A DNA stretch of 43,880 nt, taken from Nocardioides sp. (GTDB lineage Bacteria > Actinomycetota > Actinomycetes > Propionibacteriales > Nocardioidaceae). The position numbers were made by a program, and so were the translations under genes. Shown here piece after piece: positions 1 through 43,880 of the stretch (positions are counted from its first letter, which is position 1; every line of letters starts with the position of its first letter). Where the stretch lies: NCBI GenBank assembly GCA_025965125.1, contig JAOPXM010000115.1, positions 1 to 43,880 of the forward strand, given 5' to 3'. The notes beneath the pieces are model-generated. The model was not told the origin of the DNA and did not search any database. It worked only from the letters and a program-made list of their open reading frames with translations.

Positions 1-233
1 CCAAGGCAGTGATTCGCAAGCCCAAGAAGAAGGTTTGCCAGTTCTGCAAGGAGAAGGCGACCGGTGTCGACTACAAGGACACCACCCTGCTCCGGAAGTT
101 CATCTCCGACCGCGGCAAGATCCGCGCGCGTCGGGTCACCGGCAACTGCGTCCAGCACCAGCGAGACGTCGCGATCGCAGTCAAGAACGCCCGCGAGGTC
201 GCTCTGCTGCCCTACACGTCCACCGGTCGATAA
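1..233 (+). CDS. rpsR: 30S ribosomal protein S18 (5' end cut by window edge)
   Basis: Small-subunit ribosomal protein S18, which binds the platform of the 30S subunit next to S6. The frame is already open at base 1: the first complete codons read Lys-Ala-Val-Ile-Arg-Lys, so GTG at 9 is an internal Val and only one or two codons (probably Met-Ala) lie outside the window. The protein keeps the Cys-x2-Cys pair (CQFC) and a later Cys in TGNC, so it is the cysteine-bearing (zinc-type) form rather than the cysteine-free paralogue. It ends TSTGR. rplI follows 25 bases downstream, the usual actinobacterial rpsF-ssb-rpsR-rplI order. Identification is secure; only the true start is missing. Confidence 0.96.
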
Positions 234-258
234 CGGGCAGAGTGAGGAAGACGAGAAT

Positions 259-705
259 ATGAAGCTCATCCTGACCCAGGAGGTCACCGGCCTCGGTGCC
301 CCCGGCGACGTCGTCGAGGTGAAGGACGGCTACGGCCGCAACTACCTCGTCCCGCGAGGAGTCGCCATCCGCTGGACGCGCGGTGCCGAGAAGACAGTTG
401 AGTCCATCAAGACGGCCCGTGTCTCGCGCGCGGTGCGTGACCACGACCACGCCGAGGAGATCAAGACCAAGCTCGAGTCGTCGCCGGTGGCCGTCAAGGT
501 TCGTTCCGGCGAGGGCGGCCGCCTGTTCGGCGCCGTCACCGTCACCGAGATCGCCGGCGCCCTCGCCGACGCCTCGGGCGAGCAGGTCGACAAGCGCACG
601 ATCGTGGTCAAGAACCCGATCAAGTCCCTCGGCTCGCACGAGATCTCGGTCAAGCTGCACGACGACGTGTCGGCCACGGTGGCCCTCAACGTCATCCCCG
701 CCTGA
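259..705 (+). CDS. rplI: 50S ribosomal protein L9
   Basis: Large-subunit protein L9, 148 residues, the normal family length. It starts MKLILTQEV and carries the L9 signature [19 protein letters not shown] (about residues 15-33), which binds 23S rRNA, followed by the long connecting helix and a C-terminal domain with [11 protein letters not shown] at 259 is preceded by an AGGAAG ribosome site; longer in-frame extensions upstream overlap rpsR and do not resemble L9. It is co-transcribed with rpsR and closed by a strong hairpin at 732-771. Confidence 0.97.
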
Positions 706-731
706 CCCTCGTCGAGCCCAGCTCGACACTC

Positions 732-771
732 GACAGGGGCCGTTCCTCCAGCGGGAGGAACGGCCCCTGTC
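732..771 (+). terminator. Intrinsic-type terminator of rpsR-rplI
   Basis: Perfect 18-bp inverted repeat (arms 732-749 and 754-771) around the 4-base loop AGCG, starting 26 bases after the rplI stop. There is no clear T-tract, as is common in high-GC actinobacteria. The gene to its right is on the opposite strand, so the hairpin can serve both directions. Confidence 0.9.
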
Positions 772-823
772 TGCGTCTGGATCGCAGACGTCTGCAAGGT
801 CTAACCGCGGAGCTCGCAAAAGG

Positions 824-1384
824 CTACGAGGCCAACGGTCGCTCCGTGGGCGCCTCGGCCGTCGGTGCGCCGGCCCAGGGCCGCGACGCGTAGGAGAAGA
901 GCAGCCAGATGAGCATCAGCACGGAGGCGCCGGCCAGCACGTACGACGTCACCTCGAGCGACTCCACGCCGGCCCCGAACACCAGGATCGGGAGCAGGCC
1001 AACGGCGATCACGAAGGTGCGGTTGACGCGGAGCCAGCGCGCTGGACGTTGATCCCCGGCCTCGGTTGCCAGCACCGCGAGCGCGTGGCAGAGCACGGCG
1101 GTGAACCCGATCTGGGGCAGGTTGGCCGCCCAGCCGAGTGAGGGGTCGGCGTCGTACAGCGCGTCGGTGACCGACGGGATCCACACGGCCACAGACACAG
1201 CGCCAGCCAACCCGGCGAGCGTGAGCAAGGTCCCGCGCTGGGCGAGGGGCTCGGGGAGCGCATGGACACCCGCGAGCACGAGCAGCCAGCCGAGCGGGTC
1301 CGGCAGCGCGTCGTACCCGTTGAACTTGGCGGTCAGGACCACGATGACGAGCCCCATGCCGACCGACTGAAGCGGCTTCACCAC
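824..1384 (-). CDS. Small integral membrane protein of unknown function
   Basis: 186 residues with about five hydrophobic segments: roughly residues 8-20, 30-45, 52-72, 88-108 and 122-165, with a polar Ala/Pro/Thr-rich C-terminal tail. I do not recognise a named domain; the pattern NGYDALPDPLGWLLVL near the N-terminus suggests a small actinobacterial membrane family. It starts GTG only six bases after the stop of the MATE exporter on the same strand, so the two are probably one operon. No catalytic or ligand residues can be inferred. Confidence 0.75.
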   Translation of the reverse strand: MVKPLQSVGMGLVIVVLTAKFNGYDALPDPLGWLLVLAGVHALPEPLAQRGTLLTLAGLAGAVSVAVWIPSVTDALYDADPSLGWAANLPQIGFTAVLCHALAVLATEAGDQRPARWLRVNRTFVIAVGLLPILVFGAGVESLEVTSYVLAGASVLMLIWLLFSYASRPWAGAPTAEAPTERPLAS

Positions 1385-1390
1385 CCCAGC

Positions 1391-2749
1391 CTAGGAGGCC
1401 GGCCCCGCCGCCGTCAGGACTCCGGTGACAAGCCAGGCATCTCCGCGAGCCCGGTGGACCAGGACGACGAACCGGGCGCCCATGAACAGCCCGGCGAAGC
1501 TGACCCAGACCAGCACGACCCCGCCCGATGCGACGGCGATCAGCAGGGCCGCCGGGGCGTAGACCGCCAGGGTGACCAGCCCGGCCCGGGCCAGGTAGCG
1601 CCCGTCCCCGGCCCCGATCAGGACCCCGTCGAGCACGAAGACGACGCCGGCGATCGGCTGTCCAACGGCGGCGACGAGCAGCACCACCACCAGGAGGTGG
1701 CGGACGTCGCCGTCCGCGGTGAACAGCGCGCCGACCACGGGGCTCGCGGCGGCCAGGAGAAGACCGGTCACGAGGCCCCCCGCAAGGCCCCACTGGACCA
1801 TCCGACGGGTCACACCCCGAGTGCCCTCGACGTCCCCGGACCCGAGGTAGCGGCCGGTGATCGCCTGGGCGGCGATGGCGACGGCGTCGAGGGAGAACGC
1901 GAGGAACGTCCAGATCGTCATGGCCAGCTGGTGCGTGGCCAGGCCCACCTCTTGGTCGTGGGCTCCGGTGGCGCCGAGGGTCACGGCGTACGTCGTGACG
2001 AGAAGGGCGGCGCGCAGCGTCAGAGTCCTGATCACCAGGGCAACTGCGGCGCGAGCGGCAGTCCGGATGCCCGGCAGGTCGGGGCGCAGCGAGGCCCCGG
2101 ATCGACGGGCGCCGCGGCCGACGACCAGGATCAGTGCGGCTGCGCTGGCGACCTGGGCGAGCACGGACCCCAGGGCCGAGCCGGCAATCCCGAGTCCGTC
2201 GAACGAAGCCACGCCGTAGACCAGCACGAGGTTGAGGACGACGTTCAGGCCGTTGCCTGCCACGGCGACGACGAGCGGGGTCCGGGTGTCCTGCATCCCG
2301 CGCAGCACGCCCGTGCTCGCGAGCATGACGAGGAGCGGTGTGGTGCCGAGGAACGCAACCCGGAGGTACGTCGTGGCGGGACCGGTCACCGCGTCGCCGG
2401 CGCCGAAGGCGTGGACCAGGGGCCCGGTGAGGAGGACACCCAGCGCGGTGACCACCACTCCGATCCCGACCGCCAGCCAGATCCCGTCGACGCCCTGGGC
2501 CATCGCGCCCCGGACGTCACCGGCGCCGAGGTGCCGAGCGACGCCCGCGGTGGTGCCGTAGGCGAGGAACACGCACAGGCCGATCACCGTCTGCAGCACG
2601 GTCGCGGCGATGCCGAGGCCGGCGAGCTGGGGAGTGCCGAGGTGCCCGACGATGGCGGCGTCCGCGAGCAGGAACAGGGGCTCGGCCACGAGCGCCAGGA
2701 ACGCCGGGACGGCGAGGCGCAAGATCTCTCGGTCGTGGGCGCGCGTCAC
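1391..2749 (-). CDS. MATE family efflux transporter (DinF-like)
   Basis: 452-residue multidrug and toxin extrusion protein, predicted to exchange cations for organic substrates across the cytoplasmic membrane. Two six-helix halves are visible: the first begins RLAVPAFLALVAEPLFLLAD with the conserved Glu-Pro-Leu, followed by AIVGHLGTPQLAGLG (about residues 33-47), both typical of the DinF branch. The second half starts near residue 235 and repeats the fold. Length is normal. The GTG start has no strong ribosome site; the small membrane protein at 824-1384 follows directly. Substrate cannot be predicted. Confidence 0.92.
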   Translation of the reverse strand: MTRAHDREILRLAVPAFLALVAEPLFLLADAAIVGHLGTPQLAGLGIAATVLQTVIGLCVFLAYGTTAGVARHLGAGDVRGAMAQGVDGIWLAVGIGVVVTALGVLLTGPLVHAFGAGDAVTGPATTYLRVAFLGTTPLLVMLASTGVLRGMQDTRTPLVVAVAGNGLNVVLNLVLVYGVASFDGLGIAGSALGSVLAQVASAAALILVVGRGARRSGASLRPDLPGIRTAARAAVALVIRTLTLRAALLVTTYAVTLGATGAHDQEVGLATHQLAMTIWTFLAFSLDAVAIAAQAITGRYLGSGDVEGTRGVTRRMVQWGLAGGLVTGLLLAAASPVVGALFTADGDVRHLLVVVLLVAAVGQPIAGVVFVLDGVLIGAGDGRYLARAGLVTLAVYAPAALLIAVASGGVVLVWVSFAGLFMGARFVVLVHRARGDAWLVTGVLTAAGPAS

Positions 2750-2819
2750 GGGAGCAGCCTAGTCATAGTAAGGAGCAATCATGCGATCGAGGTCCCAACG
2801 GAACTAGTCCCCGGGCGCC

Positions 2820-3088
2820 GGTGGATAACTAGCCCGTCCCTGTGGGAATCGGGCGCGGCACCAGGTTTTGTCGACAAAGCATCGGGCAAAGGCGAGATGG
2901 CCGTCACATGAACGCAAATAGTTGGCAACTCTTTTCAGTGCACATGCGCGGAACCACGTTTCGGCAGGTCAGGGGCGTGTCGAGGCTCGGCGGACGGTGC
3001 TTGTCCACAGCTGTCTCCCCATGCTGTGCACATCTCGTCGCGTGTCGTCCACGGGGAAATCCGGGTTATCCCCAGGGCCTGTGGACAA
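2820..3088. promoter_or_regulatory. DnaA-box cluster in the 471-bp region upstream of dnaB
   Basis: The region 2750-3220 contains no convincing gene. It holds two perfect actinobacterial DnaA boxes, TTGTCCACA at 3001-3009 (+) and 3080-3088 (-), and weaker ones: TTATCCCCA at 3066-3074 (+), TCGTCCACG at 3045-3053 (+) and TTATCCACC at 2820-2828 (-). It also has the 12-bp palindrome TTTGTCGACAAA (2867-2878), the odd palindrome AGTTGGCAACT (2920-2930) and a stretch of lower GC around 2905-2940. The likely role is control of dnaB by DnaA. A true oriC is less likely because dnaA and dnaN are not adjacent. Confidence 0.65.
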
Positions 3089-3220
3089 GGTCCTATCCGG
3101 GAACCCCGGCGCGGACGTACCGTCAGCCGTCGCACGCCGTTGTCGGTGCCTCCCCCTACCGTCGTCACGCGTACCCAGACCCAGTCCGAGCCCGCACGTC
3201 CAGCGCCCAGGAGGCCACCC

Positions 3221-4639
3221 GTGAGCGTCACGGAGTCCGACACCCGCGGGCAGCCCGAGCCCCCGTTCGAGGACTGGGGCGACGGCCCGGCGCCCTATGC
3301 GCCGGGCGAGCGCCCGACCACACCCGGCGACCGGACGCCGCCGCAGGACATGGCCGCCGAGCAGTCCGTGCTCGGCTCGATGCTGATCTCCAAGGACGCC
3401 ATCGCCGACGTCACCGAGGTGCTGCGAGGTGTCGACTTCTACCGGCCCTCCCACGAGACGATCCACGACGCGGTGATCGACCTCTACGGTCGGGGCGAAC
3501 CCGTCGACATGGTGACGGTCGCCGCCGAGCTGCACCGTCGCGGTGAGCTGCAGCGGATCGGCGGGGCCCCCTACCTGCACACGCTCTCGGCCAACGTGCC
3601 GATCGCGGCCAACGCCAGCTACTACGCCGAGATCGTCCGCGAGAAGGCGATCCTGCGGCGGCTGGTCGATGCCGGCACCAAGATCGTCCAGATCGGCTAC
3701 GCCGGGGAGGGCCAGGTCGATGACATCGTCGACCGCGCGCAGGCCGAGGTCTACCAGATCACCGACCGCCGGGCGGCCGAGGACTACGCCCCGCTCAGCG
3801 ACATCATGGACGGCGTCCTCGACGAGATCGAGGCCATCGGCAACCGCGAGGCCGGCCTGTACGGCGTGCCCACCGGCTTCGCCGACCTCGACGACCTGAC
3901 CAACGGTCTGCACGCCGGTCAGATGATCATCGTCGCGGCCCGGCCCGCCATGGGGAAGTCAACATTGGCTCTCGACTTCTGCCGGGCGGCGTCGATCCAG
4001 AACAACCTGACCAGCGTCTTCTTCAGCCTCGAGATGACGCGTTCCGAGATCACCATGCGCCTGCTGTCGGCCGAGGCGAAGGTGCCGCTCAACCACATCC
4101 GCAACGGCCAGATGACCGACGACGACTGGGCCAAGATGGCGCGCAAGATGGGCGAGATCTCGTCCGCGCCGATCTTCATCGACGACTCGCCCAACATGAC
4201 GATGATGGAGATCCGGGCCAAGGCCCGGCGGCTCAAGCAGCGCCACGATCTCCGCGTCGTCGTCATCGACTACATGCAGCTGATGACATCCGGGCGCAAG
4301 GTCGAGTCCCGCCAGCTCGAGGTCTCGGAGTTCTCGCGTCAGATCAAGCTGCTGGCCAAGGAGCTCGGCGTCCCGATCATCGCGCTCTCCCAGCTCAACC
4401 GCGGCCCGGAGCAGCGCGGCGACAAGCGCCCGATGATGAGCGACCTTCGCGAGTCCGGTTCACTCGAACAAGATGCGGACATGGTGATCCTGCTGCACCG
4501 CGACGACGTCTACGAGAAGGAGTCGACCCGCCCCGGCGAGGCCGACCTGATCGTCGCCAAGCACCGCAACGGCCCGACGCGCGACATCACTGTTGCCTTC
4601 CAGGGCCACTACTCGCGCTTCGTGGACATGGCGCACTGA
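3221..4639 (+). CDS. dnaB: Replicative DNA helicase DnaB
   Basis: Hexameric 5'-3' helicase of the replication fork, 472 residues. The N-terminal DnaB domain begins around PPQDMAAEQSVLGSML (near residue 43); the RecA-like C-terminal domain has Walker A ARPAMGKST (about 240-248), Walker B VVVIDYMQLM, and the motif SDLRESGSLEQDAD followed by HRNG. An in-frame opening extends back to 3026, but GTG at 3221 has a perfect AGGAGG at 3209-3214 with a 6-base spacer and is the supported start. No intein interrupts the Walker A region, unlike several mycobacterial dnaB genes. DnaA boxes upstream suggest replication-linked control. Confidence 0.97.
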   Translation: MSVTESDTRGQPEPPFEDWGDGPAPYAPGERPTTPGDRTPPQDMAAEQSVLGSMLISKDAIADVTEVLRGVDFYRPSHETIHDAVIDLYGRGEPVDMVTVAAELHRRGELQRIGGAPYLHTLSANVPIAANASYYAEIVREKAILRRLVDAGTKIVQIGYAGEGQVDDIVDRAQAEVYQITDRRAAEDYAPLSDIMDGVLDEIEAIGNREAGLYGVPTGFADLDDLTNGLHAGQMIIVAARPAMGKSTLALDFCRAASIQNNLTSVFFSLEMTRSEITMRLLSAEAKVPLNHIRNGQMTDDDWAKMARKMGEISSAPIFIDDSPNMTMMEIRAKARRLKQRHDLRVVVIDYMQLMTSGRKVESRQLEVSEFSRQIKLLAKELGVPIIALSQLNRGPEQRGDKRPMMSDLRESGSLEQDADMVILLHRDDVYEKESTRPGEADLIVAKHRNGPTRDITVAFQGHYSRFVDMAH

Positions 4640-4675
4640 ACCGACTTGGCCACCTGGTCCCCCTTCGGTGACAGG

Positions 4676-5341
4676 TCAGTCCACCGTGGTCAGGGTGACG
4701 CCGAGACCGATCATCATCAGGCCGCCGGCGGCACCCAGCTTGTCGAGTCGTTTCGGTCGCTGCGCGAACCAGTCGCGTGCCCTGGCTGCGGCCAGGGCCC
4801 AGACGCTGTCCGAGGCGACGCACATCGCGCCGAAGACCAGGCCGAGCATTGTCAGCTGGATGCCCGCGTGGCCGGCCCCGTCGTTGACGAACTGCGGCAG
4901 GAACGCGACGAAGAACACGATCGTCTTCGGGTTCGTCAGCCCGACGACGAATCCCACGCGCAGCGAGCGCCCGACGCGGGCTCGCACCTCGGCCGGCACG
5001 GCGGCTCCCGACGTGACGGCCTCGAGGGCGACCCGGGCGTCGGCGCGGTGCCGGATCGCCTGGATGCCGAGCCACACGACGTACGCCGCACCGGCGAGCT
5101 TGAGCACGGCATACGCCGACGCGCTCGCGGCGACGACGGCGCCCAGTCCCACGGCGACCGCGAAGACCTGGGTGACGATGCCCAGCGCATTGCCGACCAC
5201 CGAGAGCAGCGCGTCACGGCGCCCGACGGTGAGCGCGCGCCCGATCGTGAAGAGCAGGCTCGGCCCTGGCAGCTGGATGAACAACGCGCTCGCGATCACG
5301 AACGCCAGCCATTGGCCGGGCGTCGGAGCTGGCAAGGTCAT
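4676..5341 (-). CDS. LysE/RhtB family amino-acid exporter
   Basis: 221-residue inner-membrane exporter of the LysE/RhtB type, predicted to release an amino acid or related metabolite. Five to six hydrophobic helices are visible. The family hallmark near the N-terminus, QLPGPSLLFTIGRALTVGRR (about residues 23-42), is present, as is the second signature GLTNPKTIVFFVAFLPQFV near residue 134. ATG start; length is standard. It lies downstream of the broken reading frame at 5395-5600 on the same strand. Substrate cannot be deduced. Confidence 0.9.
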   Translation of the reverse strand: MTLPAPTPGQWLAFVIASALFIQLPGPSLLFTIGRALTVGRRDALLSVVGNALGIVTQVFAVAVGLGAVVAASASAYAVLKLAGAAYVVWLGIQAIRHRADARVALEAVTSGAAVPAEVRARVGRSLRVGFVVGLTNPKTIVFFVAFLPQFVNDGAGHAGIQLTMLGLVFGAMCVASDSVWALAAARARDWFAQRPKRLDKLGAAGGLMMIGLGVTLTTVD

Positions 5342-5394
5342 GGGCCCAGTGTGGGCCGAACCGGCTCGTCCCGGCGACCGGTTTCAGCGACCGG

Positions 5395-5600
5395 TCACGT
5401 CCAGGTGGCGCCGGAGCCGCCCAGCTCCCGGAAGTACGGACGGACGCCGATCGCGATGTCCACGCACACGGCGAGGAGCACCTCGCGCTCGACCGGCGAG
5501 GGCAGCCGGTGCAGGAGCAGACGCGTGCCCTGGCGCTGAAACCGACGACGGGGCTGGGCTCGGATGCGGGCGCGCCGTAGGGCGGAGCGGCCTCAGACAC
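5395..5600 (-). pseudogene. Small frameshifted gene of unknown family
   Basis: From GTG at 5600 the reading begins MSEAAPPYGAPASEPSP and looks coding (mostly G/C third positions). Past about 5541-5523 the coding signal moves to another frame of the same strand, which reads RLLLHRLPSPVEREVLLAVC and then VDIAIGVRPYFRELGGSGAT to a TGA at 5397-5395. The second frame has strong G/C third-position bias and no start of its own downstream of its preceding stop. The simplest reading is one roughly 68-residue gene with an indel, either a real mutation or an assembly error. I do not recognise the family. It ends 53 bases before the LysE exporter start. Confidence 0.45.
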
Positions 5601-5621
5601 GGCGGCACTCTAGAGCGCGGA

Positions 5622-6095
5622 TCAGAACGGCGGCGGGCCCAGGATCTCGATCGCACCGGTGGCCTGGGCCGAAGCCTGCACGCGGCCGAAGTCCACCGGT
5701 GGGGCTGTGTCGCCCGGCCGGGCCGGCTCACTCGCGCCGAGGAAGAACTTCTCGCCAATGCCGGGGTTCTGCAGGCACAGCATCCGGGCGTTGTCGGAGG
5801 TGACCATGAAGGCATGGGGGACACCACGAGGAATCATGGCGACTCCTCCCGCGCCGAGCGTCCGCTCCTCACCGTCGAGGTGCAGGCGGATGGAGCCATC
5901 GAGCATGTAGAAGGTCTCGTCGGCATCGGGGTGGATGTGCAGCGGCGTGACCTTGCCGGCCTCGAGCTCGTCCTCGAAGAGAAGAAAGGCGCCGCCACTC
6001 TCGGCCTCCGTCACCTTCCAGGTGTGGAGCCCTCCGCCGCAGAACCAGCGCCGTTCGCCCTCGTCGGCCTCGCGCACAATGGGATTCAACGCCAT
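5622..6095 (-). CDS. Cupin-domain protein (quercetinase-like)
   Basis: 157-residue single-domain cupin, probably a metal-binding dioxygenase-like or small-molecule binding protein. Cupin motif 1 is complete: His53, His55 and Glu60 in PLHIHPDADETFYMLDG, and motif 2 gives His94 in PRGVPHAF, the four usual metal ligands. ATG at 6095 has GGAGG 5-6 bases upstream. It is divergent from a TetR gene across 61 bases carrying a perfect palindrome (6111-6132), so it is very likely the regulator's target. The substrate is unknown. Confidence 0.88.
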   Translation of the reverse strand: MALNPIVREADEGERRWFCGGGLHTWKVTEAESGGAFLLFEDELEAGKVTPLHIHPDADETFYMLDGSIRLHLDGEERTLGAGGVAMIPRGVPHAFMVTSDNARMLCLQNPGIGEKFFLGASEPARPGDTAPPVDFGRVQASAQATGAIEILGPPPF

Positions 6096-6110
6096 GACGA
6101 CCTCCAGAGT

Positions 6111-6132
6111 TTATGGGACAGGTGTCCCATAA
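6111..6132. promoter_or_regulatory. TetR-type operator between cupin and tetR genes
   Basis: Perfect inverted repeat with 10-base arms TTATGGGACA and TGTCCCATAA around GG. It sits in the 61-base divergent spacer, overlapping where the -35 of the tetR promoter (-10 TAAGAT at 6139-6144) and the 5' end of the cupin leader should be. Position and symmetry are typical of an autoregulated TetR operator. Confidence 0.82.
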
Positions 6133-6156
6133 CGAAACTAAGATACCATCTAGGTC

Positions 6157-6777
6157 ATGTCAAGGGCCTACGAAGCATCCGGCCGCGTGCGCCAGAAGGA
6201 GCGCACCCGGGCCGCACTGGTCGCGGCGGCGCGGGACCTGATTGCGGGCGGCGTCCCCGCGCCCACGGTCGGAGCGGCAGCCGCCGCTGCCGACATCTCC
6301 CGCACGACCGCCTACCGCTACTTCCCCGACCAGCGATCCCTGCTGGTCGCGGCGCACCCCGAGATCGACATCGTGTCGCTGCTCGACCGGGACACCGCGC
6401 CCGACGTGGAGAGTCGCTTCCGCGCGGCGGTCGGAGCCTTCACCGATCTCGTCGTCCGCACCGAGGACCAGCAGCGGACCATGCTCCGGCTGTCCCTCGC
6501 CGCATCCGATCAAGCGCCTGCGCTCCCCCTTCGGCAGGGTCGCGCCATCGGCTGGTTCGCGGAGGCACTCTCGCCCCTTCGCGAGGAGTGGGGAGAGGAG
6601 GGCATCCTGCGCCTGGCTGTGGCCGTCCGCAGCGCCATCGGCATCGAGGCACTCATCTGGCTGACCGACGTCGGCGGGCTGTCCGTCCCGGCCGCGGTCG
6701 AGGTCATGCACTGGACCGCAGCGTCGCTGCTGCAGCAGGCACTCGCCACGGGGCCACCCCCGCGCAGTCGCGGCTGA
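6157..6777 (+). CDS. TetR family transcriptional regulator
   Basis: 206 residues. The N-terminal helix-turn-helix is clear: RTRAALVAAARDLIAGG, then ADISRTTAYRYFPDQRSLL (about residues 45-63). The C-terminal helical ligand domain has no recognisable subtype. It is divergent from the cupin gene and the shared spacer holds a perfect 22-bp palindrome, so it probably represses both itself and the cupin gene until a ligand binds. The ATG at 6157 lies 12 bases after a TAAGAT -10 element, so the transcript may be nearly leaderless. Confidence 0.93.
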   Translation: MSRAYEASGRVRQKERTRAALVAAARDLIAGGVPAPTVGAAAAAADISRTTAYRYFPDQRSLLVAAHPEIDIVSLLDRDTAPDVESRFRAAVGAFTDLVVRTEDQQRTMLRLSLAASDQAPALPLRQGRAIGWFAEALSPLREEWGEEGILRLAVAVRSAIGIEALIWLTDVGGLSVPAAVEVMHWTAASLLQQALATGPPPRSRG

Positions 6778-6877
6778 CGCCGAACTACGGCTCGGTGGGA
6801 ACGAGTTGCCGCGGCGGCGGGCCAAGCAGCTCGACGATGGCGGGGACGCCACCTGGCTTGGCGGAGTAAGTATCCCT

Positions 6878-6883
6878 TAGGCT
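6878..6883 (+). promoter_or_regulatory. -10 element of a predicted leaderless psuK mRNA
   Basis: TAGGCT at 6878-6883 stands 7 bases before the psuK ATG and there is no Shine-Dalgarno sequence, so transcription should start at or next to the start codon. The rest of the 6778-6890 spacer has an imperfect inverted repeat (GCCAAGCAG near 6821 and CTGGCTTGGC at 6854-6863) that could be a regulator site. Confidence 0.55.
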
Positions 6884-6890
6884 GATAAGC

Positions 6891-8000
6891 ATGACCTTGA
6901 CCGAGCGCGAACGCGAGATCGTTGCACTGCTGCGTCGCGACCCGCTGATCGGTTCCCAGGGGATGGCCGCGGAGCTCGGCACGACGCGGGCCGCGGTGAA
7001 CGTGCATCTCTCCAACCTCGGCAAGAAGGGCGTGATCCTCGGCCGGGGCTACGTGCTGGGCGACGAGCCGCCCGTCGTCGTGATCGGTGGCGCGAACATG
7101 GACGTCAAGGCCCGCAGCGCGACGACCGCCGTAGCCGCGACCAGCAACCCGGGCACCGCCTCGATGACGGCGGGAGGAGTCGGCCGCAACATCGCGGAGA
7201 ACCTGGCCCGGCTCGGCACTCGCACCCACCTGGTGGCTGCGGTCGGCAGCGACGCCCTCGGCGACCAGGTGCTCGCGGCGACATCGGGTGCCGGCGTGCA
7301 TGTCGAGCACGTACGACGCAGTGCGCGCGCCACCGGCACCTACACCGCCGTGCTCGACTCGGACGGTGAGCTCGTGGTCGCGGTTGCTGACATGGCCGCC
7401 ACGGACGAGCTCTCGCCCGAGCACGTCAGTGCCGCCCGCGACCTGATTGCCTCGGCCGGCCTCGTCGTGCTGGACGGCAACCTCGGCGCCGCAGCCCTGG
7501 AGCTGGCCCTCGACCTGGCATCGGCGGCCGGGGTCCGGGTGCTGCTCGAGCCGGTGAGCGTGCCGAAGGCCAACGCGCTGGCCCACCTGATCGAGCCCGG
7601 GCGTCCCCTCTTCGCGATCACTCCCAACCGCGACGAGCTCACCGCGCTCACCGGCCTGCCGGCGCGCACCGAACGACAGCTGACGACCGCGGTGCGGGCG
7701 CTGCACGTGCGGGGCGTGGTCCACGTGTGGGTCCGGCTTGGTGCGCGCGGCTCGTTGCTGAGCGGGGCCGGTGAGTCGATCCGTCTCGATGCCGCACCGG
7801 CCGACGTCGTCGACGTCACCGGTGCCGGCGACGCCATGCTCGCGGCGTTCTGCCATGCCCTGCTGGCGGGCGACAGCCCCGGGCAGGCCGCGGCGTACGG
7901 CCATGCCGCCGCCGCTCTCACGGTCGCCAGCCCCCACACCGTCCGCGCTGACCTGACCGACCGGCTCGTCAGGGCCCTACAGAGAGAAGTGGTCAGATGA
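6891..8000 (+). CDS. psuK: Pseudouridine kinase with N-terminal winged helix (PfkB family)
   Basis: 369 residues. Residues 1-55 form a winged helix-turn-helix (TEREREIVALLRRDPLIG, then TTRAAVNVHLSNLGKKGVI), and residues 60-365 a PfkB sugar kinase with GGANMDVKA, the GGVGRNIAENLARLG signature near residue 95 and the catalytic loop DVTGAGDAM with Asp314. This architecture matches YeiC-type kinases that phosphorylate pseudouridine to pseudouridine 5'-phosphate. The next gene, overlapping by 4 bases, is the matching glycosidase, which makes the substrate assignment firm. The N-terminal domain suggests self-regulation or DNA binding; no operator can be named. Cytoplasmic. Confidence 0.92.
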   Translation: MTLTEREREIVALLRRDPLIGSQGMAAELGTTRAAVNVHLSNLGKKGVILGRGYVLGDEPPVVVIGGANMDVKARSATTAVAATSNPGTASMTAGGVGRNIAENLARLGTRTHLVAAVGSDALGDQVLAATSGAGVHVEHVRRSARATGTYTAVLDSDGELVVAVADMAATDELSPEHVSAARDLIASAGLVVLDGNLGAAALELALDLASAAGVRVLLEPVSVPKANALAHLIEPGRPLFAITPNRDELTALTGLPARTERQLTTAVRALHVRGVVHVWVRLGARGSLLSGAGESIRLDAAPADVVDVTGAGDAMLAAFCHALLAGDSPGQAAAYGHAAAALTVASPHTVRADLTDRLVRALQREVVR

Positions 8001-8911
8001 CCCACCCCATGCTGAGCCTGACCGACGAGGTCGCCAGCGCACTGGCGGACGGCACCCCCGTGGTCGCGCTGGAGAGCACGATCATCAGCCACGGCATGCC
8101 CTACCCGCAGAACGTCGCGATGGCCCTCGAGGTCGAGGGCATCATCCGAGAGCACGGTGCCGTGCCGGCCACGATCGCGATCCTCGACGGGCGGCCCCGG
8201 ATCGGACTGGACGCCGACGACCTCGAGCTGCTCGCCAGCCACGGCGACGTCACCAAAGTGAGCGTGCGGGACCTACCGTTCGTCGTCGCCCGCGGGACGC
8301 ACGGCGCGACGACCGTGGCCGCGACGATGCGGCTGGCAGCGCTGGCCGGTGTCCGGGTCTTCGTGACCGGAGGACTGGGTGGTGTGCACCGCGGCGCCCA
8401 GCAGACCTTCGACGTCAGCGCCGACCTGACCGAGCTGGGCGCGACCGACGTGGCCGTCGTGAGCGCGGGGGTGAAGAGCATTCTCGACATCGGCCTGACG
8501 CTGGAAACCCTTGAAACGCTGGGGGTTCCGGTCCTGGCCTACGGCAGCGACGAGTTCCCGTCGTTCTTCTCGCGCAGCAGCGGGCACGCGGCCCCGATGC
8601 GTGTCGACTCGCCCGCCGAGGTGGCCGCTGTGATGCGTGCCAAGTGGGACCTCGGCATCTCCGGTGGGCTGGTGATCGCGAATCCGATTCCCGTCGACGA
8701 CGAGATCCCGGCCGACGAGATCGGCGGCATCATCGAGCAGGCGTTGGCCGACATGGATGCGCTCGGCATCCACGGCAAGGACGCCACCCCGTACCTCCTC
8801 GGCCGCATCGTCGAGATCACGGGAGGTGCCAGCCTGACGGCAAACATCGCGCTCGTCCGCGACAACGCACGGCTGGGTGCCGCGATCGCCCGGGAGTACG
8901 CAGCGTCCTGA
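7997..8911 (+). CDS. psuG: Pseudouridine-5'-phosphate glycosidase
   Basis: 304-residue enzyme that splits pseudouridine 5'-phosphate to uracil and ribose 5-phosphate, breaking the C-C glycosidic bond. Family signatures: ALESTIISHGMPYPQN near residue 24, GTHGATTVAATM near 99, FVTGGLGGVHRGA near 120, GVKSILDIG near 157, and GKDATPYLLGRI near 256. The start overlaps the psuK stop by ATGA, showing translational coupling. The products feed the pyrimidine and pentose pools, and the pathway recycles modified bases from RNA turnover. The fusion gene at 8931 starts 19 bases later. Confidence 0.96.
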   Translation: MTHPMLSLTDEVASALADGTPVVALESTIISHGMPYPQNVAMALEVEGIIREHGAVPATIAILDGRPRIGLDADDLELLASHGDVTKVSVRDLPFVVARGTHGATTVAATMRLAALAGVRVFVTGGLGGVHRGAQQTFDVSADLTELGATDVAVVSAGVKSILDIGLTLETLETLGVPVLAYGSDEFPSFFSRSSGHAAPMRVDSPAEVAAVMRAKWDLGISGGLVIANPIPVDDEIPADEIGGIIEQALADMDALGIHGKDATPYLLGRIVEITGGASLTANIALVRDNARLGAAIAREYAAS

Positions 8912-8930
8912 GATGCGGCAGGGTGTCACC

Positions 8931-10640
8931 GTGCACTACGTCGGGATCGACCTCGCCTGGGGCGAGAAGCAGCCCACGGGGCTGGCGGTGCTCGACGCCG
9001 AAGGCCGGCTGCTGCACGTCTCGACGGTGCGCACCGACGAGCAGATCGCGATCGCGCTCGCGCCGTACGTCGAGGGCCCTTGCCTGGTCGCGATCGACGC
9101 CCCCCTGATCGTCAGGAACGCGACGGGGTCGCGGCCGGCGGAGAAGGCGCTGAGCAAGGACTTCCGTCAGTTCGACGCAGGGACGCATCCGTCCAACACC
9201 GGGAAACCCGAGTTCGCGAACGGGACCCGCGGCGCTCGGGTCTGCAAGCTGCTCGGTCTCGACATGGATCCGCGCTCGGGCAGAGACCGCCGGGCGATCG
9301 AGGTCTACCCGCACCCAGCGACCGTGGTGCTGTTCTCGCTCGGTCGCATCCTGAAGTACAAGCAGAAGCAGGGCCGGGACCTCGAGCTGCTCCGCAGCGA
9401 ACTGCTCACGTTGATGCGCCATGTCGAGGGAGTCGTCGAGACGGACGTCAACTGGGTCGGGATGCGCGCCCGCGTCGAGACGGCCACCCGGAAGAGCGAG
9501 CTACGGGTGGTCGAGGACCAGGTGGACGCGGTGATCTGTGCGTACGTCGCGCTGTTCGCCGAACGCTGGCCGGCCCGCACCACGACGTACGGAGACTTCG
9601 AGACCGGCTACATCGTCACCCCGGCCCTGCCGGACGGGAGCGACGCCCTGCGCGCCGCGATCCAGGAGTACGCCGCGCAGCAGCCAGCTCTCGCGGAGGC
9701 CGGACGCCTTGCGGTGGAGCTGGTGACCGCGATCCTGGACGAGGCCGGCATCAACTACCTGAGCGTCAGCGGTCGCACCAAGGGCGTCAACTCGTTCGCG
9801 GAGAAGGCCGGGCGCACCGTTGACGGTCGGCTGATGTACCCCGACCCGCTGCGCGAGATCACCGACCAGATCGGGGTCCGGGTGATCACCTATGTGCACA
9901 GCGATGTCGCGGCGGTCGCGGGTCTGCTCGGTGAGCAGGTGGTGGTGCACGACGACCGCGACATGGGTGAGGAGACCGCGAGCGAGGGCAGGTTCGGCTA
10001 TGCCAGCCGGCACCTGCTGATCGGGTTGGACGCCGCCCGAGAGGGCCAGCCGGCGTACGAGACGCTCCGTGGGCGGGTGGCCCAGGTGCAGATACGAACC
10101 GTGCTCCAGCACGCGTGGGCGGAGTTCGAGCACGACATCCGCTACAAGGGCACGATCCCCGACGAGCACGTTCGCGACTTCGACCGGCGGTTCACGCTGG
10201 CGGCCGGGTTGCTCGAGCTGGCCGACCGCGAGTTCTCGACGATCCGCGACCGGCTCCGGACCGGTCCGGCCGAACGCGTCGAGGCGCACGACGACGACCC
10301 GCGCATCGACCCGCGTGAGCTCGCCGCCTTCCTCGCTGGTCAGTACGCCGATGCCGGCTGGTCGCGCACCGAGCACTACGCGTGGATCTCCGGGCTGTTG
10401 CTCGAGCTCGGCGTCACGTCGCTCGACGAGCTCGGCGACGTGCTGCGGCCGGTGGACGATCTCGGCATCAACGAGCGGATGGAGTACCGCTACCCGCCCG
10501 GTGCCGTGCGCCGGCTCGACGATGCCCTTCTCGCCGTCTTCGGCGAGCAGTACGTCGGCCTGCACGGCAATGCGCACCGGGCGCCCCTGCTCCGGCAGCG
10601 TCTCGAGAAGATCATGGGAGCCGCGGGCGCCGTCGGGTGA
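8931..10640 (+). CDS. DUF429 RNase-H-like domain fused to a RelA/SpoT (p)ppGpp synthetase domain
   Basis: 569 residues. Residues 1-235 match DUF429, a predicted RNase-H-fold nuclease: VHYVGIDLAWG with Asp7, then LVAIDAPLIV, an IEVYPHPA segment and a final VEDQVDAVICAYVAL. Residues 245-420 form a RelA/SpoT synthetase domain: SGRTKGVNSFAEKAGR (about 280), REITDQIGVRVITYV with Asp312, GRFGYASRHLLIGL, then QIRT (387-390) and LQHAWAEFEHDIRYKG. The remaining ~150 residues are helical and unassigned. In the usual EXQIRT motif the Glu is Gln385 here, so synthetase activity is uncertain. GTG at 8931 has AGGG 7 bases upstream; ATG at 8913 is the alternative. No HD hydrolase domain is present. Mycobacterial RelZ is a comparable RNase HII-RelA/SpoT fusion, but with a different nuclease. 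Confidence 0.85.
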   Translation: MHYVGIDLAWGEKQPTGLAVLDAEGRLLHVSTVRTDEQIAIALAPYVEGPCLVAIDAPLIVRNATGSRPAEKALSKDFRQFDAGTHPSNTGKPEFANGTRGARVCKLLGLDMDPRSGRDRRAIEVYPHPATVVLFSLGRILKYKQKQGRDLELLRSELLTLMRHVEGVVETDVNWVGMRARVETATRKSELRVVEDQVDAVICAYVALFAERWPARTTTYGDFETGYIVTPALPDGSDALRAAIQEYAAQQPALAEAGRLAVELVTAILDEAGINYLSVSGRTKGVNSFAEKAGRTVDGRLMYPDPLREITDQIGVRVITYVHSDVAAVAGLLGEQVVVHDDRDMGEETASEGRFGYASRHLLIGLDAAREGQPAYETLRGRVAQVQIRTVLQHAWAEFEHDIRYKGTIPDEHVRDFDRRFTLAAGLLELADREFSTIRDRLRTGPAERVEAHDDDPRIDPRELAAFLAGQYADAGWSRTEHYAWISGLLLELGVTSLDELGDVLRPVDDLGINERMEYRYPPGAVRRLDDALLAVFGEQYVGLHGNAHRAPLLRQRLEKIMGAAGAVG

Positions 10641-10647
10641 CGATCCG

Positions 10648-12405
10648 CTACTTGATGGTCACACTTGCTTCGGCCGCTGCAGGTGTGAGGGAAGGACTGC
10701 CCAGATAGTCCACGTTCACGGTGTACTGCCCGGGCAGGAACGACCTGAACCGAGGGGTTGCCCTGCCGTTCACCAGGTCCACCGTCCTCGTTCGCAGGTG
10801 GATCCGCACGGTCGCCTGGCCGGTCGGGGTCCCCGCCACTCCTGGCGGTGCGGTCACCTCGATGTGCACCACCGCCCGGCCGCGCCTGCCAATGGTGCGC
10901 AGGGACACGGTGGCAGGGGCGGTGACCAGCCCGTCGACCGTGAGCAGCTGGGTCGCTGACTGGTAGCCCGGCTTGGTCACGTCGACGCGGACCGTCAGCT
11001 GCGTGCCGACGTCTTCCGGCACGGTGCGGTACGACGCGCGGCTGGCCCCGACGATCTCGGCCCCGTCCCGCAGCCAGGCATAGGCCGGTGTTGCGTCCGG
11101 GGGGGTGAAGGCACCCGGCTGGACCGTGAGCTTCTCTCCGAGAGCGGGCGTGCCGGTCACGGCCGCGGCCTGCGTGATGGTCACGGTCGGCTGCGCCGTG
11201 GCGTGAAACTTGTCGATGCGTGCCGCGGCCCGCTTGCGGATCAGGGGCAGGGAGTCATACAGGTGTTGCCCGGGACAGGCGGTGTCATTGGTGTCCCGAT
11301 GTCCGTCGATCACGGGAAGATCGACCACCTGTCTCGATCGATACTTGTCGCTGCCCTCCGAAAGAACCTCCGCATGTCCCATTGGCTTGCGGCCGTAGAG
11401 GTCGAGCTTCCAGGCGGCCACCCTCACGATGGCACTCAGCATTGCCGCCGTCGGGGTCACCAGCTCGAAGTTGCCAATGGCCGACACTCCGGTCGAGGTC
11501 GCGTTGAAGCCGAGCGTGTGGGCACCCCGCACGGGGCGCGCCGCGCCGCCGGCCCGGCCGACCCAGAGTCTTCCGAACCTGTCGACCAGGAAGTTGTAGC
11601 CGATGTCGGACCAGCCGAGATTGCTGGTGTGGTAGCGATACATACCGCGAATGAGTGCGGGGACATCCGCCTCGGAGTAGTCGTTGCTGTTCACGGTGTG
11701 GTGGACATGAACCTGCTGGATGGTCGAGTTGTAGCTGGGTGTGCCATCGCGCCAGCTCTCATCCGCACCCCAGTCGCTACGGGTCAGGATGGCCGGTCGC
11801 GGAACCGCGGGATCGACGGCAGCCCGTGAAGCTCGGTCCGAGCGGCCAACGCCGACCCGGCTCGCCGTGACCATCCCATCACCTGGTCGTGGTGCTGGAC
11901 GGAGAAGCACCAACGTCAGCTCACGCGGTCGGGACCCCGCCACCTGCACCTGGATTCCGTCCGAGTCACCTATCCACACCAGCTCCGTGCCGACGACACC
12001 CGTGCTCTCGCCCGAGTCGTCGTCGGGCAGGTCGTGAAGGATGGGGAGCCGCTGCCAGGGCCGCCACGCGCCGGCCACACGCGACCTGATGTGGATGTGG
12101 GGGTGCCCGTCGTTCGCGTGCCAGGTGAACGCAACCATCGAGTGGGTCGACGTCGGCAGGTGAGCCGACCGCCACCGATGCGGCGACACCTGGGGCAGCA
12201 GGGCATCACCCAGCCTGACCTCGAGCGAGCCCACGTCCGACCCATAGCTCGAGGAGAGCTCGAGCGTCGGCAGCCCCGCGAACTCGTGAGCCGACTTGTC
12301 CTGTGACCCGCTGAGCTTGGCCGCCGCTCCGACGGCCCCGATGGCGACCACGCCACCGGCCAACGCCTTCAGCAGTGGTCGACGACGGGTTGGCACAGGC
12401 TCCAT
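10648..12405 (-). CDS. Secreted PGRP/N-acetylmuramoyl-L-alanine amidase family protein
   Basis: 585 residues. The N-terminus RRRPLLKALAGGVVAIGAVG resembles a twin-arginine or Sec signal. Residues 205-395 are a PGRP/amidase_2 domain: ILTRSDWGADESW, zinc-type His in VHVHHTVNSNDY (His235/236), IGYNFLVDRFGRLWVGRAGG, and DGHRDTNDTACPG, which supplies the second His and Cys ligands. The catalytic set looks complete, so cleavage of the MurNAc-L-Ala bond is expected. The C-terminal ~180 residues contain two Ig-like or bacterial-surface repeats (PALGEKLTVQPGAFTPP and a VSLRTIGRRGRAVVHIEV segment). The stop lies 7 bases from that of the convergent fusion gene. Confidence 0.9.
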   Translation of the reverse strand: MEPVPTRRRPLLKALAGGVVAIGAVGAAAKLSGSQDKSAHEFAGLPTLELSSSYGSDVGSLEVRLGDALLPQVSPHRWRSAHLPTSTHSMVAFTWHANDGHPHIHIRSRVAGAWRPWQRLPILHDLPDDDSGESTGVVGTELVWIGDSDGIQVQVAGSRPRELTLVLLRPAPRPGDGMVTASRVGVGRSDRASRAAVDPAVPRPAILTRSDWGADESWRDGTPSYNSTIQQVHVHHTVNSNDYSEADVPALIRGMYRYHTSNLGWSDIGYNFLVDRFGRLWVGRAGGAARPVRGAHTLGFNATSTGVSAIGNFELVTPTAAMLSAIVRVAAWKLDLYGRKPMGHAEVLSEGSDKYRSRQVVDLPVIDGHRDTNDTACPGQHLYDSLPLIRKRAAARIDKFHATAQPTVTITQAAAVTGTPALGEKLTVQPGAFTPPDATPAYAWLRDGAEIVGASRASYRTVPEDVGTQLTVRVDVTKPGYQSATQLLTVDGLVTAPATVSLRTIGRRGRAVVHIEVTAPPGVAGTPTGQATVRIHLRTRTVDLVNGRATPRFRSFLPGQYTVNVDYLGSPSLTPAAAEASVTIK

Positions 12406-12457
12406 CCCTCAATCATGCGCCACATCAGTCTCATGGATCACAGACACACCACAGGTA

Positions 12458-12511
12458 CCGGGCTGCCGGGCAGCCGTCAGGCGTGCTGACGCGACTGGGC
12501 CGGCAGCCCGG
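12458..12511. repeat. Nested inverted repeat in the amidase/P450 divergent spacer
   Basis: Outer perfect arms CCGGGCTGCCGG (12458-12469) and CCGGCAGCCCGG (12500-12511) enclose a second hairpin GTCAG-GCGTG-CTGAC (12476-12490). The two flanking genes point away from each other, so this is not a terminator. It sits directly upstream of the P450 -35 box and may be a regulator site or a cruciform. Confidence 0.7.
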
Positions 12512-12515
12512 CTCG

Positions 12516-12544
12516 TTGACAGATTCGCAGGAATGTCTCACTCT
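12516..12544 (+). promoter_or_regulatory. Promoter of the P450 gene
   Basis: Perfect -35 TTGACA (12516-12521), 17-base spacer, -10-like CACTCT (12539-12544), then 6 bases to ATG at 12551. This geometry predicts a leaderless transcript and decides between the two candidate ATG codons at 12533 and 12551. Confidence 0.55.
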
Positions 12545-12550
12545 CGGGAC

Positions 12551-13777
12551 ATGACGAGCGAGATGTCCACCAAGGCGGCGTACTGTCCCGGCAGCGCCGA
12601 GACCTGGCACAGCCCCTGGCAGATGTACGCCGACCTCCGCGATCACGATCCCGTGCACCACGTGATCCCCGAGGGCCGGGAGCAGCACGACTACTACGTG
12701 CTGTCGCGGCACGCGGACGTACTGGCTGCCTCGGTCGACCATGCGACGTTCTCGTCCGCCCAGGGGCTCAGCGTCGCCTACGGCGAGCTCGAGACGATCG
12801 GCCTCGCCGACAACCCGCCGCTGGTGATGATGGACCCACCCGACCACACGGCCTTCCGTCGGCTGGTCTCCCGGGGCTTCACGCCGCGTCAGGTCGAGTC
12901 CGTCGAGCCGCAGGTGCGCGCCTTCGTGGTCGAGCGCTTGGAGCGCCTGCGCGATGAGGGTGAGGGCGACATCGTGCACGCACTGTTCAAGCCGCTGCCC
13001 AGCACGGTCGTTGCGCACTACCTCGGAGTGCCGGGCGACGGGCGCGAGCGGTTCGACGCGTGGACGGACGCCATCGTCGCGAGCGGCTCGGCCGGCAACC
13101 CGGCCGGCGCGACGGAGGCCGTCGTCGGCATGTTCGGCTACTTCTCGGAGCTCATCGAGCGGCGGCGTCGCGAACCCGGCGACGACACGGTCTCCCATCT
13201 CGTGCAGGGCGGGGTCGCCGACGACGATGCCGGCATCCTCTCGATCCTCGCCTACGTCTTCGCCGTGGTCACCGGCGGCAACGACACGACGACCGGCCTG
13301 CTCGGCGGCGCGGTGCAGCTGCTCCAGCAGTGCCCCGACCAGCGCGCCGCGCTCGCGGCGGACCCCACGTTGGTCAGGGGCGCCGTCGACGAGCTCCTTC
13401 GGATGACCTCCCCGGTCCAGGGCCTGGCCCGCACTCCGACGCGTGACGTCACCTTCGCCACCGACCACGGCAGTGTCACCATCCCGGAGGGTCGCAAGGC
13501 GCTCCTGCTCTACGCCGCCGCCAACCGCGACCCGCGTCGGTACGGTCCCGACGCCGAGGAGCTCGACGTACGCCGCAACCCCGGCCAGATCCTGGCCTTC
13601 GGCCAGGGCAACCACCACTGCCTCGGCGCTGCCGCCGCGCGCATGCAGGCCAGGGTCGCGCTGGAGGAGCTCCTCACCCGCTTCCCCGACTTCGTGGTGG
13701 ACGTCGCCGCTGTGGAGTGGGCGCCCGGCCCCTACGTGCGGCGCCCGTTGTCGGTCCCGTTCCGGGCAGCACCGTGA
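12551..13777 (+). CDS. Cytochrome P450
   Basis: 408-residue soluble bacterial P450 monooxygenase. The I-helix oxygen-activation motif is TGGNDTTT (about 241-248, with Gly in place of the usual Ala), the ExxR salt bridge is Glu281-Leu-Leu-Arg284, and the haem loop FGQGNHHCLG places the thiolate ligand at Cys357. It needs ferredoxin and reductase partners, none of which is nearby. ATG 12551 fits the promoter geometry; 12533 would have its AGGA only one base upstream. The tetR gene begins within the last codons (GTGA overlap), so regulator and enzyme are translated together. Substrate unknown; CYP subfamily not assigned. Confidence 0.93.
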   Translation: MTSEMSTKAAYCPGSAETWHSPWQMYADLRDHDPVHHVIPEGREQHDYYVLSRHADVLAASVDHATFSSAQGLSVAYGELETIGLADNPPLVMMDPPDHTAFRRLVSRGFTPRQVESVEPQVRAFVVERLERLRDEGEGDIVHALFKPLPSTVVAHYLGVPGDGRERFDAWTDAIVASGSAGNPAGATEAVVGMFGYFSELIERRRREPGDDTVSHLVQGGVADDDAGILSILAYVFAVVTGGNDTTTGLLGGAVQLLQQCPDQRAALAADPTLVRGAVDELLRMTSPVQGLARTPTRDVTFATDHGSVTIPEGRKALLLYAAANRDPRRYGPDAEELDVRRNPGQILAFGQGNHHCLGAAAARMQARVALEELLTRFPDFVVDVAAVEWAPGPYVRRPLSVPFRAAP

Positions 13778-14316
13778 CGGGCTGGCTGGGCGACGATCGC
13801 ACCCGCGTCGCAGCGGAGCGCATCCTGGATGCGGCGGCCGAGCTGTTCGTCGAGCGCGGTGTGGCGGGCGTCGGGATGGGCGAGATCGCCGGGGTGGCCG
13901 GGTGCTCGCGCGCGACCCTCTACCGCTACTTCGCGGACCGCGGCGAGCTTCATCTCGCCTTCGTTCATCGCGAGGCGCGGCGGGTCGGCGCGCTGATCTC
14001 AGCCGACGTCGCCGATGCCTCGGACCACCCGGACCGGATCGCCTCGGCGGTGCTGTCCGCCGTACGACATGTGCGGGAGGCTCCGACGCTCGCTGCCTGG
14101 TTCCGAGCCGGCGACGCAGCCAGGACGGCCGAGCTTGCCCAGTCCTCGCCGGTCATTGAGGCACTCGGCCTCTCGGTCGTCGAGGATCCCGTCGCGGCTC
14201 GCTGGCTGGTCCGGGTCATCGTCTCGCTGCTGACAGTGCCCGGCCGCGACGACGCAGACGAGCGCGGCCTGGTGGAGCGGTTCGTCGTGCCCGCCCTTGC
14301 CGGGTCGTCCGCCTGA
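13774..14316 (+). CDS. TetR family regulator, coupled to P450
   Basis: 180-residue regulator. The HTH reads AAERILDAAAELFVERGVAG then GEIAGVAGCSRATLYRYFAD (about residues 12-52). GTG at 13774 overlaps the P450 stop in GTGA; longer in-frame starts would lie inside the P450 gene and add no recognisable sequence. Co-transcription suggests it controls the P450 promoter, possibly through the nested repeat at 12458-12511, which is an inference from position only. The C-terminal domain carries no recognisable ligand signature. Confidence 0.9.
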   Translation: MTGWLGDDRTRVAAERILDAAAELFVERGVAGVGMGEIAGVAGCSRATLYRYFADRGELHLAFVHREARRVGALISADVADASDHPDRIASAVLSAVRHVREAPTLAAWFRAGDAARTAELAQSSPVIEALGLSVVEDPVAARWLVRVIVSLLTVPGRDDADERGLVERFVVPALAGSSA

Positions 14317-14356
14317 CGAGGTGCCCCAGCAAACCTGATGCGGACGACTCGTCAGG
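14312..14356. terminator. Probable bidirectional terminator between tetR and globin genes
   Basis: Inverted repeat CCTGACGAG (14312-14320) and CTCGTCAGG (14348-14356), 27-base loop. Each arm contains the stop codon of one of the two convergent genes (TGA 14314-14316 for tetR; TGA on the minus strand at 14354-14352 for the globin). No T-tract. Confidence 0.5.
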
Positions 14357-14831
14357 GTTGGTAGGGCGGCGCGACTCCCCAGCCCCACCTGGGGACCGGA
14401 GCCTGCTCGACGACCGGTGCGCCCGGCTGCGAGTTCTGCAGGGCGAGCCGGGTGCCCCACTCGAGGTAGCCGACCAGGGCCGCCCGGAACTCCGGGTCGT
14501 CGGGCAACGCGGCGTCATCGGCGGCGAGGCTCATGGTGGACGCGAAGCGGTGTCGCTGCTCGACAGTGATGCCGAGGTCGCGATGGTGCGCCAGCATCCG
14601 CTGATAGCCGCCGTGCTCTCGCGTGTAGGTGTCGGGTCCGCCGAACACCTCGTCCCACCAGGCGGCGACGTTGGCACGGTGCTCCTCCGAGACCCCGCCG
14701 GGAAAGAACGGACTGAGCAGCTCGTCGACCTCGACCCGGTTGTAGAACGCGTCGATCAGCCTTCGGATGGCGTCGCTCCCGCCGGCCCACTCGTAGAGGG
14801 TGGGCACCGAGTGGTCGTCCATCGAAGCCAT
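14352..14831 (-). CDS. Group II truncated haemoglobin (GlbO-like)
   Basis: 159 residues with a 2-on-2 globin fold: TLYEWAGGSDAIRRLIDAFY (about 11-30, with the B10-type Tyr30), LSPFFPGG, and YQRMLAHHRDLGI, where His83 is the probable proximal haem ligand. The tail PVPRWGWGVAPPY is typical of an actinobacterial branch of these globins. Likely roles are O2 or NO handling. Where I would expect Trp in the G-helix motif QRxRW the sequence reads QRHRF; this comparison is from memory. ATG 14831 has no ribosome site but TAACTT lies 6 bases upstream, so a leaderless mRNA is likely. Confidence 0.85.
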   Translation of the reverse strand: MASMDDHSVPTLYEWAGGSDAIRRLIDAFYNRVEVDELLSPFFPGGVSEEHRANVAAWWDEVFGGPDTYTREHGGYQRMLAHHRDLGITVEQRHRFASTMSLAADDAALPDDPEFRAALVGYLEWGTRLALQNSQPGAPVVEQAPVPRWGWGVAPPYQP

Positions 14832-14905
14832 GCCGAGAAGTTACCCGGACCCGACAGACGGTCAGCCGAGCCCGGTGCGGTCACGGGGCAGGCAGAGCGA
14901 CATTT

Positions 14906-15898
14906 TCAGCCACCCGATGCGTCGCGAAGCTTCGCGAGCAACGGCTTCGCGGCCTGGTCCAGGAACGCCTGCTGGTGCTTGTCGCCGACCTGGACCAGGG
15001 CGATGTCGGTGAAGCCGGCCGTCCAGAACGCGCCTACTGCGTCGACGATCGCGTCCAGGTCGGGACCGCACGGGATCGATCCGGCCACGTCGTCAGGGGT
15101 CACGAACCGGCTGGCGGCCGCGAAACCGGCCGGCGTCGGCAGGTCGGCGTTCACCGACCACCCACCGGCGAACCAGCGGAACTGCTCGTGGGCGAGCTGC
15201 CTGGCGGACTCCTCGTCCGGGCCCCAGCAGATCGGGATCTGGCCGATCGCCCTGGCACCGGAAGGTCCGATGGCAGTGGCGCCTTCGGTGGCGTTCCACG
15301 ACTCCACCAGGTCGGCCCGCGGCTCGACCGCGATCAGGTGATCAGCGATCGGGGCAAAGCGTTCTATTGCGCGCGGGCCGGCCACCGCGATCGCGATCTC
15401 CACGGGGACGTCGGGCCGGTCCCAGATCCGCGCCGAGTCCACGTCGAAGTGCTCCCCGCGGAAGTCCACGAGGCTCCCGGTGTGCAGCCGGCGGATGATC
15501 TCGACAGCCTCGACCAGCATCGACTGCCTGGTCGCGATGCCGGGCCACCCGGCTCCCACCACGTGCTCGTTGAGGCTCTCACCGGCACCCAGGCCGAGCG
15601 TGAACCGGCCCTCCGCCAGCACCTGCAGGGTTGCGGCCTTCTGTGCGACAACGGCCGGGTGGTAGCGCATCGTCGGGCAGGTCACGTAGGTCATGAGGTC
15701 CACCCGGGACGTGGCCTGTGCGACCGCCCCGAGCACGGTCCACGCGTACGGCGCGTGGCCCTGCTCGGTGAGCCAGGGTGAGTAGTGGTCGCTGCACACC
15801 TCGAAGTCGAAGCCCGCCTCCTCGGCGCCGGCGGCGTAGGACACCAGCTCACGCGGCCCGCTCTGCTCGGTCATCAGGGTGTAGCCGAAGTTCGTCAT
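14906..15898 (-). CDS. F420-dependent LLM-class oxidoreductase (TIGR03557-like)
   Basis: 330-residue luciferase-fold enzyme. The start MTNFGYTLMTEQSGPRELV is the characteristic opening of the family related to F420-dependent glucose-6-phosphate dehydrogenase. Other conserved stretches: CSDHYSPWLTEQGHAPYAW (about 37-55), the LGLGAGESLNEHVVG segment (about 105), and PVEIAIAVAGPRAIE. It should use coenzyme F420 as hydride acceptor or donor; the substrate is unknown. ATG at 15898 matches the family start; the much longer in-frame opening upstream overlaps the divergent DinB gene and is not real. No operon partner. Confidence 0.9.
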   Translation of the reverse strand: MTNFGYTLMTEQSGPRELVSYAAGAEEAGFDFEVCSDHYSPWLTEQGHAPYAWTVLGAVAQATSRVDLMTYVTCPTMRYHPAVVAQKAATLQVLAEGRFTLGLGAGESLNEHVVGAGWPGIATRQSMLVEAVEIIRRLHTGSLVDFRGEHFDVDSARIWDRPDVPVEIAIAVAGPRAIERFAPIADHLIAVEPRADLVESWNATEGATAIGPSGARAIGQIPICWGPDEESARQLAHEQFRWFAGGWSVNADLPTPAGFAAASRFVTPDDVAGSIPCGPDLDAIVDAVGAFWTAGFTDIALVQVGDKHQQAFLDQAAKPLLAKLRDASGG

Positions 15899-15952
15899 GA
15901 AGCCCCGGGTACCCACTTCGCCGGTTGTGGTCACCGACGTACCTTCGGACCC

Positions 15953-16456
15953 ATGACTCCAGCCGAGCTGCTGATCGAGAGCTTTCAACGCGTGGTGGAG
16001 AGCGGTACGTCGGTGGTCGACGACCTCACCGACGAGCAGCTCGCCCACCGGCCCGGACCCGACGCGAACTCCATCGCCTGGCTGGTCTGGCACCTGACCC
16101 GCGTCCAGGACGACCATGTCGCCGACGTGTCGGGTCTCGAACAGGTGTGGACGGCGCAGGACTTCGTACGCCGCTTCGGCCTCCCGTTCGCCGCGGAGGA
16201 CACCGGTTACGGGCACAGCAGCGACGAGGTCGGCCGGCTCCGCGCATCCGCCGAGCTGCTCGCGGCGTACCTCACCGCCGTCCACGAGCAGACCGTCGAC
16301 TACCTCCGGGATCTCCAGGACGGCGACCTCGATCGCATCGTCGACAAGCGCTGGGATCCTCCGGTCACGCTGGGAGTCCGGCTCGTCAGCGTCGTGAACG
16401 ACGACACCCAGCACGTCGGCCAGGCGGCGTACGCCCGAGGCCTGCTGCCGGACTGA
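15953..16456 (+). CDS. DinB/DUF664 family metal-binding protein
   Basis: 167-residue four-helix-bundle protein of the DinB superfamily, which includes mycothiol- and bacillithiol-dependent transferases. The His residues in AWLVWHLTRVQDDHVAD (about 43-59) and in DDTQHVGQAAYARG near residue 150 are the expected metal triad. Thiol-transfer activity is possible but not shown. ATG 15953 is preceded by TACCTT 7 bases upstream and no ribosome site, suggesting a leaderless transcript. It diverges from the F420 oxidoreductase across 54 bases. Confidence 0.87.
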   Translation: MTPAELLIESFQRVVESGTSVVDDLTDEQLAHRPGPDANSIAWLVWHLTRVQDDHVADVSGLEQVWTAQDFVRRFGLPFAAEDTGYGHSSDEVGRLRASAELLAAYLTAVHEQTVDYLRDLQDGDLDRIVDKRWDPPVTLGVRLVSVVNDDTQHVGQAAYARGLLPD

Positions 16457-16463
16457 CGCCCTT

Positions 16464-16481
16464 CCTCAACCATGGTCGAGG
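16464..16481. repeat. Near-palindrome between convergent genes
   Basis: Arms CCTC and GAGG flank the palindrome ACCATGGT with one mismatched pair (A16468 and C16477), filling the 25-base gap between the DinB and SDR stop codons. Possible bidirectional terminator; the stem is short and lacks a T-tract. Confidence 0.35.
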
Positions 16482-18011
16482 TCACCAGGGGCTGGGTTCG
16501 TAGTCCTTGAGGAAGTGACCGTGCAGGTCTTCACCGGCCTCGCCACGCACGATCGGGTCGTAGACGCGGGCGGCGCCGTCGACCAGGTCCAGGGGGGCGT
16601 GCCAGCCCTCAGCCGCGATCCGCAGCTTCTCCTGGTGCGGACGCTCATCGGTGATCCAGCCGGTGTCGACGGCGTTCATCAGGATCCTGTCGGCCTCGAA
16701 CATCTCGCCCGCGCTGGTGCGGGTGAGCATGTTGAGCGCGGCCTTGGCCATGTTCGTGTGCGGGTGGCCGGGGCCCTTGTAGGTGCGGGAGAACTGACCC
16801 TCCATCGCCGACACGTTGACGACGTGGGCGCGCCGGGCGCCGCCCACCTCGACGGCCGCCCGCATCGCCGGACGCAGCCGGGAGATCAGCACGAACGGTG
16901 CCACCGAGTTGCAGAGCTGCACCTCGAGGAGCTCGAGCGGGTCGACCTCGTCGACGGTCTGCGTCCACGAGTTCGTGGTCTGCAGGTCGGGTAGCAGGCC
17001 GCCGGCGTCGACCGCCGTTCCGGCCAGGTGGGCTTCCAGGCTGGCGCTGCCAGCACTCAGAGCGAGCGCGGTCATCGAGGCCGCGGTCCGGGCGGCCAGC
17101 GCATGCTCGACCGGCTCCCCCTCGTGGTGGGCGACGGCGTGCTCGGTCAGCGTCCCGGCGATCGCCGCCGGGTGCGCTTCGCTGATCCGGTCGAACGTCA
17201 CCAGCTCCGGCAGCTCGATGCCAGCGGGCAGCGGAGCCGACTCGAGCTCGACCAGCTGGCTGTAGGCGCCGGGTGAGCGACGGACCGTCTGGGCCGCGTT
17301 GTTGATCAGGATATCGAGCGGCCCGGCCGCGGCGACCTCGTCGGCCAGACCGACCACCTGGGTCGGGTCGCGCAGGTCGATGCCAACGATCTTCAGTCGG
17401 TGGATCCAGTCGCCGCTGTCGTCGAGCGCGACGAAGCGGCGCACGGCGTCGTGCGGGAAGCGCGTCGTGATCGTGGTGTGGGCGCCGTCGCGGAGCAACC
17501 GCAGGGCGATGTACATGCCGATCTTGGCGCGGCCCCCGGTCAGCAGGGCGCGACGTCCTGTCAGGTCGGTGCCCTGGTCCCGCTTGGTGTGCGAGCGGGC
17601 CGCACAGGTCGGGCAGAGCCAGTGGTAGAACGCGTCGACCAGCGTGTAGTCGTTCTTGCAGATGTAGCAGCCACGCGGGTTGATCAGCTCTCCTGCGAAG
17701 GCGCCCGGGGCGGTGGAGACGAGCGGGATGCCGAGGGTCTCGTCGTCGATACGCATCGGAGATCCGGTCGCGGTCGCCTCCGTCACCGCCCGGTCGGCCG
17801 CGAGCTCGGCCTCGCGCTTGCGGGTACGCCGCTCCTGCTTGAGAGCCTTGTACATGTGCGACGCCGCGTGCTTGATGGTGCGGATGTCGGGATGGTCGTC
17901 GGGCAGGTGGTGCAGCTGCTGCAGGACCCGGACCGCGGTCGCCAGCTCCCCGGGGTCGACCCCGGCCGCCTGGGCGAGTGCCGGGTCGAGGGGGTCTCCG
18001 TTCGAAGTCAC
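16482..18011 (-). CDS. SDR-fold oxidoreductase with N-terminal zinc ribbon
   Basis: 509 residues, about twice a classical SDR. Residues 1-80 are helical and charged; a zinc-ribbon-like pattern follows with Cys115-x2-Cys118 and Cys133-x2-Cys136. The Rossmann domain begins at TGRRALLTGGRAKIGMYIA (151-169), with LDILINNAAQ at 232-241. Between about 245 and 360 lies a large insert. In the active-site region (NVSAMEG, Ser401; then HPHTNMAKAALN) Lys423 is kept but the position of the catalytic Tyr in YxxxK is Thr419. Cofactor NAD(P) is inferred. GTG 18011 has TACGCT 6 bases upstream, hence a probable leaderless mRNA. Substrate unknown. Confidence 0.85.
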   Translation of the reverse strand: MTSNGDPLDPALAQAAGVDPGELATAVRVLQQLHHLPDDHPDIRTIKHAASHMYKALKQERRTRKREAELAADRAVTEATATGSPMRIDDETLGIPLVSTAPGAFAGELINPRGCYICKNDYTLVDAFYHWLCPTCAARSHTKRDQGTDLTGRRALLTGGRAKIGMYIALRLLRDGAHTTITTRFPHDAVRRFVALDDSGDWIHRLKIVGIDLRDPTQVVGLADEVAAAGPLDILINNAAQTVRRSPGAYSQLVELESAPLPAGIELPELVTFDRISEAHPAAIAGTLTEHAVAHHEGEPVEHALAARTAASMTALALSAGSASLEAHLAGTAVDAGGLLPDLQTTNSWTQTVDEVDPLELLEVQLCNSVAPFVLISRLRPAMRAAVEVGGARRAHVVNVSAMEGQFSRTYKGPGHPHTNMAKAALNMLTRTSAGEMFEADRILMNAVDTGWITDERPHQEKLRIAAEGWHAPLDLVDGAARVYDPIVRGEAGEDLHGHFLKDYEPSPW

Positions 18012-18038
18012 CGGAAGAGCGTAGGCGGGACTGGTGCC

Positions 18039-19322
18039 TCAGGCCTCTTCGACGGCAGGCCGCGTGATCCGGTACCGGACGAAGGACGGTACGGCGACGG
18101 CCGCAACGACCGTGCCGACCACGACGAGGACACCGCCACCGGCAGCGGCCGCTGCCGTGCCGACGGCGGCCGCGCTGGCTCCGTGCACGACGTCCGCGAT
18201 CCGGGGGCCGCCGGCCACCACGACGATGAAGACGCCCTGGAGCCGACCTCGTACGGAGTCGGTGGCCGCCGTCATCAGCATGCTGTTGCGGAACGCCGAC
18301 GAGGCCATGTCGGCGGCGCCGCCGAGCACCAGCATGACGAGCGCGACGATGAGCATCGGCGTTCGCCACCGGTCTGCCAGCCCTACCGCGAGGCCGAAGC
18401 CGACCATGCACACGCCCCACAGGAGGATGCAGGCGATGACCGCGCGTCCCTGCAGGTCGACCCTCGAGACCCAGCCCGAGAAGATGCCGCCGAGCACCGC
18501 ACCTGCCGGGATCGCGGCGAAGAGCAGCGCAAACACCAGACCTCCCTCTCCGGGTCCGCCGAACCCGAGGTGGGCGATCTCGGGGAACAGCGCGCGCGGC
18601 ATTCCGAACACCATCGCGATGAGGTCGACGACGAACGACATCATCAGGACCGGGTGGCCACGGAGATAGGACAGTCCCTCGATCACCGACCGCAGACCGG
18701 GCGTCCCCTTGGCGGCGTCGTCCACCGGGAGCCTGGGCAGCCGGACCACGGCTGACAGCGTGGCGAAGAGCGTGAAGGTGTCGATGAGGTAGAGCCACTG
18801 GAAGCCGAGCACCGGGATCAACACCCCGGCCACGAGCGGACCGCCGATCGCGCCGGCCTGGACGATCGTCATGTTCAGCGAGTTCGCGGCGGGCAGCAGC
18901 TCCAGGGGCATGATCTTCGGCAGCACGGCGCTGCGCGTCGGCTGGTTGACCGCGAAGAACGCCTGCTGCACCGAGAACAGCCCGAGCAGCAGCCAGACGT
19001 TGCCCGAACCGGCCGCCGCCTGCAGCCAGAACAGCGCGCTCGTGACGATCAGGCCGGTTGTCGAGACGATGAGCAGGGTGCGCCGGTCGAAGACGTCTGC
19101 GAGCGCGCCGCCCCACAGCCCGAAGACCACGAGCGGGACGAGGCCGAACAGCCCGGTCAGACCGACGTACGCCGACGACCCCGTCTCGGCGTAGATCTGG
19201 GCAGGTACGGCGACCACGGTCAGCTGGGCGCCGACCACCGTGACGATGTTGGCCAGCCAGAGACGGCGGAAGTGCTCGTTGCGCAGGGGTCGGGTGTCGG
19301 CGACAAGCCCCCGGATGTGCAC
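18039..19322 (-). CDS. MFS transporter (EntS/MFS_3-like exporter)
   Basis: 427 residues, twelve predicted helices. The first cytoplasmic loop motif [17 protein letters not shown] (about 71-87) is the major-facilitator motif A variant seen in enterobactin-exporter-like MFS_3 proteins; [14 protein letters not shown] near residue 125 is also typical of that family. Function is probably small-molecule export; the substrate is unknown. GTG 19322 lies 6 bases after TAGGTT (minus strand, 19334-19329), so a leaderless mRNA is expected. It ends 27 bases upstream of the SDR gene start on the same strand, so the two may share a transcript. Confidence 0.9.
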
Positions 19323-19379
19323 ATCGGGAACCTACGCCGGGCACCGATGACTTCCACCACTGAGGTCGGTCGAAGCATC

Positions 19380-19676
19380 ATGACCAATGTGAAGCCGGCG
19401 GCCGGTCCCCTCGACGTGACGTTCGAGGCCGAGCTGCGGCTGAGCCCGGCCAAGGGCGGCTGGACCTATGTCGTGTGGCCGGAGTCGGCGGCGTTCTTCG
19501 GGACCCGCGGTCTGGTGAAGATCCGTGGGACCGTGGACGGCAAGCCTTTCCAGAGCTCCTTCATGGCGCTGGGGGACGGCAACCACAAGCTGCCGATGAG
19601 GAATGCACTGCGCCTGGACATCGACAAGCAGGCCGGCAGCACCGTGCTGGTGCATCTCGAGGAGCGGCTTTCATGA
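19380..19676 (+). CDS. DUF1905 domain protein
   Basis: 98-residue small beta-rich protein. The core [20 protein letters not shown] and the segment [20 protein letters not shown] match DUF1905, a domain of unknown biochemical role often found alone or beside YdeI-like domains. It ends [13 protein letters not shown] at 19380 was chosen because the domain starts soon after; an in-frame ATG at 19347 adds eleven residues. It diverges from the MFS gene. No clear ribosome site. Confidence 0.8.
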
Positions 19677-19709
19677 GGCTCACCGACTCGTTCGCCGACT
19701 AGCTCGGCG

Positions 19710-19880
19710 GTGGTCGACCTAGAGTCGCTTCATACCCCCCTGCGCGCCCATCACCTCGTGATCGACGCGGCCGACCTCCCGGGCCTGGCTGCGTTCTGGT
19801 GCGCCCGAGACGCTGGTCGCATGACTACGTTGCATCACAACGTCGCAACGAACCCGCGCCGGAGATTGCCCGGGCCGTAG
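19710..19880 (+). pseudogene. Remnant of a VOC (glyoxalase-fold) family gene
   Basis: A GTG-started 56-codon frame reads LRAHHLVIDAADLPGLAAFW from about 19740, which is the usual opening of VOC/glyoxalase_6 proteins (HHxVIDAxDPxxLAxFW). After ...CARDAG the similarity stops and the frame ends within 20-odd codons of unrelated sequence (TAG 19878-19880). The rest of the roughly 120-residue domain is missing. The break falls about 100 bases before the ABC operon, so an insertion or deletion at this edge probably removed the remainder. Confidence 0.55.
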
Positions 19881-19919
19881 ACCTTACGGTGTTGTGTGCA
19901 GCGGACAGGAAGGCGTGAG

Positions 19920-20840
19920 GTGACGGCGGTCAGCGATGAGGGACTCGACATCGGCGAGCTCAGCCGACCCGGCGGGGTGGGCGTCCGGTGCCAAGGTGTC
20001 GTCCATCTCTACCGGACCTTCGAGGGACACGACGTCGTCGCGCTCCAGGGCGTCGACCTGGCCATCGAGCCCGGGGAACGGGTCGCATTCCTCGGCCCCA
20101 GTGGCTCCGGAAAGTCCACGCTCCTGACCCTCCTGGGAGGCATCCAGAAGCCGAGTGCCGGCCGGATCTTCCTGGGCGACGAGGAGATCTCCCGGATGGG
20201 CGAGCGCTACCTGGCCCGGATCCGGTCTCGCCGCGTGAGCACGATGCTCCAGGGTTCGGCGCGCAACCTGCTGTCCTACGCGACGGCGCGTCAGAACATC
20301 GCCTTCGCACGACTGGCGATGACGGGTCGTGATCGTCGCGACGCCGTCGTCGACGTGGACCTGCTCCGCCGGGTCGGCCTCGACAAGCAGCTGGACCAGG
20401 TGGTCTCGACGATGTCCGGTGGTCAGCGCCAACGCCTTGCGCTCGCCTGCGCGGTCTCGACCGGTCCCCAGCTCCTGCTCGCCGACGAGCCGACCAGCCA
20501 GCTCAGCCACGAGGATCGCGACCACGTCATCGAGCTCATCCACGACCTGGGCGACGACCTCGGCACCACGATCGTCGTCGTCACCCACCAGCCCGAGGTG
20601 GCCGCGACGTTCCCCCGCACGGTCACCATGAAGGGCGGCCGGGTGGGGCAGGAGGGGCGCGACGGCGCGGAGTACGTCGTGATCGGCGCCGAGGGCGTCG
20701 TACACCTGCCCAGCCACCTGTCGGAGCAGTGGCCGCAGGGCACGCTGGTCCGCATCGAGCCCGAGGACCGAGAGCGGCTCGTCGTGTCCAAGCCCGCGGC
20801 CACCAACCCTCTCGACGCCGTCGAGGGGGAGGTGACGTGA
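19920..20840 (+). CDS. ABC transporter ATP-binding protein 1
   Basis: 306-residue ATPase of the LolD/MacB type that partners FtsX-like permeases. Walker A GPSGSGKST near residue 59, Q-loop in MLQGSARNLL, signature MSGGQRQRLALA near 164, Walker B LLLADEPTSQ, and the switch His in VVVTHQP. The D-loop reads SQLS rather than SALD, a deviation at a residue that contacts the partner site. About 70 residues follow the ATPase core (ending in DAVEGEVT), longer than the family norm. GTG 19920 has AGGAAGG with a 6-base spacer and overrides the in-frame GTG at 19896. First gene of a four-gene operon. Confidence 0.9.
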   Translation: MTAVSDEGLDIGELSRPGGVGVRCQGVVHLYRTFEGHDVVALQGVDLAIEPGERVAFLGPSGSGKSTLLTLLGGIQKPSAGRIFLGDEEISRMGERYLARIRSRRVSTMLQGSARNLLSYATARQNIAFARLAMTGRDRRDAVVDVDLLRRVGLDKQLDQVVSTMSGGQRQRLALACAVSTGPQLLLADEPTSQLSHEDRDHVIELIHDLGDDLGTTIVVVTHQPEVAATFPRTVTMKGGRVGQEGRDGAEYVVIGAEGVVHLPSHLSEQWPQGTLVRIEPEDRERLVVSKPAATNPLDAVEGEVT

Positions 20841-21757
20841 GCGGCGAGGACCACGTCGGCACCCTCTCCCTCTCCGGCATCCGCTACTCCGTCAACGGCG
20901 GCTCACGGACACTGCTCGAGGACATCGACCTGGAGTTCCGCGCGGGAGAGCTCACTGCCCTGTCCGGGCCCAGCGGGTCCGGCAAGACAACCCTTCTCTC
21001 GATCGCCGGTGGCCTCGTCGAGCCAACGACGGGCAGCACGTCGTACGACGGGAAGTCGATGTGGCAGGGCAGCGGCGACCCCAGACCCGAGGTCGCTTTC
21101 GTGTTGCAGGTCTACGGCCTCGTGCCGATCCTGTCCGCCCGCGAAAACGTCTCGGTGGCGCTGCGGGCGCGCGGGGTCCGGCCCGCCGAGGCCGACGAAC
21201 GGGCCGAGGCCGCGCTGGCGAGGTTCCACATCGCCGACCTCGGCGACCGTCAGGTCGAGGAGCTCTCGGGTGGCCAGATGCAACGGGTCGCCTGTGCTCG
21301 CGGGCTCGTTGTCGACTCGGGCGTGCTCCTCGCTGACGAGCCGACCTCCGAGCTGGACGAGGGCAACCGCAGCCTGGTCCTGGCCGAGCTCCGCAAGGAG
21401 GCCGCCCGCGGTGCCGTCGTAGTGGTCGCCACGCACGATCCCGCGGTCGTCGATGCCTGCGATCGGCACTACGTCCTCGACGAGGGCCGGTTGACCGATC
21501 ACGTCGCACCCGTCGACATGTCGCACTTCGCCCACCCCGAGCGACGGCTGGTCGAGGAGGCTGTCCCCCCGCGCTTCCACGAGACCCCGGCCCCCGCTCC
21601 CGCACCGGTCTCGAGGGGGCCGGAGCCGAGGGAGCGCGACGACGCGGTCGAAAGGACGCCATACGTCGGCCGCCGGATCCGCGCCGACGCGGAGGCGGCC
21701 GCGGACGAGGACCGGGACGCCGCGTTCCGGCGGCCCACCGGCGACGGGGGCCCATGA
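20837..21757 (+). CDS. ABC transporter ATP-binding protein 2
   Basis: 306 residues, likewise LolD/MacB-like. Walker A GPSGSGKTT near residue 42, signature LSGGQMQRVACARG near 145, Walker B VLLADEPTSELD with a normal D-loop, and switch His in VVATHDP. After the core (about residue 225) there is a long charged, Pro/Ala/Arg-rich tail of ~75 residues (PAPAPAPVSRGPEPRERDD and following), likely disordered. GTG start overlaps the previous stop by GTGA, with GGGGGAGG upstream. Probably forms a heterodimer with ATP-binding protein 1, since two different permeases follow. Confidence 0.9.
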   Translation: MSGEDHVGTLSLSGIRYSVNGGSRTLLEDIDLEFRAGELTALSGPSGSGKTTLLSIAGGLVEPTTGSTSYDGKSMWQGSGDPRPEVAFVLQVYGLVPILSARENVSVALRARGVRPAEADERAEAALARFHIADLGDRQVEELSGGQMQRVACARGLVVDSGVLLADEPTSELDEGNRSLVLAELRKEAARGAVVVVATHDPAVVDACDRHYVLDEGRLTDHVAPVDMSHFAHPERRLVEEAVPPRFHETPAPAPAPVSRGPEPRERDDAVERTPYVGRRIRADAEAAADEDRDAAFRRPTGDGGP

Positions 21758-24039
21758 TCCGCACCCTCCGGGGCGCCTGGTCCCGTCGAGGGACCCTGCT
21801 GCCCCTACTGCTCCTCACCCTGGTGGTCACGGCCGGAGCCGTCTGCGTCCTCGGGTTTGCTGGCGCGGCCGGGACGTCGCCGATGCTCGCCGTACCCCTG
21901 CTCCTGCTCGGCGCGATCGCGGTCCCCGCCACCGGCCGTGAGCTCGCGATCGCCCGACGTCGCGAGGTCGCCCTGGCCCGGCTTCGTGGACTCGAGGGCG
22001 GTTCCCTGTGGACGCTGCTCGCGGTCGAGCCGCTCCTGGTGCTCCTCGTCGGTGGGGCCCTGGGCATCGGCCTGGGTGCCGTGGGGAGCCGGCTGACCTC
22101 GGATCTCTGGGTCGAGGCACCGGCGTCGGGCGTGGGACCGGGCGCGGTGCTCGCCGGTCTCGCGATCGTGGCGGTGGGGCTGGTGGTGGTCCTGGCCGGC
22201 ATGGCCGGTGCATTGCGCGAACCACTCGCCGACCAGGTCAGCATCGCATCGCGTCCTCGCGCGGCATCGACGACGGCCACGTTCCTGAACGTGCTGCTGC
22301 TGGTGGCTGCCGTGGTCGCCGTCTACCGCAGCTCGGCCGGTGCGGGTGGCGACCCGGACTGGGTCGTGCTCGCCGGGCCGGCGCTCGTCGGACTCGCTGT
22401 CGGCCAGGTGGTCGTCTGGCTCGTGCGGATCCTGGCCAGGGTCGGCGTCGGCCGAACCACGAACCGGTCCCTGCCCGCCTTCCTCGCCGTCCGCCGTCTC
22501 GCCCGGGTCGCCGACGCCGCGACCGCGCTCCGAGTCCTGGTGGCGGCCGCGGTCGTGGCGGCGCTCGCAATCACCGGGGCGACCCAGGTCGACGAGTGGA
22601 CCGCCGACACCGCCCGACTGCGGGCGGGAGCCCCCCTCGTCGTCGACCTCGACGGCGACGCGATGTCCGCGTTGTCCCTGACCCGAGACCTCGACCCGGA
22701 CGGTCGGTGGCTGATGGCGGCCGTACTCGTCCCGGGCCAGGGCAGCCTGCCCGCCCGTCGGGCGTTCCTGGACACCGCTCGCTACGACGCCGTCGTGGGC
22801 GACTTCCTGTCGGGTACGCCGGCGGCCGGCGTCTCCCGCAGCATCGCCGACCTCGGCGGAGGTGACCCGGGCATCGCCACCGGGAACACCGCCAGCATCA
22901 CCGTGCGCGGGGTGAGCAGCCGGGTCTCCGGAGCAATCCGGCCGCGGATCGCGGTGGCCTACCGCAACCCCGCCGGACTCACCGACACTGTCGTGTTCCG
23001 CATGGACGTGGGCTTGGACGGCGCCGAGACCACAGCGACCCGTCCCCTGGAGAACTGTTCCGCGGGCTGCGTCGTCACCGGGCTGACCATGAGCGGGAGC
23101 ACCGACGCCCAGCGCCCCTGGATCCTCAGCGGTCTCGACTTCGGCGGCATCGACGCCCTGGCCGGCGACTGGCGCGCGGTGCCCACGACCCCGCCGGCGG
23201 GCGTGCGCCCCGTCGCGGTCATCTCGTCGGCCGAGGGGCTCCTCTTCCCGGCCACCGACGCCACCCTCCAGACATTCCCCGTCACCACCGGACCAGTCCT
23301 GCCGGTGCTGGCCACCGACACGGTCGACTGGGCCGGTGCGCCGCCCCAGGTCGACTCGCCCGGCGGGGACGAACGCCAGGCGCAGATCCTCGGCACCCTG
23401 CCGGCGCTGCCCCTGGTGGAGGCCGACGGGCTGTTGGCCGATCTGCCGCGCGCGGCGGCGGGTGCGCCGCCGACCGTCCCCGCGGCCGAGGTCATGGTGC
23501 TCGCTCGCAGCGACACTCCCCCTGACGTGCTGACGAAGTTGGTCGCGGCAGCCGGGCACGGGATCCGCACCGTTGCCGACGTCAGGTCCACGACCGCGAA
23601 TCAGACGGGCGCCGTACAGGCTCGGGTCTACACGCTGCTGGCCGGGTTCTGCCTCTTGGTCGCACTGCTGGTGCTGGGGGCGTCGGTGGCCAGGCAACGA
23701 TCCGCCTGGCTGCTCGACGTCGCCGCGCTGAGGGTCCTGGGCGTCCGCCCTTCCCAGCTCCGCAGGGCCGGCCTGACCGAGGTGTTCGTGCTGACCCTCG
23801 TCGGGGTCGCGGCGACCGCCGCCGGCTCCGTGGTCGCGGTGCGCCTGCTGCTCGCGCACCTCGACCTGGTCGCCGTGCCGGAGCACGCCATACCCCTGCA
23901 GACGTACGTCGCGGTGCTCCCGATCGCGGTGGCCGCTGGGGCGGTGGCCGCGGTCGTGGTGCTTGTCAGCGGGCGGGGTCGCGGCATCCAGCTCGCCCGA
24001 AGCGCACCCGCGATCCTCCGCGAGGAGGCCGCCCCGTGA
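21754..24039 (+). CDS. FtsX-like ABC permease 1
   Basis: 761-residue integral membrane protein. About seven hydrophobic helices lie in residues 15-280, then a large segment of ~340 residues expected outside the membrane (about 285-620), then three helices that form an FtsX domain (VYTLLAGFCLLVALLVLGAS, EVFVLTLVGVAATAAG, YVAVLPIAVAAGAVA). The exposed segment contains LDPDGRWLMAA at 313-323 and a Cys435-x3-Cys439 pair, both also found in permease 2. ATG start overlaps the preceding stop (ATGA). Role in lipoprotein, lipid or peptide handling is inferred from the ABC class only. Confidence 0.85.
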   Translation: MIRTLRGAWSRRGTLLPLLLLTLVVTAGAVCVLGFAGAAGTSPMLAVPLLLLGAIAVPATGRELAIARRREVALARLRGLEGGSLWTLLAVEPLLVLLVGGALGIGLGAVGSRLTSDLWVEAPASGVGPGAVLAGLAIVAVGLVVVLAGMAGALREPLADQVSIASRPRAASTTATFLNVLLLVAAVVAVYRSSAGAGGDPDWVVLAGPALVGLAVGQVVVWLVRILARVGVGRTTNRSLPAFLAVRRLARVADAATALRVLVAAAVVAALAITGATQVDEWTADTARLRAGAPLVVDLDGDAMSALSLTRDLDPDGRWLMAAVLVPGQGSLPARRAFLDTARYDAVVGDFLSGTPAAGVSRSIADLGGGDPGIATGNTASITVRGVSSRVSGAIRPRIAVAYRNPAGLTDTVVFRMDVGLDGAETTATRPLENCSAGCVVTGLTMSGSTDAQRPWILSGLDFGGIDALAGDWRAVPTTPPAGVRPVAVISSAEGLLFPATDATLQTFPVTTGPVLPVLATDTVDWAGAPPQVDSPGGDERQAQILGTLPALPLVEADGLLADLPRAAAGAPPTVPAAEVMVLARSDTPPDVLTKLVAAAGHGIRTVADVRSTTANQTGAVQARVYTLLAGFCLLVALLVLGASVARQRSAWLLDVAALRVLGVRPSQLRRAGLTEVFVLTLVGVAATAAGSVVAVRLLLAHLDLVAVPEHAIPLQTYVAVLPIAVAAGAVAAVVVLVSGRGRGIQLARSAPAILREEAAP

Positions 24040-27000
24040 TGGCGATGTTCGGCACCGTCCTGCGGGGGCTCCGGTCGCGGGCGCTGCTGTCGGCCGGCTC
24101 CGTGCTCCTGACGGCGCTGGCGATCGGCTCGGCGGTGCTGGCTCCGATCTTCCAGCTCGCCGTGACGAACTCCTACCTGGTCACCCGGCTCGACGAGGCC
24201 CCCAACAAGCTCACCGCGCTCACCTGGCGGTTCTCACCTGACCGCCAGGTCGACGGCTCCGCAGAGGCGTCCCGGCTGGCAGGTGCGGCCGCCGCGCGCG
24301 CCACCGGTCCGTTCGCGGCACCGCAGACCGTGCTGGAATCCGCCCGCGTCGACGCCTACGGCGGGCTCACCAAGCTGGGCGCCAAGCCCGGAGCGTGCGA
24401 CCACCTCGAGGTCCAGGGCAAGTGCCCGGACGCGGTCGGCGAGGTGATGCTGCTCGGGGCCGACCTCGACTTCACCGGGACCGAGATCGGGGACCGCGTC
24501 GACCTCGGTGCGCTCGGGAAGGTCACGGTGGTCGGCACCTACCGGGTTCCGGAGTCCGAGGCCGACTACTGGGTCAACCTCGAACGCTTCGCGAGCACGC
24601 CGCCCCACCAGTCGCGCGACGGCACGACGCCCTACCTGCCCGCACCCTGGATCACCGTCCCCGAGGCCTTCGACAAGCTCCCCGCGGACCTCTGGTCCGT
24701 GCTGGTCGATCGCCGGCTCGAGGTGCCGCCGGACCTCGAGCTGGCCGACATCGACCAGGCCGAGCGGGCGGCCGCGACCCTGGCCGGTCCGGCCAGGCCC
24801 GTGCCGGGGGGTCGGCTCAAGGGCGACTCCATCAACGACGTCGCCGGCATCGCCGACGAGGCACGGACGCAGCAGGACACGGCTCGCTCCTCGATCGCGC
24901 CCGCGGTGATCTCGCTCGTGCTGGTCGCGCTGGCCCTGCTGCTGCGTCTGCTGATGGCGGCGGCCGACCTACGGCTGCCCGAGCTGGCCCTGGCGTCGCT
25001 GCGCGGGCTCGGTCGTCGGCAGATGTGGTCGCTCGGGCTCTCCGAACCGGTGAGCCTGCTCGTCCTGTCCGTGCCGATCGGCGGGACTGTCGGGATCGGC
25101 CTGTCGCTGACGCTGGTCCGGTGGTGGCTGGTTCCGGGGCTTCCGTTGCCGCTGCCCTGGACGGCACTGCTGACCGGAGCGGCGGTCGCGGTGGCAGCCC
25201 TGGGCGTCGCGTTCCTGGCCGTGGGACTGGTGTTGCGGGTCTCGCTGTCGGAACAGCTCACCGGCGTACGCCGGCCGCGCGCCCCGGGGCGGACCGCCCT
25301 CGTCGTCCAGCTCGTGCTCGTCGCCACGGCGGCAGCGATCCTGGCCAGCAAGCTTTCGTCCGCCCGGCCGGGGGATCCCGACGTGACGGACCTGGTCCTA
25401 CCGGTGCTGCTCGCTGTCGTGGCCGGCGTGGCCGCCACCCGGCTGACGGCCGGGGTCGCGACCTGGTGGACCCGGACCAGGGCCCGCACCCGCTCCCTGC
25501 CCGGCTTCGTCGCGGCCCGGGCGATCAGCCGACGCCAGGAGGGCACCCTGGTGATCCTCCCGGTGACGGCGGCCATCGCCATCTGCGTGTTCGGGGCCGG
25601 CGTCTACGACTCGGCCGGGCAGTGGCGGGCCAGCGTCGCGGCCACCGCGGCTCCCGCTCCCGTCGTGTGGAGCTCACCCCTGCCGATGGCCAGCACCGTC
25701 GACCTCACCCACCGCCTCGACCCGGACGGCCAGTGGCTGATGGCGGCGAGCACCATGGCCACGCAGGGTCCGTCGTACACCGTCATGGACACGACGCGGC
25801 TGAGTCGGGTGGCGTCCTGGCCGGACCAGTGGACCCCGGGGGTGAGCACCGACGAGATCGCCGCCGCTCTCGGCGTGCAGGCAGTGGTGCCGACCCTCAC
25901 CGGCACCCGGGTCGGCCTCACGGTCGACCGCACCGACCTCGAGTCCGGCGACGACATCGTCGTCAGGCTGCGCCTCAATGCGCCGAACGACCGGATCCGC
26001 TACGTGTTTCTCGGTCCCTTCTCCCCGGGCACCACGAGCATCGAGGGGGCCATGTCGTTCTGCCGGGTCGGGTGTCAGCTCGAGGGGATCACCATCGGTG
26101 GCCCGGCCGCGACGACCACGCCCCTCAAGGGGGTCGTCCGTATCTCCGGCATAGCGGTCGATGGCAGGCCGGTATCGGGCGCGATCAGCGGAGCCGGGTG
26201 GTCCCGTGCCCAGGATGCCTCCGCCGGCGCGGCGATCGCGAGGGTCGAGGCCGAGGGGGAGGAACTGGTCGTGACCCTCGACTCCGAGGGGACGCCGATC
26301 ATCGCCCAGCTGTCGGCCGGGGCGATTCCGGACGCGTTGCCCGTCGTGCGCGGCGTCGACGCGGAGACGGTCGCGCGTGGAGGCGCCTCCACGGACATCG
26401 AGAGCAACTTCCCCGTCGACTCGGTGTTCACCGCTCGCAGCGTCCCACTGCTGGGGCCGATCGGCCTGCTGATCGACTACACGATGCTCGCCACCGACCG
26501 GACGCTCTACGAGCAGAACCTCCCGGTCTACGTCCTCGCCCGCGCGGACACCCCGACCTCGGTCACCAACGGCCTGCGCGACAACGGGATCACGGTCGAC
26601 ACGACGCTGGCGGAGGTCGAGAACACCCTCGACCAGAGCGCGTACGCCCTGGCCCTGCGCCTGTACGCCGTCGTCGCCGTACTCGTCCTGCTGATGGCGC
26701 TGGCCGGATTGTTCGTCAGCACCGCAGTGCAGCTCCCGTCCCGGCGCCGCGACGCGGCATCGCTGCGCGTGGTCGGCGTCTCCCGGCGGGCAGTGATGTC
26801 CGCCGTGGTTCGCGAGTTCGCCGTCGTACTCGGTGGCACGGCGGTGGCCGGCCTGGCCGCGGGAACGCTGGCGCAGTACGTCGTGCTGCGGACGGTCACC
26901 CTCGGCTACGTCCAGGACCTCACCACGCCGGCCCTGATCGCGGCGGTCGACTGGGGTCGCCTGGCGGTCCTCTCGGCCATCACGGCAGCGGTCTTCGGTG

Positions 27001-27074
27001 TGGTGGCGCTGGCCAGCGCGGCCCTGACGGTCCGGGGGGCGCGGGGCGCGACCCTGCGGGAGAACGCTCGCTAG
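24036..27074 (+). CDS. FtsX-like ABC permease 2, large
   Basis: 1012 residues. One N-terminal helix (about 12-40) is followed by an exposed domain of ~240 residues with GACDHLEVQGKCP, then a helix cluster (about 287-530) containing an FtsX unit (LPELALASLRGLGRRQMWSL), a second exposed segment of ~330 residues with LDPDGQWLMAA at 561-571 and Cys676-x3-Cys680, and a closing FtsX unit (about 870-1010: VVAVLVLLMALAGLFVSTA, then RRDAASLRVVGVSRRAVMSA). GTG 24036 overlaps the previous stop (GTGA); ATG 24039 is one codon further. Larger than permease 1 by the extra N-terminal exposed domain. Last gene of the operon. Confidence 0.87.
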   Translation: MMAMFGTVLRGLRSRALLSAGSVLLTALAIGSAVLAPIFQLAVTNSYLVTRLDEAPNKLTALTWRFSPDRQVDGSAEASRLAGAAAARATGPFAAPQTVLESARVDAYGGLTKLGAKPGACDHLEVQGKCPDAVGEVMLLGADLDFTGTEIGDRVDLGALGKVTVVGTYRVPESEADYWVNLERFASTPPHQSRDGTTPYLPAPWITVPEAFDKLPADLWSVLVDRRLEVPPDLELADIDQAERAAATLAGPARPVPGGRLKGDSINDVAGIADEARTQQDTARSSIAPAVISLVLVALALLLRLLMAAADLRLPELALASLRGLGRRQMWSLGLSEPVSLLVLSVPIGGTVGIGLSLTLVRWWLVPGLPLPLPWTALLTGAAVAVAALGVAFLAVGLVLRVSLSEQLTGVRRPRAPGRTALVVQLVLVATAAAILASKLSSARPGDPDVTDLVLPVLLAVVAGVAATRLTAGVATWWTRTRARTRSLPGFVAARAISRRQEGTLVILPVTAAIAICVFGAGVYDSAGQWRASVAATAAPAPVVWSSPLPMASTVDLTHRLDPDGQWLMAASTMATQGPSYTVMDTTRLSRVASWPDQWTPGVSTDEIAAALGVQAVVPTLTGTRVGLTVDRTDLESGDDIVVRLRLNAPNDRIRYVFLGPFSPGTTSIEGAMSFCRVGCQLEGITIGGPAATTTPLKGVVRISGIAVDGRPVSGAISGAGWSRAQDASAGAAIARVEAEGEELVVTLDSEGTPIIAQLSAGAIPDALPVVRGVDAETVARGGASTDIESNFPVDSVFTARSVPLLGPIGLLIDYTMLATDRTLYEQNLPVYVLARADTPTSVTNGLRDNGITVDTTLAEVENTLDQSAYALALRLYAVVAVLVLLMALAGLFVSTAVQLPSRRRDAASLRVVGVSRRAVMSAVVREFAVVLGGTAVAGLAAGTLAQYVVLRTVTLGYVQDLTTPALIAAVDWGRLAVLSAITAAVFGVVALASAALTVRGARGATLRENAR

Positions 27075-27219
27075 TCGTGCCCGCGCCCCGATCTCAGGTC
27101 GGGATGGGCTGGTCGTCCTCTCGTGGGCCGAAGGCGCAGAGCCCGTCCAGCACCGGCTTCCAGAACCGTGGGGCGGACATCCCCCCGAGACTGGAAACTG
27201 GGACGACTTTCGGAAAGGC

Positions 27220-27247
27220 TGTCGTTTCCGTCGCACCTTCTTCGTAG
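27220..27247 (+). promoter_or_regulatory. Possible ECF42-type promoter upstream of the DGPF gene
   Basis: TGTCGT (27220-27225), 17-base spacer, then CGTAG (27243-27247), about 49 bases before the DGPF/YCII start. As I recall, ECF42-controlled DGPF promoters carry TGTCGA at -35 and a CGTC/CGA-like -10. One base differs at -35. This would make the sigma factor autoregulated. The remainder of 27075-27295 shows only a weak CCCGA/TCGGG hairpin just after the ABC operon. Confidence 0.4.
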
Positions 27248-27295
27248 AGGGAGTGAGAGGCAGCCAACCGGCCGCCCGCACCAGGAGGTATCCCC

Positions 27296-27661
27296 ATGTC
27301 GCAGTACCTGCTCTCCGTGCACCACACCCCCGACGACCCCATGCTCGCCCTGACCCCCGAGGAGGTGCAGCCGGTCTTCGAGGCTGTCGACAGGTTCAAC
27401 AAGATGCTCATGGACCAGGGCATCTGGGTGTTCGGCGGCGGCCTGCACCCGATCGAGGCGTCCACCGTCGTCGACGGCACCGGCGACGAACCGATCTTCA
27501 CCGACGGCCCGTTCGCGGAGTCGAAGGAGTGGATGGGCGGCTTCTGGGTCATCGAGGCACCCGACCTGGACGCGGCACTGAAGCTGGCTGCCGAGGGTTC
27601 GAAGGCATGCCAGGGCAAGGTCGAGGTCCGTCCGTTCCAGGACGAGCCCCCGGCCGCCTGA
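27296..27661 (+). CDS. YCII-related DGPF-domain protein
   Basis: 121-residue protein with the family's name-giving motif FTDGPFAESKEWMGGFWVIE (about 69-88). DGPF/YCII proteins are dimeric alpha-beta barrels of unknown biochemical role that in actinobacteria are almost always encoded beside an ECF42 sigma factor, as here. ATG 27296 follows AGGAGG with an 8-base gap. The sigma gene begins 10 bases after the stop, so both are one operon and the DGPF protein is a likely target and partner of that regulator. Confidence 0.94.
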   Translation: MSQYLLSVHHTPDDPMLALTPEEVQPVFEAVDRFNKMLMDQGIWVFGGGLHPIEASTVVDGTGDEPIFTDGPFAESKEWMGGFWVIEAPDLDAALKLAAEGSKACQGKVEVRPFQDEPPAA

Positions 27662-27670
27662 GACCTGTCC

Positions 27671-28912
27671 GTGGACGCGACACTCGCGATCGAACGGATC
27701 TACCGCGACGAGTACGGCCGGATCGTCGCGTCGCTGGTCCGCCGCTTCGGTGACATCGACATCGCCGAGGAGGCGGCCGGCGAGGCACTGCTCGCCGCCG
27801 TGGAGAAGTGGCCGGCCGACGGCGTACCTCCCAATCCGGGGGGCTGGCTGACGACGACGGCCCGCAACAGGGCGATCGACAAGATCCGTCGCGAGTCGCA
27901 CCGCGACGCCAAGCACCAGGCAGCCCTGATGCTGAACCCGACTTCTGGAGACGACGACGTGGCCGACAAGGACACCGGACTGGTCGAGGACGACCGGCTC
28001 CGCCTGATCTTCACCTGTTGCCATCCCGCCCTCGCTCCCGAGGCGCGGGTGGCCCTCACGCTCCGACTCCTCGGCGGCCTCACGGTCGCGGAGATAGCCC
28101 GGGCGTTCCTGGTCCCAGAGACCACGATGGCCCAGCGGATCACCCGTGCGAAGGCCAAGATCAAGAACGCACACATCCCGTACCGGGTGCCCGACGGAGT
28201 CGATCTCACCCGGCGTCTGGCGGGCGTGCTGGCCGTCATCTACCTGGTCTACAACGAGGGCTACCTGTCCGGCTCGGGGGATGCGGACATCCGTGACGAG
28301 CTGACCGGAGAGGCGATCCGGCTCGGCCGGATCCTGCGGCAGCTCCTACCCACGGACCCGGAGGTAGCCGGCCTGCTCGCGCTGATGCTGCTCACCGAGT
28401 CCCGTCGACACGTCCGGCTGGCCGCCGGCGAGCTCGTCCCGCTGCACGAGCAGGACCGTGGGGGCTGGGACCGGACGCTGATAGCCGAGGGCCATGACCT
28501 GGTTCGCGAGTGCCTCGCACTCAACCGGCCCGGGCAGTACCAGCTTTTGGCAGCGGTCAATGCGGTCCACACCGATGCGCCCACGGCCGCCGACACCGAC
28601 TGGGGCCAGATCGTGACGCTCTACTCCCAGCTGTACGCCGTCGCGCCGAGCCCGATCGTGACGCTCAACCGGGCAGTCGCGGTGGCCGAGCTCGACGGAG
28701 CGGAGGTCGCCCTCGCGGAGGTCGACCGCCTCGACCTGACCGGCTACCACGCCTGGCACGCCACCCGGGCCGACCTGCTGCGCCGACTCGGTCGTAGCGC
28801 GGACGCCCGGGCGGCGTACGACGCGGCCATCGCGGCGACCGAGAACGAGGCGGAGCGGGCCTACCTGTCCCGACGACGCGGAAGCCTGGCTGGGCTGGAG
28901 GGGCCACCCTAG
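27671..28912 (+). CDS. ECF42-group RNA polymerase sigma factor
   Basis: 413 residues. Sigma region 2 spans about 5-75 (IERIYRDEYGRIVASLVRRF, then NPGGWLTTTARNRAIDKIRR), region 4 about 110-165 (LTLRLLGGLTVAEIARAFLV, TMAQRITRAKAKIK). A long C-terminal extension (about 180-413) begins RLAGVLAVIYLVYNEGYL and ends in TPR-like helices; this extension is diagnostic of the ECF42 group (SigJ-unlike, no anti-sigma partner nearby) and is thought to set activity. GTG start, weak ribosome site. Its stop codon overlaps the -10 box of the next gene. Confidence 0.93.
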   Translation: MDATLAIERIYRDEYGRIVASLVRRFGDIDIAEEAAGEALLAAVEKWPADGVPPNPGGWLTTTARNRAIDKIRRESHRDAKHQAALMLNPTSGDDDVADKDTGLVEDDRLRLIFTCCHPALAPEARVALTLRLLGGLTVAEIARAFLVPETTMAQRITRAKAKIKNAHIPYRVPDGVDLTRRLAGVLAVIYLVYNEGYLSGSGDADIRDELTGEAIRLGRILRQLLPTDPEVAGLLALMLLTESRRHVRLAAGELVPLHEQDRGGWDRTLIAEGHDLVRECLALNRPGQYQLLAAVNAVHTDAPTAADTDWGQIVTLYSQLYAVAPSPIVTLNRAVAVAELDGAEVALAEVDRLDLTGYHAWHATRADLLRRLGRSADARAAYDAAIAATENEAERAYLSRRRGSLAGLEGPP

Positions 28913-28915
28913 GCT
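28910..28915 (+). promoter_or_regulatory. -10 element of the M3 peptidase gene, inside the sigma stop codon
   Basis: TAGGCT at 28910-28915: its first three bases are the TAG stop of the sigma factor gene, and GTG of the peptidase follows 6 bases later. This gives the peptidase an independent, leaderless promoter although it is only 9 bases from the sigma gene. Confidence 0.5.
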
Positions 28916-28921
28916 GGTCCG

Positions 28922-30847
<1,926 letters not shown>

Positions 30848-30963
30848 GTCGCTGACGACCGTCGTCGCCCGGCCTTCGCTCAGCGGGTTTCGGGGCCGGC
30901 ACCGGGCGCCCTCCGCGACGAACGCCGGGTGTCCGTTGAGTTCGGGCACGTCTCGACGTACGC

Positions 30964-30979
30964 TCACGATATATCGCGA
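30964..30979. promoter_or_regulatory. Palindrome upstream of padR, candidate operator
   Basis: TCACGATATATCGCGA: a perfect CGATATATCG core (30967-30976) with one mismatched pair outside it and matching TC/GA ends. It is AT-rich in a GC-rich background, 68 bases before the padR start. PadR-type repressors bind such AT-rich dyads. The rest of 30848-31046 shows no gene. Confidence 0.55.
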
Positions 30980-31046
30980 ACAGTCGCCGATAGTCACCCG
31001 GGCTGCCCGACAGACCGCGGTACCCGATCCGGAAGGAGTCCTTGTC

Positions 31047-31781
31047 ATGGGACACAAGGGATTCAACAGACAGTGGGCTCGCTACGCCGAAGAGCAGTGG
31101 GACCAGCACCGACACGGGGCCGGGGCGTGGAGTGCCTGGGGCGGCGGACCCGGACGGGGCCGATCCGGCCACCAGGGCCCCCCGCCGTGGGTGTCGGGAC
31201 TCTTCGGCCTCGCCCAGGGCGAGCAGCGCCGAGGTCCGCGGGTCCGGCGCGGCGACGTCCGGGCCGCCATCCTCGACGTGCTCCGCATGTCGGGCGAGAC
31301 CGGCGAACCGGTCAACGGCTACCAGGTCATCCAGCAGATCTCCGAGCGGAGCAACGGCGCCTGGCGCCCCAGCCCTGGCTCGGTCTACCCGACCGTCCAG
31401 CAGCTCGAGGACGAGGGCCTGGTCGAGAGCGACGACGAGCGCGGCCGCCGCAGCCTGAAGCTGACTGCAGCCGGGCAGGAGTACGTCGCTGCCAACCCCG
31501 ACGAGCTCGCGGCCGTGTGGGCTCCGTTCGAGGAGCCCGACCGTGAGGAGCAGGGCACCGGGTTCGGCGACCTGAAGCCGGAGATCGGCCAGGTCATGGG
31601 CGCGGTGTGGCAGATCGTCACCACCGGATCGTCCCAACAACGCCGAGCCGCCGTCGACATCCTGGTCGAGACCCGTCGCAAGCTGTACGGCGTCCTGGCT
31701 GACGGCGACGACGCCGAGCCGGACGCCGAGTTCGACACCGACTCGGACGCCGGTGACCCCGACGAGGGTGACGCGAGATGA
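31047..31781 (+). CDS. PadR family transcriptional regulator
   Basis: 244 residues. A Gly/Trp/His-rich N-terminal stretch (1-65, including AWSAWGGGPGRGRSG) precedes the winged helix: RRGDVRAAILDVLRMS (about 70-85), NGYQVIQQISERS and GSVYPTVQQLEDEGLV (about 112-127), the standard PadR signature. The acidic tail (DDAEPDAEFDTDSDAGDPDE) is unusual. ATG 31047 has GGAAGGAG with a good spacer. The DUF1707 gene overlaps by ATGA, and the palindrome at 30964-30979 is a likely operator. Probably an autoregulated stress- or membrane-sensing repressor of these two genes. Confidence 0.92.
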   Translation: MGHKGFNRQWARYAEEQWDQHRHGAGAWSAWGGGPGRGRSGHQGPPPWVSGLFGLAQGEQRRGPRVRRGDVRAAILDVLRMSGETGEPVNGYQVIQQISERSNGAWRPSPGSVYPTVQQLEDEGLVESDDERGRRSLKLTAAGQEYVAANPDELAAVWAPFEEPDREEQGTGFGDLKPEIGQVMGAVWQIVTTGSSQQRRAAVDILVETRRKLYGVLADGDDAEPDAEFDTDSDAGDPDEGDAR

Positions 31782-32170
31782 GTCAGCACCACGTGCGGAT
31801 CGGCGACGTCGAGCGTGACCGGGCCGCGGCGGCCCTCGGTGAGCACTTCGCCCAGGGCCGACTGACCCTCGACGAGCACACGGAACGCCTCGACCAGATC
31901 TGGTCGGCCCGCACCCAGGGCGACCTCGAGCCGGTCTTCCGGGACCTGCCGGGCCAGGCAGCCCGAGCGAGCTCCTCGCGGCCGGGCCGCAGCACGTGGC
32001 CGGGCGGCTTCCGCTCGGTCCGACGCGGCCTGCCGTTCCCGCTCTTCCCGGTGTTCGCGTTCCTCGTGGTCCTGACGATCGTCACCCACATCCCGATCAT
32101 CCTGGTCGGGCTGCTGGTCTTCTGGGTGCTCACGTCGCGGCGTCAACACCGCTGGTCAACGCGTCACTGA
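31778..32170 (+). CDS. DUF1707 domain membrane protein
   Basis: 130 residues. The N-terminal DUF1707 domain (VRIGDVERDRAAAALGEHFA, then DEHTERLDQIWSARTQGDLE, about residues 6-55) is a short helical unit common in actinobacterial membrane and cell-envelope proteins. A single hydrophobic stretch near 86-118 (FPVFAFLVVLTIVTHIPIIL and on) would anchor it once or twice, followed by a basic tail. It is translationally coupled to padR (ATGA overlap), so it is the probable target of that regulator. Function unknown. Confidence 0.88.
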   Translation: MSQHHVRIGDVERDRAAAALGEHFAQGRLTLDEHTERLDQIWSARTQGDLEPVFRDLPGQAARASSSRPGRSTWPGGFRSVRRGLPFPLFPVFAFLVVLTIVTHIPIILVGLLVFWVLTSRRQHRWSTRH

Positions 32171-32205
32171 TCACGCCAGCAGGGGCGCTCACATGCATGC
32201 GGGGC

Positions 32206-32221
32206 GGTGACTTGGGTCACA
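32206..32221. promoter_or_regulatory. Crp-like binding site upstream of the symporter operon
   Basis: GGTGA-CTTGGG-TCACA, one mismatch from the Crp consensus TGTGA-N6-TCACA, 30 bases before the DUF3311 start. cAMP-receptor control of a carboxylate symporter would fit carbon regulation. No experimental support. Confidence 0.55.
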
Positions 32222-32250
32222 GCAAGGTCAACTGACCCGGAGGTTCATCC

Positions 32251-32499
32251 ATGTCCGACGCATCCCCTGGCGCCCGAAGGTCCTCGCGCGGACTCTGGCT
32301 CCTCATCTACCTGCTGCTCCTGCCGGCGGCCGTCGTCCCGCTTCTCGTCCCGCTCTACGACAAGACCGACCCGACGTTGCTCGGCTTTCCCTTCTACTAC
32401 TGGTTCCAGTTCGCGCTGATCCCCTGCGCAGCGGTGCTCACGCTCACGGCCTACCTCGTCTCGAAGGTGGCTGACGAGCGCGATCGGGGCGAGCGATGA
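32251..32499 (+). CDS. DUF3311 protein, small partner of the symporter
   Basis: 82 residues, two hydrophobic helices (about 15-35 and 48-72) with the family motif FPFYYWFQFALIP (about 46-58). DUF3311 proteins are found immediately upstream of SSS-family sodium symporters, and the next gene starts inside its last codons (ATGA overlap). Probably an accessory subunit that helps assembly or stability of the transporter. Ribosome site GGAGG about 8 bases upstream of ATG 32251. Confidence 0.9.
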   Translation: MSDASPGARRSSRGLWLLIYLLLLPAAVVPLLVPLYDKTDPTLLGFPFYYWFQFALIPCAAVLTLTAYLVSKVADERDRGER

Positions 32500-34133
32500 A
32501 CGGCGTCGCGGTCAGCGTCTTCGTCTTCCTCTTCCTGCTCGTCACCGTGCTCGGTTTCGCGGCCGCGCGCTGGCGCCGGGCTTCCTCGCTGGACACGCTC
32601 GACGAGTGGGGCCTGGGTGGCCGCGGCTTCGGCACGTTCATTGCCTGGTTCCTGATCGGCGGCGACATCTACACGGCGTACACGTTCATCGCCGTGCCCG
32701 CGACCCTGTACGCCGGCAGCGTGGTCGGGTTCTTCGCGGTGCCGTACACCATCGTGGTCTACCCGTTGATCTTCCTGTTCCTGCCGCGACTCTGGTCCGT
32801 CTCGCACCGGCACGGCTATGTCACGCCGGCCGACTTCGTGGAGGGTCGCTACGACAGCAAGCCGCTCGCCCTGGCGGTGGCGGTGACCGGGATCCTCGCC
32901 ACGATGCCGTACATCGCCCTCCAGCTGGTCGGCATGCAGGTGGTGCTCGAGGTGATGGGCATCGGCTCCAGCAGCGACAACTGGTTCGTCAAGGACCTGC
33001 CGCTGTTCCTGGCGTTCGCCGTGCTGGCGGCCTACACCTACTCGTCCGGTCTCCGGGCACCTGCGCTGATCGCGTTCGTCAAGGACACGCTGATCTACCT
33101 GGTGATCATCGTCGCGGTGATCTACCTGCCGTCCCAGGTAGGTGGCTGGGACAGCGTCTTCACCGCGGCCAAGGACAGCTTCGCCTCGTTCAACGGCGAC
33201 AACGCGGATGCGATCGCGTCCGGCACGGCCCAGGGCAAGGGTGTGATCCCGCCGGCGGCAGCGCACTGGGCCTACGCGTCGCTCGCCCTCGGCTCGGCGC
33301 TCGCACTGTTCATGTATCCCCACTCGATCACCGGTGTCCTGTCGACGCGCAGCCGCCGGGTGATCCGGCAGAACGCCGCTCTGCTGCCGGCGTACTCCTT
33401 CCTGCTCGGCCTGCTCGCGCTCCTCGGTTTCGTCGCGATCGCAGCGGGGGTCAAGGTCGAGAACGCCCAGCAGGCGGTGCCGCAGCTGTTCGAGCAGGAG
33501 TTCCCGCCGTGGTTCGCCGGGGTGGCGTTCGCAGCGATCGTGATCGGTGCCCTCGTGCCGGCCGCGATCATGTCGATAGCAGCGGCGAACCTGTGGACCC
33601 GCAACATCTACCGGGCCTTCATCAACCCCGACGCCACCCCGAAGCAGGAGGCGACCCAGAGCAAGGTGATCTCGCTGGTCGTGAAGTTCGGGGCCCTGGT
33701 CTTCGTGCTGGCCCTGCCGAACCAGTTCGCCATCAACCTCCAGCTGCTCGGCGGGGTCTGGATCCTGCAGACGCTGCCCGCGATCGTCGTCGGGCTCTAC
33801 ACACGGTGGTTCCACCGGTGGGCGCTGCTTGCCGGGTGGGCGGTCGGATTCGGCTACGGCACCTGGCTCGCCTACGGCGTCGAGGTCCCGGGCGACCCGG
33901 GCAGCCACTTCGGCGGGCCGCTCGTCCTCTTCCCGGGCACGCAGACCAAGGTGTACATCGCGCTGATCGCATTCCTGCTCAACCTGCTGGTCGCCGTCGT
34001 GCTGACGCTCGTCTTCCGAACGCTCAAGGTCGATGCCGGCACCGACAGGACCCGTGCGAGCGACTACACGGTCGAGGCCGGTGATCCCGGCGTGGAAGCC
34101 GAGGTGGATCCGCACCGGCCGGCCCATGCGTGA
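32496..34133 (+). CDS. Sodium:solute symporter (SSS family, monocarboxylate-type)
   Basis: 545 residues with about thirteen helices. Typical SSS sequences are seen: LGGRGFGTFIAWFLIGGDIYTAYTF near residue 42 is split here into LGGRGFGTFIAWFL and GGDIYTAYTF, then RLWSVSHRHGYVTPADFVEG (about 97-116) and a sodium-site region AIVIGALVPAAIMSIAAANL near 348. Close to actinobacterial MctP-like monocarboxylate permeases, so pyruvate/lactate/acetate-type substrates are plausible but not proven. Overlaps DUF3311 by ATGA; operon probably under the Crp-like site at 32206-32221. Confidence 0.9.
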   Translation: MNGVAVSVFVFLFLLVTVLGFAAARWRRASSLDTLDEWGLGGRGFGTFIAWFLIGGDIYTAYTFIAVPATLYAGSVVGFFAVPYTIVVYPLIFLFLPRLWSVSHRHGYVTPADFVEGRYDSKPLALAVAVTGILATMPYIALQLVGMQVVLEVMGIGSSSDNWFVKDLPLFLAFAVLAAYTYSSGLRAPALIAFVKDTLIYLVIIVAVIYLPSQVGGWDSVFTAAKDSFASFNGDNADAIASGTAQGKGVIPPAAAHWAYASLALGSALALFMYPHSITGVLSTRSRRVIRQNAALLPAYSFLLGLLALLGFVAIAAGVKVENAQQAVPQLFEQEFPPWFAGVAFAAIVIGALVPAAIMSIAAANLWTRNIYRAFINPDATPKQEATQSKVISLVVKFGALVFVLALPNQFAINLQLLGGVWILQTLPAIVVGLYTRWFHRWALLAGWAVGFGYGTWLAYGVEVPGDPGSHFGGPLVLFPGTQTKVYIALIAFLLNLLVAVVLTLVFRTLKVDAGTDRTRASDYTVEAGDPGVEAEVDPHRPAHA

Positions 34134-34149
34134 CAGGGCTACCCATCAG

Positions 34150-34155
34150 TAGGCT
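34150..34155 (+). promoter_or_regulatory. -10 element of the acyl-CoA dehydrogenase gene
   Basis: TAGGCT 7 bases before GTG at 34163, with no Shine-Dalgarno sequence in between except a too-close GAGG. It supports 34163 as the start and predicts a leaderless mRNA. The in-frame GTG at 34130, overlapping the symporter stop, would place this promoter inside the coding region. Confidence 0.55.
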
Positions 34156-34162
34156 CGAGGGC

Positions 34163-35380
34163 GTGACCGTGCCGTCGTTCGACCTCGACCAGGACCACCT
34201 CGACCTCCGGGAGTGGGTGCACACGTTCGCTGCCGACGTGATCCGGCCGGCGGCGCACGAGTGGGACGAGAAGGAGGAGTTCCCCTGGCCGATCCTCGAG
34301 GAGGCCTCGAAGATCGGGCTCTACTCGCTCGACTTCTTCGCGACCCAGAGCTTCGACGAGACCGGCCTCGGCATCCCGATCACCATGGAGGAGCTGTTCT
34401 GGGGCGATGCCGGAATCGGTCTGTCGATCGTCGGCACCGCCCTCGCGGCGGCAGGTGTCAGCTCCAACGGCACGCCCGAGCAGGTGGGGGAGTGGGTGCC
34501 CCAGATGTTCGGCACGCCGGGCGACCTCAAGCTGGGAGCGTTCTGCTCGTCCGAACCCGATGCCGGCAGCGACGTGGGCGCGATGCGCACCCGCGCGACG
34601 TACGACGAGGCGAAGGACGAGTGGGTCATCAATGGCACCAAGACCTGGGCCACGAACGGCGGGCTCGCCGACATCCATGTGGTGACCGCGGTCATCGACC
34701 CGGAGCTGCGCACTCGAGGCCAGGCAAGCTTCGTGGTCCCGCCGGGCACCAAGGGGCTCAGCCAGGGGCAGAAGTTCCACAAGCACGGCATCCGCGCCTC
34801 GCACACCGCTGAGGTGGTTCTCGACCACGTCAGGGTCCCCGGCAGCTGCCTGCTGGGTGGCAAGGAGAAGCTCGACGCACGGCTGGCCAAGGCTCGAGAC
34901 GGTGCCCGTTCGGGTGGCTCGAACGCCTCGATGGCGACGTTCGAGCGGACTCGCCCGGCGGTCGGCGCCCAGGCGATCGGCATCGCCCGAGCGGCGTACG
35001 AGATCGCACTCGAGTACGCGAAGACCCGCGAGCAGTTCGGCAAGGCGATCATCGAGAACCAGGCGATCGCGTTCGCCCTGGCCGACATGCTGGTCTCCAT
35101 CGAGGCCTCGCGGCTGCTCGTGTGGCGTGCGGCGTGGATGGCCAGCCAGGGCAAGCGCTTCGAGAGCGCGGAGGGCTCGATGTCGAAGCTGTTCGCCGGC
35201 GAGACCGCGGTGCGGGTGACCGGCCAGGCGATGCAGATCCTGGGCGGCAACGGCTTCACCCGCGAGTACCCCGTCGAACGGATGGCTCGCGACGCGAAGA
35301 TCTACACGATCTTCGAGGGAACCTCCGAGATCCAACGACTGGTCATCGCCCGGTCGATCTCGGGTGCCCCGATCCGGTAG
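34163..35380 (+). CDS. Acyl-CoA dehydrogenase
   Basis: 405-residue FAD-dependent alpha,beta-dehydrogenase. FAD/substrate loops: GAFCSSEPDAGSDVGAMRTR (about 125-144) and NGTKTWATNGG (about 157-167), with C-terminal helices containing EYAKTREQFGKAI, ILGGNGFTREYPVERMARD and the catalytic base Glu385 in IFEGTSEIQRL. The chain contains an extra loop around ARLAKARDGARSGGSNAS (about 236-253), longer than in short-chain enzymes. Electrons would go to an ETF. Chain length preference is unknown. Confidence 0.94.
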   Translation: MTVPSFDLDQDHLDLREWVHTFAADVIRPAAHEWDEKEEFPWPILEEASKIGLYSLDFFATQSFDETGLGIPITMEELFWGDAGIGLSIVGTALAAAGVSSNGTPEQVGEWVPQMFGTPGDLKLGAFCSSEPDAGSDVGAMRTRATYDEAKDEWVINGTKTWATNGGLADIHVVTAVIDPELRTRGQASFVVPPGTKGLSQGQKFHKHGIRASHTAEVVLDHVRVPGSCLLGGKEKLDARLAKARDGARSGGSNASMATFERTRPAVGAQAIGIARAAYEIALEYAKTREQFGKAIIENQAIAFALADMLVSIEASRLLVWRAAWMASQGKRFESAEGSMSKLFAGETAVRVTGQAMQILGGNGFTREYPVERMARDAKIYTIFEGTSEIQRLVIARSISGAPIR

Positions 35381-35494
35381 CCGGGTCGAGGACGGGGTTG
35401 GGTCGCGATCTGCAGCCACCGGGCGACTGCGCAGCGCGACCGAACGCGAGGCAGCGGGCTAGGCTCGGACACCCCCCGAGCGCGAGGAGACGAC

Positions 35495-35941
35495 GTGTCC
35501 GGAAAGTTCAGTGGCTCCGCGGTGATCGACCGGCCGATTGCCGAGGTCTTCGACTTCCTGGCGGCCGGGACCAACGACCCGAAGTTCAGCCCCCGGGTGC
35601 TGTCGATCCGCAAGGAGCCGGACGGCCCTTCGCGCGTCGGCACGGTCTTCGTCAGCCAGGTGAAGGACGCGGGCATGAAGACCGATCGCCGGTTCGAGCT
35701 CACGGCTCTCGACGCGCCGACGAAGATCCGGTGGACCGAGCTGTCCAAGAACAGCGTGACGGTGCCCGAGGGCGGCTACGACCTGGAGGACCTCGGCGGC
35801 ACGCAGACCAAGGTGACGATCTTCAACACCCTGGTCGGCCACGGCTTCGGGAAGCTGATCGTCGGGTTCGCGTTGAAGGCAGCCGTGAAGGACGCGGACG
35901 CGTTCGCCCAGCGCATCAAGACCGCCGTCGAGGCGAGCTAG
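35495..35941 (+). CDS. SRPBCC (START-like) superfamily protein
   Basis: 148 residues. Helix-grip fold: VIDRPIAEVFDFLAAGTNDP (about 10-29), then a beta-rich middle and a long C-terminal helix (AAVKDADAFAQRIKTAVEAS). It resembles polyketide-cyclase/dehydrase-like lipid-binding proteins with unknown ligand. GTG start with GAGGAG 6-7 bases upstream; a TAGGCT at 35460-35465 may be the -10. It overlaps the convergent oxidoreductase by four bases (shared CTAG). Confidence 0.88.
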   Translation: MSGKFSGSAVIDRPIAEVFDFLAAGTNDPKFSPRVLSIRKEPDGPSRVGTVFVSQVKDAGMKTDRRFELTALDAPTKIRWTELSKNSVTVPEGGYDLEDLGGTQTKVTIFNTLVGHGFGKLIVGFALKAAVKDADAFAQRIKTAVEAS

Positions 35942-36945
35942 CTCGGCACCTGGCTCGCTCGGACGGCTGGCATGACCGTCTCGCAGATCAGTCGAACGCT
36001 CTCCCAGGACGGCTCGGCGGGCAGGCCGCCGCAGGCCGGGTGGCTGGTGACGAGATGGATCTCCTTGCTCAGAGACTTCTCGATCAGGTCGGACGGAGTG
36101 AGCACGACGTAGGTCCCGGCGGCCTTCATCTCCTCCACCGTCGAGGAGTCGTCGCGCACGTAGGAGCTGGTGTTGGCACCCCGCCAGGCGGCGTAGGCCT
36201 GAGCGTCGGCGAGCAGGTGGTGTCCGTGCTTCGCCCAGAACGCGTCCGGGTCTGCAGTGCAGAAGACATTGGCCGGCCCGGGGCGTGCCTGCATGGTGAA
36301 GCCGGGTTCTCGGCCCTGGGCACGGCACTCGTCGTCGTACACCTGCTTGAGGGCGGGGTCTGAGTCCTGCGGCTGGAAGTGCAGGCCGAGCCTGGCGGCC
36401 CGCTTCGCCGCCGCCGGGGAGCCCCCGCCGTAGAAGAGCACCGGGTGCGGTCGGGAGTAGGGCGTCGGCGTCACCTGCACCCGACGACCCTCGTGCTCGA
36501 ACTCCTCGCCCGTCCAGGCCTGTAGGAGCACCCCGATCGTGGCCTCGATGTCGTGGCCGCGAGTCGACCACGGCTTGCCGAACAGGGCGTACTCCTCCTC
36601 GCGGTACCCCAGCCCGATCGTGTAGCTGACGCGGCCGCCGCTCAGGTGGTCGAGCACCACCATGTCCTCGGCAAGCCGGATCGGGTCGTAGAGGTTGACC
36701 AGCAGGGCGGAGACGGAGATCGGGATCGTCGAGGTCACCGCGGCGAACGCGGCGGCGACCGGGATCGGGCTCGGCAGGTAGCCGTCGGCGGACGAGTGGT
36801 GCTCGGAAAGCATCAGGGCGCCCATGCCGTGCGACTCGACGTACGCCGCCTGCTCGATCGCGCGGCCGAAGATCTCGCGGCGGACGTCCGGGTCCGCGCC
36901 GGGAGCACGGAAGTCGTAGCGGGTCACGAACTGGGTGCGGGCCAT
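35938..36945 (-). CDS. LLM-class flavin-dependent oxidoreductase
   Basis: 335 residues of luciferase-like fold: RREIFGRAIEQAAYVESHGM then MLSEHHSSADGYLPSPIPVA (about 44-63), LSGGRVSYTIGLGYREEEY (about 98-116), and HPVLFYGGGSPAAAKRAARLG near 164. It likely binds FMN or F420. ATG 36945 is preferred over the in-frame TTG at 36957, which lies closer to the motif at 36967-36980. Its stop shares CTAG with the SRPBCC stop. It lies near the acyl-CoA dehydrogenase gene; together with the KstR-like site this hints at lipid or sterol metabolism, an inference only. Confidence 0.88.
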   Translation of the reverse strand: MARTQFVTRYDFRAPGADPDVRREIFGRAIEQAAYVESHGMGALMLSEHHSSADGYLPSPIPVAAAFAAVTSTIPISVSALLVNLYDPIRLAEDMVVLDHLSGGRVSYTIGLGYREEEYALFGKPWSTRGHDIEATIGVLLQAWTGEEFEHEGRRVQVTPTPYSRPHPVLFYGGGSPAAAKRAARLGLHFQPQDSDPALKQVYDDECRAQGREPGFTMQARPGPANVFCTADPDAFWAKHGHHLLADAQAYAAWRGANTSSYVRDDSSTVEEMKAAGTYVVLTPSDLIEKSLSKEIHLVTSHPACGGLPAEPSWESVRLICETVMPAVRASQVPS

Positions 36946-36966
36946 GCCGCCAGCCAACCAGAGAAC

Positions 36967-36980
36967 TGGAACAGGTTCTA
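36967..36980. promoter_or_regulatory. KstR-like operator upstream of the LLM oxidoreductase
   Basis: TGGAACAGGTTCTA fits the KstR consensus TnnAACnnGTTnnA at all eight fixed bases. It is 21 bases upstream of ATG 36945 on the minus strand and overlaps the GNAT stop codon. KstR represses sterol and lipid catabolism genes in mycobacteria and rhodococci. A chance match is possible; no KstR gene is in the window. Confidence 0.45.
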
Positions 36981-37892
36981 CAGGTCCTTGGCGCGGTTCA
37001 CCCAGGTCGAGGCGACGACCATGCCGACCTTCTCGTAGAGCCCGAGGGCTCCCGTGCGCGAGTCGGTCGACAGCTCGGACCGGACTGCCCCGTGCGCGGC
37101 CGCCGCGGCAAATGCGTCGACCAGCAGCGCCTGGGCGAGTCCGCGCCCGCGCTGGTCCTTGCTGGTGGCGAGCTTGGCGATGTAGGCGCAGCCCGGTGCC
37201 ATCAGGACCAGGGCGACGCCGACGACCTCGGCGGACGGGGCGATCACCACTCGGAGATTCCAGGACTCGAAACCGGGGCGTTCGCTGACGCCGGCGGCCC
37301 AGTCCTCGTAGGGCTCCCGGTCACGGACCGACCACTCCAGGAACGCGTCCTCGGTCACCGTCCAGCACGCCGGGTACTCGTCCTGCTCGGCCTCGCGCAC
37401 CAGGTAGCCGTCGGGCAGCGGGCGGGTCGGCACGGCCGCGCCCTCGGGGAGCCGGAGCACCCAGCTCTCCCAGCGCACCCGGTACCCGAGCGTCTCGAGG
37501 AGCACGTCGCCCGGCGAACCCTGGGGCACCGGCATCCCGATCACCGCTGCCCCGGCCTCGCGGGCGCGCTGCTGCATCCAGTACGCGAGCTGGGTCCCGA
37601 TGCCGCGGCCGCGGTGGTCGGGATGGACCGCCGCGTCACCGCGGCCGGCCCCCGACACCTCGGCGTAGCCGATGAGGGTCCCGGCCTCGAACACGCCGAC
37701 AGTGCTGGCGGAGACGTCGAACGACGGCCGCTGCCAGTCACTGACGATGTCGGCCTCCTCGATCACGACCTCCCCGACGTCGGCGAGCTCGCTGGCCGCC
37801 ATCACCTGGAAGACCGCAGCGGCGTCGGAGTACGAAAGCGGCCGGGCGTCGAGGCCGTCCGGCAACGTGAGTGGTTCGGGCATGGGCGACAT
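36978..37892 (-). CDS. Tandem GNAT acetyltransferase
   Basis: 304 residues with two GNAT domains. Domain 1 (about 10-150): GYAEVSGAGRGDAAVHPDHR then RGRGIGTQLAYWMQQRARE, the acetyl-CoA loop. Domain 2 (about 155-304): YIAKLATSKDQRGRGLAQAL then STDSRTGALGLYEKVGM. Two-domain architecture resembles mycothiol synthase (MshD), but the sequence has no decisive MshD marker. Acceptor unknown. ATG 37892 or 37883 both lack a ribosome site. It lies immediately after the yceI terminator on the same strand, so it needs its own promoter or read-through. Confidence 0.88.
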   Translation of the reverse strand: MSPMPEPLTLPDGLDARPLSYSDAAAVFQVMAASELADVGEVVIEEADIVSDWQRPSFDVSASTVGVFEAGTLIGYAEVSGAGRGDAAVHPDHRGRGIGTQLAYWMQQRAREAGAAVIGMPVPQGSPGDVLLETLGYRVRWESWVLRLPEGAAVPTRPLPDGYLVREAEQDEYPACWTVTEDAFLEWSVRDREPYEDWAAGVSERPGFESWNLRVVIAPSAEVVGVALVLMAPGCAYIAKLATSKDQRGRGLAQALLVDAFAAAAAHGAVRSELSTDSRTGALGLYEKVGMVVASTWVNRAKDL

Positions 37893-37906
37893 GGAAGCAG
37901 GAAATG

Positions 37907-37944
37907 CCGAACGGGGCCGCCGATTTAACGGCGGCCCCGTTCGG
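37907..37944 (-). terminator. Terminator of the yceI gene
   Basis: 16-bp perfect stem (37907-37922 with 37929-37944) around the loop ATTTAA, 38 bases after the yceI stop on the minus strand. No T-tract. Confidence 0.88.
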
Positions 37945-37981
37945 GGTCCGGATGGTGCGGTCGCGTGGAGCTGGGCCTGGC

Positions 37982-38587
37982 TCAGGCGGTCGCGTTCTGG
38001 ATGGCCGAGATGTCGAACTCGAGCTTGATCTTCTCGGAGACGAGGACGCCGCCGGTCTCGAGCGCGGCGTTCCAGGTGAGGCCCCAGTCCTTGCGGTTGA
38101 TCGTGGTGCCGCCCTCGAAGCCGACCCGGAGGTTGTTGTACGGGTCGCGAGCCGAGCCGGTGAACTCGAACTCGACGGAGACGGGCTTGCTCACACCGTT
38201 GATCGTCAGGTCGCCCGTGATCGTCCAGTCCTGGCCGTTGCGAACGACGTCCGTCGAGACGAACTTGATCTCGGGGTTGGTCTCCGCGTCGAAGAAGTCG
38301 GCGGACTTCAGGTGGGCGTTGCGGTCGGCCACGCCCGTGTCGACGCTCGCGGTCTCGATGGTCACGCTGACCGACGACTTGGCCGGGTCGGCGGCATCGA
38401 CGTGCGCCGTGCCGGCGAACTCGGTGAACTGGCCACGGACCGTGGTCACCATCGCGTGACGGGCGCTGAATCCGATGCGCGAGTGGGTCGCATCGATGGT
38501 GTAGTCGCCGGAGATGTCCTCGACGACGTTGGTCGCAGCGTCGAAGTCGTGCTCGAGAACGTCGCTCTTGCGGTTGAAGAAGTTCAT
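37982..38587 (-). CDS. YceI family protein
   Basis: 201-residue lipocalin-like beta-barrel of the YceI family, which binds isoprenoid or other long hydrophobic molecules. Motifs: DYTIDATHSRIGFSARHAMV (about 28-47), ADFFDAETNPEIKFVST (about 96-112) and NRKDWGLTWNAALETGG. No signal peptide is seen; MNFFNRKSDVLEHD is polar, so it should be cytoplasmic, as in other actinobacteria. ATG 38587 has AGGAG 5-6 bases upstream. A 14-bp palindrome at 38636-38649 lies in its promoter. Confidence 0.94.
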   Translation of the reverse strand: MNFFNRKSDVLEHDFDAATNVVEDISGDYTIDATHSRIGFSARHAMVTTVRGQFTEFAGTAHVDAADPAKSSVSVTIETASVDTGVADRNAHLKSADFFDAETNPEIKFVSTDVVRNGQDWTITGDLTINGVSKPVSVEFEFTGSARDPYNNLRVGFEGGTTINRKDWGLTWNAALETGGVLVSEKIKLEFDISAIQNATA

Positions 38588-38635
38588 GGGTGCTCCTCGT
38601 GGTCGGTGAGTGATTCAACCTTTGACTACCCTAAC

Positions 38636-38649
38636 CGGACCGCGGTCCG
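38636..38649. promoter_or_regulatory. Palindromic operator in the yceI promoter
   Basis: CGGACCGCGGTCCG, a perfect 14-bp palindrome. On the minus strand the -10-like TAGGGT (38633-38628) lies just downstream and the -35 region (about 38656-38651, AATTAA) just upstream, so the dyad fills the spacer. No regulator gene adjoins; MerR-type activation or MarR/TetR repression are both possible. Confidence 0.6.
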
Positions 38650-38712
38650 ATTAATTCCACGGTAGCGACAAGTCGAGACCACTGGCGATCGCACCCTGCT
38701 CCGGGCAGGCGT

Positions 38713-38745
38713 CGGCCGCGTCACCCCCCGTGGGAGACGCGGCCG
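38713..38745 (-). terminator. Terminator downstream of the 50-residue gene
   Basis: CGGCCGCGTC (38713-38722) and GACGCGGCCG (38736-38745), 13-base loop, downstream of the small gene at 38799-38951 on the minus strand. No T-tract; loop rich in C. Confidence 0.55.
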
Positions 38746-38750
38746 GTGTC

Positions 38751-38780
38751 GGTGACGGTGACGTTGACGGTGACGGTGAC
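38751..38780. repeat. Hexamer tandem repeat
   Basis: Five 6-base units GGTGAC, GGTGAC, GTTGAC, GGTGAC, GGTGAC, in the 3' region of the small gene between its stop and the hairpin. Non-coding by position. Confidence 0.8.
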
Positions 38781-38798
38781 GGGGCGAGGAGAGGTGGG

Positions 38799-38951
38799 TC
38801 AGGCGGCGTGCGTGGCGCCCGAGGCCGAGCCGACCTGGCTCGGGACGCTCCAACGCGACTCCAGATGGGTCCGTCCGCGCTCGTCCGCGACCTCGACCCA
38901 GTGCATCGAGAGCTGGTTGGGCACCTGAGTAGACACTGCGGGGTCGATCAT
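38799..38951 (-). CDS. Small protein of 50 residues
   Basis: Begins MIDPAVSTQVPNQLSMHWVE and contains DERGRTHLESRWSVP. The start has an excellent ribosome site, CAGGAGGTG, 4 bases before ATG 38951, and a TATCCT -10-like element at 38988-38983. Third positions are strongly G/C. It has no hydrophobic segment. I do not recognise a domain; the pattern WVE..DxxGRxxLExRW may mark a small actinobacterial family, from memory. Followed by hexamer repeats and a hairpin. Confidence 0.7.
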   Translation of the reverse strand: MIDPAVSTQVPNQLSMHWVEVADERGRTHLESRWSVPSQVGSASGATHAA

Positions 38952-39082
38952 GGGACACCTCCTGTTCACCTGTCGTTCATCTAGGATAGCCCATCCCCAC
39001 CCGGATGGACCAGAACCTCCGGATTTCGGGCCCAGCGCTCCACTGGCCGGGGTGGAATCGACGGTTGGAGCGGCATCACGCT

Positions 39083-39181
39083 CCCCTGGCGGGCCAGCCA
39101 GGGGTGTCGACCGGGTGGCTCGGGACGCCGCGAATGTCGCCTCGGGCCCATAAACTCCGAACTTCTGCCCGAATACGGGCA
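39083..39181 (+). repeat. Two hairpins in the leader of the 87-residue gene
   Basis: First hairpin: CCCCTGGC (39083-39090) and GCCAGGGG (39097-39104) with loop GGGCCA. Second: TGCCCG (39166-39171) and CGGGCA (39176-39181) with loop AATA. They lie in the 270-bp spacer 38952-39221, which shows no gene of its own. Possible attenuator or promoter structure; nothing decides between these. Confidence 0.45.
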
Positions 39182-39221
39182 GGAAGTTGCCTTTCTAGCG
39201 AACAACGGCGATGGTTCTCCG

Positions 39222-39485
39222 GTGCCTGTCGACCAGATCCTCGTCGACCACGTCGTGGCCAGCACCGGACTCACCCCGGGCGAAGCCACCCGTCTGGTCC
39301 AGGACGTCGTGTCCTTCCACGCGGAGCCGCTGGAGGACTTCGTCCGCAGGCGACATCAGGACCTCAAGACCTTCGGGGCGAAGAATCCCGAGATCTTCGC
39401 GCGGATCGCCGAGGAGCTCGCCGAGCGGGTGGTGGCCGCTCCGGAGCTCACCGAGCGGCAGCTGCGCCGCATCGTCTACGGATAG
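39222..39485 (+). CDS. Hypothetical protein, 87 residues
   Basis: Helical, mostly charged protein: DQILVDHVVASTGLTPGEAT then RLVQDVVSFHAEPLEDFVRR, ending LTERQLRRIVYG. No membrane segment. The fold suggests a small all-helical bundle; I do not recognise a domain. GTG at 39222 lacks a strong ribosome site. It lies 66 bases before glmS on the same strand with a possible dispersed repeat between them. Confidence 0.72.
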   Translation: MPVDQILVDHVVASTGLTPGEATRLVQDVVSFHAEPLEDFVRRRHQDLKTFGAKNPEIFARIAEELAERVVAAPELTERQLRRIVYG

Positions 39486-39487
39486 GA

Positions 39488-39530
39488 CTTTCGAGACGCT
39501 CGCTGCGCTCCGCTCCCCAACCGCCGAAAC
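39488..39530. repeat. Possible dispersed Nocardioides-type repeat
   Basis: TTTCGAGACGCTCGCTGCGC (from about 39489) followed by TCCGCTCCCCAACC. Similar GAGACGCTCGCTGCGCTCG elements recur widely in Nocardioides and relatives between genes, as I recall. Only one copy is present in this window, so repetition cannot be shown here. Confidence 0.35.
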
Positions 39531-39551
39531 AGCAGAAGGAAGATCAGTCAA

Positions 39552-41384
39552 ATGTGCGGAATTGTCGGCTACATCGGTGGGCAGCAGGCTGCCCCGCTGC
39601 TGCTGGAGGGCCTGACCAGGCTCGAGCACCGCGGTTACGACTCGGCCGGGGTAGCCGTGCTCGGCACCGGGCTCAGGATCGCCAAGAAGGCGGGCCGGGT
39701 CCGTGACCTGAGCGACGACCTGCCCAAGCGTTTCGCGGGCAAGGCCGGCATCGGGCACACCCGATGGGCGACCCACGGCCCCGCCAACGACGTGAACGCG
39801 CATCCCCACACCGACGCCAAGGGCGACGTGGCGGTGGTCCACAACGGGATCATCGACAACGCCGGCCTGCTTCGCAAACAGCTGACTGATGACGGGGTCG
39901 ATCTCGCCTCCGAGACCGACACCGAAGTCCTCGCTCACCTGATAGCCCGCTCCGACGCGGACACCCTGGAGGGCCGGGTCGCGGACGCCCTTGCCCTGAT
40001 CGACGGGACCTACGGGATCGCCGTGCTCCATGCCGACTTCCCGGACCGCATCGTCGTGGCTCGCAACGGCAGCCCGCTGATCATCGGGGTCGGGGAGAAG
40101 GAGATGCACGTTGCCTCCGACCTCGGGGCCCTGGTGCGGTACACGACAACGGTCGCCCACCTCGCGGACGGCGAGATGGCCACCCTCACGGCCGGCGGCT
40201 TCACGACGTACCGGCAGGACCTGACCTCCACCAACAAGACGGCGACCCTGATCGACGTCGACCCCGCGGCGTACGACGCCGGCGAACACGACTCCTTCAT
40301 GCACAAGGAGATGCTCGAGCAGCCGACCGCAGCGGCAAGCGTCCTTCGGGGCCGGCTCGACGAGCGGTTCGGCACCGCCCACCTCGGCGGCCTCAACATG
40401 GACGCCCGCGAGACCCGCGCGATCCGCCGGGTCAAGATCCTCGGCTGCGGATCGGCGTACTACGTCGGGCAGATGGGTGCGTCGCTCCTCGAGGAGCTCG
40501 CCCGGATCCCGGCCGACGCCGAACCAGCCAGCGAGTTCCGCTACCGCAACCCGATCATCGAGGCGGACACGCTGTACGTCGCCGTCAGCCAGTCCGGCGA
40601 GACGATCGACACCCTCCTCGCGGTCCAGGAGATCCGCCGCAAGGGCGGCCGGGTGATCGGCCTCGTCAACGTCGTCGGCAGCGCCATCGCCCGCGAGTGC
40701 GACGGCGGCATCTATCTCCACGCCGGCCCCGAGGTGGCGGTCGCGTCGACCAAGGCGCTGACCAACATGTTCCTGGGCTTCGCGCTGCTGGCGCTCCAGC
40801 TCGGCCGCGTGCGCGACCTGTCCATCGCCGACGGCAAGCGGCTGATAGCGGGCCTGAACCGGCTGCCCGACCAGATCGCCGAGATCCTCGGGCAGGAGGA
40901 CCAGCTGGCCGAGACAGCGACTCGTCTCGCCGGGGCCGAGAGCCTCTTCTTCATCGGCCGGGTACGCGGCTTCCCGGTTGCGCGCGAGGGTGCGCAGAAG
41001 TTCAAGGAGATCTCCTACCGGCATGCGGAGGCCTACCAGACCTCCGAGCTCAAGCACGGGCCGCTGGCCCTGATCTCCGAGGAAGTGCCGACCGTCGCGG
41101 TCGTGCCCGCCGACGAGCTCACGGACCGCAACCTCGGCGCCCTGCACGAGATCGCCGCCAGGCGCGGGCCGCTGGTGGTGGTCACGCACGCGGACGTCGA
41201 CCTCGGCGAGCTCGGGACCGGGCCGGCGATGATCGCCCGGATCGACGTACCCCGCAACGAACCCGAGCTCGACCCGATCCTGCTCACCATCCCGCTCCAG
41301 GTGCTTGCCTACCACGCTGCCCTGCGGCTGGGTCACGACATCGACAAGCCCCGAAACCTCGCGAAGTCCGTCACCGTCGAGTGA
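39552..41384 (+). CDS. glmS: Glutamine-fructose-6-phosphate transaminase (isomerizing)
   Basis: 610-residue enzyme making glucosamine 6-phosphate, the first committed step to UDP-GlcNAc for peptidoglycan. N-terminal glutaminase domain (1-240): MCGIVGYIGG with Cys2 as the nucleophile after Met removal, HRGYDSAGVAV and GHTRWATHG. Two SIS domains follow: CGSAYYVGQMGASLLEELA near 298 and later VSQSGETIDTL, STKALTNMFLG, and near 460-505 EGAQKFKEISYRHAEAYQTS and ELKHGPLALI. C-terminus ends KPRNLAKSVTVE. AGAAGGAAGA precedes ATG 39552. The glmS ribozyme is absent. Confidence 0.97.
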   Translation: MCGIVGYIGGQQAAPLLLEGLTRLEHRGYDSAGVAVLGTGLRIAKKAGRVRDLSDDLPKRFAGKAGIGHTRWATHGPANDVNAHPHTDAKGDVAVVHNGIIDNAGLLRKQLTDDGVDLASETDTEVLAHLIARSDADTLEGRVADALALIDGTYGIAVLHADFPDRIVVARNGSPLIIGVGEKEMHVASDLGALVRYTTTVAHLADGEMATLTAGGFTTYRQDLTSTNKTATLIDVDPAAYDAGEHDSFMHKEMLEQPTAAASVLRGRLDERFGTAHLGGLNMDARETRAIRRVKILGCGSAYYVGQMGASLLEELARIPADAEPASEFRYRNPIIEADTLYVAVSQSGETIDTLLAVQEIRRKGGRVIGLVNVVGSAIARECDGGIYLHAGPEVAVASTKALTNMFLGFALLALQLGRVRDLSIADGKRLIAGLNRLPDQIAEILGQEDQLAETATRLAGAESLFFIGRVRGFPVAREGAQKFKEISYRHAEAYQTSELKHGPLALISEEVPTVAVVPADELTDRNLGALHEIAARRGPLVVVTHADVDLGELGTGPAMIARIDVPRNEPELDPILLTIPLQVLAYHAALRLGHDIDKPRNLAKSVTVE

Positions 41385-41409
41385 CCCTGCCTGCCCGGGG
41401 AGCCTCCAC

Positions 41410-41438
41410 GGGGCGGGCGGGCGTGACGGGTGGGCGGG
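41410..41438 (+). other. G-quadruplex-prone tract after glmS
   Basis: Six G-runs of three or four in 29 bases (41410-41413, 41415-41417, 41419-41421, 41428-41430, 41432-41434, 41436-41438) on the coding strand of glmS, 25 bases after its stop. Could pause transcription or end it. Confidence 0.5.
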
Positions 41439-41495
41439 TGTGACGGGTGGGCTCGGTGGGTGCTCGGGCGGGCGCGACGCGATGCGATGCGATGC
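41424..41495. repeat. Short tandem repeats, left part of the repeat island
   Basis: TGACGGGTGGGC occurs at 41424-41435 and 41441-41452 (17-base period), and GATGC three times at 41481-41495. No reading frame here looks coding. Confidence 0.65.
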
Positions 41496-41500
41496 GACCC

Positions 41501-41690
41501 ATGCGTGCACCCGCGGGACGCGCGGACGTGACGGGTGGCGGGCTCGACGGGTGCGACGGGTGACACGGCGCTCGGCGCGACGCGACGCGGAAACCCCGCG
41601 ACCGCAACCGTTCAATTGCTGGGAAAGAGCCGGGGAATCGCCCGAAACGGCGCACTTCCCCAGCAATTGAACGAATGCGTGCACCCGCGG
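41501..41690. repeat. 16-bp direct repeat around an inverted repeat
   Basis: ATGCGTGCACCCGCGG occurs at 41501-41516 and again at 41675-41690. The long hairpin at 41607-41673 ends one base before the second copy, so the repeats could be an insertion footprint or part of the same low-complexity expansion. Confidence 0.65.
41607..41673. repeat. Long-loop inverted repeat in glmS-helicase spacer
   Basis: Perfect 15-bp arms CGTTCAATTGCTGGG (41607-41621) and CCCAGCAATTGAACG (41659-41673), with a 37-base loop holding a small CGCC/GGCG hairpin. The arms are AT-rich compared with their surroundings. No flanking gene needs a terminator so far from its stop, and the element is symmetrical, so a MITE-like element, structured RNA or protein-binding site are open possibilities. 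Confidence 0.75.
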
Positions 41691-41760
41691 CACCGCGGCA
41701 CCGCGGCACCGCGGCACCCGCGGCACCCACAAGCACCCACAAGCACCCACAGCCCCACGC
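41686..41760. repeat. Tandem repeats, right part of the repeat island
   Basis: 8-base unit CGCGGCAC four times (41686-41717) and once more after an extra C (41719-41726), then 10-base unit AAGCACCCAC twice (41731-41750) with a partial third. Non-coding by position. The spacer from 41385 to 41850 has no gene other than these elements. Confidence 0.75.
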
Positions 41761-41850
41761 ACCCGCACCGACACGTCCGCAGCCTCCCGTGACCCACGGC
41801 ACCGTTGCCACGAATCGGGTGTCGCGGTCGGAGCCACTACCGTTGCGGGG

Positions 41851-43632
41851 GTGAGCAACGACGACGACACCCAGCAGTCCCCGGAGGTCCCGACGTTCTC
41901 CGACCTCGGCCTGAGCGACGCCATGCTCAAGGGGTTGCGCGACGTGGGTTACGAGTCGCCGTCGGCGATCCAGGCCGCCACGATCCCGCCACTGCTCGAG
42001 GGCCGCGACGTCGTCGGCCTCGCGCAGACCGGGACCGGCAAGACCGCCGCGTTCGCGCTGCCGATCCTCGACCGGCTCGATCTTCGGCAGAAGTCGCCGC
42101 AGGCGCTGGTGCTCGCGCCCACCCGCGAGCTCGCCCTGCAGGTATGCGAAGCGTTCGAGCGGTACGCCAGCCACCTCAAGGGTGTGCACGTGCTGCCGGT
42201 CTATGGCGGCCAGGGGTACGGCGTCCAGCTCAGCGCCCTGCGTCGCGGTGTCCACGTGGTCGTCGGAACGCCGGGCCGGATCATGGACCACCTCGAGAAG
42301 GGCACCCTCGACCTGACCGAGCTGCGTTTCCTGGTGCTCGACGAGGCCGACGAGATGCTCAACATGGGCTTCGCCGACGACGTCGAGACGATCCTGGCCG
42401 ACACCCCGGACGACAAGAACGTCGCGCTGTTCTCCGCGACGATGCCGGCTCAGATCCGGCGGTTGTCGAAGAAGTACCTCAACGACCCCGTCGAGATCAC
42501 CGTCAAGAGCAAGACGACGACGTCGGCGAACACGACCCAGCGCTACCTGATGGTGTCCTACCCGCAGAAGGTCGACGCCCTCACCCGGATCCTCGAGGTC
42601 GAGAACTTCGAGGGGATGATCGTCTTCGTCCGCACCAAGAACGAGACCGAGACCCTGGCCGAGAAGCTGCGGGCGCGGGGCTTCTCCGCGATGGCCATCA
42701 ACGGTGACGTCGTACAGGCCCAGCGCGAGCGCACGGTCAACCAGCTCAAGTCGGGCAAGCTCGACATCCTGGTGGCCACGGACGTGGCGGCCCGTGGCCT
42801 CGACGTCGACCGCATCAGTCACGTCGTCAACTACGACATCCCGACCGACACCGAGTCCTACGTGCACCGCATCGGCCGGACCGGTCGGGCCGGCCGCAGT
42901 GGCGACGCGATCTCGTTCGTCACGCCCCGTGAGCGCTACCTGCTGAAGGCGATCGAGAAGGCCACCCGGCAGCCGCTGACCCAGATGCAGCTTCCGACCG
43001 TCGAGGACGTCAACACCACCCGGCTCGCGCGCTTCGACGAGGCCATCACCGAGGCGCTGACCAACACCGCGCGCATCGACAAGTTCCGTGACATCGTCGC
43101 GCACTACGTCCGGGAGAACGACGTGCCGGAGGTCGACGTTGCGGCCGCGCTCGCGGTCGTGATGCAGGGCGACACCCCGTTGTTGCTCGACCCGGAGCAG
43201 CAGCGACCGGTCCGCGCGGAGCGCGACTACCCCGATGATCGGGGACCCAAGCCGCGCAAGGAGTTCAAGGAGCGCGGGGAGCGGCCGGCGCGCAGGCCGC
43301 GCGGGCGCACTGACGTCCCGATGGCGACGTACCGCATCTCGGTGGGCAAGCGGCACAAGGTCGAGCCGCGCCAGATCGTCGGTGCGATCGCGAACGAGGG
43401 TGGGCTTGGCCGCGAGGACTTCGGGCACATCGACATCCGGGGCGACCACTCCCTCGTGGAGCTCCCGGCGGACCTGCCTGGAGAGGCGTGGTCCAAGCTG
43501 TCCGGCACCCGCATCTCCGGCAAGCTCATCGAGCTGACCCTCGACGCCAGTGGTCCGAGCCGGCCAGCCACCGGAGCGCCGGGCCAGGACGACCGCAAGA
43601 AGCCCCGCGCGAAGAAGCGCTACGACACCTGA
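41851..43632 (+). CDS. DEAD-box RNA helicase with DbpA-type RNA-binding domain
   Basis: 593 residues. Q-motif region FSDLGLSDAMLKGLRDVGYE near 16, Walker A AQTGTGKT (58-65), PTRELALQV, TPGRIMDHL, Walker B DEAD (164-167), SAT in FSATMP, then IVFVRTK, ATDVAARGLDVDR and HRIGRTGRAG. A linker rich in Arg/Lys/Glu (about 445-490) leads to a DbpA RNA-binding domain (TYRISVGKRHKVEPRQIVGA, about 492-570) and a basic tail. Resembles cold-shock DeaD/CsdA helicases in ribosome biogenesis and RNA decay. GTG 41851 follows TACCGT by 7 bases: a leaderless mRNA is likely. The repeat island lies directly upstream. Confidence 0.95.
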   Translation: MSNDDDTQQSPEVPTFSDLGLSDAMLKGLRDVGYESPSAIQAATIPPLLEGRDVVGLAQTGTGKTAAFALPILDRLDLRQKSPQALVLAPTRELALQVCEAFERYASHLKGVHVLPVYGGQGYGVQLSALRRGVHVVVGTPGRIMDHLEKGTLDLTELRFLVLDEADEMLNMGFADDVETILADTPDDKNVALFSATMPAQIRRLSKKYLNDPVEITVKSKTTTSANTTQRYLMVSYPQKVDALTRILEVENFEGMIVFVRTKNETETLAEKLRARGFSAMAINGDVVQAQRERTVNQLKSGKLDILVATDVAARGLDVDRISHVVNYDIPTDTESYVHRIGRTGRAGRSGDAISFVTPRERYLLKAIEKATRQPLTQMQLPTVEDVNTTRLARFDEAITEALTNTARIDKFRDIVAHYVRENDVPEVDVAAALAVVMQGDTPLLLDPEQQRPVRAERDYPDDRGPKPRKEFKERGERPARRPRGRTDVPMATYRISVGKRHKVEPRQIVGAIANEGGLGREDFGHIDIRGDHSLVELPADLPGEAWSKLSGTRISGKLIELTLDASGPSRPATGAPGQDDRKKPRAKKRYDT

Positions 43633-43880
43633 TCGCCTCGGCGCCCGGCGGCACCGGGCAGGGTGACGGTCGCGATCGCGGTGGTGAGTGGTACGGCGAG
43701 GACCAGGCCGATGCTGCTGACCAGCGCCCGCACGACTTCCTGGCCGATCTCCTCGGTCGCCAGCAGGTCGACCAGAGGCCGGTTGTAGAGCTGGATCACG
43801 AGCAGGACCGTGAGAGCGGTGCCGGTGTAGGCGAACACGATCGTGTAGATCGTCGAGGCGATGTGGTCGCGCCCGATCCG
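43620..43880 (-). CDS. YibE/F-like membrane protein (N-terminal part outside the window)
   Basis: The visible C-terminal 86 residues contain RIGRDHIASTIYTIVFAYTG, LLVIQLYNRPLVDLLATEEI and GLVLAVPLTTAIATVTL, which is typical of the C-terminal end of YibE/F family integral membrane proteins. The frame is open to the right edge; an internal GTG at 43838 is not the true start. The stop overlaps the helicase 3' end by 13 bases in convergent orientation. Function of the family is not well defined. Confidence 0.8.
   Translation of the reverse strand, partial: RIGRDHIASTIYTIVFAYTGTALTVLLVIQLYNRPLVDLLATEEIGQEVVRALVSSIGLVLAVPLTTAIATVTLPGAAGRRGDQVS

Follow-up and report, generated by a model that had tools for sequence, protein, structure and literature searches.

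The window, the whole stretch of 43,880 nucleotides from Nocardioides sp. that was analysed, carries a relZ-type gene that translates as a single intact frame of 569 amino acids, from a GTG start to a stop codon (Table 1). An alternative GTG at 8877 would give a longer product but runs into the preceding gene, and the residue that homologous frames align with 8931 is of a start type (Val in 21, Met in 18 and Leu in 1 of 52 rows, with gaps in 12); on these two grounds, 8931 is the likely start. Pfam searches retrieved a DUF429 domain (98.2 bits against a cut-off of 23, E = 7.5e-28) and a RelA_SpoT domain (54 bits against a cut-off of 27, E = 2.3e-14) as the sole matches of the protein at E ≤ 1, with none to RNase_HII (PF01351) and none for the approximately 115 conserved residues at the C terminus. 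The original prediction of one uninterrupted frame joining DUF429 to RelA/SpoT thus holds, as does its numbering of Asp7 in GIDLAWG and of QIRT at 387-390; each half has its own Pfam match above the cut-off, and the mismatch of the N-terminal half with DUF429 that had been feared is absent.

Table 1. Features of the relZ-type gene and of its upstream neighbours in the window
Feature	Position	Strand	Basis
PfkB-family kinase gene (psuK-like)	6891..8000	+	Pfam PF00294; name psuK inferred from neighbour
psuG-like gene (Indigoidine_A family)	7997..8911	+	Pfam PF04227
relZ-type gene (DUF429, RelA/SpoT synthetase and conserved C-terminal extension)	8931..10640	+	Translation of 569 aa, Pfam, homologues
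DUF429 domain, residues 5-211, probably RNase H-like	8943..9563	+	Pfam, conserved residues, model
RelA_SpoT synthetase domain, residues 281-407	9771..10151	+	Pfam; PDB sequence and fold matches to RelQ/RelP
Gln385 codon, at the place of the Mg-binding Glu of ExQIRT in other synthetases	10083..10085	+	RelQ alignment
C-terminal conserved region, residues ~450-565, mostly helical	10278..10625	+	Invariant alignment columns, helices in model

The psuG-like gene, whose product is by family presumably a pseudouridine-5'-phosphate glycosidase, ends 19 bases upstream of relZ on the same strand and overlaps the PfkB-family kinase gene by four bases. Homologues of both genes lie directly upstream of relZ in 5 of 20 other Nocardioidaceae neighbourhoods, and psuG or psuK is found within about 6 kb of it in three more of the 20. 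Because the salvage of pseudouridine belongs to RNA turnover, this occasional link to relZ is suggestive, and only that. A consensus scan from 6700 to 10800, with a consensus that may not fit this organism, retrieved no sigma-70-like promoter and no terminator. Elsewhere in the window, 21754-27074 is taken up by two large frames, one after the other, that match FtsX permeases.

The RNase HII activity of Mycobacterium smegmatis RelZ (MSMEG_5849, also MS_RHII-RSD; 64.5 kDa in print) has been ascribed to a domain named Duf429 (PMC4429107). An N-terminal DUF429 was described by Atkinson in 2011 for the actRel proteins of M. smegmatis, M. gilvum, and M. vanbaalenii (PMC3153485), DUF429 was found with RelA/SpoT in Actinobacteria and, within the RNase H-like superfamily, assigned to the RuvC/YqgF clade (PMC3985635), and Ruwe in 2017 noted that Mycobacterium and Marmoricola have the fusion (PMC5566576). 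Full-length proteins of the mycobacterial group, represented in the alignment by 46 of 67 located fused loci, share 56-62% identity with the window protein over its whole length. Their carriers include M. wolinskyi (L095), M. rhodesiae (L057), and M. vanbaalenii (L090), the last of which is already in print with the DUF429 fusion, and this supports the identity with RelZ. Because the “RNase HII” of RelZ is DUF429 and the mycobacterial proteins align along the whole length, the window protein is, judged by sequence, an orthologue of RelZ/actRel, with both domains of RelZ in unchanged order and membership of the same actRel subgroup. The original prediction had rightly pointed to RelZ as a precedent for a nuclease-plus-alarmone protein but erred in placing the nuclease here in a different family, a separation that goes back to the description of RelZ as an RNase HII fusion. 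The architecture has been in print since 2011, and the gene is a further, soil-actinobacterial member of the family.

Several related proteins share parts of this design. The unfused actRel RelS of Corynebacterium glutamicum (cg2324), compared by its published description, likewise combines a synthetase with a long extension within the actRel subgroup, but it has no DUF429 (PMC5566576). RelQ and RelP (YjbM/YwaC) have the synthetase fold and the conserved motifs of the C-terminal half, but they are short, single-domain proteins with the glutamate of ExQIRT present and no nuclease. Stand-alone DUF429 proteins (PADLOC PDC-S44) have the same domain and the same conserved acids as the N-terminal half but no synthetase; M. 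tuberculosis MT0800, considered here by name alone, has been named as one of them (PMC4429107).

Some match to the window protein is found in 118 of 149 Nocardioidaceae genomes. A near-full-length single match was counted by hand in 44 of the 149, the window's own genome included, and four further genomes with matches in pieces proved to be fused once the loci were read. Another 30 of the 149 (a hand count; 28 of the 30 were read) carry the synthetase half without an adjoining DUF429 match. In the mycobacterial genus, a match of some kind occurs in 254 of 297 genomes, and among the matches listed, 89 of the 297 have the full-length protein (also counted by hand) versus at least 60 with DUF429 only. 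Altogether 152 of the loci read were classed as fused, a number that takes in the window's own locus, some genomes twice, and one locus cut by a contig end (L085). A survey of fused architectures, as had been proposed, thus shows them to be frequent in both groups, and fused copies across so many Nocardioidaceae and mycobacterial genomes exclude a frameshift or an assembly join as the origin of the fusion. As a separate observation, one RelZ copy (L271) has its DUF429 and synthetase parts in two different frames.

The model of the whole protein (mean pLDDT of 86.3, pTM of 0.52) retrieved only RelA/SpoT-type structures among its best 50 matches, and the C-terminal half matched the structures of RelQ and RelP with E values from 5.5e-8 to 8.2e-6. 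Gln385 aligns with the Glu of the ExQIRT motif of RelQ, and residues 281-420 match residues 77-209 of 6ewz, which places position 385 at about residue 174. In Staphylococcus aureus RelP, Asp107 and Glu174 hold the Mg on the ATP analogue (PMC5794853). The Mg-binding Glu of ExQIRT is absent from the window protein, with the remaining motif residues and the fold kept. This loss is nearly complete within the clade: position 385 is Ser in 150, Gln in 45, Thr in 1, and Glu in 1 of 197 RelZ-clade loci, a set in which the window is counted and some loci are repeated. Residues R282, K284, S288, K292, D312, R317, Y357, H361, Q387, R389, H394, E398, and E400 are invariant (197/197), and position 352, which was also checked, is variable.

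All 20 of the more distant RelA/SpoT relatives compared have glutamate at the equivalent of position 385, including the nearest of them, a protein from another genus of the Mycobacterium family that is 38% identical (L135). A single fused protein within the RelZ clade also keeps Glu385 (L042); its identity with the window protein is about 54%, and it offers a natural enzyme for comparison. In a maximum-likelihood tree computed with column 385 removed, the distribution of Glu versus not-Glu needs two changes, which would most simply be a loss at the base of the RelZ clade and a regain in L042. The mycobacterial-group loci differ from the window protein in that all of them have Ser at this position (93/93, with some loci counted twice), and Ser is therefore expected at the corresponding residue of M. 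smegmatis RelZ. A second difference lies in the neighbourhood, which is psuK/psuG-like in the window and purB in the mycobacteria.

For the E. coli RelA, we take Glu335 to be the glutamate of ExQIRT. The catalytically inactive form of that enzyme is E335Q (PMC12421884, PMC4432633), and the synthetase half of the window protein, given Gln385 at the presumed same position, may be dead. With the Mg-binding Glu replaced in 196 of the 197 loci, the RelA/SpoT half could then be a pseudo-synthetase that makes no alarmone and that binds guanine nucleotides, alarmone, or RNA and so regulates the DUF429 nuclease. We consider this unlikely, because the 13 other checked positions are all invariant, unlike those of typical pseudoenzymes, because M. 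smegmatis RelZ, whose kin have Ser, is reported to make alarmones (PMC7591505), and because the Nocardioidaceae genomes that keep the synthetase without DUF429 beside it indicate that it acts without the nuclease. A replacement that is itself conserved, in an otherwise intact set of residues, suggests that metal is used differently and not that the site has decayed, and a rebuilt metal site would fit the Mg-independent activity of M. smegmatis RelZ that is cited in PMC5566576. The same paper describes RelS and Rel of C. glutamicum as deviating slightly from ExQIRT. No description of a clade-wide loss of the Glu was found in the literature searched, within the portions available, and the primary RelZ papers may show it.

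In the DUF429 half, D7, D56, E124, H128, E195, D196, and D199 are invariant in 108 of 108 fused rows. The same residues together with E71 are kept in all 42 stand-alone DUF429 rows, distant ones included, and the acids among them are candidate metal-binding residues. Because the search with the whole-protein model returned only RelA/SpoT-type structures among the best 50, this half was modelled alone (residues 1-236, pLDDT of 94.3). The resulting model has no PDB fold match at E ≤ 0.001; the best match is a sugar kinase (E = 1.4e-3). Structure prediction gave RelQ/RelP-type matches for the C-terminal half and weak matches only for this one. The 50 weak matches listed, among them phage RuvC, TEFM, SPT6, a terminase nuclease, and sugar kinases, are what we take to be largely RNase H-like and ASKHA-type folds. 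These matches are consistent with a RuvC-like nuclease fold, in line with the published assignment of DUF429, and this agreement is not proof. Three distant stand-alone DUF429 proteins (L206, L207, and L216) have frames that continue beyond the domain by some 100 residues or more and are possible other fusions.

Of 149 Nocardioidaceae genomes, 143 carry RNase HII proper (PF01351), and DUF429 as a replacement for it was therefore rejected. No PF01351 match was retrieved from the draft genome to which the window belongs, which comprises 257 contigs and is 92% complete; all six genomes that lack one, this genome among them, are drafts of at least 220 contigs, and for this reason the absence is read as missing sequence.

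The presence of a dedicated RNase HII, the assignment of DUF429 to the clade of RuvC, resolvases, and terminases (PMC3985635), and the weak fold matches would also suit a defence or DNA-processing nuclease in place of an R-loop ribonuclease, as would the match of the DUF429 half (8931-9638) to the PADLOC candidate-defence family PDC-S44 at 3.3e-81 and of the synthetase half to PDC-S33 at 2.5e-7. This role is very unlikely, however, as PDC is only a candidate label, the mycobacterial gene is fixed beside purB (60 of 62 fused loci and all 25 stand-alone ones, counted where both genes were found), unlike mobile defence islands, and cleavage of RNA:DNA hybrids and R-loops has been reported for RelZ (PMC7591505).

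The preferred reading, to which we assign a probability of about 0.72, is that of a Nocardioidaceae orthologue of RelZ that would act as an R-loop nuclease and a pGpp/ppGpp synthetase, as is reported for its M. smegmatis counterpart. According to reviews, the latter cleaves RNA:DNA hybrids and R-loops, makes pGpp, ppGpp, and pppGpp with a preference for GMP, is inhibited by single-stranded RNA and by pppGpp, forms a hexamer, and is induced by UV (PMC7591505, PMC8622095). Its halves are described as inactive when apart, yet when one active site is killed the other still works (PMC7591505, PMC8622095), and a nuclease coupled to alarmone synthesis is the published model of RelZ. By analogy, the N-terminal half, as a putatively RNase H-like DUF429 domain, would cut the RNA of RNA:DNA hybrids and R-loops. 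The C-terminal half, as a small alarmone synthetase of the actRel/RelS type, would transfer pyrophosphate from ATP to a guanine nucleotide, giving pGpp or ppGpp. R-loops would in this way be cleared while stalled RNA polymerase is helped free, and the RNA product would shut off alarmone synthesis. That the synthetase acts on another 3'-hydroxyl, such as that of nuclease-made RNA, in the manner of CapRel-type tRNA pyrophosphokinases is highly improbable: the altered active site, a fold match to CapRel, a tRNA pyrophosphokinase of Salmonella (E = 3.6e-5, poorer than that to RelQ), and the reported GMP preference and inhibition by single-stranded RNA, possibly through substrate competition (PMC7591505), fit it, but the best matches are RelQ and RelP, which are true alarmone synthetases, and the reported RelZ products are alarmones.

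The two halves have nevertheless been separated repeatedly. A tree built on 77 rows of the synthetase half has fused proteins interspersed with unfused ones and requires at least 13 changes, 5 of which are forced by well-supported branches; in it, the unfused L245-L247, which have Gln385, nest among the fused proteins of the window's family. In the tree of the DUF429 half (75 rows), at least 6 changes are needed, 5 of them forced, and a single clade of fused rows was rejected (AU p = 0.00095, for a group already seen mixed in an earlier tree). The mycobacterial stand-alone DUF429 nests inside RelZ at more than one place; the stand-alone L205 also nests there, on a long branch that makes its placement unsure. 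A divergent purB (named from Pfam in L090) lies within 320 bases of the DUF429 match in all 25 mycobacterial stand-alone loci read (L185-L204, L217-L221). Among 63 fused loci examined (L055-L116, L120), 62 yielded a purB, and it is likewise placed in 60 of these. A TetR-type gene near the fused gene of L090 also occurs in 19 of the 25 stand-alone and 56 of the 63 fused loci.

No synthetase remnant follows the stand-alone DUF429 in the same frame past the stop, and its flanks of about 0.5 kb contain no synthetase match in frames of at least 80 residues. Stops that were flagged in matches from the mycobacterial genus proved to be alignment overrun. Change counts alone cannot separate gain from loss, but the nesting, the shared purB locus, and the rooting favour loss, and in the mycobacteria it is the synthetase half that was most likely lost in place. 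Outside the mycobacteria, as read from the trees, the DUF429 half went missing, and the fusion broke up repeatedly. That either half has been kept by itself argues for an independent role of each. Such natural stand-alone halves put a strain on the published inactivity of the separated halves, and it is possible that the stand-alone forms have adapted, which would reconcile the two.

Taken together with the Glu replacement, these data point tentatively to RelZ as a synthetase lineage in which the Glu was swapped and which may still be active with a rebuilt metal site, perhaps with an unusual acceptor, and whose halves, each being kept alone, would be functional alone; we hold this as a possibility somewhat short of even odds. 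The RelZ fusion is frequent both in the family of the window and in mycobacteria, and the recognition that the “RNase HII” of RelZ is DUF429, and hence that this fusion is RelZ, corrects a likely misreading. It presents two puzzles, namely, how a clade of synthetases works without its Mg-binding Glu and why domains that are said to be interdependent have repeatedly been separated.
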